Shown one piece after another: positions 1 to 64,000 of a stretch of DNA of 64,000 nucleotides; position 1 is the first letter of the stretch; each line of letters opens with the position of its first letter. The stretch is from Erwinia rhapontici (GTDB taxonomy: Bacteria > Pseudomonadota > Gammaproteobacteria > Enterobacterales > Enterobacteriaceae). Location of the stretch: the NCBI RefSeq assembly GCF_012271765.1, contig NZ_VRKO01000017.1, forward strand, positions 186,001 to 250,000, given 5' to 3'. The translations under genes and the position numbers were made by a program. The notes beneath the pieces were generated by a model. It did not search any database, had not been told where the DNA came from, and worked only from the letters and a program-made list of their open reading frames with translations.

Positions 1-95
1 GTGAGAAAAGTCCGTTTATGACGGCAGGGCAGGAAATTACGCTGCCGGATATTGCTCCGGCGGCACAGGCGGAGATGGTGCAGCTATGGGACTGA
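1..95 (+). CDS. X: Phage tail protein X, C-terminal fragment
   Basis: The window opens inside this gene. The last 30 codons are readable and end in QLWD followed by TGA at 93-95. P2 gpX is a short tail protein with a LysM-like fold whose C-terminus has the same style (ELPD ... NLWE). The segment here reads TLPDIAPAAQAEMVQLWD. The gene after it starts within its last codons, as in other tightly packed P2 late operons. Only the 3' end is visible, so family assignment rests on position and the short match. Confidence 0.75.
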   Translation, partial: EKSPFMTAGQEITLPDIAPAAQAEMVQLWD

Positions 96-97
96 AT

Positions 98-376
98 ATG
101 GACAGGGTGGTTTCTTTCCTCGCTTACCTGCCGTCAGCCTTTCTGACTACCCTGGGGCTTTTCTCCCTGACGCAATGGGCAACGCTGATCGGCATCGTGC
201 TGGGAATACTGACATACCGGCTGAACAAGCGACATAAGCAGCGCGTTGAACAGGAAGAGGAAAAACGCACTGCCATCATGAACCGGCTGGCCGATAAGGC
301 GGGCAGCCACAACATGAATGAAGTGGTCGGGGCGTTTCAGGAAATGGCCCGGACGGAAAAAAGAGGGCGTGCGTGA
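98..376 (+). CDS. Phage holin (HP1-type)
   Basis: A protein of about 92 residues that should form the membrane lesion that triggers lysis. It has a hydrophobic N-terminal half (SFLAYLPSAFLTTLGLFSL, then WATLIGIVLGILTY) giving two likely membrane segments, and a charged helical tail (KRHKQRVEQEEEKR). It is not P2 gpY-like; it resembles the HP1-type holins found in some P2 relatives. A second in-frame ATG at 86 overlaps the end of X, so the protein may start four residues earlier. Dual starts are common in holins. The stop overlaps the endolysin start (TGATG). Confidence 0.75.
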   Translation: MDRVVSFLAYLPSAFLTTLGLFSLTQWATLIGIVLGILTYRLNKRHKQRVEQEEEKRTAIMNRLADKAGSHNMNEVVGAFQEMARTEKRGRA

Positions 377-921
377 TGGGTATTCGAAAGAAAGCGCTGA
401 TGTGCGCTGTCACGGTGATTATCGGGATTGTCGGTGTGGAGTATGCCGGGGTAGTTAGAACCAGCCCACAGGGGCTGGAGCTTATCGGCGATGCCGAATC
501 TTGCCGCCGCGATCCCTATGTTTGCCCGGCTGACAAGCTGACCGCCGGGATTGGTTCAACAACTGGCATCCGCGCCGGCCATGTGTACAGCGATAACGAA
601 ATCGCCGCGATGTGGGTTGAGGATATCAAGCGTGCTGAGCGCTGCATTGACCGGAATTTTAACGGTCGTCTGCTGACTCAGGGGCAGTTTGACGCGATGA
701 CGTCGGCGGCGTTCAACATGGGCTGCCTCAATCTGATGTGGTTTACCGACCGACTGGGCGTAAAGCAGCGCACAACCCTGTGGCGCTATGCGCAGGAAAA
801 GCGCTGGCCGGAGATGTGCAACCGGCTGACTGACTTCGTTAATGCCGCAGGCCGCAAGCTACCGGGGCTTGTTAAACGTCGTGAAGCTGAGCGGCTGATG
901 TGTCTGACACCGGAGGAGTGA
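376..921 (+). CDS. SAR endolysin, GH24 lysozyme (gpK position)
   Basis: A 181-residue phage lysozyme that cuts peptidoglycan. Residues 7-25 form a weakly hydrophobic N-terminal segment rich in Ala, Gly and Val with no cleavage site, typical of signal-anchor-release endolysins. The catalytic core follows as E41, C50 and T56 in ESCRRDPYVCPADKLT, the GH24 E-8-(D/C)-5-T spacing, with the common Cys replacing Asp. GIGSTTG follows. It starts at ATG 376, which overlaps the holin stop; a GTG lies immediately upstream at 373. The next gene overlaps its stop, so lysis genes are translationally coupled. P2 itself uses a cytosolic K endolysin, so this is a different lysis cassette. Confidence 0.9.
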   Translation: MGIRKKALMCAVTVIIGIVGVEYAGVVRTSPQGLELIGDAESCRRDPYVCPADKLTAGIGSTTGIRAGHVYSDNEIAAMWVEDIKRAERCIDRNFNGRLLTQGQFDAMTSAAFNMGCLNLMWFTDRLGVKQRTTLWRYAQEKRWPEMCNRLTDFVNAAGRKLPGLVKRREAERLMCLTPEE

Positions 922-1334
922 TGATTATTTCCCGGATCTTCTGTGCCGTGGCGGCAGTTCTGACCGTGCTGGCCATCTTCTTCGGTGTGTATTTCAGGCA
1001 GTCAGCGCAGTTGGCCAGGGCGGAAGTAAAGCAGGTCGCTGGTCAGCTGGACAGTGCGAATGCGGTGATCGGCAACGTCCAGTTAGCCATGAAAATTTTC
1101 AGCGTGATAACGGCGGAACGGGTAAATGAAAAAGAACGCGATCGGCAAAAAGGGGAGTTGCGCCGGGCAGCATTACGGGCGGAATTACAGGGTGATCGCT
1201 GTGCCTTTGAGCCTGTGCCTGTTGCTGCTGAACGCAGGTTGCTCGACCGTGCGGGCGGTATACGTCCCCGCGCAGTGCCTGCCCATTCCGGCGGAGCTGC
1301 TTCAGGCAACGCCAGTGCCTTACCCGCACCTTAG
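921..1334 (+). CDS. lysB: Inner-membrane spanin subunit (LysB/Rz-like)
   Basis: A 137-residue protein starting at ATG 921, overlapping the endolysin stop. It has an N-terminal transmembrane anchor (RIFCAVAAVLTVLAIFFGVYF) followed by a helical periplasmic region that becomes Arg- and Ala-rich. This is the layout of LysB/Rz inner-membrane spanins, which join an outer-membrane lipoprotein to disrupt the outer membrane in the last step of lysis. Most of the second half overlaps the lipoprotein spanin gene in another frame, the usual nested arrangement. Confidence 0.8.
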   Translation: MIISRIFCAVAAVLTVLAIFFGVYFRQSAQLARAEVKQVAGQLDSANAVIGNVQLAMKIFSVITAERVNEKERDRQKGELRRAALRAELQGDRCAFEPVPVAAERRLLDRAGGIRPRAVPAHSGGAASGNASALPAP

Positions 1335-1473
1335 CGGATCACGGATGTTGTACGGTGAGGCGCTGGAGTGGACGGACGCGTTACTTGATGCGCTCGACAG
1401 CGCCAATAAAGACAAAGCCGCTGCGCTGAAAATTGAGCAGCAGCGGGAGGAGGCTGAACATGCTGAAAAGTGA
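1126..1473 (+). CDS. lysC: Outer-membrane lipoprotein spanin subunit (LysC/Rz1-like)
   Basis: This frame lies mostly inside lysB and runs 115 codons. It contains a lipoprotein signal (VIAVPLSLCLLLLNAGC) with a lipobox LNAGC, so the mature lipoprotein would begin at Cys 39 if translation starts at ATG 1126. A GTG at 1192 would give a shorter signal peptide starting VIAVPLSL and is a good alternative start. Nested lipoproteins of this kind are the outer spanin partner of LysB. Its 3' end overlaps gene R by 14 bases. Confidence 0.8.
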   Translation: MKKNAIGKKGSCAGQHYGRNYRVIAVPLSLCLLLLNAGCSTVRAVYVPAQCLPIPAELLQATPVPYPHLSGSRMLYGEALEWTDALLDALDSANKDKAAALKIEQQREEAEHAEK

Positions 1474-1945
1474 ATTGCTTCGTGCTGCCATCGTCGCGCA
1501 CAACCCCTTTTTTAAGCAGGAGCCTGATCGCCTGGAAGTGTATGTCACGAAGGGCAATATTCTGGCTTCTGGTACTCCGTCACCATCGTTCGCTTACAAA
1601 TATGAGCTGAACGTGCTGGCGATGGACTACCCAGGCGATCTTGATGACCTTGCCATTCCGTTGTTGCAGTGGGCGCTTGAGTATCAATCCGAGCTGTTGT
1701 TTAACCCGGCCCGCCGTGAGAACGGCATCAGCTTTGATGCGGAAATCCTGAATAACGGCACCGCCGATATTCTTTTTGTTATCAACGCTGCTGAAAACGT
1801 GATCGTCACCAGAGATGAAAACGGGAAATTAGCAACGGTGCATCGTACAGAGCCTAAGCGAACCGATGACATGATCGGTGACTGGAAAACCCTGCTTGCC
1901 GTTAATCAGCACGGCACACCGCAGACCCTGCGGGATGGTGAGTAA
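1460..1945 (+). CDS. R: Tail completion protein gpR
   Basis: The 161-residue product corresponds in size and position to P2 gpR, which with gpS completes the tail so it can join the capsid. The start at ATG 1460 is preceded by GGGAGGAGG at 1445-1453, a strong ribosome binding site. A longer in-frame reading from 1433 lacks such a site. N-terminus MLKSELLRAAI, and WALEYQSELLFNP in the middle, fit the family. The stop overlaps the S start (TAATG). Confidence 0.88.
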   Translation: MLKSELLRAAIVAHNPFFKQEPDRLEVYVTKGNILASGTPSPSFAYKYELNVLAMDYPGDLDDLAIPLLQWALEYQSELLFNPARRENGISFDAEILNNGTADILFVINAAENVIVTRDENGKLATVHRTEPKRTDDMIGDWKTLLAVNQHGTPQTLRDGE

Positions 1946-2589
1946 TGACCCGTGAGCTGATGTTTCACGAACTGGACGCCATTATCGGGCAGGTGTTGGG
2001 CGTCACGAAACCCACCACGCGCCGCAGCATGGCCCGCAGGGTGGCAACAGATATCCGCCGCAGCCAGCAAAAGCGCATCGGCCAGCAGAAAAGCCCGGAC
2101 GGCACAGCTTACCCGGCCCGCAAGAAAAAGAAGCTACGCACCCAGGGCGGTATCAGTTTTCTGCATAACGGGCAGGTGCGCCGGTTGCGGAACTGGCGCA
2201 GCAGCAAAGGGCGCTACGGTGATCGCATGATCACCGGCTTTGATGAGGATAAGGGCGGTATTCGCTCTTTCATCCGGGCTGATATTGAGCGTTATCTCAG
2301 CATTGACCTGTCACGCAAAACGGACGTGAAAGAGAAGAAAGACCCGATGTTTAGACGGCTGCGGGGTTCCCGCTTCCTGAAGGCGACGGCATACCCGGAT
2401 GCTGCGGTTGTCGGATTCCAGGGCCGGGCGGGCCGGATTGCCGCCGTCCATCAGTACGGGCTGACGGATAAAGTGGCGCACCGCGCCAGCGCGAAATACC
2501 CGGCGCGTCCGTTGCTGGGGCTGACCCCTGCTGAAGTCGACAGTATCACTGATGCGATCATGGGCGTGATTGAAGGAGCAGGGCAATGA
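1945..2589 (+). CDS. S: Tail completion / virion morphogenesis protein gpS
   Basis: A 214-residue, basic protein (MTRELMFHELDAIIG) in the P2 gpS family of phage virion morphogenesis proteins, longer than P2 gpS (about 150). The C-terminal part, VHQYGLTDKV...YPARPLLGLTPAEVDSI, is the conserved signature of the family. The extra length is a middle insertion around residues 85-135. It is coupled to R by a one-base overlap and to V by an ATGA overlap, so R, S and V are probably co-translated. Confidence 0.88.
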   Translation: MTRELMFHELDAIIGQVLGVTKPTTRRSMARRVATDIRRSQQKRIGQQKSPDGTAYPARKKKKLRTQGGISFLHNGQVRRLRNWRSSKGRYGDRMITGFDEDKGGIRSFIRADIERYLSIDLSRKTDVKEKKDPMFRRLRGSRFLKATAYPDAAVVGFQGRAGRIAAVHQYGLTDKVAHRASAKYPARPLLGLTPAEVDSITDAIMGVIEGAGQ

Positions 2590-3137
2590 CACAGGCTGAA
2601 TCGGCACGACTGCTGCAAAACCTGATCCGTGTCGGAATTGTGATCCAGGTGGACTATTTGGAATACGTGGCGCGGGTGCAGGTCGGAGGGAATACAACTG
2701 ACTGGATAAGGTGGGGTGCACAGCGTGCCGGTGATGCACAGACGTGGTGGGCGCCAGCGGTGGGGGAACAGGTTGTAATCCTGTCCCCTGGGGGGGATCT
2801 CGAAAATGCCTTCATCGCCTTCAGTCTTTACGGTGCTGATGCGCTGCCGCCGGATACAAGCCAGACCTCACATGTCACACGCTACCCGGACGGGGCAAAA
2901 GTAAGTTATGACCCGGCCAGCGGGATGAGGAGTGTCACCGGTATTAAAAATGCGCTGGTCGATGCCAGCGGAGCGATGACCCTGAACCTGTCACAACTGA
3001 TTATTAATGCTGATGTGGTGATAAACGGAACGGTCACCCAGGGGGGCGGGAATATGTCGTCTAACGGCGTTGTGGTTCATACCCATGTTCACAGCGGTGT
3101 TCAATCGGGACCCAGTAAAACCGGAGGCCCGCAGTGA
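2586..3137 (+). CDS. V: Baseplate assembly protein gpV (tail spike)
   Basis: This 183-residue protein is the central membrane-puncturing spike of the P2 baseplate. The N-terminal OB-fold region shows the family's GxVIxVDYLxxxARVQVG pattern and TDWIRW. The C-terminal part is the repetitive beta-helical needle (LSQLIINADVVINGTVTQGG), ending in the metal-binding-like HTHVHSG found at the tip of gpV. The start overlaps the S stop. In P2 a separate Ogr-dependent promoter lies upstream of V; I see no TGT-N12-ACA site here, so V is probably read from the upstream late transcript. Confidence 0.92.
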   Translation: MTQAESARLLQNLIRVGIVIQVDYLEYVARVQVGGNTTDWIRWGAQRAGDAQTWWAPAVGEQVVILSPGGDLENAFIAFSLYGADALPPDTSQTSHVTRYPDGAKVSYDPASGMRSVTGIKNALVDASGAMTLNLSQLIINADVVINGTVTQGGGNMSSNGVVVHTHVHSGVQSGPSKTGGPQ

Positions 3138-3475
3138 GTGAATGGAAAGGTATGAACAGTGCGAACGGCGCAGCGGTTGAGGGTGATGACCATCTTAAGC
3201 AGTCGATTGCAGACATCTTGCTTACGCCGTCCGGCAGCCGTCTGATGCGTCGTGATTATGGCTCTGCAATCTTCTCTCTGATTGACCAGCCTGATAACGA
3301 CGTGACCCGGCTGAGGCTGATCTCTGCTGCTGTTATCGCGCTGTGGAAGTGGGAGCCGCGTATCACGCCGACAAACGTCACTTTTGAGAGTGCCGGGCAT
3401 GGCAGGCGGACTATGACAATCACAGCGCAGCGCAGCGATTCGCTGGGTGCCATCACAACGGATATCACGCTATGA
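3134..3475 (+). CDS. W: Baseplate assembly protein gpW
   Basis: A 113-residue product of the gpW/gp25 family that forms the inner baseplate ring. The segment SIADILLTPSGSRLMRRDYGSAIFSLID is characteristic of gp25-like proteins. It begins four bases before the end of V and its stop overlaps the start of J, keeping the V-W-J-I order of P2. Confidence 0.92.
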   Translation: MSEWKGMNSANGAAVEGDDHLKQSIADILLTPSGSRLMRRDYGSAIFSLIDQPDNDVTRLRLISAAVIALWKWEPRITPTNVTFESAGHGRRTMTITAQRSDSLGAITTDITL

Positions 3476-4383
3476 GTGGAGTTATTGACCTTTCGCAGCT
3501 GCCAGCGCCGGAAATCGTTGAGAGCCTGGATTTTGAAGTAATCCTTGCCGCACGTAAGGCGGCGCTGATCGCGCTTTACCCGGCTGATGAACAGGCCGCA
3601 ATAGCGCAGACGCTGGAGCTGGAGTCTGAGCCGATGCTGAAACATCTACAGGAAAGTGCTTATCGTGAGCTGCTTTTACGCCAGCGCGTTAATGAAGCAG
3701 CGCAGGCGCTCATGGTCGCCTATTCACGCGGTGCTGACCTTGACCAGCTGGCCGCAAATAACAACGTTAAACGACTGACGGTGAACGCTGCGGATACCGC
3801 GGCAATTCCGTCGGTCGCCGCAGTGATGGAGAGCGATGAGGATTTACGTAGCCGCATTCCAGCGGCATTCGAAGGCTTATCTGTGGCCGGGCCGACAGCC
3901 GCATATGAGTATCACGCCAAAAGTGCTGACGGGCGTGTTGCTGATGCGCGTGCTATCAGCCCGTCACCGGCTGAAGTGGTGGTGACTGTCCTCAGCCGTG
4001 AAGGCGATGGCACAGCAGCTGCGGATCTGATCGGCGTTGTCTCGTCAGCGCTAAATGATGAGAGCGTGCGCCCGGTTGCTGATCGGGTAAGCGTCAAATC
4101 GGCAGAAATCATCAGCTATGCAATTGAGGCAAAGATTTTTCTGTTGCCCGGCCCGGAAGCTGAGCCAGTTCTCGCCGCAGCCCGCGCTAACCTCAATGCC
4201 TACGCGTTGCGGCAGTCACGTATTGGACGTGATATCAACCTGTCCGCCATTTATGCCGCCCTGCATGTGGAAGGGGTGCAGCGTGTAGAGCTGGTATCAC
4301 CGGGTTCTAATGTGGTGCTCGACAACACTCAGGCGGCTTACTGCACCGGCGCGGTGGTGACCAATGGTGGGACCGATGAATAG
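3472..4383 (+). CDS. J: Baseplate wedge protein gpJ
   Basis: The 303-residue protein matches P2 gpJ in size, position and sequence style: MSGVIDLSQLPAPEIVESLDFEV at the start, then RVNEAAQALMVAYSRGADLDQLAA. It carries the baseplate J-like fold and forms the wedge with gpI. The N-terminal L..LPAP.IVE.L.FE pattern is diagnostic. The reading frame is intact. Confidence 0.93.
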   Translation: MSGVIDLSQLPAPEIVESLDFEVILAARKAALIALYPADEQAAIAQTLELESEPMLKHLQESAYRELLLRQRVNEAAQALMVAYSRGADLDQLAANNNVKRLTVNAADTAAIPSVAAVMESDEDLRSRIPAAFEGLSVAGPTAAYEYHAKSADGRVADARAISPSPAEVVVTVLSREGDGTAAADLIGVVSSALNDESVRPVADRVSVKSAEIISYAIEAKIFLLPGPEAEPVLAAARANLNAYALRQSRIGRDINLSAIYAALHVEGVQRVELVSPGSNVVLDNTQAAYCTGAVVTNGGTDE

Positions 4384-4981
4384 CATGTTGCCGCCGTCTG
4401 CAACCGACCTTGAGCGCAGACTCGCAGCGGCCTGTAGTGATATGGCAAACCTCAGCGTACCGCTGCGGGATCTGCTTAACCCTGATACCTGCCCTGTGCG
4501 TCTGCTGCCCTATCTTGCATGGTCCTGGTCTGTTGATCGCTGGGATGAAAGCTGGACGGAAAGCGTTAAGCGCAAGGTGGTGAAGGATGCTTTTTATATC
4601 CATCAGCACAAGGGAACCACAACCGCAATCCGCCGTGTTGTTGAGCCGTTCGGTTTTCTGCTGCGCATAACTGAATGGTGGAAGAACGATGAAACCCCCG
4701 GCACGTTTCGACTGGATATCGGCGTACAGGACCAGGGTATCAGTGAAGAAACCTATCAGGAGCTTGAGCGGCTGATCAGTGATGCAAAACCTGTAAGCCG
4801 TCATCTGGTGGGTATGTCGATTAATTTGCAGTCCAGCGGCAGTGTGCCGGTTGCGGCGGCCTGTTATTCCGGGGATGAGCTGACCGTTTATCCGTATATC
4901 AGCGAAGTTATCACCGTTAGCGGCGGCACCTATGGCGCCAGCGCGGTTCACATTATTGACAGCGTGAGAGTAAACGCATGA
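4376..4981 (+). CDS. I: Tail protein I (baseplate wedge)
   Basis: A 201-residue protein of the P2 gpI family, starting MNSMLPPSATDLERRLAAA. The start at ATG 4376, just before the end of J, fits the family N-terminus better than an in-frame ATG at 4364. The central LPYLAWSWSVDRWDESW motif is typical of gpI. It links the wedge to the tail-fibre protein H, whose start overlaps its stop. Confidence 0.92.
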   Translation: MNSMLPPSATDLERRLAAACSDMANLSVPLRDLLNPDTCPVRLLPYLAWSWSVDRWDESWTESVKRKVVKDAFYIHQHKGTTTAIRRVVEPFGFLLRITEWWKNDETPGTFRLDIGVQDQGISEETYQELERLISDAKPVSRHLVGMSINLQSSGSVPVAAACYSGDELTVYPYISEVITVSGGTYGASAVHIIDSVRVNA

Positions 4982-6222
4982 CAACAAAATACTATGCAAT
5001 TCTGACCACCCTGGGCGCGGGGAAGCTGGCAAACGCCGCCGCGCTGGGTACGAAATTACAGATTACCCATATGGCGCTGGGTGACGGTGGTGGCGTGCTG
5101 CCATCGCCGAACGCCAGTCAGACCGCACTAATTGGTGAAAAGCGACGCGCCCCGCTTAACTCACTCAGTGTCGACGCTGCGAACAGCAGTCAGATTATTG
5201 CTGAGCAGGTGATCCCTGAAGACGAGGGCGGTTGGTGGATTCGTGAGATTGGCCTGTTTGATGCTGATGGTGTGCTGATTGCCGTAGCGAACTGCGCTGA
5301 GACGTATAAGCCGCTACTTCAGGAGGGCAGCGGGCGCACGCAGACCGTGCGTATGATCCTGATCGTAAACAGCACTGATGCTGTGACGCTGAAGATTGAC
5401 CCGTCCGTGGTGCTTGCTACGCGTAAATATGTTGATGATTCCGCTGCTGCTATCAAAGTTTATGTGGATGCGCAGAAGGCAAGCCCGGCGTTTACCGGAA
5501 AGCCAACGGCACCGACTGCGGCGAAGGCTGACAACAGCACGCAGTTAGCGACAACGGCATTTGTTAAAAGCGTGACAGCTGACTATGCAACGACGGTAAG
5601 CCCCTCACTGAGCGGCACCCCAACGGCACCAACGGCCCAGGCGGGTAATAACTCGCAGCAGCTGGCAAACACCGCTTTTGTACAGACAGCAATTGCGGCA
5701 CTGGTGTCCGGTTCGCCTGCGGCGCTGGATACGCTGAAAGAGCTTGCGGATGCACTCGGTGGTGATGCGCATTTCTCAACGACGGTACTGAGTGCTTTGG
5801 CCGGGAAAATGGATATCACAAAAAACGGTGCTGATATTAATAACGTGGCTCAGTTTCTTGTAAACCTCGGCCTGGGAGATGCTGCAAAAAGAAGTGTTGG
5901 CTCAGGGGCAGGTCAGGTCCCGGATATGAGTTCATTTTCCAGCAGTATGAGTCCGACGCTTGGCGCGCAGTCTCTGCCGAGTGGTATGAAATTTCAGTAC
6001 GGAACATTTAGCGTAAGCGCTTCGAGTGCATCAACGACAACGGTCACGTTCAAAGAGGCATTTATTAATACATGTATCATGATCATACCCGTTTCATACG
6101 GAGGTTCTAATAATCAGATCGGTTTCGAGGCTGGTAGCTTGACGAATGTCAGTGGCTTAATCACAAAAGGAACTGGCGATACCTCCGCTAGATCAGGCAT
6201 TTATCTTGCAATAGGTTACTAA
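4978..6222 (+). CDS. H: Tail fibre protein gpH
   Basis: The 414-residue fibre attaches the phage to its host. The N-terminal ~150 residues (MTTKYYAILTTLGAGKLANAA ... GGWWIREIGLFDADG) are the conserved P2 H baseplate-binding domain. Two collagen-like TGKPTAPTA/SGTPTAPTA repeats of about 30 residues follow. The C-terminal tip (about residue 320 on) is a short beta-rich domain ending ARSGIYLAIGY. The protein is far shorter than P2 H (about 670 residues). The tip-coding DNA is visibly AT-richer than the baseplate genes, which suggests an exchanged receptor-binding end. Confidence 0.9.
   Translation: MTTKYYAILTTLGAGKLANAAALGTKLQITHMALGDGGGVLPSPNASQTALIGEKRRAPLNSLSVDAANSSQIIAEQVIPEDEGGWWIREIGLFDADGVLIAVANCAETYKPLLQEGSGRTQTVRMILIVNSTDAVTLKIDPSVVLATRKYVDDSAAAIKVYVDAQKASPAFTGKPTAPTAAKADNSTQLATTAFVKSVTADYATTVSPSLSGTPTAPTAQAGNNSQQLANTAFVQTAIAALVSGSPAALDTLKELADALGGDAHFSTTVLSALAGKMDITKNGADINNVAQFLVNLGLGDAAKRSVGSGAGQVPDMSSFSSSMSPTLGAQSLPSGMKFQYGTFSVSASSASTTTVTFKEAFINTCIMIIPVSYGGSNNQIGFEAGSLTNVSGLITKGTGDTSARSGIYLAIGY
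5482..5688 (+). repeat. Two direct repeats in the tail-fibre shaft
   Basis: Two copies of a 30-residue unit are encoded here: SPAFTGKPTAPTAAKADNST... (about 5482-5571) and SPSLSGTPTAPTAQAGNNSQ... (about 5599-5688). Each ends in QLA-TAFV. Such units are common in fibre shafts, where copy number changes by recombination. Confidence 0.85.
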
Positions 6223-6223
6223 T

Positions 6224-6652
6224 ATGACGAGCAAAATTTATTTCAGCCCAAAAACGCTTGGTTTTTATAATGAGTCGAATAAGTCAGAATCTGAGGTTGT
6301 AGGGACCTGGCCGCCGGACTTAGTGGAAATAACATTAGAAAAAAGGGAAGAGTTGCTGTCAGCCAGCGGGCTAGGCTACTCAATATCTGCTGATACAGGC
6401 GGGAATCCAATTCTTATTCCACCTCCTGCACGTACCCAGGATGATTTAATTGCTGAAACGAAAGCAAAACGCGACGAACTCAGGGCTAATGCTGATTATG
6501 CGATTGCCCCTTTAGCGGATGCCGTTGACTTGGGGGAAGAGACTGAAGAAGAGATCGTATTGCTGAAGAAATGGAGGCAGTATCGTATTGCTCTGAACCG
6601 TCTGGAACTGTCTGTTGCACCAGAAATAACATGGCCGAAAATACCAGAATAA
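6224..6652 (+). CDS. G: Tail fibre assembly chaperone gpG
   Basis: A 142-residue protein directly after H. The C-terminal half, KAKRDELRANADYAIAPLADAVD ... EEEIVLLKKWRQYRIALNRL, is the conserved tail-fibre assembly signature, and it ends with WPKIPE-type residues. It helps H trimerise. The N-terminal half is variable and AT-rich, as expected for a chaperone that co-evolves with the fibre tip. A strong hairpin terminator begins at its stop codon. Confidence 0.9.
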   Translation: MTSKIYFSPKTLGFYNESNKSESEVVGTWPPDLVEITLEKREELLSASGLGYSISADTGGNPILIPPPARTQDDLIAETKAKRDELRANADYAIAPLADAVDLGEETEEEIVLLKKWRQYRIALNRLELSVAPEITWPKIPE

Positions 6653-6684
6653 CAAAGGGAGCCGGTTGGCTCCCTTTGTTTTAT
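6651..6684. terminator. Terminator between convergent G and U
   Basis: The sequence AACAAAGGGAGCC-GGTT-GGCTCCCTTTGTT forms a 13-bp perfect stem followed by TTTA on the plus strand. It stops the V-G transcript, and by symmetry may stop the convergent FI-U transcript. Confidence 0.9.
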
Positions 6685-7112
6685 ACAAGTGACAAAATAT
6701 CGTCGAGTGTAATTCCCGCCAGCTTCTCTCGGATATCCTCACTGACTTTTTTCAGACTGAGGGTAAACTCAATCTTCTGTGCTTTACCGTCACTCATAAA
6801 TTCCGTTTTGTTTGTCGTAATCCCGGCAATAACAAACATGCCGTAGATAAAACCGGTGCCTTCAATAAGCGGCCAGGGCTTGCCACCGTAAGCCATCGTT
6901 CGCAGTGCCTCCAGCGACATATCGCCCCCGGTCACTTCCGGGTACAGCGTGCCGGTCAGGGTAATGTTGTCTTCGCCTGTACCGATGTACTGCCATTTTG
7001 CAGACTTCCCTATCCGGTCATTCTTCACATGTCGCCAGGCGGTTTCCTGCTGGAATGACTGATAGGGGATGGTATCAAGCATAAAAATGAACATACCGTA
7101 AGCCATCATCAT
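6681..7112 (-). CDS. U: Tail protein gpU
   Basis: A 143-residue tail terminator of the P2 gpU family: MMMAYGMFIFMLDTIPYQSFQ at the N-terminus and GDMSLEALRTMAYGGKPWPLIEGTG in the middle match the family closely. It starts at 7112 with CAGGGAG upstream, five bases after the T stop, so T and U are one transcript. In P2, U is followed by D on the same strand. Here U ends against the convergent gene G and D lies 5.6 kb away on the other strand. Confidence 0.92.
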   Translation of the reverse strand: MMMAYGMFIFMLDTIPYQSFQQETAWRHVKNDRIGKSAKWQYIGTGEDNITLTGTLYPEVTGGDMSLEALRTMAYGGKPWPLIEGTGFIYGMFVIAGITTNKTEFMSDGKAQKIEFTLSLKKVSEDIREKLAGITLDDILSLV

Positions 7113-7118
7113 GGGGTG

Positions 7119-10100
7119 TTACTCCCTGTCTCTGAGTTGTGAGCGTTTACGTGTTTCGGATTCGCGCATCGCACTTCTTAATTCGTCTCTGACCATTCGA
7201 GCGATCTCTTTAGCGTCATGCCTTTCTGCACCGTTAAAGTGGATAGTCAGGTAAATATCGCCCACTCCTTTATCGAGCATGGCCGGATCTGGCCGTGCTG
7301 TAGCGGTTACCGGAACAGGAACGCCGGGCAGATTTGACCGTGCTGGCCATCCCGTCACATTGCTGGCAAAACCAGAAACAGCGTTGCCGAGTCGGCTGGT
7401 GAGTGACTGCGCCTGACTGTGTGCAGCTGCTATCCGGGGTTCTGCATACGAGCCGATCACAGGCATCACCGGCGGGTGCTTTTTGAAGACAATCTCGCCC
7501 AGCTTTTCAATCGCTGCGGGCTGTGGCATTTCGCCCGGGCCCGACCCGGCATTTTCTTTCTTACCTTTTCTGTCTTTTTTGGACAGATTCGGGCCGCTTA
7601 ATTCGGCAGTGGGTACAGGGGCAACCACAGGCGGAGGCGTCGTTGTTTTTGGAGCTGCGGGTTTAGGTGCATTGTCGCCAGCGGCTTTGATTGCAGGAGC
7701 TGAAGGTTTCCACTCCTGCGCGATCATTTTTTTCTGTTTGCTGTCCCACACGTAAACGACGGGTTTTTTCGCCTGAGGGGCTACGGCATCCATCGTACCG
7801 GCCACTTCTTTCGCCGCGTTAGCCGCTTCAGGAATCGCACCCAGTTTTTTCAGCAGCCAGCCGATGCCCTCAGCCACTTTCAGAATAACGCTGACAACGC
7901 CGGAGATTGCTTTTCCAACGATTTCACCGAATGCCCGGCCAGCTTCAGTACATTCACGTAGCGTCTCAGCGGATGCGTTTACAGGCTCAAACAATTGCTT
8001 AAACCAGTTCCACACCCGACTGATCGCGTTGCCGATGCCGTCGAAAATAGGCGCCAGCGGAGCAAACGCCTGTTTAACGGGAGCGATAGCGCTGATAAGG
8101 CCTGACCAGAATCCGCTGAAGAAAGATTTAATGGGTTCCCAGTAACGCCAGATCATCAGTGCCGCACCGGCCAGCGCTGCAACAAGTAGGCCAATCGGGC
8201 TGAGCAACACGGACAGGCCGCCGCCCAGCACCGTCAAAACGGTGCGCCCCACGCTGAGGAGCGTGCCAAAACCACCTGTTGCTAATGATCGCAGGCCGTT
8301 GCCGAGCGCTGCCAGGGCGGTACGCGGTGACGTAAACAGGGTGGTAAGTGCTGAGCCGGTTGAGCTTCCCATGCGGGAAACCATACCGATGCCATTACGG
8401 CCAGTTGCAAGGATGCTGCTGCCGAGGTTGCTGGCCGCTGAGCCAGCGGAGCGGAAGATAGGTAACCAATCTTTGACGCTGCGCCCGGTGCTACTGAGTA
8501 GCGGGCCGAGGTTCTTCAGTTTTGACGCCATGCCGCCCACAGAAGGGAGCAGGCCGCCGAAGCCCCGCCCACCGGTCAGCATCGACAGGCTGAGACGCAC
8601 GGCGGCCATCGGTAGCAGGATACTGGCAACGGCCAGCGCCAGTGAACCAAGCACGGCAAGGGCAACGCCCACGGCTACGGCGACTTTCAGCAGCGTGGCA
8701 ACCAGGGCGGGATTTGCTTCAGCCCATGCACGGAAGCGCTGGATCATCTTCGTTGCATAACCCATGACTTCCATCGCCGGGCCGCGAAGGGTTTCACCCA
8801 GGCTGCTGAATGAGTTTTGCATCGCTGCTTTAGTGGTCATCCACTTCGCGTCTACGGAGTCCAGGTTGATATCTGACTCGCGTTTCATTGAGCCTTTAGC
8901 GGCTTCCCCGTTCACCAGTTTCAACTGGCGGTACAATTCAGGCAGGTTGTTTGCCAGCTTCTGCGCGGAGCCGCCAAACTCTTTGCCGAAAATCTGCGTT
9001 AGAACGGAGGACTGATCGGACGCGGGTAATTTCTTGACCTGTTCCAGCACTGTCAGGATCGTGCCCATCGCATCAACGGGCATACGCTTCTGAATCTTCT
9101 CAGCGCTCAGACCAATAGCGTCAAGCCCCTGCATAAAGTTATCGCTCTGCTGCGTAGCGATAGACAGTTCGCGAACCATCGCATGTGTTGAGCTGGCGGC
9201 AATTTCCGGCGCAGCGCCCAGCGTCAGAAAGGTGGATGCCAGCGCGGAGGCTTTGCGGTAGTCGAGCTTGTCGGCATCGCCCCCGATGCGTTGCAGGACG
9301 TCGATAATGTCCGAACCTTTCGATTTGGCGTTGTCGTCCAGGTAGTTCAGGACGTCACCAAGCTTCTCAATTTCCTGGGTGGGTATGCTGTACAGGCCTG
9401 CAATTTTCCCCAGGCTTTCCGATAGCTCGCTTGCCGGGAGTTCAAAAGCGGTGGATGCCATCGCGGCGGTATTGGCAAACGCCAGTAAATCGGCTTTCTG
9501 CTTTTCCCACGGATCGTCACCATTGGCCGCGCCCATGCGTGCGCCACCTTCAACCAGGGCGGCATAGTCTTTCGCGCCATTCTCCATCGGCAGGCGTTCG
9601 CTGGCTTCTTTAATGGCCTTCTGCATCTCATAAAATTGCGCGGTACGATTGCCGTTATCATCGCGCATCCCGTTAACCTGTTTTGCCACACCCTTCATTG
9701 AGTTTTCAAAGCTGGCATAACTCGTAATCAGGCCCACTACCGGGGCGGCGATGGCTGCACCGGTAGCCATCATGCGCACCCCGCCGCCCTCGAGTTTTTC
9801 CCGGGTTTCTTTCGCGTGTTGATACTGCTGCTGCGCCCGGGTGACGGCAACTAATCTGCGCTGCTGTTCGGATAACTGTCGGTTATAGGCCTGCGTTCGG
9901 CGCGTGATCTGGTCTGTTGCGGTGCTGCCTCCCTTTAGCAAAACACCGTGTTGCATCAGTGATGAACGGAGGCTGCTAAGTTTGGCTTTTTCTTCATTGT
10001 GGGCGCGGGATAGCTGGCGCACTGCGTCAGACTGGCTTTTGAGTGCCGCTGTCTGTGCGTCGGTACGCTGTTTAGCCGGGCCGAATGATGCGCGGAGTTC

Positions 10101-10325
10101 TTCTGATTTCTTGCGGGCTTCAGCCAGCTGACGTGCAGTGGTTTCCGATGCTTTCGACAACCGGTCAAAACTGGCTGCGTTGCGCTCCATCCCCTTCATG
10201 CTGGTCTGAGTGGCTTTAATCTGTGACGCCAGAGAGGCGGCGCTTTTTTGCGCCGCGCTCACTGGACGGGAGAGGTTGTTGATAGCGCTGAAGGCTACCC
10301 TGATGCTTAAATTGCGATCTGTCAT
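7119..10325 (-). CDS. T: Tail tape-measure protein gpT
   Basis: This 1068-residue protein sets tail length and threads the tail tube. Residues 1-170 are coiled coil with many Gln and Lys (SLASQIKATQTSMKGMERN). A TP901-type core follows (NSMKGVAKQVNGMRDDNGNR). Hydrophobic segments lie near residues 541-578 and 695-728, and a Pro-rich linker (TTTPPPVVAPVPTAELSG) near 885-905. The start overlaps the stop of the E' reading frame, as in P2. It is longer than P2 gpT (815 residues), so the virion tail may be longer. Confidence 0.93.
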   Translation of the reverse strand: MTDRNLSIRVAFSAINNLSRPVSAAQKSAASLASQIKATQTSMKGMERNAASFDRLSKASETTARQLAEARKKSEELRASFGPAKQRTDAQTAALKSQSDAVRQLSRAHNEEKAKLSSLRSSLMQHGVLLKGGSTATDQITRRTQAYNRQLSEQQRRLVAVTRAQQQYQHAKETREKLEGGGVRMMATGAAIAAPVVGLITSYASFENSMKGVAKQVNGMRDDNGNRTAQFYEMQKAIKEASERLPMENGAKDYAALVEGGARMGAANGDDPWEKQKADLLAFANTAAMASTAFELPASELSESLGKIAGLYSIPTQEIEKLGDVLNYLDDNAKSKGSDIIDVLQRIGGDADKLDYRKASALASTFLTLGAAPEIAASSTHAMVRELSIATQQSDNFMQGLDAIGLSAEKIQKRMPVDAMGTILTVLEQVKKLPASDQSSVLTQIFGKEFGGSAQKLANNLPELYRQLKLVNGEAAKGSMKRESDINLDSVDAKWMTTKAAMQNSFSSLGETLRGPAMEVMGYATKMIQRFRAWAEANPALVATLLKVAVAVGVALAVLGSLALAVASILLPMAAVRLSLSMLTGGRGFGGLLPSVGGMASKLKNLGPLLSSTGRSVKDWLPIFRSAGSAASNLGSSILATGRNGIGMVSRMGSSTGSALTTLFTSPRTALAALGNGLRSLATGGFGTLLSVGRTVLTVLGGGLSVLLSPIGLLVAALAGAALMIWRYWEPIKSFFSGFWSGLISAIAPVKQAFAPLAPIFDGIGNAISRVWNWFKQLFEPVNASAETLRECTEAGRAFGEIVGKAISGVVSVILKVAEGIGWLLKKLGAIPEAANAAKEVAGTMDAVAPQAKKPVVYVWDSKQKKMIAQEWKPSAPAIKAAGDNAPKPAAPKTTTPPPVVAPVPTAELSGPNLSKKDRKGKKENAGSGPGEMPQPAAIEKLGEIVFKKHPPVMPVIGSYAEPRIAAAHSQAQSLTSRLGNAVSGFASNVTGWPARSNLPGVPVPVTATARPDPAMLDKGVGDIYLTIHFNGAERHDAKEIARMVRDELRSAMRESETRKRSQLRDRE

Positions 10326-10770
10326 TCTTCCTGTCCATTACGGGCCAACGCACGCTTATGCCAGGTAAGAAATTCTCCCACTGGCATCGTGTCGTAGGTT
10401 GACGGCTGCCAGTGGAAAATTACGGCGATATCTGCGATTAGTTCGTCAGTATCAACCGTCGGACAGCGGATTACGCTTCTGGCGTTGCTGTCTCGTTCGG
10501 TTCCGATTGCGGTGCCAAAAAATCAGCGATACCCGCCGCGAACTGCGCAAAATCAGACGGGTGAAGCGCGGAGATTTCCACTTCAGTCAGTGCCGGGCTG
10601 GTGACACGTGGCAGCAGTTTGATCAGGGAGTCAACATCGCTGGTCATGACGTCATACAGCTTCAGGCCTCGCAGTGAGCCGGTCTGCTTCATAGCGTCAG
10701 TGATCGTGACCTCTTTGATAGTGCCTGTGCCGCGAGTAATAGGAGCGAACAGTGGAATAGATTTTGCCAT
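10322..10770 (-). CDS. E+E': Tail chaperone gpE+E' (programmed -1 frameshift product)
   Basis: P2 makes a second chaperone by a -1 frameshift near the end of E. The same signal is present: the heptamer T TTT TTG (complement of 10516-10522) in the E frame. After slipping, the reading frame passes the E stop and continues through DELIADIAVIFHWQPSTYD ... RALARNGQEE to a stop at 10322-10324, overlapping the T start. That C-terminal block is the conserved E' domain (ADIAVIFHW). The E' segment has no good start of its own. The frameshift is inferred from the conserved heptamer and open frame. Confidence 0.85.
10471..10770 (-). CDS. E: Tail assembly chaperone gpE
   Basis: The 99-residue zero-frame product begins MAKSIPLFAPITRGTGTIKEV and contains LRGLKLYDVMTSDVDSLIKLLPRVTSPAL, the phage tail assembly chaperone family 10 pattern. 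It coats or assists the tape-measure protein before tube assembly. It lies between FII and T as in P2. The TTTTTTG heptamer falls near codon 84. Confidence 0.92.
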   Translation of the reverse strand: MAKSIPLFAPITRGTGTIKEVTITDAMKQTGSLRGLKLYDVMTSDVDSLIKLLPRVTSPALTEVEISALHPSDFAQFAAGIADFLAPQSEPNETATPEA

Positions 10771-10831
10771 GATAAAAATCTCTTAAGTGCCGGGCGCGGT
10801 ATTGCCCCCGGCGGGGTTGTTTGCTGGCTGG

Positions 10832-11344
10832 TTACAGGCCGATGTTTTTGCGATGTTCTTCCAGCTTGTCTACGCCATCGACTTTCCAGACCATGTTGAG
10901 CGCATCCAGCTCAAAGGCTTCTTCGTTGTTGATTGTGATTTTGACGTATGTGTTTTTCAGCGTGTATTTATGCGAGGTGTTATCACCCTGTTTCGCGCTG
11001 CCCCAGTCCATTTCCTGCACACGTCCCCGCGTCTGAATTTCGCAGGGAATGGACAGGCCGGTTGTATCGTCAAGGTATGAACCGGCAAAGCGCAGCTGCA
11101 CGCCGTCAATCGTTGCGCCGTAAGTTTTTAGCAGACGTGCATCCAGACCCCCGAGTGTGATTTCCATATCAGCGGCCCCGGCTTCAAATCCGAGATGAAT
11201 GGACACGCCCATTGGCATTCCGGCACCCTGGTAATCTTCGGTCTTGCGGGACAGCTTTGGCGTGGTGATCTCTTCAGCAATGCCGAGGAAGCTGTCGCCG
11301 TTAACGAAGGTATTCCAGGAAAAAAGTTTGCTTGGTAATCCCAT
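10832..11344 (-). CDS. FII: Major tail tube protein gpFII
   Basis: 170 residues, with the P2 FII landmarks: KLSRKTEDYQGAGMPMGV, VQLRFAGSYLDDTTG, and the ending VDKLEEHRKNIGL, which is nearly identical in P2 (VDRLEQHRRNIGL). It polymerises into the tube through which DNA passes. It starts 12 bases after the FI stop and is co-transcribed with it. Confidence 0.95.
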   Translation of the reverse strand: MGLPSKLFSWNTFVNGDSFLGIAEEITTPKLSRKTEDYQGAGMPMGVSIHLGFEAGAADMEITLGGLDARLLKTYGATIDGVQLRFAGSYLDDTTGLSIPCEIQTRGRVQEMDWGSAKQGDNTSHKYTLKNTYVKITINNEEAFELDALNMVWKVDGVDKLEEHRKNIGL

Positions 11345-11355
11345 GATTTTTTTCC

Positions 11356-12543
11356 TCAGGCCTGGGCGAACGTTGCGATGTACTCATCCGTGAATTCCTG
11401 AATTAACTCCAGGTGTTCCAGCGGCGGCACGGGCGTGTATTTATAGCGAATGGTGGCTTTACCATCGCGCAGGGCTTCGGGGGTGTTATCCCCGGCGTAA
11501 TCAAACCAGCACTCGAAGCCCAGCAGGCGGTTGGCCGTCACCAGCGCCGCGCCTTTCCGGTTGATGCCATCCACAATGTCCTTAATCAGCGACGGCGTGA
11601 GCGGCTTATCAATGTACGGGAAGTGCGCTTCAGCGATGGTGTCTGCAAGGATTTGCGCTGTGCGGGTATAGCTTTCGAAGAAGTAGGTTTCAGCGTCACA
11701 GGTACGCGATCCCCAGAAGCGGAAGCCGTTACGCTTAATCAGCGTGGTGATGCCTTTGCTGTTGAGATCGTCAGCGTCGGTATCGTCACCCTGGAGCGTC
11801 CAGTAAACGTCTGCGGAGATACCCAGGACGTTTGATACAGGCACGTTCGACAGGACTTTATGCCAGCCCTGTTCGGCATCGATTTTCGCACGAAGGCCGA
11901 TGGCGTAGGCCGCAGCTGGAATGGTTTCATTCGCAGCGGTCAGGCTGTTATAGGCGATGAAGTCAGGGTAAATCACCATGATTTCACGTTCGCTGAAGTC
12001 TTCGCGGTACGTTTTTGCCTCTGCGATGGTTTTACAACCGTTCGCGCCGACGTAAGCGAAAGCCCGCAGCTTTTCAGCGATAACGGCCAGCTGGAGCGCC
12101 ACGACTTTTGTATCGAGTCCCGGTACTGCAAGCACGCGGGGGTGCTCACCGGTGCGCGGTTCTGCGGTCAGTAGTGCAAACATGCCGGTATAACGACCAT
12201 CTGCACCGACGCCGCCAATAGCCAGCTGATCCTGCGTAGGGGCAGTTTCACCTTCAGAAGGAATAACCTTTGATGCATCCGCAACGCGGACCACAACCGT
12301 TTTCGGGCTGGCCTGGTCAGAGATGGCTTTCAGGGTGGTGTAGAGCGTGCCGCTTTTCCCGGCTTTACCGAGATAATCCCGGACACGCGTCAGTAATACT
12401 GGCGTGTTTAGCGGGAAGGTAACGGCGTCAGCATCGTCAGCGGTACAGACCACGCCGATAACGGCGGTATCAATATCGCGGATCATTGTGCTGAGGTCGG
12501 TAGTTTCTTTGACCCGGACGCCGTGGTGGTAATTTTCACTCAT
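11356..12543 (-). CDS. FI: Contractile tail sheath protein gpFI
   Basis: A 395-residue sheath protein. MSENYHHGVRVKETTDLSTMI at the start, LRAKIDAEQGWHKVLSNV in the middle and YTPVPPLEHLELIQEFTDEYIA at the end match P2 FI along the whole length. It is the first gene of the leftward FI-FII-E-T-U transcript. The start at 12543 has AGAGG a few bases upstream. A TGT-N12-ACA palindrome lies about 80 bases upstream, at the distance expected for an Ogr-activated late promoter. Confidence 0.95.
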   Translation of the reverse strand: MSENYHHGVRVKETTDLSTMIRDIDTAVIGVVCTADDADAVTFPLNTPVLLTRVRDYLGKAGKSGTLYTTLKAISDQASPKTVVVRVADASKVIPSEGETAPTQDQLAIGGVGADGRYTGMFALLTAEPRTGEHPRVLAVPGLDTKVVALQLAVIAEKLRAFAYVGANGCKTIAEAKTYREDFSEREIMVIYPDFIAYNSLTAANETIPAAAYAIGLRAKIDAEQGWHKVLSNVPVSNVLGISADVYWTLQGDDTDADDLNSKGITTLIKRNGFRFWGSRTCDAETYFFESYTRTAQILADTIAEAHFPYIDKPLTPSLIKDIVDGINRKGAALVTANRLLGFECWFDYAGDNTPEALRDGKATIRYKYTPVPPLEHLELIQEFTDEYIATFAQA

Positions 12544-12614
12544 GCTTTGTTGCCTCTGGTTGATGCGTGCAATACATCATCGTGAAGCGGGGCAACCTTT
12601 TCACGCTGTGGCGA

Positions 12615-12634
12615 TTGTCGCTGGCGGCTGACAA
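12615..12634. promoter_or_regulatory. Putative Ogr/Delta activator box between FI and D
   Basis: TTGTC-N10-GACAA is a perfect dyad containing TGT-N12-ACA, the P2 late-promoter activator consensus (known to be centred near -55). Its centre is about 82 bases from the FI start and 66 from the D start. On the minus strand a TGTATT (complement of 12573-12578) could serve as -10, placing the centre near -55 to -60 of a leftward start. Because the box is symmetric it might also drive D. Confidence 0.7.
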
Positions 12635-12689
12635 CCTGCGCCAGCTGACTGAAGTCCTCACGCGGGCGAGGATGCAGGCAGGGGGATTT

Positions 12690-13802
12690 ATGCTGAACAT
12701 ATTTGATGACGATTTATCACCACAGCCAGCATTTGAGCTGATGGTAAAAGGCGAGGTGCTGACAAGTCTGGATGATCGGTTGATGTCGCTGACGCTGACG
12801 GATAACCGCGGCTTTGAAGCGGACAGGCTGGAGCTGACGATTGATGATACTGACGGGATGGTTGTCATGCCGCCGAGAGGTGCGGAAATCGCTGTTGCTA
12901 TCGGCTGGGCTAATAAGCCTCTGGTTGATAAAGGTGTGTATACGGTGGATGAAATTACCCACCAGGGGCCGCCTGACCGTCTGGTGATCACCGCCCGAAG
13001 TGCGGATTTTCGTGAGGACTTCAACGTTAAGCGGGAATACAGCTGGCATAACATCACCGTGGGGGCGGTGGTTTCCGCTATTGCCGGTCGCTATGACCTG
13101 ATCCCTGCGGTCAGTGCGTCACTGAAGGATGTGGAGATAGACCACGCTGACCAGACCAGTGAATCCGATATCAGCTTCCTGACGCGCATGGCTGAAATGA
13201 TCGGCGCTGTTGCAACGATTAAAAATGGCCGGTTACTGTTTATCGTGCCGGGGATGGGAGTTTCACAAAGTGGCCGCGTGCTGCCGTCGGTAATGATTAC
13301 CCGCGCCAGCGGGGACGGGCATTCATTCCGGGTTGCTGATCGCGATGCGTACACAGGCGTTCAGGCTTACTGGCTTGATCTGAACTTCGGTAAGAAAAAG
13401 CCCACCGCCGTAAAGCGCCGGAAAAAAACAAAGCCAGTGACCGTTACGCCTGCTTCAAGCAAGAAAGAAGGCGATTACGTCGAAGGCGCTGAAGGTAACG
13501 TATTTGTCATACGCAAAACGTTTAAGACTGAGCGGGCTGCCCGGCGTGCGGCGGCGGCCAAATGGGCTGAGCTTCAGCGCGGCGCAGCTGAATTTAGCAT
13601 TACTCTGGCACGCGGCCGCGAGGATTTGTACCCAGAGTTGCACGCGAACGTGAGTGGCTTTAAACCAATGATCGATGCGGCAGACTGGGTGATTAACCGG
13701 GTGACTCATACCATTGACGATAACGGATTTATGACCGGGCTTGAGCTGGAGGTGCGGATCACTGGCTGGGAAGGTGCTGAAGAAACAAGCGAAACGGAAT
13801 AG
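12690..13802 (+). CDS. D: Tail protein gpD
   Basis: A 370-residue late control D / phage tail hub protein that forms the ring between tube and spike. The family match begins at MLNIFDDDLSPQPAFELMV, then LTSLDDRLMSLTLTD, GVYTVDEITHQGPPD and WVINRVTHTIDDNGF. The start at ATG 12690 has GGGGG just upstream; the frame stays open back to a GTG at 12567, but those 41 codons do not resemble gpD. A Lys-rich insert (KKKPTAVKRRKKTKP) lies near residue 240. It is separated from its usual upstream neighbour U by the inverted block. Confidence 0.92.
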   Translation: MLNIFDDDLSPQPAFELMVKGEVLTSLDDRLMSLTLTDNRGFEADRLELTIDDTDGMVVMPPRGAEIAVAIGWANKPLVDKGVYTVDEITHQGPPDRLVITARSADFREDFNVKREYSWHNITVGAVVSAIAGRYDLIPAVSASLKDVEIDHADQTSESDISFLTRMAEMIGAVATIKNGRLLFIVPGMGVSQSGRVLPSVMITRASGDGHSFRVADRDAYTGVQAYWLDLNFGKKKPTAVKRRKKTKPVTVTPASSKKEGDYVEGAEGNVFVIRKTFKTERAARRAAAAKWAELQRGAAEFSITLARGREDLYPELHANVSGFKPMIDAADWVINRVTHTIDDNGFMTGLELEVRITGWEGAEETSETE

Positions 13803-13862
13803 ATTATTTTTCGGAGTTATCCTAAAATGCTGGCGAGTTTAATCAGATAGTGGTGAGGTTTT

Positions 13863-14102
13863 ATGTTCACCTGCCCGAAATGCAACGCCAGCGCCAAAAC
13901 CCGTACCAGCGTAAGAATCAGCGAGATGACTCGCCGCAGTTACCACCAGTGCAATAACCTTGCCTGCGGTGCCGCGTTTACTACTCTGGATTCCGTAGAG
14001 CATTTTCTGAACCAGGTCAGCCCGGTAGCCGCGCACAGCGTGCCGAAAGATATTTTTCCCGGCTCCCACTATGGGGATGACCAGTTAGCCTTATCACTCT
14101 GA
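13863..14102 (+). CDS. ogr: Late gene activator Ogr/Delta
   Basis: A 79-residue zinc-binding activator of phage late promoters. It begins MFTCPKCNASAKTRTSVRI and has the Ogr cysteine pattern C4-x2-C7-x22-C30-x4-C35, followed by AAFTTLDSVEHFL. In P2, Ogr contacts RNA polymerase and binds TGT-N12-ACA sites. One such site is present at 12615-12634. The gene lies 60 bases after D, as in P2, and is followed by a strong terminator. Confidence 0.95.
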   Translation: MFTCPKCNASAKTRTSVRISEMTRRSYHQCNNLACGAAFTTLDSVEHFLNQVSPVAAHSVPKDIFPGSHYGDDQLALSL

Positions 14103-14111
14103 AGAAAACAG

Positions 14112-14135
14112 AAACCCCGCAATGCGGGGTTTTTT
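14112..14135 (+). terminator. Terminator after ogr
   Basis: ACCCCGC-AAT-GCGGGGT followed by a run of six T (14130-14135). A classic intrinsic terminator ending the phage late region. It lies only 26 bases before the next gene. Confidence 0.92.
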
Positions 14136-14161
14136 ATTGCCGACGATTAGCAGGAGGAAGC

Positions 14162-14869
14162 ATGTCTTTATTGGCCCAAATGTATGAACCTGAGCGCAGG
14201 AGCTTTATTGAAAAACATAATTTCTACAGCCAGCAGTGCAAGACACGGCTAGTTGCTCAGTTCAGTGATATTGATGGCGAGGCTGATCAGTACTTTAAAG
14301 AACATGCTGAGTCCTTGCAGCCTGCCTTTGCAAATAATGAGGACGTGGATTGGGGGAGTTTCTGGGATCAGGTGCGTGAGGAAGCGTACTCTCATTACTC
14401 TATGCTGGAAGATATGAAAAAAATCACTCTCCTTTCCGTTACGGCAGCGATTTATCACAACTGGGACAAGGAGTTCCGAGGATGGTTAGTGAAAGAAATG
14501 AGGTTTAGCTTCTCGGAAGATAGTACTGCACAGATTTGGAAGGCCAGCATAGCCAAACTATGTGAATTTATGGCGAGTAATGGTTGGGATGTTGGATGCT
14601 CTAGCCCTATGAAAAAAATTATTGTCATGCATCATCTTGTAAATGCTTATAAACATGGAAGCGGGCCTTCATTTGAGAAAATCTGTGACCATCATCAAGA
14701 GTATCTTGACGAGCACGTTGTCGAGGCTTCACTTAATGGGCGACGTTATAAAGCGAAATATGATGACATAAGGGTCAAAGAGAGCCAGTTCGATGATTTT
14801 TCTGATGCAATCACAGCCTTTTGGCAGTCGGTGCCAGCCAGAATTGAATGGCTACAAGAGAATGAATAA
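14162..14869 (+). CDS. Unidentified prophage cargo gene
   Basis: This 235-residue soluble protein is not one I recognise. It starts MSLLAQMYEPERRSFIEKH with a strong AGGAGG at 14151-14156. It has no signal peptide or membrane segment and is rich in aromatic and acidic residues. A possible motif is VNAYKHGSGPSFEK (Asn-x-x-Lys-His-Gly) near residue 160. The base composition is visibly AT-richer than the flanking phage genes. It lies between the ogr terminator and the attachment site, a place where P2 relatives carry accessory (lysogenic conversion or defence) genes. There is little room for its own promoter after the ogr terminator. Function unknown. Confidence 0.8.
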   Translation: MSLLAQMYEPERRSFIEKHNFYSQQCKTRLVAQFSDIDGEADQYFKEHAESLQPAFANNEDVDWGSFWDQVREEAYSHYSMLEDMKKITLLSVTAAIYHNWDKEFRGWLVKEMRFSFSEDSTAQIWKASIAKLCEFMASNGWDVGCSSPMKKIIVMHHLVNAYKHGSGPSFEKICDHHQEYLDEHVVEASLNGRRYKAKYDDIRVKESQFDDFSDAITAFWQSVPARIEWLQENE

Positions 14870-14870
14870 G

Positions 14871-14896
14871 CCCGCATTGAGCGGGCCTGATTTTAT
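14871..14896 (+). terminator. Terminator after the cargo gene
   Basis: AGCCCGC-ATTGA-GCGGGC then CTGATTTTATT. The hairpin is strong and the T tract is interrupted. It isolates the cargo gene from the host side. Confidence 0.7.
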
Positions 14897-14899
14897 TGA

Positions 14900-14918
14900 T
14901 GTGGTCAATGTGTGGACA
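14900..14918 (+). other. Tandem integrase arm-type sites near attR
   Basis: TGTGGTCA (14900-14907) and TGTGGACA (14911-14918) are direct repeats 11 bases apart, one helical turn. TGTGGACA is, from memory, the P2 integrase arm-site consensus. They also sit beside two small inverted repeats (14906-14921 and 14925-14944). Their presence indicates that the crossover core lies just to the right. Confidence 0.65.
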
Positions 14919-14971
14919 TTGAGTGAAACAAATCCTTTTGTTTCATTGGTTTATTGTCAATTAAATGACAT

Positions 14972-15010
14972 ATCCCTGTCTTCCCCCGCCATGATGGCGG
15001 GGTTTTTTTT
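14972..15010 (+). ncRNA. cpxQ: 3' end of CpxQ-like sRNA / cpxP terminator at attR
   Basis: ATCCCTGTCTTCCCCC (14972-14987), then a CCCCGCC-ATGAT-GGCGGGG hairpin and eight T. From memory this matches the second seed region and terminator of E. coli CpxQ, the small RNA released from the cpxP 3' UTR. cpxP itself is not here and would lie beyond the other end of the prophage. This is therefore the right half of the interrupted locus, or a copy carried in the phage core. It precedes fieF, the normal neighbour of cpxP. Confidence 0.65.
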
Positions 15011-15056
15011 GCCCAAAACTCAGTATACTTAGCACTCCGACGTCACGGGGTATTCC

Positions 15057-15959
15057 ATGAATGCAAATTACGCCCGGCTGGTGAATGCCGCTGCCCTTGC
15101 AGCGACGGTGCTGGCCTCGATGCTGTTAATTATCAAGATTTTTGCATGGTGGTATACGGGCTCAGTGAGCGTACTGGCGGCGCTGGTGGATTCTCTGGTG
15201 GATATTGCCGCTTCGCTGACCAACCTGTTTGTGGTGCGCTACTCACTGCAACCGGCTGATGCTGAACATACCTTCGGTCATGGCAAGGCGGAGTCCCTTG
15301 CAGCACTGGCGCAGAGTATGTTTATCTCCGGTTCTGCACTGTTTTTATTCCTCACTGGCTTACAACACCTTGCGTCTCCTGCACCGATGAAAGCCCCGCT
15401 GGTGGGGATGGTCGTCACGGTGATTGCACTGGTGGCAACGCTCGTGCTGGTCACATTCCAGCGTTGGGTGGTTCGGCGTACCCGCAGTCAGGCTATTCGC
15501 GCTGATATGCTGCACTATCAATCTGACGTTGTGATGAACGGTGCCATCTTGCTGGCCCTGGCCCTCAGCTGGTACGGCTTTCATCGTGCCGATGCGCTGT
15601 TTGCGTTAGGGATTGGCGTGTGGATTCTGTACAGTGCTTTGCGTATGGGTTATGAGGCCGTTCAGGCCCTGCTCGACCGCGCCCTGCCCGTTGAGGAGCA
15701 TCAGGCGATTATAGACATCATTGCGGCCTGGCCCGGTGTTCAGGGGGCGCATGACATTCGCACGCGCCAGTCCGGGCCGACGCGTTTTATTCAACTGCAT
15801 CTGGAAATGGACGACCACCTTCCGCTGTACCAGGCTCATCAGATTGCGGAGCAGGTTGAACAGGCGCTGCTGCATCAGTTTCCGGGTTCCGATGTGATTA
15901 TTCATCAGGACCCGTGTTCTGTGATACCCGACAGGCCGCAGGGCAAATTTGAGCTGTAA
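15057..15959 (+). CDS. fieF: Cation-efflux pump FieF (YiiP)
   Basis: A 300-residue inner-membrane Zn/Fe-proton antiporter of the cation diffusion facilitator family, equal in length to E. coli FieF. The transport-site residues D45 and D49 (ALVDSLVDI) and the HYQSD motif (H153, D157 by E. coli numbering) are present. The cytoplasmic C-terminal domain (ARG[16 protein letters not shown] type) supports dimerisation. A TATACT at 15024-15029 is a likely -10. The gene normally follows cpxP; here the prophage separates them. Confidence 0.97.
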
Positions 15960-16041
15960 AGCGTTTTTAAATGAAATGGTTAGCGTTTACACTACTTAAA
16001 ACGTGATACACCGCAAAAAAAATAGCCGAAAGTTGCCTGAC

Positions 16042-16055
16042 CTGAATCAATTCAG
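16042..16055. promoter_or_regulatory. Cra (FruR)-type operator upstream of pfkA
   Basis: CTGAATCAATTCAG is a perfect palindrome close to the Cra consensus GCTGAAWCGTTTCAGC. It overlaps the expected -35 region of a promoter whose -10 would be TATACT at 16070-16075, consistent with the known Cra repression of E. coli pfkA. Confidence 0.65.
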
Positions 16056-16172
16056 CTTGAAGTGTTTGATATACTATTGCCAATAATTGAGCCGGTTATC
16101 TCGTATGTATGTTTTTAATCCCGCTCCGGCGTCCAGAATTCATCATTTGCATCATCAAGTTCAGAGGTTGTC

Positions 16173-17135
16173 ATGATCAAAAAAATCGGTGTACTGACAA
16201 GCGGCGGCGACGCCCCAGGTATGAATGCTGCGATCCGGGGTGTTGTTCGCGCCGCGCTCAGTGAAGGATTGGAAGTTTGTGGCATTTATGACGGCTACCT
16301 CGGCCTGTATGAAGATCGCATGGTCAATCTCGACCGCTACAGCGTGTCAGATATGATTAATCGCGGCGGCACCTTCCTCGGGTCTGCGCGTTTTCCTGAA
16401 TTCCGTAATGACGATGTGCGCACTGTTGCCATCGAAAATATGAAAAAGCGCGGTATTGATGCGCTGGTGGTGATTGGCGGTGACGGGTCCTATATGGGCG
16501 CCAAGCGTCTGACCGAGATGGGCTTCCCGTGTATTGGCCTGCCAGGCACCATTGATAACGATGTAGCGGGAACGGATTACACGATTGGCTATTTCACCGC
16601 GCTGGAAACCGTTGTCGAAGCGATTGACCGCCTGCGTGACACCTCATCATCACATCAGCGTATTTCTATCGTGGAAGTGATGGGCCGTTACTGTGGTGAC
16701 CTGACGCTGGCTGCGGCGATTGCCGGTGGTTGTGAGTTTATCGTTCTGCCGGAAATCCCTTACACCCGTGAAGAGCTGGTGAGCGAAATCAAAGCGGGCA
16801 TTGCCAAAGGCAAAAAACACGCCATCGTGGCCATCACTGAGCACATCTGCGATATCGACGATCTGGCAAAATACATCGAAGAAGAAACCAAACGTGAGAC
16901 GCGTGCAACGGTGCTGGGCCACATTCAGCGCGGTGGGGCGCCGGTAGCCTATGACCGCATTTTGGCTTCACGTATGGGGGCTTACTCTATTGAGCTTCTG
17001 TTACAGGGCTACGGCGGTCGCTGCGTGGGTATTCAAAACGAGAAGATGGTGCACCATGACATCATTGACGCGATTGAAAACATGAAGCGTCCGTTTAAAG
17101 GCGACTGGCTGGATACCGCTAAAAAACTTTACTGA
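16173..17135 (+). CDS. pfkA: 6-phosphofructokinase I
   Basis: 320 residues, the same as E. coli PfkA. It phosphorylates fructose 6-phosphate with ATP, the committed step of glycolysis. The ATP-binding [18 protein letters not shown] starts at residue 5. [12 protein letters not shown] and the active-site [15 protein letters not shown] follow. [11 protein letters not shown] and GHIQRGG are the remaining signatures. The start codon is preceded by AGAGG. A terminator follows at once, so it is a single-gene unit. Confidence 0.98.
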
Positions 17136-17143
17136 TGAAAAAC

Positions 17144-17170
17144 AAGGCGCTGCTGGTCAGCGCCTTTATT
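17144..17170 (+). terminator. pfkA terminator
   Basis: AAGGCGCTG-CTGGT-CAGCGCCTT followed by TATTATG. A 9-bp stem with a short T-rich tail. Confidence 0.8.
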
Positions 17171-17278
17171 ATGCAAATCGTTATTCCATATAGTTATTAC
17201 AGCTAATTTTTAATTCTTTAATTCACTCTACACTTTGTGTCACGCTCCTTATCAGATAAACCTTTGGGAGTACGTGCA

Positions 17279-18268
17279 ATGAAGAAGTGGAGTGTAGGAA
17301 TTACCCTGTTACTGGCCTCAACCAGCGTGCTGGCCAAGGATATCCAGCTGTTGAACGTGTCTTATGACCCAACGCGTGAGCTGTACGAGCAGTACAACAA
17401 AGCGTTTAGCGCGCATTACAAACAGGAAACGGGCGATAATGTCGTCATCCGCCAGTCTCACGGTGGTTCAGGTAAACAGGCAACTTCGGTCATCAATGGC
17501 ATCAAAGCCGATGTAGTGACGCTGGCGCTGGCCTCCGATGTGGATGCGATTGCCGAGCGCGGCCGTATTGATAAGAACTGGATCAAGCGCCTGCCAGATA
17601 ACTCCGCTCCTTATACCTCCACCATCGTATTCCTCGTTCGCAAAGGTAACCCGAAACAAATTCATGACTGGCAGGATTTAACCAAACCTGGCGTGTCTGT
17701 TATCACCCCGAACCCGAAAACCTCTGGTGGTGCACGCTGGAACTATCTGGCGGCCTGGGGCTGGGCACTGGACCAGAACAAAGGTGACCAGGCTAAAGCT
17801 CAGGAATACGTGAAGGCCCTGTTTAAAAACGTTGAAGTGCAGGATTCTGGCGCACGTGGCGCCACCAATACCTTCGTTGAACGTGGCATTGGCGATGTGC
17901 TGATTGCATGGGAAAACGAAGCCTATCTGGCGGTGAACAAATTGGGCAAAGATCAGTTTGAAATCATCACGCCAAGCGAATCGATCCTCGCAGAACCGAC
18001 TGTTTCCGTGGTCGACAAAGTGGTGGACGAGCGTGATACCCGTAAAGTCGCTGACGAGTATTTGAAATATCTGTATTCCACCGAAGGGCAGGATATTGCC
18101 GCTCAGAACTTCTATCGTCCGCGTGATGCTGCAGTCGCGAAGAAATATGCCAGCACCTTCCAGCCGGTGAAACTGTTTACTATCGATAATAAGTTCGGTG
18201 GCTGGACGCAGGCGCAGAAAACCCACTTCGCGGAAGGGGGGACTTACGACCAGGTGATGAAGCGCTAA
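17279..18268 (+). CDS. sbp: Periplasmic sulfate-binding protein
   Basis: A 329-residue protein, the same length as E. coli Sbp. It delivers sulfate or thiosulfate to the CysTWA transporter. The signal peptide [19 protein letters not shown] is cleaved before [17 protein letters not shown], the typical mature start. [13 protein letters not shown] and [17 protein letters not shown] are the sulfate-ligand loops. The start at 17279 is chosen because it begins the signal peptide; an in-frame start at 17237 would bury it. Transporter genes are not adjacent, as in E. coli. Confidence 0.97.
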
Positions 18269-18293
18269 TTCGCGTAACCCTGAATTGTTCCGA

Positions 18294-18319
18294 AGGGCCG
18301 ACATTTGTCGGCCCTTTTT
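18294..18319 (+). terminator. sbp terminator
   Basis: AGGGCCGAC-ATTT-GTCGGCCCT followed by TTTT. Strong stem. Confidence 0.9.
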
Positions 18320-18449
18320 CGTTATTTGATTTAAGTATTTATCAGGCAGCCTGGTTTCCAAAAAAGTACCGTGAAGTGATGATTTCGCATGATATTTCAC
18401 GCAGCTTAGATTACATTGTGAACAACAATTGGGTAGAGGTTTGGAAAAG

Positions 18450-19226
18450 ATGCTGGAACGAAGGCGGGTTGTTATCACGCTGGTCACTATAGTGGTATTG
18501 GTAACCGTCGGTTGTGCTTATATTGCATTGAATTACTTAAAAAAGTCTGACCAGTTATGGAAAATAGTCAGCCAGCAATGTGTACCAGGCCAGGAGCAAA
18601 AAAACAATCCGTCCCCCTGCCGTCAGGTCAATATTCAGGACGGGTATGTGGTATTAAAAGACAGGAACGGTGCGCTGCAATTTTTGCTGATGCCGGTAGC
18701 GAAAATAACGGGAGTGGAGAGCCCGAGTTTACTTAATCCCTCTACGCCTAATTATCTGGCGGAAGCCTGGCGTGCACGTCATTTTATGGAAGAGAAACGC
18801 GGTGCGGTTATAGATGATCGGATTTATTCACTGGCGGTTAATTCGCGCTGGGGACGTACCCAAAATCAGTTACACATTCATATCTCTTGCCTGCGCCCGG
18901 ATATTCGTCACCAGTTAGATGCGCTCAGTACGCGGCTGAATGATCGCTGGCAAAACCAGCGTCTTGGCAGCCATGAGTATCTGGTCAGAGTGATCAGTCG
19001 TGATGAGTTTAAACGCACCAGCCCGTTTATTCGTATGGCAAATGAGTTGCCAGGTGCGCGTGAAAACATGGGCAGTTATGGTATTGCCATTGCCGCTTTG
19101 GGTGATGGCAGACGAGTGTTGATGGTGGTGAAGCGTAATCTGCTGCTGCTTAATCGCGCCTCTGCTGAGGAATTACAGGACCATCGCTGCGCATTATTGA
19201 ACTCGACATCGGGTAGTGAGTTTTGA
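18450..19226 (+). CDS. cdh: CDP-diacylglycerol pyrophosphatase
   Basis: 258 residues, the E. coli Cdh family. It hydrolyses CDP-diacylglycerol to CMP and phosphatidate at the inner membrane. An N-terminal membrane anchor (VVITLVTIVVLVTVGCAYIAL) precedes the catalytic domain. NPSPC, GYVVLKDRNGALQFLLMP, SRWGRTQNQLHIHISC (HIT-like histidine motif) and ENMGSYGIAI are conserved. The start at ATG 18450 has AGAGG 10-15 bases upstream. In E. coli tpiA follows immediately; here about 10.7 kb intervenes. Confidence 0.95.
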   Translation: MLERRRVVITLVTIVVLVTVGCAYIALNYLKKSDQLWKIVSQQCVPGQEQKNNPSPCRQVNIQDGYVVLKDRNGALQFLLMPVAKITGVESPSLLNPSTPNYLAEAWRARHFMEEKRGAVIDDRIYSLAVNSRWGRTQNQLHIHISCLRPDIRHQLDALSTRLNDRWQNQRLGSHEYLVRVISRDEFKRTSPFIRMANELPGARENMGSYGIAIAALGDGRRVLMVVKRNLLLLNRASAEELQDHRCALLNSTSGSEF

Positions 19227-19227
19227 G

Positions 19228-19253
19228 AGGAGCCGGTAAAATCGGCTCCTTTT
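19228..19253. terminator. Terminator between convergent cdh and yhjD
   Basis: AGGAGCCG-GTAAAAT-CGGCTCCT followed by TTT. It can act for both genes. Confidence 0.85.
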
Positions 19254-19257
19254 GACA

Positions 19258-20271
19258 CTATACCGCTTCGTTTTTTTGCACCGGTTCCGGATCATTTTTA
19301 TAACGGGCGGTGGCAATCCATGCCGCGCAGAACAGCGTCAGGCGTGCAAAGAAATAGAAGAATGCCATCAGTCCTAACACCGACCCAAAGGCCGCACCGG
19401 ATGGCGAAGAGGCCAGTTTCGGTAGCGTCAGCGTCATAATAAATTTAATCACTTCAAACCCTATTGCGGCCAGCAATGTGCCACGAAACAGGGCTTTTTT
19501 ACGCGGCTTATGGCGCGGCAGGATCCAAAAAATCCACAGAAACAGCAAATAGTTAGCGAAAATGGAAATCGACAGGGCAATCAACGTCATGGCCGGTCGC
19601 AGCCATTCAATCCCCTCCAGACCCAGGGCACGTACGATAGCGGCCTGTGCTGCACCGGCAATCGACGTCAGTGATAGTGTGATAATCAGTGCCAGCACCA
19701 GTCCGGTCAGCGAAATAAAATCGCGCGAATATTTAAACCAGATTTTTTCCTGATCCTGCGGCGTACGCTCCCAAACATCGCGTGACTGAGCGCGTATCGC
19801 TTCGCGCAGATTGCCCATCCAGCTAATCCCGGAATACAGTGCCACCAGCAGGCCCGTCAGGCCAACGGTGGTTCGTTGCTGAATAGCGGTGTTCACCGTG
19901 CTCTTTAGCGTGGCGGCCAGTGATGGATCGCTGATATTACTGACGATCGTATTGATCAACCTGGCGAGCAGATCAGGGTTAGAAGCCAGCACAAAACCGA
20001 CGCCGGCGAAAGAGACCATCAGGATCGGGATCAGTGAGAGAAAAGAGAAGTAGGTGATCGCAGCGCCAAACTGGCTGCCAAGACGATCGTTAAAGCGCTC
20101 ACCGGCGCGGATAAAATGCGCCACTGCTGGAATAGCACGGAACCACTCAACCAGTCGCGATACCCGCGTCAGGGATTTATCTACCGTATGATTGCCGGTT
20201 TTCAGGTTGATAAGCGGCTTCTCTGCGGACTGCTCTTCGGGTCGGGTCGTACGTTGTGGTTTCTCTGCCAT
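19258..20271 (-). CDS. yhjD: Inner-membrane protein YhjD (YihY/BrkB family)
   Basis: The 337 residues equal E. coli YhjD in length and match it closely through RFNDRLGSQFGAAITYFSFLS, NLREAIRAQSRDVWERTPQDQEK and SGAAFGSVLGLMAFFYFFARLTLF. There are about six membrane segments between residues 70 and 330, with a charged N-terminal tail. E. coli mutants in yhjD allow growth without Kdo-lipid A, and it has been proposed to act in lipid export; the exact role is not settled. It is not at this locus in E. coli. Confidence 0.9.
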   Translation of the reverse strand: MAEKPQRTTRPEEQSAEKPLINLKTGNHTVDKSLTRVSRLVEWFRAIPAVAHFIRAGERFNDRLGSQFGAAITYFSFLSLIPILMVSFAGVGFVLASNPDLLARLINTIVSNISDPSLAATLKSTVNTAIQQRTTVGLTGLLVALYSGISWMGNLREAIRAQSRDVWERTPQDQEKIWFKYSRDFISLTGLVLALIITLSLTSIAGAAQAAIVRALGLEGIEWLRPAMTLIALSISIFANYLLFLWIFWILPRHKPRKKALFRGTLLAAIGFEVIKFIMTLTLPKLASSPSGAAFGSVLGLMAFFYFFARLTLFCAAWIATARYKNDPEPVQKNEAV

Positions 20272-20327
20272 GAATCCTTCTTTATCCTGGTTTGACGGTA
20301 AGACTGCCGCTAATTATAGCCTGCTGG

Positions 20328-21227
20328 TCAGGTGACGTAACGCGTAAGGGCCTGACTGAGCCATTCAATAAACACTCGCACCCTGCGTGCCAGGTTTCGG
20401 CGGTGGGGGTAGAGCAGGGAGACGGGCATGGCGCGTGCCGGGAACTGTGGCAGGATTTCGACCAGTTTTTTCTCTTTCAACGCCTGCAATACCCCTGCCC
20501 GTGGGACCTGGATAATCCCCAGGCCGGCGATACAGGCGGCGCGGTAAGTTTCAGTACTGTTGACAGTCATCACGCCGCCGGTCTTAATCAGCCGGGCCGT
20601 TTTCCCATCGTAATATTCAAACCCTTCAGGCTGGCTCCCCAGATGCTGGCTGTAATGCACCATGGCATGTTGAGAGAGGGCTTCCAGCGTATGCGGTGTG
20701 CCAAAGCGCGCCAGATAGCCCGGGCTGGCACAGTTGATCAACGGTAGATGGCCGAGCTGACGCGCAATCAGCCCGGAATCCTCCAGTACGCCAACGCGCA
20801 CTACGCAGTCGAAGCCCTCGCGAATCACATCCACTCGCCGATCGCTGCTGCTCAGCTCCAGCTCAATTCCCGGGTAATGTTGTAAAAAATCCGGCAGCAG
20901 CGGGATCAGGTAGTTACTGGCCAGGCTTACCGGCATATCGACCCGCAGTCGTCCGCTCAGGGTCGCGGGGTCGTGCTGAAACAGCGAGTCCATCTCATCC
21001 AGCGTGGCCAGCACATCACGGCAGCGCTCGAAGTAAACCTGCCCATCCTGAGTCAGCTGCACCCGGCGTGTGGTACGGTGCAGCAGACGTGAACCGAGAC
21101 TGTTTTCCAGCGCCAGGATCTGGCGCGACAGGCTACCCTTTGGCAGGCCCAGGCTCTCCGCTGCTTTGGTAAAACTCTGCATTTCCGCCACTCTGACAAA
21201 CACCTGCATTGCGTGAATTTTATCCAT
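20328..21227 (-). CDS. LysR-family transcriptional regulator
   Basis: A 299-residue regulator. The helix-turn-helix is at residues 1-60 (MDKIHAMQVFVRVAEMQSFTKAAESLGLPKGSLSRQI). The effector domain contains GRLRVDMPVSLASNYLIP and DCVVRVG, typical of the aldehyde/redox-type LysR subgroup. The start MDKIHAMQVF at 21227 is preferred; a second ATG four codons upstream (21239) is possible. It is divergent from the SDR gene at 21343 across about 115 bases, which suggests that it controls that gene. Confidence 0.93.
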   Translation of the reverse strand: MDKIHAMQVFVRVAEMQSFTKAAESLGLPKGSLSRQILALENSLGSRLLHRTTRRVQLTQDGQVYFERCRDVLATLDEMDSLFQHDPATLSGRLRVDMPVSLASNYLIPLLPDFLQHYPGIELELSSSDRRVDVIREGFDCVVRVGVLEDSGLIARQLGHLPLINCASPGYLARFGTPHTLEALSQHAMVHYSQHLGSQPEGFEYYDGKTARLIKTGGVMTVNSTETYRAACIAGLGIIQVPRAGVLQALKEKKLVEILPQFPARAMPVSLLYPHRRNLARRVRVFIEWLSQALTRYVT

Positions 21228-21342
21228 TGCTGAGCTCATTGTTGTTATTAATGGAACAGTGAAGCGTATTTGAAGACATTTATAGTTCAGCTGGCAGGTA
21301 ATATCCTCTTTTTTGTCCACAGCCCACTCCCTGGAGAAAAAA

Positions 21343-22101
21343 ATGAGCCAGAAAATAGCACTGATTACCGGCGGAAGCCGTGGTTTAGGCCAGAATGCAG
21401 CCCTGAAACTCGCCGCAAAGGGCGTTGATGTGATTTTGACGTACCGTAGCCAGCAGCAGGAAGCGGAAGCCGTTGTGGCCCGCATTCAGGCGCTCGGGGC
21501 CCGTGCGGTGGCACTTCCACTGGATGTGGCGGACAGCCAGAGCTTCAGCGCATTTGCCGCTGAGGTTGCCCAACAGCTCAAAACGGTATGGCAGCGTGAA
21601 ACCTTTGATTATTTATTAAACAATGCCGGTACGGGTTTGTACGTCCCTTTCACTGACACCACGGAAGCGCAGTTTGATCATCTGGTGAATGTCCATTTTA
21701 AGGGGCCGTTTTTCCTGACGCAGATCCTGTTGCCGCTGATGGCTGACGGTGGGCGCATCCTGAATGTCTCCAGCGGTCTGGCACGCTTCAGCCTGCCGGG
21801 CTCCAGCGCTTATGCGGCGGTGAAAGGGGCAATGGAGGTGCTGACGCGTTATCAGGCCAAAGAACTGGGCGTGCGCGGTATTGCGGTAAATATTCTGGCA
21901 CCTGGCGCGATTGAAACGGACTTCGGTGGCGGAAAAGTCCGTGATGATGCGGCAATGAATGCGTTTGTCGCCTCACAGACTGCGCTGGGACGCGTTGGGC
22001 TGCCAGATGATATCGGCCATGCGGTTGCCGCGTTGTTCAGCGAAGAGTGCCGCTGGGTGAACGGTCAGCGTATCGAGGCTTCGGGCGGAATGTTCCTGTA
22101 A
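21343..22101 (+). CDS. Short-chain dehydrogenase/reductase
   Basis: This 252-residue NAD(P)-dependent SDR starts MSQKIALITGGSRGLGQNAAL, where GGSRGLG is the cofactor-binding TGxxxGxG-type motif. NNAG lies at about residue 98, and the catalytic Ser and YAAVK (SSAYAAVKGAMEVL) near 160. The C-terminus VNGQRIEASGGMFL is classical. The arginine after GGS suggests NADP preference. CTGGAG at 21331 is the ribosome site. Substrate unknown. It is probably regulated by the divergent LysR. Confidence 0.93.
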   Translation: MSQKIALITGGSRGLGQNAALKLAAKGVDVILTYRSQQQEAEAVVARIQALGARAVALPLDVADSQSFSAFAAEVAQQLKTVWQRETFDYLLNNAGTGLYVPFTDTTEAQFDHLVNVHFKGPFFLTQILLPLMADGGRILNVSSGLARFSLPGSSAYAAVKGAMEVLTRYQAKELGVRGIAVNILAPGAIETDFGGGKVRDDAAMNAFVASQTALGRVGLPDDIGHAVAALFSEECRWVNGQRIEASGGMFL

Positions 22102-22152
22102 TTCTGGGGGCAGGCGGACCGAAACAGAAGGTCCGCCTCTACGGGGAAAGGA

Positions 22153-23004
22153 TTATACCCGGACCGTGCCGTCAATCACGGTGACGGTCTGACCGCCAAT
22201 CCAGATGCCGTCAGCCGCATAGCGCACGCTGAGGCGCCCGGCCCGCTGCATCGCGCTTCCCTGGCGTACACGGTAATCCAACTCGACGCCACGTGCCTGG
22301 AAGTAACGCGCCAGGCACGCGTTGGCGCTGCCGGTGACCGGGTCTTCGGTTAGCGAGCCCTGCTCAATCAGCAGGCCGCGCACTTCGTATTGCTCTTGCC
22401 CACCGGGCAAGGGGCCAAACGGCATCACGCCATCGACCCGGGCTTTCTGCACCAGGCGAGAAAACTCCACCACGTCTGGCTTCAGCGCCAGTACGGCATC
22501 GGCTGACGTCATGGGCACCAGCAGCCAGCGAATCCCCATATCGGCAATCATCACTGGCAGTTCTGTTTCCAGGTGGTCGCTGTTGAGCGCGCTGCTGATT
22601 GGCGCATCGCTGAAGGGCGTGAGGATCGCTTCCGGGGCAGCAAAAGCCAGCGCGCCGTCGTCACTAATTTTGACCCGCACCAGTCCCAGCCCACACTCCT
22701 GCACAATCTGGCCAGGGTGGTGAAGTGTGATGCCCGCCTCCAGTAGCGCATGTGCCGTGCCCAGCGTGGGATGGCCTGCAAACGGGAATTCGGTATCCGG
22801 GGTGAAAATACGCACCCGGTAGTCGGCCGTCGGATCGGTGGGGGGCAGGACAAACGTGGTTTCCGACAGGTTGGTCCAGCGGGCGATTGACTGCATCTGC
22901 TCATCACTCAGACCACTGGCATCCATAATTACCGCAAGCGGGTTGCCGTTGTACGGGGTGGAAGTAAATACATCGACCTGTTTAAAAGGGCGTAATTGCG
23001 TCAT
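22153..23004 (-). CDS. PhzF-family isomerase/epimerase-like protein
   Basis: The 283 residues match the PhzF/YddE family, dimeric two-lobe proteins of diaminopimelate-epimerase fold. N-terminal FKQVDVFTSTPYNGNPLAVIMDA, then LSETTFVLPP with the catalytic Glu that PhzF uses, FTPDTEFPFAGHPTLGTAHAL and DPVTGSANACLARYF. There are no phenazine genes nearby, so a role in phenazine synthesis is unlikely. Its activity is unknown, as for E. coli YddE. Confidence 0.92.
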   Translation of the reverse strand: MTQLRPFKQVDVFTSTPYNGNPLAVIMDASGLSDEQMQSIARWTNLSETTFVLPPTDPTADYRVRIFTPDTEFPFAGHPTLGTAHALLEAGITLHHPGQIVQECGLGLVRVKISDDGALAFAAPEAILTPFSDAPISSALNSDHLETELPVMIADMGIRWLLVPMTSADAVLALKPDVVEFSRLVQKARVDGVMPFGPLPGGQEQYEVRGLLIEQGSLTEDPVTGSANACLARYFQARGVELDYRVRQGSAMQRAGRLSVRYAADGIWIGGQTVTVIDGTVRV

Positions 23005-23116
23005 AGCTCTTCCTGTCAGCGTGAAGGTTCCGTTGGTTGACGATCCGCCTGGCGGTTGTCAGTACCGACTATTATGGGTATTAATAAACCACAGAGGTTA
23101 AAAAAGTGATGATTTT

Positions 23117-23740
23117 ATGCTGAAAATACTGGGACGTGCCTCATCTATCAATGTCAGAAAAGTGCTTTGGCTGTGCGATGAGCTGGAGATCGATTTTCAC
23201 CGAGAAGAGTGGGGCGATGGTTTTAAGTCACCGCAGGAGGCAGAATTTAAGGCGATGAACCCCAATGCGCTGATCCCGGTGATTCAGGACAGTGAGTTTA
23301 TTCTCTGGGAGTCAAACACCATCATTCGCTATCTGGCGAACGCTTACGGTGGTGAAGCGCTGTATCCCACGGCACCACAGGCCCGTGCCCGTGTCGATCA
23401 GTGGATTGACTGGCAGGCGACGGAACTGAATACCGCCTGGCGCTATGCCTTTATGTCACTGGTGCGTCACTCACCGGCGCACCAGGACCCGCGTCTGCTG
23501 GCTGCCGCATCAAAAGGCTGGGCTTACACGATGGGGATTCTCAACCAGCAGTTGGAGCGCACGGGTGCGTATGTGGCCGGGCAGACATTCTCACTGGCTG
23601 ATATTCCGATAGGCCTGTCCGTGAACCGTTGGTATGAGACACCGCTCGATCACGCTAATCTGCCTGCGGTGCGTGCCTATTATGAGCGCCTGACGGCGCG
23701 TAAGGGTTATGCCACCTGGGGCCGTAACGGCACGCCATAA
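23117..23740 (+). CDS. Glutathione S-transferase family protein
   Basis: A 207-residue GST with a thioredoxin-like N-domain ([25 protein letters not shown], then [11 protein letters not shown] and [11 protein letters not shown] with the glutathione-binding ES motif). The all-helical C-domain follows and ends in [16 protein letters not shown]. The Ser-rich RASSINVRK replaces the catalytic Tyr region as in beta/theta-type GSTs. It is divergent from the PhzF-like gene. Substrate unknown. Confidence 0.93.
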
Positions 23741-23794
23741 CCCGTCCGGGTCGACTTTTTTGCGGTCGACCCGCAGTGGCGTCACACCACGCCG

Positions 23795-25246
23795 TTACAT
23801 CCCCGCCGCAATGCCACTCATTTCACACGCCAGCGCGCCCGTACGTTTCAGCGCCCAGGTATAGCGTTCGTCAAAGGGATAACAACAGGAGAGGCGCAGT
23901 GCATTGTTGCAGCGTTCGGAGAGGGTGTAGAGCGCTCCCGGCGTCAGGCAAATCTTCTCCTGCAACAGACGATGGAACAGTTCCACGCTATCGACGTTAC
24001 CCGGCAGCTCAACCCAGAAGACAAAGCCACCGCTCGGGCGCGTGGCCCGCGTTCCCTGAGGAAAATGGCGGGCGATAATACCGCGGGCCTCTTCCAGCTG
24101 CGCGGCGTAACGACGGCGCAGTGAGCGCAGATGATGGTCGTAGCCACCTGACTCGAGAAAATGCCCCAGCGCTTCCGACAGCAGGCGAGACTCTGCCAGT
24201 GAAGAGACGGCTTTCAGCCGCGCCAGCTGCTGGCTGAAACGCCCGGCGGCTATCCAGCCAAGGTGGAAGTCGGGGGCAACCGTTTTGGTAAAACTGGTGC
24301 AGTACATCACCCAGCCGCCGTCATCGAAGGCTTTTACTGCGGGCGTCAGCGGCCAGCAGAATTGCAGTTCAGTGTACAGCCCGTCTTCCAGCAGCGGCAC
24401 CTGATAGTGATTGACCAGCCGCGCCAGCCGTTTTTTGCCATCCAGCGTCATGCTACTGCCTAACGGGTTCTGCGCATTTGGCATGGCGATCAGCGCCTGG
24501 ATACGTTTTTCCTGTAACAACAGCTCCAGCGCATCCAGCGACAACCCGTACTGTGGGTCCGTTGGGATTTCCACCACTTTCAGACCGAGGCTGGCCAGCA
24601 GCGGGAACAGATAGAAATAGGTGGGTGTTTCCACGCCGACGCAGTCGCCAGGCTGTGTGACGGCACGCAGCCCGAGTTGCAGCGCTTCCATACAGCCATG
24701 CGTCAGGGTGATGTCTTCTGCGCTAAGGGTGATGCCCAGTTCCATTGAGCGGCGTGCGATTTCACGTCTCAGACGCAGACTGCCGGGGGGGAGCGCATAG
24801 CGGCCAATGAGTTCGGGCTCCCTGCGCAGAAGCGAGGCAATAATGCGGCTGATTTTCCCTGTCGGGAAAAAATCCCCGCTCTGGGGACAGGCCAGCGAGA
24901 TATTGGTGTAGTCACTGTGGTTCTGTGCGGCGAACACTGCATCAATCAGATCGAGTTTTTCGCTGCTGGGGGAACGTACGCTGGTGCGCTGAAAAGAGGG
25001 CCGGGCCAGCGAAGGCAGCGTGTCGCGCACGTAGTAACCCGACTGCGGGCGAGCTTCAATCAGCCCGCGATCTTCCAGGATGCCATAGGCGGTGAGCACG
25101 GTGTTGACGCTGACCTGATGGTTGCTGGCACAGCGGCGAATCGCGGGCAGGCGGCTGCCGGGCATAAAGGTGCCCTGATGGATTGCCTCTGCCAGCGTTT
25201 CTGCCAGCTGATGGTACAACGTGATCGGCGGTTCGACGATGGACAC
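23795..25246 (-). CDS. MocR-type GntR regulator with aminotransferase domain
   Basis: 483 residues. Residues 8-75 form a GntR winged helix (YHQLAETLAEAIHQGTFMPGSRLPAIR). The rest is a fold-type I PLP aminotransferase domain with the PLP lysine in TSFTKTVAPDFHLGW. GGFVFWVELP is near the C-terminus. MocR proteins bind PLP and regulate divergent genes. The neighbour at 25384 encodes a LysE-type exporter, which is the probable target. Confidence 0.95.
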   Translation of the reverse strand: MSIVEPPITLYHQLAETLAEAIHQGTFMPGSRLPAIRRCASNHQVSVNTVLTAYGILEDRGLIEARPQSGYYVRDTLPSLARPSFQRTSVRSPSSEKLDLIDAVFAAQNHSDYTNISLACPQSGDFFPTGKISRIIASLLRREPELIGRYALPPGSLRLRREIARRSMELGITLSAEDITLTHGCMEALQLGLRAVTQPGDCVGVETPTYFYLFPLLASLGLKVVEIPTDPQYGLSLDALELLLQEKRIQALIAMPNAQNPLGSSMTLDGKKRLARLVNHYQVPLLEDGLYTELQFCWPLTPAVKAFDDGGWVMYCTSFTKTVAPDFHLGWIAAGRFSQQLARLKAVSSLAESRLLSEALGHFLESGGYDHHLRSLRRRYAAQLEEARGIIARHFPQGTRATRPSGGFVFWVELPGNVDSVELFHRLLQEKICLTPGALYTLSERCNNALRLSCCYPFDERYTWALKRTGALACEMSGIAAGM

Positions 25247-25383
25247 AATGTGCTCCTCAACCTGTGGGTACAGTGACTATGTTCGGGGTATTGTACTCAT
25301 AACAATAACGGGTTTCTGCATCTGTTACCATTGCTGGCGGCTGATTACACTGAGGATCTCACTTGGAATGCAGGACAGAAATC

Positions 25384-25971
25384 ATGCTTGATCCCTCTTT
25401 TATCAGCTACGTCACGGTGATGTCGATCACCCCAGGCCCGAACAATCTGATGCTGGCCACGTCAGGCGTGAACTTTGGCATACGCCGTACACTGCCGATG
25501 GTCAGCGGCATTCTGGTCGGCTGCGGATTACAGACGGCGCTTGCGGGGGCGATGCTTGAGGTATTACTGCAATGGATGGGCGCGATACGTCTGCCGTTGA
25601 CTCTGCTCGGCTGTACCTACCTGCTGTGGCTGTCGTGGAAGATCTTCCGCTCTGGTGCGCCGGAGTTACGTGAGAAAGCGCGGCCAATGACGTTTGTCGG
25701 TGGGGCATTGTTCCAGGCCGTGAATCCTAAAGCCTGGCTGATGGCGATCAACGTGGCGCTGATGTACACCGTGAACAGTACGATTCTGACGGTGATGCTG
25801 AGTTTTATGGCGCTGAACCTGCCGTGCATTCTGATCTGGGCAATGATGGGCGATCGGCTGGGAAAACATCTGCAGGTGGCATGGAAACTTCAGCTGTTTA
25901 ACGGCGTGATGGCGCTGTCATTGCTGGTCACAACGGTGTGGATGCTGGTGGAGGCATTCCAGCTGTCATAA
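25384..25971 (+). CDS. LysE/RhtB-family amino-acid exporter
   Basis: A 195-residue membrane protein with six predicted helices. It begins MLDPSFISYVTVMSITPGPNN, where the TPGPNN motif is the family hallmark, and contains FQAVNPKAWLMAINVALMY. ATG 25384 with GGACAG upstream is preferred to the in-frame ATG at 25363. It sits head to head with a MocR regulator over about 140 bases. Its substrate is probably an amino acid. Confidence 0.93.
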   Translation: MLDPSFISYVTVMSITPGPNNLMLATSGVNFGIRRTLPMVSGILVGCGLQTALAGAMLEVLLQWMGAIRLPLTLLGCTYLLWLSWKIFRSGAPELREKARPMTFVGGALFQAVNPKAWLMAINVALMYTVNSTILTVMLSFMALNLPCILIWAMMGDRLGKHLQVAWKLQLFNGVMALSLLVTTVWMLVEAFQLS

Positions 25972-25985
25972 CGACAAGGGGCGGT

Positions 25986-26094
25986 GGGCCAGGCATGCCA
26001 GGCCCCTGCAAGGGATCGTAAAAGCGCGGCAGGCCTGACGAGGTGCAGGGATCGCAAAACGCTGTAGGGGCGCAGCGTGCCGCGCCCCTACAGC
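25986..26094. repeat. Palindromic intergenic repeats between lysE-like gene and mqo
   Basis: An imperfect copy GGGCCAGGCATGCCAGGCCC (25986-26005) and a long hairpin GCTGTAGGGGCGC-AGCGTGCC-GCGCCCCTACAGC (26061-26094). The second lies three bases after the mqo stop codon and may also stabilise or end the mqo transcript. Confidence 0.75.
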
Positions 26095-26096
26095 GA

Positions 26097-27659
26097 CTAC
26101 TTGCCGACCACCGAATCCTCGACAACCACAGGTTCGTCATTCGCGGCCGGATTCATTGGGGTGTAATCCAGCTGCAGAATACGGCTGGTTTCGGCCAGTT
26201 CACGCTCAGTGGCTGCCACATTGCCATTCAGTTTCTGACCGTAGAAAGGAATGATCGCCTTCAGCTTGCTCTGCCATTCCGGCGATGCCATCTGGTCTTT
26301 GAACACTTTGCTCATCAGGTCCAGCATGATCGGTGCCGCCGTAGAGGCACCTGGAGAGGCACCCAGCAGTGCCGAAATCGTGCCATCCTGCGAGGTGACC
26401 ACTTCCGTTCCCAGCTTCAGCACGCCGCCTTTGTTGGCATCCTTCTGAATGATCTGCACGCGCTGGCCGGCTTTCACCAGGCGCCAGTCGGCTTTTTGGG
26501 CGTCCGGGAAATATTCGCGTACGGCATTGATGCGGTCATCTTCGTTCAGCATCACCTGACCGACCAGATATTTCACCAGGTCAAAGTTATCCAGGCCAAC
26601 GCGTACCATCGGCATCAGGTTGGATGGCGTGATGGAACCGAACATATCCCACAGTGAACCCTGTTTCAGGAACTTGGTGGAGAACGTGGCGAACGGCCCG
26701 AACAACAGCACTTGCTTGCCATCCAGCGTGCGTGAGTCAAGATGCGGTACAGACATCGGCGGGGCACCCACCGACGCTTTGCCATACACCTTAGACTGAT
26801 GACGCTTCACCACTTCCGGGTTATCGGTCACGAGGAACTCACCACCGACCGGGAAGCCGGCATAGTTTTTCGCTTCCGGAATACCGGACTCCTGCAACAG
26901 CGTCAGCGCTGCCCCACCGGCACCGATAAACACGTATTTTGCCCTGATGATTGTTTTCTCATCGTTGTTCTTCAGGTCGGATACGGTGATGCTCCAGGAA
27001 CCATCGTCATTGCGTTTAATCGCACGCACTTCATGGCTGGTCTGACGTTCAAAGTTTTTGCTCTGCTGTAGCGATGCCACCAGCTGGCGGGTGATTTCAC
27101 CGAAATTCACATCGGTTCCGGTCGGAATGCGGGTCGCCGCGACTTTCTGCGCGCTGTCACGACCTTCCATCACCAGTGGCACCCACTCTTTAATCTGATC
27201 CGGGTCTTCAGAGAACTCCATCCCGCGAAACAGGGTGCTCTGTTGCAAGGCGGCAAAACGCTTTTTCAGGAAATCGACGTTCTCTTCGCCCCAGACGAAA
27301 CTCATATGCGAGACGCTGGTGACAAAGCTGCGAGGATCGCGCAGGACATTACGCTGCACCTGGTGTGCCCAGAAGCGACGGGAAACCTGGAAGGCTTCGT
27401 TAATTTCCACCGCTTTTTTGATATCGACAGAACCGTCTGCGTTCTCTGGGGTGTAGTTCAGCTCCATCAGAGCGGAATGGCCGGTACCGGCATTATTCCA
27501 GCCGTTTGAGCTCTCTTCGGCTACACCATCCAGACGCTCTACCATGCCGATGCGCCATTCTGGCTCCAGCTCTTGCAGGTAGGTACCGAGTGTTGCGCTC
27601 ATCACGCCACCCCCGATCAGTAATACATCGACGTGCTTCTCTACTGCCAGTTTGCGCAT
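26097..27659 (-). CDS. mqo: Malate:quinone oxidoreductase
   Basis: A 520-residue FAD-dependent, membrane-associated enzyme that oxidises malate to oxaloacetate and reduces quinone. The N-terminal FAD fold is [49 protein letters not shown] and [10 protein letters not shown]-type segments follow, and [18 protein letters not shown] is near the C-terminus, all as in E. coli Mqo (548 residues). The product is slightly shorter at the N-terminus than E. coli Mqo, which is usual. It is monocistronic. Confidence 0.96.
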
Positions 27660-27979
27660 GAGACGACATCTCCGTGTTGAAGGAAATCAACATGTTAAGT
27701 AGAGAAGCAGTGGCAGGCCTTCTGGAACCCGTCTGACTGCTTCGCCCTTTCTGGATTGCTGACAGCGAAAATCCACATGAATTCAAAGTGTTTAATCGCT
27801 GTTCAAAAGCGTCAGAAATATAGCATTGTTACGGGGTAATTAAAAAAGTGTTTAAAGATTAAAAATGAGAATGATGAGCGTTAAAAAATAAGCAACATTG
27901 ATACGGGCCGTTGAACGGCCCGCCAGGGCGAAGGATATCCCACAGGATAATGAGGGGTAACTATTTGAACAGAATGAAG
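27660..27979. other. 320-base gap upstream of mqo
   Basis: It holds the promoter region of mqo (read leftward) and the 3' side of the AhpD-like gene. The middle (27790-27900) is AT-rich. A small hairpin GGGCCGTTGAACGGCCC lies at 27905-27921. I see no gene. Confidence 0.5.
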
Positions 27980-28435
27980 TTAGGGGCGAGGAGCACTGTC
28001 CGGCAATTTACGCAGGGCGATCGCCAGTCGGTTGTAAGCATTCATTAAACCAATGGTGATCGTGAGGTCGGTGATCTCTTTGTCACTAAATTCCGCTTGC
28101 ACCTGAGCAAAAACCGCGTCCGGCGCGTGGGTCTGTGCAATCAGCGTCAATGATTCTGCCCAGGCCAGCGCCGCCTGTTCACGTGGGGAGAACCAGTTAC
28201 CCGCTTCGCGCCAGACTTTGGTGAGCACAATTTTGTCCCAGGGCAGGCCCGCTTTATGTAACGCTTTGGTGTGCATGTCGATACAGTAAGCACAGCCGTT
28301 GATCTCAGAGACGCGCAGGAAGGCCAGCTCAATAATATCGTGTGGCAAACCGCTTTGCGTGACATAGCCTGAGACACCTGCCAGTGCTTTCATACCCGCG
28401 GGTGAAGTGGTGTAGAAGTTGATACGTTCGCTCAT
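27980..28435 (-). CDS. AhpD-like / carboxymuconolactone decarboxylase-family protein
   Basis: This 151-residue protein has the alkylhydroperoxidase AhpD core: ELAFLRVSEINGCAYCIDMHTKALHKAG, with the redox CxxC in CAYC. ALAWAESLTLIAQ follows. It probably reduces peroxides or is a redox partner. It diverges from a MocR regulator whose start region overlaps its own, the common arrangement in which the regulator controls this gene. Confidence 0.92.
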   Translation of the reverse strand: MSERINFYTTSPAGMKALAGVSGYVTQSGLPHDIIELAFLRVSEINGCAYCIDMHTKALHKAGLPWDKIVLTKVWREAGNWFSPREQAALAWAESLTLIAQTHAPDAVFAQVQAEFSDKEITDLTITIGLMNAYNRLAIALRKLPDSAPRP

Positions 28436-28494
28436 TGCCTTGTCCTTTTATCTGGGTAGGGCGCTATTCTCATCTGTTTTATGGGCGGCTAAAA

Positions 28495-29928
28495 GTGCCA
28501 GGAATTCATAAAAATAATGGTCCATCCGTTCCCGATATTCTGCTGCGGCGCGATACGGGCCACTCGCTGAGTGAGCAGATCCGTCAGGGGATCACGCAGG
28601 CGATTGATGAAGGGCGTCTGAAGCCCGGATCGCGCGTCCCCTCCTGCCGCGATCTGGCCGCACAGCTTGGTGTGGCACGTGGCACGGTACGCACAGCGTA
28701 TGACATGCTGGTCGACGGTCAGCGGCTGGTGGCGAAAGGATCGGCGGGCACCTGGGTGAGCGAGGTTCACCACTCACCGGGAAAAAGTCTGCTGTCGGAT
28801 ACGGCAGTGATGGCACCGCTGGCGTCGGTTATCCACGCTTTTGATCGTCCGCCGCTGACGTTTCAGATGGGCGTGCCTGCCAACGATGCCTTTCCTGCCA
28901 AGGTCTGGTCGCGCATTCTCACGCGTCATGCCCGGGAAATGGTGAGTAAACCGATCGGCTATTCCGATCCGCGTGGCAGCCTGGCACTGCGGGAACAACT
29001 GGTCAGCTATCTGTCGATGGCTCGCGGCATACGTTGTCAGGCTTCGCAGGTGATGATCACCAATGGTTATGCCGGGGCGCTGGGACTGATCTGCCTGGCG
29101 CTGGGTTTGCGTGGCAAGTCGGTATGGACAGAAGACCCCGGTTATCTGCTGGCCCGTAAAGCGCTAACGCTTGCAGGTGTCGAAGCCGTTCCCGTTGCCG
29201 TGGATGAGCAAGGACTGTGCGTGGAGGAAGGAATACGGCTGGCGGCAGATGCCGCTGCGGTGCTGGTCACGCCGGGTCAGCAGGCCCCGTTAGGTATGAC
29301 GCTGTCGTTGGAACGGCGAGCGGCGCTGCTGGCGTGGGCGGAACGCCAGACAAGCTGGATTATTGAAGATGACTATCTCGGTGAGTTGCAGCTGGAAGGG
29401 CGGGCGGCCCCGGCCCTGGCTGCGCTGGATGGTGGGCGCGTGCTGCATATTGGTACTTTCAGTAAAAACATCAGCCCGTCGCTGCGTCTGGGCTATCTGG
29501 TTGTTCCGGCATCACAGGCGGCACATTTTGCTGAGGCAGCTGCGTTGCTGGCACCCGCCTCGTCCTTTGTGCTGCACAACGCGGTGGCTGAATTTCTGCA
29601 CGAAGGCCACTTTATGCGTCATTTACGCCGGATGAAGCGGCTGTACAACGAACGGCTGGTGGCGCTGCTGGCAGCACTGCAACCGCTGTTCCCGCAGGCA
29701 ACGCGTGCGGCACTGGCGGTGATCATTACGCTGCCAGAGGGATGCCAGGATACGCGCATCGCGCAGGAAGCACTGGCGTTTGGCATGGCGCCAACACCGC
29801 TGTCGGTGTGGTATCAGGATGAGGGGCGTCGTCGTTATGGGCTGGTACTGAGTGTGACGAATATGCCACGTGAAGGGTTTGAGGCGTGTGCGCAGCAGCT
29901 GAAAGCGCTGGTCGGGACATTCGGTTAA
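28495..29928 (+). CDS. Second MocR-type GntR/aminotransferase regulator
   Basis: 477 residues if translation starts at GTG 28495, the start that fits the short N-terminus before the winged helix (SLSEQIRQGITQAIDEGRLKPG, residues about 22-85). The frame is open upstream to 28435, but that part would overlap the promoter (TATTCT at 28464-28469). The aminotransferase-like domain has the PLP lysine in GTFSKNISPSLRLGYL. It is divergent from the AhpD-like gene, its likely target. Confidence 0.93.
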   Translation: MPGIHKNNGPSVPDILLRRDTGHSLSEQIRQGITQAIDEGRLKPGSRVPSCRDLAAQLGVARGTVRTAYDMLVDGQRLVAKGSAGTWVSEVHHSPGKSLLSDTAVMAPLASVIHAFDRPPLTFQMGVPANDAFPAKVWSRILTRHAREMVSKPIGYSDPRGSLALREQLVSYLSMARGIRCQASQVMITNGYAGALGLICLALGLRGKSVWTEDPGYLLARKALTLAGVEAVPVAVDEQGLCVEEGIRLAADAAAVLVTPGQQAPLGMTLSLERRAALLAWAERQTSWIIEDDYLGELQLEGRAAPALAALDGGRVLHIGTFSKNISPSLRLGYLVVPASQAAHFAEAAALLAPASSFVLHNAVAEFLHEGHFMRHLRRMKRLYNERLVALLAALQPLFPQATRAALAVIITLPEGCQDTRIAQEALAFGMAPTPLSVWYQDEGRRRYGLVLSVTNMPREGFEACAQQLKALVGTFG

Positions 29929-29930
29929 AT

Positions 29931-29951
29931 CCTGCCCCGGGGAGGGGCAGG
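29931..29951. terminator. Hairpin between convergent mocR-like gene and tpiA
   Basis: CCTGCCCC-GGGGA-GGGGCAGG, an 8-bp GC-rich stem with no T run. It may act as a weak shared terminator or transcript-end barrier. Confidence 0.4.
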
Positions 29952-29959
29952 AGGCATCA

Positions 29960-30727
29960 TCAGGCTTTTTTCGCTGCAGCAGCAGCTTTAACGATCACCG
30001 CGAAAGCATCCGCTTTCAGTGATGCGCCGCCCACGAGGGCACCGTCGATGTCTGGCTGAGCAAACAGCTCTGCCGCATTTTTATCGTTCACAGAACCGCC
30101 GTATTGAATGATGACCTGAGCGGCCACCGCAGCATCTTTCTTCGCAATATGGTCACGAATGAATTTGTGAACGGCCTGAGCCTGAGCAGGGGTGGCAGAT
30201 TTGCCGGTACCGATAGCCCATACAGGTTCGTAAGCGACAACCACGCCGTTGAACGCGTCAGCGCCCAGGGTGTTCAGCACGGCATCGATCTGACGTGCGC
30301 ACACTTCTTCGGTTTTGCCCGCTTCGTTTTCTGCATCAGTTTCGCCGATGCACAGTACAGGGATCAGACCGGCTGCTTTCAGCACAGCGAATTTTTTCGC
30401 GATCAGCTCATCGCTCTCAGCGTGATAAGTACGACGCTCAGAGTGGCCGATGATGATGTATTGCGCGCCCAGATCTTTCAGCATGTCGGCAGAGACTTCA
30501 CCGGTGAAAGCGCCAGACAGGTTAACGTCAACGTTCTGCGCACCCAGTGCGATATGGCTACCGGAAATGGCATGTTTCGCCTGATCCAGATACATAACAG
30601 GCGGAGCAATCGCCACACCACAACCATCAACACCGCTCAACTCGGTACGCAGACCGGCGATCAGCTCGTTGACCATGTGTTTGTTGCCGTTCAGTTTCCA
30701 GTTACCCATAACTAATGGATGTCGCAT
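29960..30727 (-). CDS. tpiA: Triosephosphate isomerase
   Basis: 255 residues, identical in length to E. coli TpiA. It interconverts dihydroxyacetone phosphate and glyceraldehyde 3-phosphate. [17 protein letters not shown] carries the catalytic Lys. IIGHSERR (His) and [21 protein letters not shown] (catalytic Glu and loop 6) follow, and GGSVNDKNA is the phosphate-binding turn. The start at 30727 has GGAGG upstream. A start four codons further upstream is less likely. Confidence 0.98.
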
Positions 30728-30845
30728 TGTATCCTCCACGCTTAGAGAGTATTAAAGCTGCCAGCAGGCAGCATTGTCTGCCAGACAGTATAGAGATCAA
30801 ACATCGGAAAGGCTTTGCTTTTCGTCATCCTTTGGGCCTGTCGTC

Positions 30846-31439
30846 TCAGGGTGTGCTCAAGGCCAGTTTTAACGGTTCCACCGCAAAGGTTAATCCTTTA
30901 TCGCCGTTATCGGCCACGATATAGCGCAGTGCCCCTTCGGTCTGTTGGTAAAAGCGAGAGCCTTTGCCTTTGGTCACCAGCGCCTCGGCACGTTTCTGGC
31001 TTTGGGCTTCACTCAGCATCGGTTCGAAGTAATGAATCAGCGCTGCGATGTACGCCAGCGCTTTATCGCGTGAGGCTTTCTGTTCCGGGCCGGGAATGGG
31101 CAACCAGGTGATCTGCAACGTTTTGATTTTTCCCGTGCCTTGTTCCAGTGCAGTCGACGAATAAAGATTTTCGTTGATCTTGCTGGCAGCACGCGTCAGA
31201 TTGCTTTTATCATTCCTGCTGTCAATGGCGCGATATTCACTTAACGGTAACGTTTTATTGGCAGCATTATACTTTTCGCGAAACTGGCCGATAGTCATAT
31301 CAAAGGTGGGGGCGCCGGCCTGTAAGTAGGGCGCGCCAGGCAAATGCTCAGTCCGATCCTGCGGGTCCGGATCGGCGTGTGCCGCAGCGATCGTCATTGC
31401 GGATAGCAGTGCAACTGCTGCCAAAATCGCGTTCTTCAT
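30846..31439 (-). CDS. yiiQ: Periplasmic protein YiiQ (DUF1454)
   Basis: 197 residues with a signal peptide (MKNAILAAVALLSAMTIAAAHA). It matches E. coli YiiQ in size and location next to tpiA, with APYLQAGAPTFDMTIGQFREKYN and GKGSRFYQQTEGALRYIVADNG in the mature part. The function is unknown. The start at 31439 is set by the signal peptide; the open frame extends much further upstream but there overlaps yiiR on the other strand. Confidence 0.9.
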   Translation of the reverse strand: MKNAILAAVALLSAMTIAAAHADPDPQDRTEHLPGAPYLQAGAPTFDMTIGQFREKYNAANKTLPLSEYRAIDSRNDKSNLTRAASKINENLYSSTALEQGTGKIKTLQITWLPIPGPEQKASRDKALAYIAALIHYFEPMLSEAQSQKRAEALVTKGKGSRFYQQTEGALRYIVADNGDKGLTFAVEPLKLALSTP

Positions 31440-31530
31440 TTCAATGACCCTAACCAGTAAACTCAGCCCAAGATTAAAACGGACAATGACCGGCAAAGTC
31501 AAAGGGCACCCGGACTCTGAGATAAAAATA

Positions 31531-31974
31531 ATGACGTTACAGCAATGGTGTTTCTCTTTTCGTGGTCGCCTGGGACGGCGCGACTTCTGGATCTGGCAGG
31601 TGGCCTGGCTGCTGATGCTGGTGCTGCTCTTTACGCTGGCAGGCAATGGTCTGTTGGATACGCAGACGGCCGCTTTCTGCGTGGTGGCCCTGCTGTGGCC
31701 CACCAGCGCTGTCATGGTAAAACGACTGCACGACCGTAACAAAGGCGGCCAGTGGGCGCTGCTGTTTATCGTCGCCTGGATGCTGATGGCCGGGCACTGG
31801 GCGATATTGCCGGCAGATGCGCAGTGGCTGGTGGGCCGTTTTATTCCCACATTGATCATGGTCGGTATGGTGGTTGAACTGGGCGGTTTTGCGGGTACAC
31901 CGGGTGATAACCGGTTTGGCAAAGCGACGCAGCCTGTGGTGTATCTGCGCCGCCGCTCACCGGATTACCAGTAA
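31531..31974 (+). CDS. yiiR: DUF805 membrane protein YiiR
   Basis: A 147-residue inner-membrane protein, close to E. coli YiiR (146). MTLQQWCFSFRGRLGRRDFWIW is the DUF805 start signature. Four membrane helices follow, with KRLHDRNKGGQWALL between helices two and three. Its 3' end overlaps that of fpr by 10 bases in convergent orientation. Function unknown. Confidence 0.92.
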   Translation: MTLQQWCFSFRGRLGRRDFWIWQVAWLLMLVLLFTLAGNGLLDTQTAAFCVVALLWPTSAVMVKRLHDRNKGGQWALLFIVAWMLMAGHWAILPADAQWLVGRFIPTLIMVGMVVELGGFAGTPGDNRFGKATQPVVYLRRRSPDYQ

Positions 31975-32711
31975 TGTTCGCTGGTGATATGCCCGGGTTT
32001 GCGCTTGAGATGTTTACGCATGCCGCGGGTTTCTTTTAAAACTTGCTGGGTATCGCGCACCATTTGCGGGTTGCCGCACAGCATGACATGGCTTTGTTCG
32101 GCATCGATGCTCAGCCCGGTCACCGCTTCCAGCTGGCCACTCTCTATCAGCGCGGGCACTCTGCCCGTCAGTGAGCCCGGGCTCTCTTCGCGACTGACCA
32201 CGGTTTGAATCTGGAGTTTCCCAACGTAACGCTGCTGTAATGCCTGCATCACTGGCAGATAACTCAGATCCTGTGCATAACGTGCGGCATGGACCAGTAC
32301 GATATTTTTGAAGCGCTCCAGCCCTTTTCCTTCCTGTAAAATCGACAGATACGGCCCGATGGCGGTGCCGGTTGCCAGCATCCACAGCGTTTCGCACTCA
32401 GGGATTTCATCCAGTACAAAGAAGCCCTGAGCATCCTGGGTAATCATCACCTCATCGCCGGGTTTCAACGCATGCAGTCGTGGGCTTAGTTTCCCTTCCG
32501 GCACGGTGACCAGGTAGAACTCCAGATTTTCATTGCTGGGCGCATTCACAAAGGAATAGGCGCGCACCACACGTTCACCGTCAATTTCCAGTGCCAGCTT
32601 GGCATATTGCCCGGCGGTAAACGGGTCGATGGGAGCGGTCACCGTCAGACTGAACAGGCTGTCAGTCCAGTCGGTGACATGTTTAACGCGGGCGTTGACC
32701 CATACGGCCAT
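31965..32711 (-). CDS. fpr: Ferredoxin/flavodoxin-NADP+ reductase
   Basis: 248 residues, as in E. coli. It passes electrons between NADPH and flavodoxin or ferredoxin. The FAD-binding RAYSFVNAPSNENLEFYLV and the NADP-binding LATGTAIGPYLSIL are present, and it ends with EHYW, which stacks on FAD (aromatic C-terminus). In E. coli it is induced by SoxS; I could not identify a convincing SoxS box in the 309-base divergent gap to emrD. Confidence 0.96.
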   Translation of the reverse strand: MAVWVNARVKHVTDWTDSLFSLTVTAPIDPFTAGQYAKLALEIDGERVVRAYSFVNAPSNENLEFYLVTVPEGKLSPRLHALKPGDEVMITQDAQGFFVLDEIPECETLWMLATGTAIGPYLSILQEGKGLERFKNIVLVHAARYAQDLSYLPVMQALQQRYVGKLQIQTVVSREESPGSLTGRVPALIESGQLEAVTGLSIDAEQSHVMLCGNPQMVRDTQQVLKETRGMRKHLKRKPGHITSEHYW

Positions 32712-33020
32712 AAAAAAACTCCTTCATTCGCTTGCGACATAAGTGACGTCTCTGCGGCTATCTTCGCCAGCCATCGGTTTTTTTTCCACCCGACGGCCCG
32801 GGTGAAAGCTCATATCGACAAAGTATGAGCACTATTTAAACGTAGCGTAAAAAATGTTTTACAGACACGCCTGCTTTTACTGACAGTGGCGCCAGCGTTA
32901 TTTACCGCGACCCCCTCGCTTTGCTACGCATTCCTGATATTTTCAGCGCCATTGTGCCGGTATGACTGGCCACCCTTGCTGGTTGGGTGAGTTTCCGCTT
33001 TTTATAAGAGTCGTAACTTA
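32712..33020. promoter_or_regulatory. Divergent promoter gap fpr-emrD
   Basis: It holds the start regions of fpr (leftward) and emrD (rightward). The centre is AT-rich (TATTTAAACG, 32832-32841). I see no small gene and no operator I can name with confidence. Confidence 0.5.
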
Positions 33021-34199
33021 ATGAAAAAAATAGAAAATGGCCATTTGCTGGTGATGCTGATGGCGTTGCTGGCGGTGGGACAGATGGCGCAGACGATCTA
33101 TGTTCCGGCGATGTCGACCATTGCTGATGTCTTCCATGTACGCGATGGTGCGGTACAACGGGTGATGGCTGCCTATCTGATGGCCTACGGTGCCTCGCAG
33201 CTGTTTTACGGCCCGCTGTCTGACAGTATCGGGCGTCGCCCGGTGATCCTGATGGGAATGGCGGTGTTTATTGCCGGATCGCTCACCGCACTGTTGGCAG
33301 GCAGTCTGAATGGCCTGGTGCTGGGGGCTGCTATTCAGGGAATGGGCACGGGTGTTGCCGGGGTGATGGCGCGCACAATGCCGCGTGATCTCTACGCCGG
33401 TAGTGCGCTGCGTCAGGCCAACAGCCTGCTTAACATGGGAATTTTGGTCAGTCCGTTGATTGCTCCCGTGATTGGTGCCGGGCTGACACACCTGTTTGGC
33501 TGGCGCGCTTGTTTCGCTTTTTTACTGCTGTTGTGCCTGATTGTTGCTGGCGTGATGCTGCGTTGGCTGCCGGAAACGCGTCCCGCAGGACAGCAGACAC
33601 GCCCGCTGTTCTCCCGTTACCGTCCACTGCTGGCCGACAGCAGTTTTGTCCGTTATCTGGTGATTCTGATCGGTGCGCTGTCTGGGATTGCGGTGTTTGA
33701 GGCCAGCTGTGGCGTGCTGATGGGAGGTGTACTGGGTATGAGCAGCCTCGCCGTCAGCGTGTTGTTTATATTGCCCCTGCCTGCGGCCTTCTTTGGTGCC
33801 TGGTTTGCCGGGCGCAGTGAGAAACCCTTCACCACGGTGATGTGGTATGCGGTGAACAGCTGCCTGCTGGCGGGCGTGATGATGTGGATCCCCGGCTGGC
33901 TGGGCGTGATGAATCTGTGGACGCTGATTGTGCCGGCATCGCTGTTCTTTTTCGGTGCCGGGATGCTGTTTCCGCTGGCAACGACGGGTGCAATGGAGCC
34001 CTGGCCGTATATGGCGGGCACCGCCGGAGCGCTGGTGGGGGGATTACAGAATCTTGGTTCTGGGCTGGTCGCGTGGCTGTCTGCGCTGTTGCCGCAAACC
34101 GGTCAGTTCAGTCTGGGGATGCTGATGTTTGCCACTGCGCTGCTGATCCTGCTGTGCTGGCTGCCGCTGTCAAAACATCCACAGCCGCACGCGGTGTAA
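33021..34199 (+). CDS. emrD: Multidrug efflux MFS transporter EmrD
   Basis: 392 residues with 12 membrane helices, close to E. coli EmrD (394). GHLLVMLMALLAVGQMAQTIYVPAM at the start, the MFS motif A GPLSDSIGRRPVIL, GMGTGVAGVMARTMPRDLY, and AAFFGAWFAGRSEKP are shared. It exports hydrophobic drugs and uncouplers, and arabinose in E. coli. In E. coli it is at another locus; here it sits between fpr and the glp operon. An IS481 element lies 45 bases after its stop. Confidence 0.93.
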   Translation: MKKIENGHLLVMLMALLAVGQMAQTIYVPAMSTIADVFHVRDGAVQRVMAAYLMAYGASQLFYGPLSDSIGRRPVILMGMAVFIAGSLTALLAGSLNGLVLGAAIQGMGTGVAGVMARTMPRDLYAGSALRQANSLLNMGILVSPLIAPVIGAGLTHLFGWRACFAFLLLLCLIVAGVMLRWLPETRPAGQQTRPLFSRYRPLLADSSFVRYLVILIGALSGIAVFEASCGVLMGGVLGMSSLAVSVLFILPLPAAFFGAWFAGRSEKPFTTVMWYAVNSCLLAGVMMWIPGWLGVMNLWTLIVPASLFFFGAGMLFPLATTGAMEPWPYMAGTAGALVGGLQNLGSGLVAWLSALLPQTGQFSLGMLMFATALLILLCWLPLSKHPQPHAV

Positions 34200-34243
34200 G
34201 GCTGTCATTTACCCGCTTTGGTACCGGGCGAGGCGTGGGTACA

Positions 34244-35525
34244 GACCGACCACATGGGTAACACTTTAGACTGACCACATGGGTAACAGTTATAAACGGC
34301 ATAGCGGAGGAGACTCACTATGCCCTGGACTGAGACTGTTACCATGCAACGCCTCGATTTTATCCGTGCCTGCCTCGCAGGCACACACTCTGTCGCTTCA
34401 CTTTGCCGCCAGTTCGGCATCAGCCGCAAAACCGGCTACAAATGGATTGAACGCTTTGACCCCGGCGACCTTCGCTCCCTTGAAAACCTCTCCCGGGCGC
34501 GCCTCACCTCATCCTGCGTTATCCCTCCCGGCATGGCACAGTGCCTGATATCCCTGCGCCGCGCCCACCCGGACTGGGGACCAAAAAAACTGCGCCACTG
34601 GCTGATTAACACGGGCCATCCCGGCCACGTTCCTGCCGCCAGCACCATCGGCAGCCTGCTTGACCGCGAAGGGCTGGTCACGCCCCGTAAAGTCCGCCGC
34701 CGCACGCCCGGTAACGCCGCCGGTCTGACGGATATCTGCCGCGTTAATCAGGTCTGGAGCGCAGACTTCAAGGGCTGGTTCCGTCTGCGTGACCGCAGCC
34801 TCTGTCGGCCCTTCACCCTGACGGATAACCTCAGCCGCTACCTGCTGGCGTGTGAAGCAGGCACCCGTGAAACCGGGGCGTTCGTCCGCCAGAATCTTGA
34901 GCGGGCCTTCCGGGAATACGGGCTGCCGGACGTGATACGCACGGACAACGGGCATCCCTTCGCCGGTACGGGCATTGCCGGCCTGAGCCGGCTCAGCGTC
35001 TGGCTGATAAAGCTGGGCATCCTGCCGGAACGGATCAGGAAAGGGCATCCGGAAGAGAACGGACGGCATGAGCGGATGCACCGTTCACTGAAGGGTGCGC
35101 TGGCGTGCGGCAACATCTTCACGACGCAGGCAGAGCAGCAGGCGTGGTTCGACGCATACCGGCGAGAGTTCAACGCAGAACGGCCGCACGAGGCGCACGG
35201 AGGAAAAACGCCGTCGACGGTATGGACACCGTCAGCACGGAGGTGGGACGGGGAGGTACCGGAGGTGAAATACCCGGAGGGCTCAAGGCTGCTGCGGGTT
35301 CAGGCAAAGGGAGGGATAAAGCTGGATGAATGGATGTTCCTGAGCGAAGCGCTGAGGGGAGAATACGTGAGGCTGGTCGAAGTGGATGACGGCGTGGATG
35401 TCATCCTCTTCGACCGGCTGATACTGGCTTACTATGAACGGGCAGAAAAGCGTATTATCAGGGTCGACCCGGCATAAAAGTGTTACCTGTGTGCCCGGTC
35501 TGATCTGTTACCTATGTACCCGGTC
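34244..35525 (+). mobile_element. IS481-family insertion sequence
   Basis: One transposase gene lies between compound ends. The left end has two copies of a 20-mer at 34244-34263 and 34269-34288 (GAC[C/T]GACCACATGGGTAACA). The right end has two inverted copies at 35481-35500 and 35506-35525 (TGTTACCTRTGTRCCCGGTC). Both ends have a 25-base period. The element is about 1.28 kb. A TACA flanks the left end and CTACA the right, so a 4-base target duplication is possible but the exact edge is uncertain. It lies between emrD and glpX and breaks no gene. Confidence 0.9.
34320..35477 (+). CDS. IS481-family transposase
   Basis: A 385-residue DDE transposase. An N-terminal helix-turn-helix (HSVASLCRQFGISRKTGYKWIERF, about residues 22-45) is followed by the rve integrase core with catalytic residues in WSADFKGWF (D), IRTDNGHPF (D) and HPEENGRHERMHRSLK (E). 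RPHEAHGGKTPSTVW is the typical family end of the core. The reading frame is intact, so it may be active. GGAGG at 34306-34311 precedes ATG 34320. Confidence 0.95.
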   Translation: MPWTETVTMQRLDFIRACLAGTHSVASLCRQFGISRKTGYKWIERFDPGDLRSLENLSRARLTSSCVIPPGMAQCLISLRRAHPDWGPKKLRHWLINTGHPGHVPAASTIGSLLDREGLVTPRKVRRRTPGNAAGLTDICRVNQVWSADFKGWFRLRDRSLCRPFTLTDNLSRYLLACEAGTRETGAFVRQNLERAFREYGLPDVIRTDNGHPFAGTGIAGLSRLSVWLIKLGILPERIRKGHPEENGRHERMHRSLKGALACGNIFTTQAEQQAWFDAYRREFNAERPHEAHGGKTPSTVWTPSARRWDGEVPEVKYPEGSRLLRVQAKGGIKLDEWMFLSEALRGEYVRLVEVDDGVDVILFDRLILAYYERAEKRIIRVDPA

Positions 35526-35526
35526 C

Positions 35527-35625
35527 TACACGTGCCTCGCCCCTACGGTCTCAGAGGCCGTGTAGGGACCCCTAGGGTCTCAGAAGCCGTGTAGGGGTCG
35601 GGCATGCCCGACCCGCATTGACACC
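35527..35625. repeat. Cluster of palindromic and direct repeats right of the IS
   Basis: It begins with CGTGCCTCGCCC (35531-35542), the complement of GGGCGAGGC at 34226-34234 left of the IS. It also holds two direct copies of GTCTCAGARGCCGTGTAGGG (about 35549 and 35578) and a perfect palindrome GGGTCGGGCATGCCCGACCC (35595-35614). Confidence 0.8.
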
Positions 35626-35643
35626 TACTGAGACGGTAGACGA

Positions 35644-36654
35644 TCACAAAATATACGGGTGCAGGCTTTCGTCTTTCAGATCGAGGTAATGGATCGACTG
35701 AATACGGCGGATGGTGCGGGATTTACCACGTATCAGCAGCGTTTCAGTGGTCGCCATATTGCCCTGACGGGTGATGCCTTTTAACAGGTCGCCGCTGGTA
35801 ATGCCGGTCGCGGAGAAAACCACGTTGTCGTTGCGCGCCATCTCTTCCAGCTTCAGCACCTGTCCGGCAGCAATCCCCATTTCCGCACAGCGTGACAGCT
35901 CCTGTTCGCCCAACTGACGGTTCTCAGGGGTATCACCCTTAACGTCATGACGTGCCAGCAGACGAGCCTGCATATCGCCATCCAGCGCACGGATCACCGC
36001 TGCGGAGACTACGCCTTCCGGTGCGCCACCGATGCCGTACATCACGTCGACTTCGCTGTCCGGCATGCAGGTCAGGATCGACGCGGCAACATCACCGTCC
36101 GGGAACGTAAATACGCGTACGCCAAGCTGTTGCAGGCTGGCAATCACCGCATCGTGGCGTGGTTTCGCCAGCAGGGTCACGGTCAGTTCTGTCAGGGATT
36201 TATTCAGGGCACGGGCAACGCGTTGCAGGTTCTCTTCCAGCGGCAGGTTAAGGTCAATAGCGCCTTTAGCCCCAGGACCGACCACCAGCTTCTCCATATA
36301 CATATCCGGTGCGTGCAGGAAGGTGCCTTTGTCCCCGACGGCCATGACCGCCAGTGCATTGGCCTGCCCCAGTGCGGTCATGCGCGTACCTTCAATGGGA
36401 TCGACGGCAATATCCACCGCATCACCGTTGCCTGTCCCGACTTTCTCGCCGATATACAGCATCGGCGCTTCATCAATTTCCCCTTCGCCAATCACGATCT
36501 GACCGTCGATATCCACTTTGTTGAGCATGATGCGCATTGCATGTACGGCTGCACCGTCTGCCGCATTTTTATCGCCACGCCCCAGCCACTTATAGCCAGC
36601 CAGTGCCGCTGCTTCTGTTACGCGGGAAAATTCAATCGCCAGTTCTCGTTTCAT
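35644..36654 (-). CDS. glpX: Fructose-1,6-bisphosphatase class II
   Basis: 336 residues, as E. coli GlpX. It dephosphorylates fructose 1,6-bisphosphate. The metal and substrate motifs GEGEIDEAPMLYIGE and DIAVDPIEGTRMTALGQ are present, as is YGIGGAPEGVVSAAVIRAL. It is the last gene of glpFKX, 100 bases after glpK. In E. coli it is a secondary FBPase used in gluconeogenesis from glycerol. Confidence 0.97.
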   Translation of the reverse strand: MKRELAIEFSRVTEAAALAGYKWLGRGDKNAADGAAVHAMRIMLNKVDIDGQIVIGEGEIDEAPMLYIGEKVGTGNGDAVDIAVDPIEGTRMTALGQANALAVMAVGDKGTFLHAPDMYMEKLVVGPGAKGAIDLNLPLEENLQRVARALNKSLTELTVTLLAKPRHDAVIASLQQLGVRVFTFPDGDVAASILTCMPDSEVDVMYGIGGAPEGVVSAAVIRALDGDMQARLLARHDVKGDTPENRQLGEQELSRCAEMGIAAGQVLKLEEMARNDNVVFSATGITSGDLLKGITRQGNMATTETLLIRGKSRTIRRIQSIHYLDLKDESLHPYIL

Positions 36655-36754
36655 GACATGCCTTTAAGGAAACTAATGAGGCGGGAAGTTTATCACAGGG
36701 AGCGGAGCGGGGAAGGGAGATACCCGTGGTCAGGCGACCACGGGCAGGAGATGA

Positions 36755-38269
36755 TTACTTGTCGTCAGCGTCTTCCCATGCCTGCGCACGGGCGACGGCT
36801 TTCTTCCATCCTGCGTACAGCACGTTGCGCTGGGTGGTTTCGATGCTTGGGCGGAATTCGCGCTCGATGACGGACTTGGCGCGCACTTCATCCAGATCTT
36901 TCCAGAAGCCCACTGCCAGACCGGCAAGGTAAGCAGAACCCAGCGCAGTCACTTCACGCACTTCAGGACGCTCAACGCGCGCACCGAGGATATCGGACTG
37001 GAACTGCATCAGGAAGTTGTTCGCCACGGCACCACCGTCAACGCGCAGTGATTGCAGACGGGTGTTGGCATCGTTCTGCATCGCTTCCAGCACGTCACGC
37101 GTCTGATAAGCAATGGACTCCAGCGTGGCGCGAATGATGTGGTTAGCATTGGCACCACGCGTCAGGCCGAAGATAGCGCCTCGGGCATACGGGTCCCAGT
37201 AGGGGGCACCCAAACCGGTGAATGCAGGCACCATATACACGCCGTTGGTGTCTTTGACTTTGGTGGCGAAATATTCGGAGTCAGTAGAGTCACTGATCAG
37301 CTTCATTTCGTCACGCAGCCACTGAATGGATGCACCGCCGATAAACACCGCACCTTCCAGCGCATAGTTCACTTCGCCACGTGGGCCGCAGGCGATGGTG
37401 GTCAGCAGGCCGTGTGTTGAGGTCACCGCTTCTGTACCGGTGTTCATCAACATAAAGCAGCCCGTGCCATAGGTATTTTTCGCCATACCCGGCTGGACGC
37501 ACAGCTGGCCATACAGCGCCGCCTGCTGGTCACCCGCAATACCGGCGATTGGAATACGCGTTCCGCCTTTACCACCGATGTTAGTCTGGCCGTAAATCTC
37601 TGACGAGGATTTCACTTCCGGCAACATTTCACGCGGGATATCGAGAATGTCCAGCATGCGCTGATCCCACTCCAGCTTGTGAATATTGAACATCATGGTA
37701 CGGGAGGCGTTGGTGTAGTCGGTGATATGAACCCGTCCCTGCGTCATTTTCCACACCAGCCAGGAGTCGACGGTGCCGAACAGCAGTTCGCCACGGCGTG
37801 CACGCTCGCGGGAGCCTTCCACGTGGTCGAGGATCCACTTCACTTTGGTGCCGGAGAAGTACGGGTTAATCACCAGACCCGTGGTATGACGGATGTACTC
37901 TTCCAGGCCTTCTTTTTTCAGCTTCGAGCAGTAGTCGGCGGTACGCGGGTCCTGCCAGACGATGGCGTTGTAAATCGGCTTGCCGGTTTCTTTGTCCCAC
38001 ACAATGGTGGTTTCACGCTGATTGGTGATACCAATCGCGGCAATTTCGTCAGAGTTAATGTCCGCATGCGCCAGGACTTCGACCAGGGTGGAGCTCTGTG
38101 ACGCCCAGATATCCATCGGGTCATGCTCAACCCAACCCGCTTTCGGGTAGATTTGCTGGAATTCACGCTGTGATACCGCAACGATATTGGAGTCATGATC
38201 CAGAATAACGGCGCGGGAGCTGGTGGTTCCCTGGTCGAGTGCGACAATGTATTTTTTTTCTACGGTCAT
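36755..38269 (-). CDS. glpK: Glycerol kinase
   Basis: The 504-residue product phosphorylates glycerol to glycerol 3-phosphate. [22 protein letters not shown] contains the ATPase phosphate-1 motif DQGTTSSRA. The FGGY-kinase signatures [19 protein letters not shown] and [17 protein letters not shown] follow, and [21 protein letters not shown] is near the C-terminus. The start at 38269 matches E. coli; the frame is open further upstream inside the glpF-glpK gap. It is transcribed with glpF and glpX. Confidence 0.98.
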
Positions 38270-38303
38270 AATAGGTTCCTGATGGTGTAAGCAATGAGCA
38301 GGA

Positions 38304-39146
38304 TTACGCTTTACGCTGTGCAGCGCGCGGTGCTGATTTTTCCTGTTTCTCCACAACCTTACCCGGAAGGTTGTTGGCAATCAGGGCGCGGTAGCCAAAG
38401 GCACCGAGGCTTGCACCGATCAGTGGGCCAAAGATCGGAACAAGGAAATACGGAATATCACGGGCGCCGGTGAAGGCAACATTACCCCAGCCAGCCACCC
38501 AGGCGAACAGCTTAGGTCCGAAATCACGTGCCGGGTTCAGTGCAAAGCCGGTCAGTGGGCCCATTGCGGCGCCGATGATGGCGATAAGGAAACCAATTAG
38601 CAGCGGTGCCATCGGGCCACGCGGCAGGCCGTTACCGTCATCGGTCAGTGCCATAATCAATGCCATCATGATAGCGGTAATGACCATTTCAACCAGGAAT
38701 GCCTGGCCTACGCTGATGTGCGGGTTAGGGTACGTGGAGAAGATGCCCGCGAGGTCGAGGCTCTCGACGCTGCCACGTACCATGTGATGTGTCTGTTCGT
38801 AATCGAGGAAGAGATTGTGATACAGGCCGTACACCAGCGCTGCGGAGCAGAATGCACCCGCTACCTGTGCGATCGTATAGGGCAGCACTTTACGCCCTTC
38901 GAAATTGGCGAACAGCCACAGAGCGACGCTGACGGCGGGGTTCAGGTGAGCGCCTGAAATACCGGCGGTCAGATAGACGGCCATCGCAACGGCCAGGCCC
39001 CAGACAATACTGATTTCCCAGAGGCCGAAACTGGCTCCGGCAACTTTCATTGCGGCCACGCAGCCAGCACCGAAAAAGATGATCGTGGCAGTGCCGAGAA
39101 ACTCGGCGATGCACTGCCCCTTAAGTGTACTTGTTGTCTGACTCAT
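38304..39146 (-). CDS. glpF: Glycerol facilitator (aquaglyceroporin)
   Basis: A 280-residue six-helix channel with the two NPA boxes: HLNPAVS at residue 69 and LNPARD near 203 (glycerol-type with Asp after the second box). It is the first gene of the glpFKX operon. The gap upstream contains candidate GlpR and CRP sites. Confidence 0.98.
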
Positions 39147-39591
39147 GATGAATTCCTGAAGGCGAGGTTAATGGTTTAGCTTCTTAGTTTTGCTTCATCC
39201 GTGAATCACCCAAATCTTATGTAGGGCTGTTGTGAATTTATCGTTAACGAGCACAAACGAGAAATAGCGAAATCAAAAATTGTGTTCTGTGTCATAAAAA
39301 TGAGCGTTTTCGCGTATTTTTGCTTTCCAAAAACGACCTGGTGCGCGTTTGATCGCGTGTGAAATGCGCAATTATTTAACGCTGACCTTACATCAGGAGG
39401 GGGAAGATGTTAATGAGACCAGGTATAGACTGAAAATTGTTACAGACTACGCCCTGTAAGGGTTCGCTGCTGGACTTGAGCTGTCGCTCTACTTACAATC
39501 GGAGAATCGTTGTTATCCGCGGAATGCCGGTTCATTCCTCACCCCTGCGGCTAGCATCATCAACGCCCTGCGATTAGGAGAGGTTATAGAC
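39147..39591. promoter_or_regulatory. 445-base glpF-zapB divergent control region
   Basis: On the glpF side are a GlpR-like palindrome AATGAGCGTTTTCGCGTATT (39299-39318), a second operator-like TATCGTTAACGAGCAC near 39238-39253, and a CRP-like TGTGT-TCTGTG-TCATA (39281-39296). These agree with the known repression of glpFK by GlpR and activation by CRP. On the zapB side a strong ribosome site precedes an eight-codon frame at 39407-39433, and the zapB promoter must lie to its right. No longer gene is seen. Confidence 0.55.
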
Positions 39592-39831
39592 ATGTCATTT
39601 GAAGTATTCGAGAAACTGGAAGCGAAAGTGCAGCAGGCGATTGATACCATCACGCTGTTGCAGATGGAAATCGAAGAGCTTAAAGAACAAAACGGTAATT
39701 TGAACCAGCAGGTTCAGCAGGCAGCAGGCAGCAGTGATGCGCTGGTGCGTGAAAATCAGCAGTTAAAAGAAGAGCAGCATGTCTGGCAGGATCGTCTGCG
39801 GGCTTTGCTGGGAAAAATGGAAGAGGTGTAA
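39592..39831 (+). CDS. zapB: Cell division coiled-coil protein ZapB
   Basis: 79 residues, nearly all one coiled coil ([34 protein letters not shown]). It matches E. coli ZapB (81), which links the Z ring to MatP through ZapA. AGGAGAGG-type sequence at 39576-39582 precedes the start. A Gln-rich stretch lies mid-protein ([11 protein letters not shown]). Confidence 0.96.
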
Positions 39832-39866
39832 TGCTGCACCTGGCGTAAAAGCAGGAAGCAAGCAGA

Positions 39867-39895
39867 AAACGGGTGCCCTGGGGCACCCATTTTAT
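39867..39895. terminator. Terminator between convergent zapB and rraA
   Basis: GGGTGCCC-TG-GGGCACCC flanked by AAAAC on the left and ATTTTATAT on the right; usable in both directions. Confidence 0.88.
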
Positions 39896-39905
39896 ATGTT
39901 CGTCT

Positions 39906-40391
39906 TTATTCGATGTCGAGCGCGTCTTCGGACAGGATCATTCCCGTGTTGTCTGCGTACAGATGATCGCCGGAGAAGAACGTGACGCCACCAAAGTTCA
40001 CCCGCACGTCGCTTTCACCAATGCCTTCACCTGCAGCCCCGGCAGGAATAGCCGCGATGGCCTGAATGCCGATATCCAGTTCTTCCAGATCATCCACCTG
40101 GCGAACAGAACCATACACCACAATGCCTTCCCACTCATTTTGCTGAGCCAGCGTTGCGAGCGCGGCGTCCACCAGCGCACGGCGTACTGAACCACCACCA
40201 TCAACCAGCAGAACACGACCACGGCCGTTTTCCTCCAGCAAATCATAGAGCAGCCCGTTATCTTCGAAACATTTTACCGTGGTGATTTGCCCGCCAAACG
40301 AGGTGCGACCACCAAAGTTTGAGAAAAGCGGTTCAACGACATTCACATCTTCATGGTAGATGTCGCACAGTTCTGAAGTATCGTATTTCAT
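39906..40391 (-). CDS. rraA: RNase E inhibitor RraA
   Basis: A 161-residue protein that binds RNase E and slows mRNA decay. [44 protein letters not shown] and [20 protein letters not shown]-type segments match E. coli RraA throughout. It sits next to menA as in E. coli. Confidence 0.97.
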
Positions 40392-40497
40392 AGGGGTTTC
40401 GTCTGTTTGCCGCAGGAGGGCTAAGTATATCGCTTAAAGGCCACTGTTGGCAAAATCATCAATTGTTAAAAATTGCGATGGGTCAAGCACATCGCGT

Positions 40498-41424
40498 TTA
40501 GCTGAACACTAAGCCGATGGCAAACAGGATATTGATCAGCAGGGCTGCTTTAACGGTTTTTTCCAGCATGGGTCGCATCGCCAGTGCACTGGTTTCTCGC
40601 AAAATGAAACGTCCCTGCTGCCACAACAGAGGTGCCGCGAGCAGGAATAACCAACCCACCGGACGCAGGCTGACCAGCGCACTGTAGAGAGCAAAGCAGG
40701 CCAGTGCGGTGGTTAACAGCACGGCATGATAGCGGCGTGCTCCATGTGCACCCAGGCGAACTGCCAGCGTAAATTTCCCATTCTGCCGGTCGCTGTCGAT
40801 ATCGCGCAGGTTGTTGACGTTCAGTACGGCGGTCGCCAGCAGGCCACAGCCACTGGCGGGCAGCAGCAGCAGCAGATCAATCTGGTGTGTTTGCAGATAG
40901 CTACTGCCGATGACCCCCAGCCAGCCAAAGAAGATCATCACAGACAGATCCCCAAGGCCAAGATAGCCATAGGGTTTTTTCCCCACGGTATAAGCGATGG
41001 CTGCGACTATCGCCAGCGCGCCCATCGCCACAAAGCCGAGGATATCGGCGGGAGACTGGCAGGCCCGCAGGATCAGTAGCAGGCCACAGCCGGTGGTGAT
41101 GGCCACGGTCAGCATCAGCGCGATGCGCATCTGCTCTTTGGTGATCGCCCCTTTCTGCATGCCACGCAACGGCCCGATACGCTGCGGCGTATCGCTGCCT
41201 TTCAGCGCATCGCCGTAGTCATTCGCCAGGTTAGAGAGGATCTGTAACAGAGTGGTGGTCAGCAGCGCCAGCAGGGCGATGGAGGGGTCAAAATGCCCCT
41301 GATGCCACGCCAGAGCGCTACCGGTAATGATCGAGGCACAGGCCAGCGGCAGTGTGCGCAGACGCAGGCTTTCCAACCAGGCCTGGGGCATTGAGAGTGG
41401 GGGAGCCAGTTGAGTATTATCCAT
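40498..41424 (-). CDS. menA: 1,4-dihydroxy-2-naphthoate polyprenyltransferase
   Basis: 308 residues with about nine membrane helices (UbiA superfamily). It prenylates dihydroxynaphthoate in menaquinone synthesis. The two Mg-prenyl-diphosphate motifs are NLANDYGDALKGSDT and NNLRDIDSDRQNGK. It is in the usual place between rraA and hslU. Confidence 0.97.
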   Translation of the reverse strand: MDNTQLAPPLSMPQAWLESLRLRTLPLACASIITGSALAWHQGHFDPSIALLALLTTTLLQILSNLANDYGDALKGSDTPQRIGPLRGMQKGAITKEQMRIALMLTVAITTGCGLLLILRACQSPADILGFVAMGALAIVAAIAYTVGKKPYGYLGLGDLSVMIFFGWLGVIGSSYLQTHQIDLLLLLPASGCGLLATAVLNVNNLRDIDSDRQNGKFTLAVRLGAHGARRYHAVLLTTALACFALYSALVSLRPVGWLFLLAAPLLWQQGRFILRETSALAMRPMLEKTVKAALLINILFAIGLVFS

Positions 41425-41544
41425 GACAGGTTGCGCCTCCGATCCGTTTCAGGTCCAGTGCGGCGAGTGCCAGCACGATATCGGTGTCATGGTAAGCGCC
41501 TTTTTAACAACGGGAGTTAATCCTGGTCAAGTTGGTGCAGGATA

Positions 41545-41570
41545 TAAAAAAAGGAGGCCGAAGCCTCCTG
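41545..41570 (-). terminator. hslVU terminator
   Basis: On the minus strand AGGAGGC-TTCG-GCCTCCT is followed by TTTTTTTAT. A UUCG tetraloop hairpin with a seven-T tail. Confidence 0.93.
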
Positions 41571-41588
41571 ATGTGTCGAGCCGTTTGC

Positions 41589-42920
41589 TTACAGGATAAA
41601 GCGGCTGAGATCTTCGTCAGCCACCAGCTCGTCGAGATGTTTGCCTACATATTCGGCATCAATGGTAATCGACTGGCCATTCAGGTCGCTGGCGTCGTAG
41701 GAGATGTCTTCCATCAGACGCTCCAGGACGGTATGCAGACGACGTGCACCGATGTTTTCAGCGGTCTCATTCACCTGCCATGCCGCAGCCGCAATCTTAC
41801 TGATGCCGTCAGGGGTAAAGTTAATCTCTACGCCTTCCGTGTTCATCAGTGCTTTATATTGCACGGTGATGGAGGCACTTGGCTCTGTGAGGATGCGCTC
41901 AAAGTCGTGCGTGGTCAGCGCCTGGAGTTCAACGCGGATAGGCAGACGGCCCTGCAACTCAGGGATCAAGTCTGACGGGCTGGCTACCTGGAATGCGCCG
42001 GAAGCGATAAACAGGATGTGGTCAGTTTTTACCATGCCGTGTTTTGTCGACACCGTACAGCCTTCGACCAGCGGCAACAGGTCACGCTGTACGCCTTCGC
42101 GAGACACGTCAGGACCGGACGATTCACCCCGTTTACAGACTTTGTCGATCTCATCGATAAACACGATACCGTGCTGTTCAACCGCGTCGATCGCTTCCTG
42201 CTTCAGCTCTTCCGGGTTCACCAGCTTGGCGGCTTCTTCTTCCACCAGCAGTTTCATCGCCTCTTTGATTTTCAGCTTACGAGGTTTCTGTTTCTGGCCG
42301 CCGAGGTTCTGGAACATCGACTGGAGCTGGCTGGTCATCTCTTCCATGCCTGGAGGTGCCATGATTTCTACGCCACCGGATACGGCAGCCAGATCGATTT
42401 CGATCTCTTTGTCATCCAGCTGGCCTTCGCGCAGCTTCTTGCGGAAGGACTGACGCGCAGCAGAAGGCTCAGGTGCTGCTTCATTCTGGCCCCAGTTATT
42501 TTTTGCCGGTGGGATCAACACATCGAGAATGCGCTCTTCAGCCATTTCTTCGGCGCGGTAACGATACTTCTCAATCGCCTGTGAGCGCACCATCTTAATC
42601 GCAGAATCGGTCAGATCGCGGATAATCGAATCCACTTCTTTACCCACATAGCCCACTTCGGTGAACTTGGTCGCTTCGACTTTGATGAAAGGGGCGTTAG
42701 CCAGTTTTGCCAGGCGGCGGGCAATTTCCGTTTTACCCACCCCGGTTGGGCCGATCATCAGAATGTTTTTTGGCGTCACTTCATGACGCAACTCTTCGTC
42801 CAACTGCATACGGCGCCAGCGGTTACGCAGCGCGATGGCGACGGCACGTTTGGCGCCATCCTGGCCGATGATAAATCTGTTCAGTTCGCTGACAATCTCG
42901 CGCGGAGTCATAGCAGACAT
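41589..42920 (-). CDS. hslU: HslU ATPase of the HslVU protease
   Basis: The 443-residue AAA+ unfoldase feeds proteins into Hsl[22 protein letters not shown] at the start, Walker [18 protein letters not shown] and Walker [13 protein letters not shown] are present, with the pore motif [10 protein letters not shown]-adjacent GYVGKEVD. The conserved C-terminus DLSRFIL inserts into HslV. It lies 12 bases after hslV. Confidence 0.98.
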
Positions 42921-42932
42921 AAATTAGGATCC

Positions 42933-43463
42933 TTACGCTTTAGACGGTAATGCTTCGATGGTGAGGTTATGGTTGGTATAGATGCAGATATCACCTGCAA
43001 TACCTAGCGCTTTTTCCACGATGTCGCGTGCGCCGATATCGGTGTTTTCCAGCAGCGCACGGGCTGCTGCCTGAGCGTATGGACCGCCTGAACCGATAGC
43101 AATTAAGTCGTTTTCTGGCTGGATGACATCCCCGTTACCGGTAATGATCAGCGAGGCATTTTCATCGGCCACGGCCAGCAGTGCTTCAAGTTTGCGCAGC
43201 ATACGGTCGGTGCGCCAGTCTTTTGCCAGTTCGACGGCGGCTTTCACCAGATGACCCTGGTGCATTTCCAGTTTGCGTTCAAAAAGTTCAAACAGAGTGA
43301 AGGCATCGGCGGTACCGCCCGCAAAGCCCGCAATGACTTTGTCATTGTAGAGACGACGCACTTTTTTGACGTTGCCTTTCATCACGGTATTGCCGAGGGT
43401 AGCCTGGCCATCACCGCCAATTACTACCTGGCCGTTGCGTCGTACACTTACTATTGTTGTCAC
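42933..43463 (-). CDS. hslV: HslV peptidase of the HslVU protease
   Basis: The 176-residue proteasome-like subunit starts at GTG 43463, giving the sequence [24 protein letters not shown] after Met removal, with the catalytic N-terminal Thr. AGGGG lies eight bases upstream. GTG is also the E. coli start. The frame is open further upstream but those residues would block the N-terminal Thr. A sigma-32-type promoter is expected but not assigned here. Confidence 0.97.
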
Positions 43464-43553
43464 GGGCAGACCCCTTATTGCAGTCGGAAGATGACCCCGC
43501 ACGTTTTGTACGGGGTACTGATGCAATCAGATATGGGGCGGGTTTGAGGGGTT

Positions 43554-44453
43554 TCAACCCCCGATGGACAGAGGAATACAATTTGAGTGGCCGGAACCAC
43601 GCAGGCGTTTTAGCGTGCTGTCGGCCGCACTGCGGTTGTTATACGGTCCGATAACGACACGATTCCAGCCACCGCCGGTCGTGATCCTGCTTTCAAATCC
43701 TTCAAAAGCTAACTGAGCACGAATGGACTCGGCCTGGTCGGTACCTTTGAAGGAGCCACACTGCACCATCCAGCGCTGCGCGCTCTCTTTTTCCGCTTCT
43801 TTTGGCTTGGTTTCCACTTTCGGCTGCGCGGCAATTTCCGGTTTCGGCTGGCGAACAGGTTCGCGGGTGACCGGTGTTATCGGTGCCGGGCGCGGTGTCT
43901 GAGTTTGAGTCTGTGGCTGCGTGCGCGGCTGCGTTTGCTGCTGCGGCATACGCGACTGCTGCTGAAGCTGGCCCTGCTGCTGCTGACGTTGAATGGTCTG
44001 CTGGCGCTGCGCCGGCGTTTGTTCATTCCACGGCACTTCGTTGAGCTGAGTAGGTTGCTGGCGCATATCGGCCTGCATCTGGTCCAGTAGCTGACGCTGT
44101 TCATCGGTTAACTGGGTCTGGGAATGTGCTTCGCCCCCTGACGTCGGTTCTGTAGGCGTAGGAACGCCAAGCTGACGGTTCTCCAGCTCTTTGATATAGC
44201 GCCAGCGTTCTTCCGGTTTGGGTGGCAGGCCATTGCCGGTCGCCTTGTGGTCAGGGATCACTGGTGTATCTTCTTTTTTATGATGCGCGATAAACCACAA
44301 GCCACCAATAAAGGTGACCAGAACGGCAACCGCCAGCACTATCATGATTTTTGATACACCGGACCCACTGCTGCGTTTCTTGCTGCGACTGTTGGTATTT
44401 TTGCGACGCGTCCCTGTCGAACGCCCGCGGCCTACATAATCTTTTTGTGCCAC
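43554..44453 (-). CDS. ftsN: Cell division protein FtsN
   Basis: The 299-residue septal activator has a basic cytoplasmic tail (MAQKDYVGRGRSTGTRRKN), one membrane helix at residues 34-56, a short periplasmic activation segment (EERWRYIKELENRQL), a long Gln/Pro-rich linker, and a C-terminal SPOR domain (RWMVQCGSFKGTDQAESIRAQL) that binds denuded glycan. All key parts are intact. The linker DNA contains many CAG/CAA-type repeats. Confidence 0.97.
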   Translation of the reverse strand: MAQKDYVGRGRSTGTRRKNTNSRSKKRSSGSGVSKIMIVLAVAVLVTFIGGLWFIAHHKKEDTPVIPDHKATGNGLPPKPEERWRYIKELENRQLGVPTPTEPTSGGEAHSQTQLTDEQRQLLDQMQADMRQQPTQLNEVPWNEQTPAQRQQTIQRQQQQGQLQQQSRMPQQQTQPRTQPQTQTQTPRPAPITPVTREPVRQPKPEIAAQPKVETKPKEAEKESAQRWMVQCGSFKGTDQAESIRAQLAFEGFESRITTGGGWNRVVIGPYNNRSAADSTLKRLRGSGHSNCIPLSIGG

Positions 44454-44632
44454 TATCGTTCCGCTAATAATCGATGAAGGTAAGGCCGGGCTAAAAGAGT
44501 GAAAATGTGTACCCGATGATAGCCCGCCATGTTACTGAAGGGCCGGAAGTTTGACCAGCAGCGATCTTACTAAGAATCCGCTGATTTTTGCCCAAAAGCA
44601 GGCATGGCGTGCTACCCGCTATCTGGGAAAAA

Positions 44633-45670
44633 TCAATCTTCGTCGCGCAGGGAGGGCGCGGTGCTCCCGCGAATTTTCAGCTCGAAGTCCAGCAGGCGTG
44701 AACCATTGCTGACCATCCTGCCCTGCAACTGCTCCAGCAAGAGTAGCATCGCTTCGCGACCTATGTTGAAACGCGGCTGGGCAACGGTGGTTAATTGCGG
44801 ATCGCTGTAGCGTGACAGTTCGATATCATCGAAGCCGATGATTGACAGATCTTTTGGTACGCGCAGGCCCATATTCTTCGCCTGTGACATCGCACCCAGT
44901 GCGATGATATCGCTATGACAGAACAAGGCATCGGGCGGTTTCGGCAGGGTCATCAGATGTTTCATCGCCTGCGAACCGGCATCGAAGGTGAAGTCACCCC
45001 GCACGATATAGGTCGGGTCGACCGCCATGCCGTGACGGCGCAGAGCCTGAATATAGCCCTGCAGGCGATACTGGCACAGCGGCATCTCTTCCGGGCCGGA
45101 GATGCAGGCAATGCGGCGATGTCCGAGCTTTTGCAGGTGGTTAACGGCTTCAAAGGCTGCCGTCAGATTATCGATATGGACCGTTGGCAGTTCCAGCTCC
45201 GGTGCAAACTCATTGGCCATCACCATTGGCGGCAGATTACGTTGCTCTTCCACTCCGGTGTCAAAAGGGACATTGGAGCCAAGCAGCACCATGCCGTCGA
45301 TCTGGCGGGTCAGCATCAGATTAAGAAAGGATTTTTCCTGTTGGTTCTGGTGAGCACAGTCGCCAATCAGTACCAGATACCCTTCAGCCGCCGCCACGAC
45401 TTCAATGCCACGAATAATTTCACTGAAAAATGGGTCGCAGATATCTGGCACAATCACCAGTACGGTCCGTGATTCACTGCGTCGCGCGCTGCGCGTCATT
45501 GAATGCGGGGAGTAGCCGACGGCGATCACCGCCTGTTCAACCTTATAGCGTGTTGCAGCAGAGACCTTTTCCGGATTCATCAGGGCGCGGGAAACCGTCG
45601 CCGTTGATACGCCGGCTTTTTCAGCCACGTTTTTCATGGTCACCACGGATGTGTCTTGATTCTGCTCCAA
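44633..45670 (-). CDS. cytR: LacI-family regulator CytR
   Basis: A 345-residue nucleoside-regulon repressor. The HTH is TMKNVAEKAGVSTATVSRALMNPEKV, followed by a LacI core with VLVIVPDICDPFFSEIIRGIEV and YLVLIGDCAHQNQQEKSFL, nearly identical to E. coli CytR. The start is probably TTG 45670, which has GAGGAG 7-12 bases upstream; a GTG at 45685 is possible. It binds with CRP at target promoters. Confidence 0.95.
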   Translation of the reverse strand: MEQNQDTSVVTMKNVAEKAGVSTATVSRALMNPEKVSAATRYKVEQAVIAVGYSPHSMTRSARRSESRTVLVIVPDICDPFFSEIIRGIEVVAAAEGYLVLIGDCAHQNQQEKSFLNLMLTRQIDGMVLLGSNVPFDTGVEEQRNLPPMVMANEFAPELELPTVHIDNLTAAFEAVNHLQKLGHRRIACISGPEEMPLCQYRLQGYIQALRRHGMAVDPTYIVRGDFTFDAGSQAMKHLMTLPKPPDALFCHSDIIALGAMSQAKNMGLRVPKDLSIIGFDDIELSRYSDPQLTTVAQPRFNIGREAMLLLLEQLQGRMVSNGSRLLDFELKIRGSTAPSLRDED

Positions 45671-45876
45671 CGCTTTTCTCCTCACGCCAGCCCCTGAGCC
45701 GACCTGACCAACTAATAACGATGTATTGTCCGGCGACTCAACATGTCGCTTGCGGTGAACGCCCCCGCATTCTTAACAGATATGCGAGGTGGCTGTTACT
45801 TAATTTGCATAAAAATTGTGACTTGTGCGACTTTTTTCGATCCAGTGCGCAACTTTGCAGGCAATCGATTACGTTG

Positions 45877-48505
<2,629 letters not shown>

Positions 48506-48542
48506 GCACCCTGAAAGAAACGGTTACCGTTTCGGATGTAAA

Positions 48543-48572
48543 AAAAACCCAGCCTCTGGCTGGGTTTTTTTA
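48543..48572. terminator. rpmE terminator
   Basis: AAACCCAGCC-TCT-GGCTGGGTTT with seven T on the right and seven A on the left; acts rightward for rpmE and possibly leftward. Confidence 0.93.
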
Positions 48573-48616
48573 TGCCTGCTTATCGGGAAGCGGCGGTGTG
48601 TAATATGCGGGGCTAT

Positions 48617-48672
48617 CGGGTAACCCGGCAGGCCCTGATGTGACATCAGGTGCCTGACCGGATAACCGAACG
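48617..48672. repeat. Long imperfect hairpin downstream of metJ
   Basis: A perfect inner palindrome CCTGATGT-G-ACATCAGG (48634-48650) lies within an imperfect outer pairing of CGGGTAACCCGGCAGGC with GCCTGACCGGATAACCG. It directly abuts the metJ stop codon, so it may serve as the metJ transcript end or be a REP-like element. Confidence 0.6.
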
Positions 48673-48674
48673 GT

Positions 48675-48992
48675 TTAGTATTCCCAGGTCTCAGGATCGA
48701 CGCCCATTGCACGCATGATCGCTTTTGCTTCCTCGGGAATTTCGTCACTGCGTTCTTTGCGCAGGTCAACATCATCCGGCAGAGGCTGGCCGGTAAATGC
48801 ATGCAGAAATGCTTCGCACAGCAGTTCGCTGTTGGTGGCATGACGCAAGTTATTAACCTGGCGGCGGGTGCGCTCATCGGTCAAAATCTTTAATACTTTC
48901 AACGGAATGGATACCGTGATTTTTTTAACCTGCTCGCTTTTTTTACCGTGCTCAGCGTAAGGGCTGATATATTCGCCGTTCCATTCAGCCAT
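48675..48992 (-). CDS. metJ: Methionine repressor MetJ
   Basis: A 105-residue ribbon-helix-helix repressor that uses S-adenosylmethionine as corepressor. [30 protein letters not shown] contains the DNA-contacting strand [33 protein letters not shown] is the corepressor region. It is divergent from metB, with four met boxes in between. Confidence 0.98.
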
Positions 48993-49144
48993 GAGTTACC
49001 TTAATCATATTAAATGTAGAATTGCCGAAATTTGGCTAATTATGCCCGAAGTCGATGGCTATCACACCGGGATGGCACAACTTTCTCTGGGGTATATCGA
49101 CATAATTCTAACGGTTATTGACGCATTGCTCAATCTATACGCAA

Positions 49145-49176
49145 AGACATTTAGATGTCCAGATGTATTGACGTCT
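49145..49176. promoter_or_regulatory. MetJ operator array upstream of metB
   Basis: Four adjoining 8-mers, AGACATTT AGATGTCC AGATGTAT TGACGTCT, compared with the met box AGACGTCT. MetJ dimers bind such tandem boxes cooperatively and repress metB and metJ. Confidence 0.9.
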
Positions 49177-49235
49177 ATCTCGCTGCTGTTTACTCTATCA
49201 GTCTTATCTTATTAACCAGCAGGAAGTTATGCACC

Positions 49236-50396
49236 ATGACGCGTAAACAGGCAACCATCGCAGTACGTAGCGGTTTGAATGATGACGAGCAATATGGCTG
49301 CGTTGTCCCACCGATTCATCTCTCCAGCACCTATAACTTTACCGACTTCAATGAGCCGCGCGCTCATGACTACTCACGTCGCGGCAACCCGACGCGTGAT
49401 GTCGTGCAACGTGCGCTGGCAGAGCTGGAAGGGGGCGCTGGTGCAGTGATGACCAATACGGGCATGTCTGCCATCCATCTGGTGTGTACCGTATTCCTGA
49501 AACCCGGCGACCTGCTGTTGGCGCCGCATGACTGTTACGGCGGCAGTTACCGTCTGTTCGATAGCCTGAGCAAACGCGGTGCGTATCGCGTGAAGTTTGT
49601 TGACCAGGGCGATGAGGCTGCTTTACAGGCGGCGCTGGCTGAGAAACCTAAGCTGGTACTGATTGAAAGCCCGAGCAACCCGCTGCTGCGTGTGGTGGAT
49701 ATTGCGTCGATCACCCAGGCTGCGGCAGAAGCTGGCGCGATTAGCGTGGTGGACAATACCTTCCTCAGCCCGGCTTTACAGAATCCGCTGGCGCTGGGTG
49801 CTGACCTGGTGATTCACTCCTGTACCAAATACCTTAACGGTCACTCCGATGTGGTGGCCGGTGCTGTTGTTGCCAAAGACCCGCAGCATGTGACTGAACT
49901 GGCCTGGTGGGCGAACAATATTGGTGTGACCGGTGGCGCATTTGACAGCTACCTGCTGTTGCGCGGCATGCGTACACTGGCCCCGCGTATGGCGGCGGCA
50001 CAGCGTAATGCGCTGGCGATTGTCGATTATCTGAAACAACAACCGCTGGTGAAAAAGCTGTATCATCCTTCCCTGCCGGAAAATGCCGGACATCAGTTTG
50101 CGGTACGTCAGCAAAAAGGCTTTGGCGCCATGCTAAGTTTTGAGCTGAACGGTGATGAGGCAACGCTGCGTCGTTTCCTGAAAGCGTTGGAATTATTCAC
50201 ACTGGCGGAATCGCTGGGCGGCGTCGAAAGCCTGATTTCCCACACCGCAACCATGACCCATGCGGGCATGTCTGCTGAAGCGCGTGCGGCAGCGGGGATT
50301 TCGGAGACGCTGCTGCGTATTTCGGTGGGAATTGAAGATCACGAAGATTTAATCGCCGATCTGGATAATGCATTCCGGATCGCGGCCAAGAGGTAA
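49236..50396 (+). CDS. metB: Cystathionine gamma-synthase
   Basis: 386 residues, equal to E. coli MetB. It joins O-succinylhomoserine and cysteine. MTRKQATIAVRSGLNDDEQYGCVVPPIHLSSTYNF begins the protein; the PLP lysine is in VIHSCTKYLNGHSDVVAGAV. Its start at 49236 has AGGAAG upstream; an in-frame ATG at 49155 lies in the operator and is not used. It is followed at two bases by metL. Confidence 0.98.
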   Translation: MTRKQATIAVRSGLNDDEQYGCVVPPIHLSSTYNFTDFNEPRAHDYSRRGNPTRDVVQRALAELEGGAGAVMTNTGMSAIHLVCTVFLKPGDLLLAPHDCYGGSYRLFDSLSKRGAYRVKFVDQGDEAALQAALAEKPKLVLIESPSNPLLRVVDIASITQAAAEAGAISVVDNTFLSPALQNPLALGADLVIHSCTKYLNGHSDVVAGAVVAKDPQHVTELAWWANNIGVTGGAFDSYLLLRGMRTLAPRMAAAQRNALAIVDYLKQQPLVKKLYHPSLPENAGHQFAVRQQKGFGAMLSFELNGDEATLRRFLKALELFTLAESLGGVESLISHTATMTHAGMSAEARAAAGISETLLRISVGIEDHEDLIADLDNAFRIAAKR

Positions 50397-50398
50397 GC

Positions 50399-52834
50399 AT
50401 GAGTTATTCAGCAGTGGCAGGAGCAGACAGTTCGCGGCAGTTACATAAATTTGGTGGCAGTAGCCTGGCCGATGCCAAATGCTACCTGCGTGTTGCCGGG
50501 ATCATGGCAGAGTACAGCCAGCCGGGTGACCTGATGGTGGTCTCGGCAGCCGGCAGTACCACTAACCAGCTGATTAGTTGGCTTAAGCTGAGTCAGAATG
50601 ATCGGTTGTCTGCGCACCAGGTGCAACAGGCATTACGCCGTTATCAGAGTGAGCTGATTAGCAGTCTGTTACCGTCGGATGTCGCTGAACCGCTGATTGC
50701 TGAGTTTATTCATGACCTCGAAAAACTGGCCGTCCTGCTGGATAACAAAATCACTGATGCAGTTTATGCACAAGTCGTGGGGCACGGTGAAATCTGGTCG
50801 GCACGTCTGATGTCAGCGGTGCTGAACCAGCGGGATATTCACGCAGGCTGGCTGGATGCTCGCGATTTTTTACGCGCCGAACGTGCCGCACAGCCGCAGG
50901 TGGATGAAGCGAAGTCACAGCCGCTGTTACAGCAGTTGATGGCGCAGCGTCCTGAACAGCGTTTGGTGGTCACTGGTTTTATCTGCGCAAATGATGCGGG
51001 TGAAACGGTGCTGTTGGGGCGTAACGGCAGTGACTATTCTGCAACGCAGATCGGTGCGCTGGCCGGTGTGACACGCGTGACCATCTGGAGTGACGTGGCT
51101 GGCGTGTACAGTGCTGACCCGCGTAAAGTGAAAGATGCGTGTTTGCTGCCGCTGCTGCGTCTGGATGAAGCCAGTGAGCTGGCACGTCTGGCGGCTCCGG
51201 TCCTGCATACGCGTACGCTTCAGCCGGTTTCAGGCAGCGATATCGATCTGCAACTGCGTTGCAGCTATCAGCCAGAACAGGGATCAACACGTATTGAACG
51301 CGTGCTGGCTTCAGGCACCGGGGCGCGTATCGTGACCAGCCATGATGATGTTTGTCTGATTGAATTCCATGTACCTGCACAGCATGATTTTGCCGCGCGG
51401 CATAAAGAGATCGATCAGCTACTGAAGCGTGCACAGGTTCGTCCGCTGGCAACCGGCGTCCATCCTGACCGTAATCTGTTACAGCTGTGCTACACCTCGG
51501 AAGTGGTAAACAGTGCCCTGACTCTGCTGGAGGATGCCGGATTACCGGGGCGTTTGCAGCTGCGTGAAGGCATGGCAATGGTGGCGATGGTGGGGGCAGG
51601 CGTTTGCCGTAACCCGCTACACAGTCACCGTTTCTGGCAGCAGATGAAAGATCAGCCGGTGGAATTTATCTGCCAGTCACAGGAAGGCATCAGCCTGGTG
51701 GCGGTGCTGCGCGTCGGGCCGACGGAACATCTTATCCGGGGCCTGCATCAGACGCTGTTCCGTGCGGAGAAGCAGGTAGGCCTGGTGCTGTTTGGCAAAG
51801 GCAACATCGGTTCCCGCTGGCTGGAGCTGTTTGCCCGTGAGCAGGAAACCCTTTCTGCGCGCACCGGGTTTGAATTTATTCTTGCCGGAGTGGTGGACAG
51901 CCGCCGCAGTCTGTTGAGTTACGACGGGCTGGATGCCAGCCGCGCGCTGGCCTTCTTTGAAGAGGAAGCGGTAGAGCAGGACCAGGAGTCGTTGTTCCTG
52001 TGGATGCGCGCTCATCCGTTTGACGATCTGGTGGTGCTGGATGTGACCGCCAGTGAAACGCTGGCTGCGCAGTACTTAGATTTCGCCAGCTACGGTTTCC
52101 ACGTGATTGGTGCGAACAAAGTGGCAGGCGCGGCCAGTAGCAATAGCTATCGCCAGATCCGCGATGCGTTTGCGAAAACCGGGCGCCACTGGTTGTATAA
52201 CGCCACGGTCGGTGCCGGGTTGCCGGTGAACCACACGGTGCGCGATCTGCGTGAAAGCGGTGACAGCATTTTGTCGATCAGCGGTATCTTCTCCGGCACG
52301 CTCTCGTGGCTGTTCCTGCAATTTGATGGCACGGTGCCCTTTACCGAACTGGTGGATCAGGCGTGGCAGCAGGGTCTGACTGAACCCGATCCACGTGTCG
52401 ACCTCTCCGGCCAGGATGTGATGCGTAAGCTGGTGATTCTGGCGCGTGAGGCGGGCTACGATATTGAACCTGACCAGGTACGCGTTGAGTCGCTGGTTCC
52501 CGCCAGCTACCAGTCGGGATCGGTGGATGACTTCTTTGAGAATGCCGATGAGTTGAATGACCAGATGGTCCAGCGCTTTGAAGCCGCTCAGGAACTGGGA
52601 CTGGTACTGCGCTACGTCGCACGTTTCGATGCCAACGGCAAAGCGCGTGTTGGCGTGGAAGCCGTGCGTGACGATCATCCGCTGGCGGCGCTGTTGCCGT
52701 GTGATAACGTGTTCGCTATCGAAAGCCGCTGGTATCGCGATAATCCCTTGGTGATCCGTGGGCCAGGTGCAGGGCGCGATGTCACTGCCGGAGCCATTCA
52801 GTCGGATCTCAACCGCCTGGCACAGTTGCTGTAA
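50399..52834 (+). CDS. metL: Bifunctional aspartokinase II / homoserine dehydrogenase II
   Basis: 811 residues. The kinase domain (residues 10-300) has LHKFGGSSLADAKCYLRV and LLGRNGSDYSATQIGAL. A linker ACT region follows, then the dehydrogenase domain from about residue 460 (VGLVLFGKGNIGSRWLELF, the Rossmann motif) with TVGAGLPVNHTVRDLRESGD. It is repressed by MetJ with metB; the E. coli enzyme is not feedback-inhibited. Confidence 0.97.
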   Translation: MSYSAVAGADSSRQLHKFGGSSLADAKCYLRVAGIMAEYSQPGDLMVVSAAGSTTNQLISWLKLSQNDRLSAHQVQQALRRYQSELISSLLPSDVAEPLIAEFIHDLEKLAVLLDNKITDAVYAQVVGHGEIWSARLMSAVLNQRDIHAGWLDARDFLRAERAAQPQVDEAKSQPLLQQLMAQRPEQRLVVTGFICANDAGETVLLGRNGSDYSATQIGALAGVTRVTIWSDVAGVYSADPRKVKDACLLPLLRLDEASELARLAAPVLHTRTLQPVSGSDIDLQLRCSYQPEQGSTRIERVLASGTGARIVTSHDDVCLIEFHVPAQHDFAARHKEIDQLLKRAQVRPLATGVHPDRNLLQLCYTSEVVNSALTLLEDAGLPGRLQLREGMAMVAMVGAGVCRNPLHSHRFWQQMKDQPVEFICQSQEGISLVAVLRVGPTEHLIRGLHQTLFRAEKQVGLVLFGKGNIGSRWLELFAREQETLSARTGFEFILAGVVDSRRSLLSYDGLDASRALAFFEEEAVEQDQESLFLWMRAHPFDDLVVLDVTASETLAAQYLDFASYGFHVIGANKVAGAASSNSYRQIRDAFAKTGRHWLYNATVGAGLPVNHTVRDLRESGDSILSISGIFSGTLSWLFLQFDGTVPFTELVDQAWQQGLTEPDPRVDLSGQDVMRKLVILAREAGYDIEPDQVRVESLVPASYQSGSVDDFFENADELNDQMVQRFEAAQELGLVLRYVARFDANGKARVGVEAVRDDHPLAALLPCDNVFAIESRWYRDNPLVIRGPGAGRDVTAGAIQSDLNRLAQLL

Positions 52835-52848
52835 TCTCCTCCTCATTT

Positions 52849-52868
52849 GGGCCAGGCATGCCTGGCCC
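52849..52868. repeat. Palindromic repeat after metL
   Basis: GGGCCAGGCATGCCTGGCCC, a perfect 20-base palindrome 15 bases after the metL stop. It belongs to the family of intergenic palindromes described in the findings. Confidence 0.85.
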
Positions 52869-52955
52869 CTTCGCCACACCACACCATCATGAAATTCCCT
52901 CATCTTTGTTGAGGATTTGTCACGCCAGGCCATCATTTATCTGTTGACTGAATAA

Positions 52956-53951
<996 letters not shown>

Positions 53952-53972
53952 GAGGGGCGGCACAAACAGAAA

Positions 53973-53996
53973 AAGGACGCGAAAGCGTCCTTTTTT
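53973..53996 (+). terminator. metF terminator
   Basis: AAGGACGC-GAAA-GCGTCCTTTTTT: a GNRA tetraloop hairpin followed by six T. Confidence 0.93.
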
Positions 53997-54021
53997 GATC
54001 GTGGCGGGCGAACATCTGTAG

Positions 54022-54048
54022 GGGCCGATCATTTTTTCCGATCGGCCC
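54022..54048. repeat. Inverted repeat downstream of ppc
   Basis: GGGCCGAT (54022-54029) and ATCGGCCC (54041-54048), preceded by GTAGG, resemble the other intergenic palindromes. Located 12 bases beyond the ppc stop, it may end that transcript. Confidence 0.65.
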
Positions 54049-54059
54049 GTGAGGCCAGA

Positions 54060-56711
54060 TTAACCGGTATTACGCATCCCTGCCGCCACCCCGGCAATCG
54101 TCACCATCAGTGCCTGCTCAACGCGGGCATCCGGCTCTGCGCCTTCTGCTTCCTGCTGGCGTGAACGATGTAACAGTTCGGCCTGCAATACGTTCAGTGG
54201 GTCAGTGTAGACGTTACGTAGCGCAATCGATTCGGCAATCCACGGCTGGTCGGCCATCAGATGGGAATCGTTGGCGATGGTCAGCACCGCTTTAATATCG
54301 GAGTCCAGCTGGTCACGTAGCTGTTTGCCCAGTGCCCACAGCGACTTATCGACCAGGCGCTGATCGTAGTACTCCGCCAGCCACAGGTCGGCTTTCGAGA
54401 ACACCATTTCCAGCATCCCCAGGCGGGTAGAGAAGAAGGGCCAGTCACGACACATGGTCTCCAGCGTTTCCTGATGACCATCTTCCATCGCTTTCTGCAA
54501 TGCGGCACCGGCACCTAACCAGGCAGGCAGCATCAGGCGGTTTTGCGTCCAGGCGAAGATCCACGGAATGGCGCGCAGTGATTCGACACCCCCCGTCGGA
54601 CGACGTTTAGCCGGACGCGAACCCAGGGGTAATTTGGCCAGCTCCAGCTCCGGTGTGGCGGAGCGGAAGTACGGCACGAAATCGGCGTGTTCACGCACAT
54701 AGCCACGATACATTTTGCAGGAAACATCAGAGAGCTGATCCATGATGCTGTTCCACTCTGCTTTCGGCTCCGGTGGTGGCAGCAGGTTAGCTTCGAGGAT
54801 CGCGCCGGTGTACAGCGACAGGCTGCTGATGGTGACTTCTGGCAGGCCGTATTTGAAGCGGATCATCTCACCCTGTTCGGTGACACGCAGGCCACCTTTC
54901 AGGCTGCCCGGAGGCTGAGACAGCAATGCCGCATGCGCTGGCGCACCACCACGGCCGATTGAGCCACCGCGTCCATGGAACAGCGTCAGGGTGATACCCG
55001 CTTTCTCGCAGGTTTTGATCAGTGCATCCTGGGCCTGGTATTGTGCCCAGCTTGCTGCCATCACGCCCGCATCTTTCGCGGAGTCAGAATAGCCAATCAT
55101 CACCATCTGTTTGCCCTGAATCAGGCCGCGATACCAGTCAATGTTGAGCAGCTGGCTCATCACGTCGTTGGCGTTATTCAGGTCATCGAGGGTCTCAAAC
55201 AGCGGTGCGACCGGCATGGCGTAAGTAATGCCCGCTTCTTTCAGCAGCAGGTGAACCGCCAGCACGTCTGACGGCGTTTTCGCCATCGAGATCACATAGG
55301 CAGCAATCGAACCCTGAGGCACTTCTGCGGCCACGCGGCAGGTATCCAGCACTTCTTTGGTGTCGGCGCTGGGTTCCCACTGGCGCGGCATCAACGGACG
55401 CTTGGAATTCAGTTCACGGATCAGGAAGGCCTGTTTGTCGGCCTCTGACCAGCTTTCATAGTCGCCAAGACCGAGGTAACGGGTGATCTCTGCAATGGCT
55501 TCAGTGTGGCGGGTACTCTCCTGGCGCAGGTCAATACGCACCAGTGGAACGCCAAAGCACTTCACGCGGCGCAGGGTATCAAGAAGCTGACCGTTCGCGA
55601 TGATGCCCATGCCACACGCCTGCAGTGACTGGTAGCAGGTGTACAGTGGTTCCCACAGCTGGTCGTTGGAGATCAGTAAATTGGCCGGGCGTGGTAAGCG
55701 CTCGCCCTTCAGGCGGCGTTCGAGATAAGCCTGAGTGCTCATCAGCTGGCCACGGAGGTTTTTCATGATCTCGCGGTAAGGTTCCAGGGCTTCCGGGTTA
55801 CCACACAGCTCACGGACTTCTGGCGTACATTCAGACATCGACAGCTCAGAAACCAGCACGGCGATATCACGCAGGAACAGGTCGGTCGCTTTCCAGCGGC
55901 TCAGTTGTAAAACATGGCGAGTGATGTCGGCCGTGACGTTCGGGTTGCCGTCGCGGTCGCCGCCCATCCAGGAGGTAAATTTCACGGGGACAAAATCAAC
56001 CGGCAGGGTGTAACCAAAAGCGGCTTCAACCTGTTCGTTTAGCTCGCGCAGGAAGTGAGGAACACCTTCCCACAGGCTGTTTTCGACGACCGCAAAGCCC
56101 CATTTAGCTTCATCGACCGGTGTCGGGCGGTATTTACGAATTTCATCGGTATGCCAGGCCTGTGCAACCAGCTGACGCAGGCGGCGCATGATCTTGCCGT
56201 GGTCATAATCAGACAGGTCATTGTGATCCAGCTGTTGCAGGCAGGTATTCACTTCTACCAGCTTATGGATCAAGGTGCGGCGGGTGATTTCAGTCGGGTG
56301 CGCGGTCAGAACAAGTTCAAGCGACAGGGACTCAATAGCTTCACGAACGGCGGCTTCGGTCAGGTCCGGCTGCTGCTTCAGGCGTTCAAACGTCTTTGCC
56401 AAGAGCTCCGGGTGATTCGCACCTTCGCCTTTTGGCGAAATGGTGTGGTACTGCTCGGCCACGTTGGTCAGGTTGAGGAACTGGCTGAAAGCGCGGGCAA
56501 CCGGCAACAGTTCGTCATTGGACAGATTTTGCAGCGTGGACAGCAACTCTTGACGGTGGGCATCATTTCCCGCACGTGATGACTTAGAGAGCTTACGGAT
56601 GGTTTCTACCTGGTCCAGGATGTTCTCTCCCAGTGCATCCTTAATCGTATCCCCGAGCAGTTTGCCGAGCATACTGACATTACTTCGCATTGCGGAATAT
56701 TGTTCGTTCAT
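54060..56711 (-). CDS. ppc: Phosphoenolpyruvate carboxylase
   Basis: 883 residues, exactly as E. coli Ppc. It makes oxaloacetate from PEP and bicarbonate. The catalytic motifs [13 protein letters not shown] (about residue 135) and [19 protein letters not shown] (about 580) are intact, and the protein ends in the invariant MRNTG. It is monocistronic. Transcription starts within the region holding an ERIC element. Confidence 0.98.
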
Positions 56712-56753
56712 ATGACCCCTGACACCCTTCTTGTATTTGTAACTTTAATATCC

Positions 56754-56872
56754 GTCATACTTGAAGCTGCAACTACGTTGGCTGCTCTCACTCACCCGAA
56801 TCACTGACTAATGTAAGCTCATCGGGACTCGCTCTTTTGCCGCCTTGCTGCAACTTCAACTATTTTGGCTAT
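56754..56872 (-). repeat. ERIC element upstream of ppc
   Basis: Reading the minus strand it runs GCAGCAAGGCGGC ... CCCGATGAGCTTACAT ... GTGATTCGGGTGAGTGA ... CAACGTAGTTGCAGC. It matches ERIC (enterobacterial repetitive intergenic consensus) landmarks with several substitutions. The 370-base gap 56712-57082 also contains the ppc promoter region and nothing else that I recognise. Confidence 0.85.
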
Positions 56873-57082
56873 AAATAACCCTTGTGGGCATAACTTAGCC
56901 TTTTATCTAGCCACGTTAGCAACCATTCGTCAATTGACTTAAATTTGCCGCATCGTGACGCTAAATAGCGGGAATTTATGAAATTTAATTACAACGGAGT
57001 GAGATAAGTTATTCTTATCAACCAGAATAATTGAAATCGGTGGCAAACGGCTGTTTTGGCAGTCATTTACCCCCTTTTTTAC

Positions 57083-58234
57083 TCAGTGATGGCAAAAATG
57101 ATGCACCACCTGGGCGATTAACTCCCGGGTAGGTTTGATAAATGCCGTGTCAATAAATTCATCCGGCTGGTGTGCCTGATCGATCGATCCTGGGCCTAAA
57201 ACCAGCGTCGGGCAGATTTCCTGAATAAATGGCGCCTCGGTACAGTAGTTCACTACTTCCGTTTCTGTCCCCAGCAATTTCTCCACGACCTGTACCAGCT
57301 GATGCTCGCGCGGGCACTCATAACCCGGGATCGGGGGATGCAGTTCACCCACGGTCAGGCGGCCTGGCCAGCGTGCACTGACGGGTGCCAGCGCTTCATT
57401 CAGCAAACCGTCAAGGTCGCTTAACGTCAGGCCTGGCAGTGGGCGGATATCCATATGCAATTCACAACAGGCGCAGATACGGTTGGCAGCGTCGCCACCG
57501 TTGATGTGGCCAAAGTTCATGGTCGGATAGGGAATGGCGAATCCGTCATGGTGGTAGCGCGTTTTTAGCGTATTACGCAGTTCCATCAGTTGGGTAATCG
57601 ACTCGTGCATCAGCTCAATGGCGTTGACGCCGCGTCCTGGATCGCTTGAGTGGCCGGACTGGCCCTGAATGCGAATCACATTGGAGAGATGGCCTTTGTG
57701 GGCGCGAACCGGTTTCAGTGAGGTGGGTTCACCGATAATGGCGCAGTCCGGGCGCAGGCTGGTGGTTTCTGAGAAAAACTTCGCGCCTGCCATCGTGGTT
57801 TCTTCGTCAGCGGTGGCGAGGATATACAGCGGTTTTTTCAGCGTTGAAACGTCAATATCACGCAGGGTATCTAAAATGAAGGCGAAGAAGCCTTTCATAT
57901 CGGCGGTGCCCAGACCGTACAGTTTGTTGTCGTGCTCGGTCAAGGTAAAGGGATCGCGCGTCCAGCGGCCATCGTCGAAGGGAACGGTATCGGTATGACC
58001 CGCCAGCAGCAGCCCGCCGGCGCCGTGGCCGCTCTTCGCCAGCATATTGAATTTGTTGCGCGTACCGGGAACGGGTTGGACTTCCACGCTGAAGCCAATA
58101 TCGCGGAACCAGCCGGCCAGTAAATTGATTAAAGTCTGATTACTCTGATCGAGCGCGCTGTCGGTTGCGCTGATTGATGGTGTAGCAATCAACTGGCGGT
58201 AAATCTCGATAAAAGGGGGTAATTTTGTCTTCAC
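57083..58234 (-). CDS. argE: Acetylornithine deacetylase
   Basis: 383 residues, the E. coli length, if it starts at GTG 58234 with AAGGA about ten bases upstream. An ATG at 58273 would add 13 residues and lies inside the ARG operator. [15 protein letters not shown] and [15 protein letters not shown] carry the metal ligands, and [11 protein letters not shown] the catalytic Glu. It removes acetyl from N-acetylornithine. Divergent from argB. Confidence 0.95.
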
Positions 58235-58261
58235 TGTTGACAGTCCTTGAGTTAGGATAGT

Positions 58262-58299
58262 ATCAATATTCATGCATTAATAGTGAATAAAAATACATT
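58262..58299. promoter_or_regulatory. Pair of ARG boxes (ArgR operator)
   Basis: ATCAATATTCATGCATTA (58262-58279) and AGTGAATAAAAATACATT (58282-58299) are two 18-mers separated by two bases. From memory this matches the E. coli argECBH operator almost base for base. ArgR hexamer with arginine represses both directions. Confidence 0.9.
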
Positions 58300-58405
58300 A
58301 ACGACGGCCGGATGGAAACCGATAAATTTGTCTTCCACGGTAGCAGTTCAACAGGCGTTTTGGCAGCCCTGAAGCGCAATGACTCACAGTGAGCGAGTGA
58401 CTTTC

Positions 58406-59182
58406 ATGACAAATCCGTTAATTATCAAGTTGGGTGGTGTGTTGCTGGACAGCGAAGAAGCGCTGGAGCGGCTGTTTGACGCCCTGGTGACCTACCGTGC
58501 TGCCCACCAACGCCCACTGCTGATTGTTCACGGTGGTGGCTGCCTGGTGGATGAGCTGATGACTAAGCTTGCGCTGCCGGTGAAGAAGAAAAACGGCCTG
58601 CGCGTGACACCTGCCGATCAGATTGACATTATTACCGGTGCACTGGCCGGGACGGCGAACAAAACCCTGCTGGCCTGGTCGAAAAAACATGGCATTGATG
58701 CCGTTGGTCTGTGCCTCGGTGACGGCGGAAGCGTCAATGTAGCGCAGTTTGATGATGAACTTGGGCACGTGGGCCTGGCAACGCCGGGATCGCCACGGCT
58801 GATCGCCACACTGCTGGAGGCGGGTTATCTGCCAGTAGTGAGTTCGATTGGTATTACTCAGGATGGCCTGCTGATGAACGTTAACGCCGATCAGGCCGCG
58901 ACGGCGCTGGCCGCCACTCTGGGTGCAGACCTGATTCTGCTCTCTGACGTTAGTGGTATTCTCGATGCCAATAAACAGCGTATCGCCGAGATGACGGCAG
59001 AGAAAGCAGAACAGCTGATTGCTGATGGTGTGATCACTGACGGCATGATCGTCAAGGTGAATGCCGCACTGGACGCTGCCCGTACCCTGGGCCGTCCGGT
59101 AGATATTGCCAGCTGGCGCCATGCTGAACAGCTGCCAGCCCTGTTTAACGGTGTGTCTATTGGCACCCGTATCCTCGCTTAA
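58406..59182 (+). CDS. argB: Acetylglutamate kinase
   Basis: 258 residues, the E. coli length, starting [23 protein letters not shown] at 58406. An in-frame ATG at 58379 would add nine unrelated residues. [38 protein letters not shown] and [16 protein letters not shown] are the family signatures. It performs the second step of arginine synthesis. Normally argC comes between the operator and argB; it does not here. Confidence 0.96.
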
Positions 59183-59197
59183 TTATAAACCTTTCCC

Positions 59198-59312
59198 GAA
59201 AAATTTCGGGTTGCAGCAAGGCGGCGACGGAATGAATCCCCGGGAGCTTAGTTCACTAAGTGACTGGGGTGAGTGTAGGAAGCCAACGTAGTTGCAGCGT
59301 GAAAGATGATGG
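59198..59312 (+). repeat. ERIC element between argB and argG
   Basis: TGCAGCAAGGCGGC ... TGAATCCCCGGGAGCTTA ... TAAGTGACTGGGGTGAG ... CCAACGTAGTTGCAGC is a clear ERIC sequence matching the classical ERIC1R/ERIC2 primer sites. It is inside the presumed arg transcript and ends about 20 bases before the argG start. Confidence 0.92.
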
Positions 59313-59331
59313 GAAATTGAAGGAAGAGACA

Positions 59332-60546
59332 ATGCAAGATAAAAGCATCAAGAAAATCGTACTGGCTTACTCCGGCGGTCTGGATACTTCGGCCATTATT
59401 CCGTGGCTGAAAGAGAACTACGGCGGCTGTGAAGTGGTGGCATTCGTGGCCGATATCGGTCAGGAACGTGGCGATCTGGAAGGTGTAGAGCAGAAAGCGC
59501 TGCAATCCGGTGCATCTGAATGCCACGTTGTGGACCTGCGTGAAGAGTTCATCAGCGAGTACGTGTATCCGGTGCTTCAGACCGGTGCCCTGTATGAAGG
59601 CACCTACCTGCTGGGGACGTCAATGGCGCGCCCAATTATCGCTAAAGCTCAGGTTGAGCTGGCACTGAAAGTGGGGGCAGATGCACTGTGCCACGGCGCA
59701 ACCGGTAAAGGTAACGACCAGGTGCGTTTCGAAACCACCTATACCGCACTGGCTCCGCAGCTGAAAGTGGTTGCACCGTGGCGCGAGTGGAACCTGCGTT
59801 CCCGTGAAGCCCTGCTGGACTACCTGAAAGAACGTAATATCCCGACCACCGCGTCGCTGGAAAAAATCTACAGCCGTGACGAAAACGCATGGCATATCTC
59901 CACCGAAGGCGGCGTGCTGGAAAGCCCGTGGAACGCACCGAACAAAGATTGCTGGGTATGGACCGTGGATCCGCTGGAAGCACCAGACCAGCCGGAGCAG
60001 GTGACCGTTGCTGTTGAGAAAGGCCGCGTAGTTGCCGTGAACGGTGAAGCGTTAAGCCCGTTTGGCTGCCTGGACAAATTGAATGCTATCGGTGCCCGTC
60101 ACGGTGTTGGCCGTATCGATATCGTGGAAAACCGCCTGGTGGGCATCAAGTCCCGTGGCTGTTACGAAACCCCAGGCGGCACCATCATGGTGAATGCGCT
60201 GCGTGCGGTTGAGCAGCTGGTTCTGGACCGTGACAGCTTCAAATGGCGTGAGCAGCTGGGCCTGGAAATGTCCTACGTGGTTTACGATGGCCGTTGGTTC
60301 GCGCCACTGCGTAAATCCATTCAGGCATCTGCCGCTGCCCTGGCAGAAGAAGTGAACGGTGAAGTGGTTCTGCAACTGTATAAAGGCCAGGTCACCGCGA
60401 TTCAGAAGAAATCTGCTAACAGCCTGTACTCTGAAGAGTTTGCGACCTTCGGTGAAGATGAAGTATACGATCACCGTCATGCAGGCGGCTTTATCCGTCT
60501 GTTCTCACTCTCTTCACGCATCCGTGCGCTGAACGAGAAGAAGTAA
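59332..60546 (+). CDS. argG: Argininosuccinate synthase
   Basis: A 404-residue enzyme joining citrulline and aspartate. The N-terminal PP-loop is [32 protein letters not shown] and YETPGGTIM are conserved. Length and sequence are of the short argG type common outside E. coli (E. coli ArgG is 447 residues and lies at another locus). GGAAGAG at 59321 precedes ATG 59332. Confidence 0.96.
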
Positions 60547-60552
60547 TTTTTT

Positions 60553-60606
60553 GGGCGAGGCAACTCGTCCCTACAGGTATTCGTAGGGGCGGCACATGTG
60601 CCGCCC
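60553..60606. repeat. Two palindromic repeats between argG and argH
   Basis: GGGCGAGGCAACTCGTCCC (60553-60571, imperfect) and GGGCGGCACATGTGCCGCCC (60587-60606, perfect), joined by ...CCTACAGGTATTCGTAGG. They form strong hairpins within the argG-argH transcript. Confidence 0.85.
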
Positions 60607-60636
60607 TTATTACATTATTTGAATGGAGTACGCATC

Positions 60637-62010
60637 ATGGCACTTTGGGGTGGACGGTTTACGCAGGCAGCAGATCAACGTTTCAAGCTCTTCAATGACT
60701 CACTGCGCTTCGACTATCGTCTGGCAGAGCAGGACATCACTGGTTCCATTGCCTGGTCCAAAGCGCTGGTGACGGTCAATGTATTAACCACAGAAGAACA
60801 GCAGCAGCTGGAAGTGGCGCTGAATGTTCTGCTGGAAGACGTGCGCGCAAACCCACAGCAAATTCTGGAAAGCGATGCCGAAGATATTCACAGCTGGGTG
60901 GAAGGCAAACTGATCGACAAGGTCGGTGCGCTGGGTAAAAAACTCCACACTGGCCGTAGCCGTAATGACCAGGTCGCTACCGATCTGAAACTGTGGTGTA
61001 AAGCGCAGGTCAGCGAACTGCTGATCGCCACACGCCAGTTCCAGCAGGCGCTGGTGGCGACGGCGGAAGCCAATCAGGACGCCGTCATGCCGGGCTATAC
61101 CCACCTGCAACGTGCCCAGCCGGTGACGTTTGCACATTGGTGCCTGGCCTACGTTGAGATGCTGGCACGCGATGAAAGCCGCCTGCAGGATACGCTGAAG
61201 CGTCTTGACGTCAGCCCGTTGGGCTGTGGCGCACTGGCCGGAACCGCGTACGAAATCGACCGTGAGCAACTGGCAGGCTGGTTAGGTTTTGCCTCCGCGA
61301 CCCGTAACAGCCTGGACACCGTGTCTGACCGTGACCATGTGCTGGAACTGCTGTCTGATGCGTCCATCGGCATGGTTCACCTGTCGCGTTTCGCGGAAGA
61401 TCTGATCTTCTTCAACACCGGCGAATCCGGTTTCGTTGAGCTGTCCGATAAGGTCACTTCGGGGTCATCCCTGATGCCGCAGAAGAAAAACCCGGATGCG
61501 CTGGAGCTGATCCGTGGCAAAGTTGGCCGCGTACAAGGCGCATTGACCGCGATGAGCATGACCCTGAAAGGTCTGCCGCTGGCGTATAACAAAGATATGC
61601 AGGAAGACAAAGAAGGGCTGTTTGATGCGCTCGATACCTGGTCTGACTGCCTGCATATGGCCGCACTGGTGCTGGATGGTATTCAGGTGAAACGCCCACG
61701 TTGCCAGGAAGCCGCTGAGCAGGGTTACGCGAATTCGACGGAGCTGGCGGATTATCTGGTCGCGAAAGGCGTGCCATTCCGTGAAGCGCACCATATTGTA
61801 GGTGAAACCGTGGTCGAAGCGATTAAACAGGGTGTGGCGCTGGAAGCGCTGACGCTGGGTGATTTACAGAAGTTCAGCAGTGTGATCGGAGAGGATGTGT
61901 ACCCGTTCCTGTCTCTGCAATCTTGCCTGGATAAGCGTAACGCGAAAGGCGGTGTCTCTCCGCATCAGGTATCAAAAGCGATTACTGAAGCGAAACAGCG
62001 TCTGGCGTAA
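60637..62010 (+). CDS. argH: Argininosuccinate lyase
   Basis: 457 residues, as in E. coli. It splits argininosuccinate to arginine and fumarate, the last step of the pathway. [20 protein letters not shown] at the start, [17 protein letters not shown], and the lyase signature [12 protein letters not shown] are present. The ATG at 60637 has GGAG upstream. Confidence 0.98.
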
Positions 62011-62034
62011 TGCCTTTTGTGTCAGGCATGCATA

Positions 62035-62088
62035 GGGTCAGGTATGCCTGACCCCTTGGATGACATAGGGGATGGGTATGCCCATCCC
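62035..62088. repeat. Two palindromic repeats after argH
   Basis: GGGTCAGGTATGCCTGACCC (62035-62054) and GGGATGGGTATGCCCATCCC (62069-62088), both near-perfect 20-base palindromes with the same centre. They separate argH from the convergent peroxiredoxin gene and may act as its terminator. Confidence 0.88.
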
Positions 62089-62096
62089 TGTTCGGT

Positions 62097-62828
62097 TTAT
62101 GCCGTAAAGAACTGCTCTAAATCATCGCTTCCGCCAATATGGCGACCACCGATAAACACCTGCGGCACAGTGGCACGGCCAGTAACGGCGCGCAAACTGA
62201 CGGTCGTGGCATCCTGGCCCAGCACGATCTCTTCGAACTGAATTCCACGATCTAACAGCATCTGTTTGGCTTTCGCGCAGAATGAACAGCCTGGTTTGGT
62301 GAACAGGGAAACGGATTCCTGCACTTTAAATTCTGGTGCGACGTAGCGCAGCATGGTGTCTGCATCAGACACTTCAAACGGGTCGCCCGGCTTGTTAGGT
62401 TCTACAAACATCTTCTCTACCACACCGTTGCGTACCAGCATCGAGTAACGCCATGAACGCGGACCGAAGCCGAGATCGGCTTTCTCAACCAGCATCTCCA
62501 TGCCACGGGTGAACTCACCGTTACCGTCAGGAATAAAGGTAATGTGTCCGGCGTTCTGATCGGCCTTCCAGGCATTCATCACAAAAGTATCGTTAACCGA
62601 GACGCACAGGATACTGTCCACTCCATGTTTTTTGAACACATCCGAGAGTTCGTTATAGCGCGGCAGGTGGCTGGAGGAGCAGGTAGGAGTAAAAGCCCCC
62701 GGCAGTGAAAAGACGATCACGGTTTTGTCTTTAAACAGCTCATCAGTAGTGACATCGACCCAACTGTCGCCCTGACGTGTGTGAAAAGTGACCTGCGGGA
62801 TGGACTTACCTTCCTGACTTGCAAACAT
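62097..62828 (-). CDS. Peroxiredoxin-glutaredoxin fusion (hybrid Prx5)
   Basis: This 243-residue thiol peroxidase joins two domains. Residues 1-165 are a Prx5-type peroxiredoxin with the peroxidatic Cys 50 in [15 protein letters not shown]. Residues 170-243 are a glutaredoxin with the CSFC active site ([15 protein letters not shown]) and [14 protein letters not shown]. Such fusions reduce hydroperoxides with glutathione. The start is at 62828 ([12 protein letters not shown]). It is divergent from oxyR, so OxyR control is likely. Confidence 0.95.
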
Positions 62829-62883
62829 AAAAGACCTCAAGGTGATTGAATTTGGTGTGCCCCTTTTTGGCACCGGCACATTA

Positions 62884-62932
62884 TTATCATTCAGGCTTGA
62901 TAGGGATAATCGTTGGTTGCTATGCTATCTAT
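62884..62932. promoter_or_regulatory. Likely OxyR-binding region
   Basis: The gap between the peroxiredoxin gene and oxyR contains ATAG (62900-62903) and CTAT (62920-62923, 62925-62928, 62929-62932), arranged roughly as half sites of the OxyR pattern ATAGnt...anCTAT. OxyR represses its own gene and activates divergent targets in E. coli. Spacing is not perfect. Confidence 0.45.
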
Positions 62933-62963
62933 CGTCACGGGCTATCGTGAAAAAGAGGATAAG

Positions 62964-63878
62964 ATGAATATTCGTGATCTGGAGTATCTGGTTTCGCTGG
63001 CAGAACATCGCCATTTTCGTCGTGCAGCCGATGCCTGCCATGTGAGTCAGCCAACGTTAAGCGGCCAGATTCGCAAGCTGGAAGATGAGCTGGGGGTGAT
63101 GCTGCTGGAACGTACCAGCCGCAAGGTATTATTCACTCAGGCAGGTCTGCTGCTGGTGGATCAGGCCCGGACTGTGCTGCGGGAGGTCAAGGTCCTGAAA
63201 GAGATGGCCAGCCAGCAAGGCGAGGCGATGTCCGGCCCGCTGCACATTGGGCTGATCCCGACCGTTGGCCCGTATCTGTTGCCGCAGATTATTCCTACGC
63301 TTCATCAGACCTTCCCTAAGCTGGAGATGTATCTGCACGAAGCACAAACGCAGCAACTGCTGGCGCAACTCGACAGCGGTAAGCTGGACTGTGCGATCCT
63401 GGCATTGGTGAAAGAGTCAGAAGCGTTTATTGAAGTCCCACTCTTTGATGAGCCGATGAAACTGGCGATCTATGCGGATCACCCGTGGCACGACCGCGAT
63501 CGTGTTCCGATGTCGGATCTGGCCGGGGAGAAACTGCTGATGCTGGAAGATGGTCACTGTCTGCGCGATCAGGCGATGGGCTTTTGCTTCCAGGCGGGGG
63601 CGGATGAAGATACGCATTTCCGTGCGACCAGTCTGGAAACGCTGCGCAATATGGTGGCGGCGGGCAGCGGTATCACACTGTTACCTTCGCTGGCCGTACC
63701 GAACGAAAGAGTGCGTGATGGCGTCTGTTATCTGTCCTGCTATAAGCCGGTACCACAGCGCACTATCGCCCTGGTGTATCGCCCAGGTTCACCTCTGCGT
63801 GGCCGTTATGAACAGCTGGCAGAGGCGATCCGTGAGCATATGCGAGGTGTGATGGGCCGCTTAGAACAGCCTGTTTAA
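62964..63878 (+). CDS. oxyR: Peroxide-sensing regulator OxyR
   Basis: A 304-residue LysR-type regulator. The HTH is at residues 1-60 ([36 protein letters not shown]). The redox pair C199 and C208 ([12 protein letters not shown]) is present at the E. coli positions. The start at 62964 has GAGGAT upstream. Its 3' end overlaps the convergent sthA gene by 18 bases. Confidence 0.98.
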
Positions 63879-64000
63879 ACCGTTAAGCGCCGCCACCCGA
63901 TAGGCTTCCGCCATGGTGGGGTAGTTAAAGGTGGTATTCACGAAGTACTCAATCGTGTTGCCACCGTTTTTCTGCTCCATAATCGCCTGGCCGATATGGA
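63861..64000 (-). CDS. sthA: Soluble pyridine nucleotide transhydrogenase, C-terminal part
   Basis: Only the last 46 codons are in the window. They encode [20 protein letters not shown] and [20 protein letters not shown] and end NRLF, virtually the E. coli SthA C-terminus. The stop is at 63861-63863. The enzyme is an FAD protein interconverting NADPH and NADH, and oxyR-sthA are convergent neighbours in E. coli too. Confidence 0.95.

Follow-up and report, generated by a model that had tools for sequence, protein, structure and literature searches.

Does the reversed block of tail genes in a P2-like prophage of Erwinia rhapontici represent an accident of one strain or an inherited gene order, and how would a late region divided in this way be transcribed? 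The window, a stretch of 64,000 nucleotides (contig NZ_VRKO01000017.1, positions 186,001 to 250,000), covers the right-hand portion of a P2-family prophage, whose G and D genes are on the plus strand and enclose an FI-FII-E-T-U block on the minus strand (Table 1). An earlier note, made from the sequence alone, had described this region as a P2-like prophage with FI to U reversed relative to P2, which the ORF strands, the Pfam matches and the matching att cores bear out; the breakpoints that it placed at G|FI and U|D are supported by the ORF layout. The genes are also intact, as it had stated: all listed late genes are open by ORF and Pfam analysis, and FI, FII, E, T, U and their flanks contain no interrupting stop codon.

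Table 1. Late genes, predicted regulatory sites and right attachment core of the prophage, in window coordinates.
Feature	Position	Strand	Basis and remarks
H	4978-6222	+	ORF; plus-strand neighbour of G
G, tail fibre assembly	6224-6652	+	ORF; Pfam Caudo_TAP, 87 bits; closes the plus-strand late operon
Bidirectional terminator, AACAAAGGGAGCC-GGTT-GGCTCCCTTTGTT	6651-6680		Between convergent G and U
U, tail protein	7112-6681	-	Pfam Phage_P2_GpU, 143 bits
T, tape measure	10325-7119	-	Pfam PhageMin_Tail, 71 bits; 1068 aa open
E, tail assembly chaperone	10770-10471	-	Phage_TAC_7, 21.7 bits (below the Pfam cut-off of 25); sits between FII and T
FII, tail tube	11344-10832	-	Pfam Phage_tube, 178 bits
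FI, tail sheath	12543-11356	-	Pfam Phage_sheath_1, 91 bits; 71% identical to the SEN5 sheath
Predicted FI promoter, -10 core ATGAT	12576-12580	-	+45 to +49 from box centre; predicted start about 12569
Ogr-type activator box, TGT-N12-ACA	12616-12633		ATTGTCGCTGGCGGCTGACAAC, including two flanking bases per side; common to FI and D
Predicted D promoter, -10 core AGGAT	12669-12673	+	+45 to +49 from box centre; predicted start about 12680
D, baseplate hub	12690-13802	+	Pfam Phage_GPD, 59 bits; divergent from FI
ogr, late activator zinc finger	13863-14102	+	Pfam Ogr_Delta, 59 bits
Right att core, TATCCCTGTCTTCCCCC	14971-14987		17-bp direct repeat; left copy at L219:2874

The positions of the two att cores give an element of about 32 kb. 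Leftward on the same contig lie homologues of P2 int, cox, Q, P, O and N, on strands that match P2 and with Q-P divergent from O-N (identity to P2: Q 51%, P 49%, O 38%, N 46%, Int 48%, Cox 45%). Together with the P2-type FI, FII, E, T, U, D and ogr, of which E scores under the curated cut-off, these genes assign the element to the Peduoviridae (P2-like phages). Close to the end of E, a TTTTTTG run recalls the P2 E/E' frameshift site. A 235-aa ORF that separates ogr from the right att core (14162-14869, plus strand) matches no Pfam family and is possible lysogenic cargo.

A megablast search with window positions 4978-14102 returned no match among 50,697 phage records; as megablast misses lower identity, relatives were sought at the protein level. 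The FI protein matched 374 phage records, 18 of which were compared, among them 15 close P2-like phages. Six of these 15 have the P2 order (P2, PSP3, Fels-2, ENT90, YenM 56.17, and AP3). The inverted order was found in all nine GenBank phages compared whose FI is at least 59% identical to that of the window: SEN5, KSP20, 3LV2017, P88, phiT5282H, P88_4B11, ST16-OXA48phi5.4, Shae_phiSM, and 500465-2. These nine belong to the genera Senquatrovirus, Reginaelenavirus, Xuanwuvirus, Novemvirus, Reipivirus, and Gemsvirus, with KSP20 carrying no genus name.

P2, PSP3, and Fels-2 share with the window prophage the gene set, the internal order of FI to U and a pF-type box equally far from FI, but have FI-U running parallel to V-G and D. 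SEN5 (FI 71% identical) resembles the window in that D is divergent from FI and U convergent with G, but differs in an estimated 139-base gap before V, which contains a box-like site, and in its tail fibre genes. The other eight inverted phages (FI 59-63% identical) have the window's order over the stretch compared; unlike in the window, an invertase is annotated at U|G in P88, P88_4B11, Shae_phiSM, and 500465-2, and ST16-OXA48phi5.4 contains other extra genes. SEN4 and SEN5 (Senquatrovirus) are described as plaque-forming, with myovirus particles (PMC5261728), so a phage with the inverted order is infectious. Serratia PP4, which is likened to these phages through its reported kinship with P88, SEN4, and KSP20, is described as releasing P2-like particles but forming no plaques (PMC9826266).

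Across 216 loci from the window, phage records, and viral and genome contigs, 118 are inverted and 82 canonical, D was not found in 16, and no third arrangement of D and FI occurred; partial stretches were called from D versus FI, and these counts are not natural frequencies, the loci having been picked by FI similarity (best 80 per search). FI identity to the window ranges from 56.1 to 100% in inverted loci and from 49.2 to 57.8% in canonical ones. Two viral contigs (L018 and L038), with FI 96% and 98% identical to that of the window, have the same inverted order. J, I or W, seen in 67 inverted loci, always lie downstream of FI on the opposite strand; in canonical loci they lie upstream on the strand of FI in 60 and upstream on the opposite strand in 2 (L110 and L111). 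A family sample of 198 genomes gave an FI match in 69 (E up to 0.001, remote matches counted). Among the best loci from this sample, D stands beside and opposite FI in all eight others with 59-70% FI identity, and adjoins FI in none of the 21 with 54-57% identity (L233-L253), for which flanks of 1.5 kb leave the order uncallable. The window's own genome harbours a second P2-like prophage (L254; G000:C11:7501-27500) of canonical order, so that two architectures coexist in it. Near the right end of the window, a stretch of about 123 bp occurs twice on opposite strands (56749-56871 and 59196-59318) and is 76% identical to L254:17074-17199.

The reversed block is thus a real, inherited order of a whole P2-like branch rather than a fresh rearrangement. 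The earlier note had wavered between a stable variant architecture and a lineage-specific rearrangement; the architecture is stable and not particular to this strain, every callable locus with FI at least 59% identical having the same order. This comparison of orientations, which the note had proposed, brings its reading close to what it had itself named as grounds for abandoning it, namely an arrangement common to all close relatives and already described. Public records of named genera show this order plainly, and it is in that respect already a known kind. A statement of the FI-U inversion or of a two-way FI/D promoter was not found in searches of open-licence literature, including passages of PMC5261728, PMC9826266, PMC6456863, PMC6379469, and PMC10612066, and relevant papers may lie outside that literature; in PMC5285337, none of the orientation terms looked for occurs.

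In P2, D closes the F operon, and reversing FI to U would consequently leave it without the F-operon promoter. The Ogr-type box that the earlier note had placed between FI and D is present, and it appears from its surroundings to serve both directions, a point which that note had not foreseen. Near FI, P2 and most P88-like loci lack the strict TGT-N12-ACA pattern, and half-sites were scored instead for this reason. In 56 non-redundant inverted loci, the mean matches of the two half-sites are 5.34 and 4.48 of 6 (3.30 and 2.48 in the stretch further upstream); the corresponding values in 70 canonical loci are 3.77 and 3.67 (3.01 and 3.04 further upstream). The half of the box that faces D is weak in P88-like phages.

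After score and edge filters, 115 of the 118 inverted loci remained, and 45 below 85% mutual identity were aligned on the box. On both of its sides these 45 loci, which share ancestry, contain a mirrored motif of A at +45, A at +48 and T at +49, with frequencies of 0.96, 0.96, and 0.96 on the FI side and 0.84, 0.73, and 0.78 on the D side. Written as ANNAT and counted in the same inverted alignment from which it was derived, so that canonical loci and P2 promoters are the independent comparisons, the motif starts at +45 on the FI side in 43/45 inverted loci; on the D side it starts at +45 in 31 and at +46 in 8 more (39/45), and is missing from 6. The background at any one offset is 1.49 and 0.63 of 45. 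Among 31 canonical loci, pre-filtered for a box score of at least 8, ANNAT occurs at +45 in 16 on the FI side, and on the side away from FI at +45 in none and at +46 in four. With a box score of at least 7, the canonical counts are 24/59 on the FI side, and 0/59 at +45 and 7/59 at +46 on the far side.

The spacing of these cores was judged by the P2 promoters pO and pP, for which the P2 record annotates a single activator site; both starts lie at +56 from the centre used, which makes +45 and +49 positions -11 and -7 of a -10 element. P2 promoters fit ANNAT in part: at +45, pO reads AAACT and pP AGCCT, which keep the A and the T but not the second A, and pF has AAAAT at +46. The P/O box of the window prophage, ATTGTCGCTGAACGCTGACAAT (L219:16296-16313), is identical to its FI/D box at 18 of 22 bases and is accompanied by AAGAT towards O and AGCCT towards P. 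In the FI/D intergenic region, both features expected of Ogr-dependent promoters, a box centred about 56 bases upstream of the start together with a -10 core, were found at the level of sequence; the predicted leader of D comprises only about 10 bases. While the conserved box and the mirrored -10 cores are computed from the alignments, the promoter activity and Ogr binding that they suggest are what we infer from them. Since the -10 core is mirrored in inverted loci and lacking at +45 on the canonical far side, a single activator site probably serves FI and D together and drives a late promoter in each direction, in the manner of pO/pP. The pair in P2 drives the packaging and head operons, whereas in the window prophage a second such pair would drive FI-U and D-ogr.

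The alternative that survives best accepts the inverted order as real and old, but has D and ogr transcribed from a promoter independent of the FI box. Such a promoter would be in keeping with the -35 and -10 elements annotated for P2 ogr itself, with the weak D-side half-site of P88-like phages and with the six inverted loci that lack a D-side core. It would leave unexplained the mirror -10 core that 39 of the 45 inverted loci have at the same distance from the box, and that is found at +45 on the far side in none of the 31 canonical ones, and we consider it improbable, though deserving of some weight. A single shared site for FI and D remains our preferred reading, and the rest of the late region is consistent with it. 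Among loci in which both S and V were found, the estimated S|V gap is 15 bases or less in 27/32 inverted loci, including the window prophage, and in 0/32 canonical ones; the gap that houses pV in P2 is thus closed in most measurable members of the inverted group. With this gap closed, the late genes here probably run from two shared boxes, and the likely wiring would comprise four operons: P-Q, O to G, FI to U, and D-ogr.

At the opposite end of the block, the earlier note had seen a terminator common to the convergent G and U genes, and folding agrees with it: the hairpin reaches -22.8 kcal/mol on the plus and -23.3 kcal/mol on the minus strand, and 0/200 shuffles were as good on either. Stems of at least 8 near U were found in 24/92 inverted loci and in 9/92 shuffles, and because a hairpin after U is not general in the inverted set, the terminator is claimed for the window prophage only. 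A TGT-N12-ACA match that spans the end of U and the terminator (6677-6694) is probably due to chance. The 7-base pair AACAAAG/CTTTGTT, which had been put forward as a border repeat, does exist, but the left copy coincides with the outer part of the terminator stem, and when 2000 border pairs were drawn at random from the window, 424 had at least one inverted 7-mer in common; it is no trace of the original inversion event.

Phylogenetic analysis showed that a single branch splits the two orders in the FI tree (90 rows, support 100) and in the D tree (81 rows, support 97, with long-branch warnings), and one change of order suffices in the FII (90 rows) and U (86 rows) trees. FI and D of the window both fall inside the inverted group. 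In an FI tree with three distant rows, the inverted set (20 of 51 rows) forms one side of a branch, with support of 100/100 and in 100% of 200 bootstrap trees; the deep branches of this tree are weak, and the three distant rows do not group. In the distant phages PHL101 and VP58.5 and the Zymomonas element, D follows FI on the same strand, with other genes placed differently (e.g. T in PHL101), and among named loci canonical phages come from more host groups than inverted ones. For these two reasons, the inverted order is taken as derived, with which the tree with distant rows agrees as far as its weak deep branches allow. Gene order and its single-branch distribution are computed; the succession of evolutionary steps, and how the inversion first came about, we infer. 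It may have begun with a chance invertase event in an ancestor.

A segment that is still invertible, with FI-U flipped by site-specific recombination, would find precedent in the annotated serine invertases of P88-like phages (at U|G) and of Fels-2 and a Yersinia phage (near G|FI). Such invertases, however, are known to act on tail-fibre ends, the FI, FII, U, and D trees contain no switch of orientation inside the group, and the borders have no significant repeat. The earlier note had seen no invertase gene, and tblastn (E up to 1e-3) likewise detected no relative of the P88 or Fels-2 invertases in the window and 20 kb to its left; the window prophage thus lacks the expected combination of an invertase gene with inverted crossover sites at its two borders, and we regard an active switch as very unlikely. 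A recent inversion confined to this strain, or an assembly error, for which only the different order of P2, PSP3, and Fels-2 might speak, is less likely still, given that L018, L038 and the 118 inverted loci of the 216 have the same order and that the inverted sequences form one group for FI as well as for D.

The genes beyond the block have a different history. The trees of W (55 rows), V (53 rows), and I (57 rows) require 3, 5, and 10 changes of order, respectively. A first J tree (59 rows, 10 changes) contained long branches and was therefore rebuilt with 47 rows, after removal of 11 rows on long branches and of one that did not pass the filter for position and strand; the new tree requires 9 changes, and a single inverted group is rejected (AU p 2.3e-7). 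An inverted viral contig (L139/L258) and a canonical Rouxiella silvae prophage (L133) are 98% identical in DNA over 4989 bp, a stretch that begins 20-23 bases inside J and ends within the last ORF before U in the inverted one, and despite this common cassette V, W, and FI of each are of its own type. The order is thus a property of the FI-D module, whereas the J-to-fibre cassette passes from one order to the other, the baseplate/fibre genes (J, I) being exchanged by phages of the two kinds.

Taken together, we consider it likely that the FI-FII-E-T-U operon turned once, long ago, relative to the other late genes, with one dyad Ogr site now serving FI and D and a two-way terminator closing the G|U junction. 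The order would have stayed viable because FI and D came to diverge from one dyad-symmetric Ogr/Delta-type site, at which the bound activator would fire a late promoter leftward into FI-U and a mirror-image one rightward into D and ogr, a design that would match P2's own pO/pP pair. With more reserve, we also lean towards a wider account, in which this single ancient inversion founded a large Enterobacterales branch of P2-like phages and survived through the two-way Ogr dyad, the late regulon consists of two shared-box pairs with pV mostly dropped, and the J-to-fibre cassette still passes up to the junction at which the two orders differ.

For the family, these results mean that the P2 gene order is not universal, and that the direction of one operon is a marker by which P2-like phages divide into two groups. 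The baseplate/fibre cassette moves between phages with differently wired late regions, and whether a single Ogr site fires both FI and D has become a testable question.
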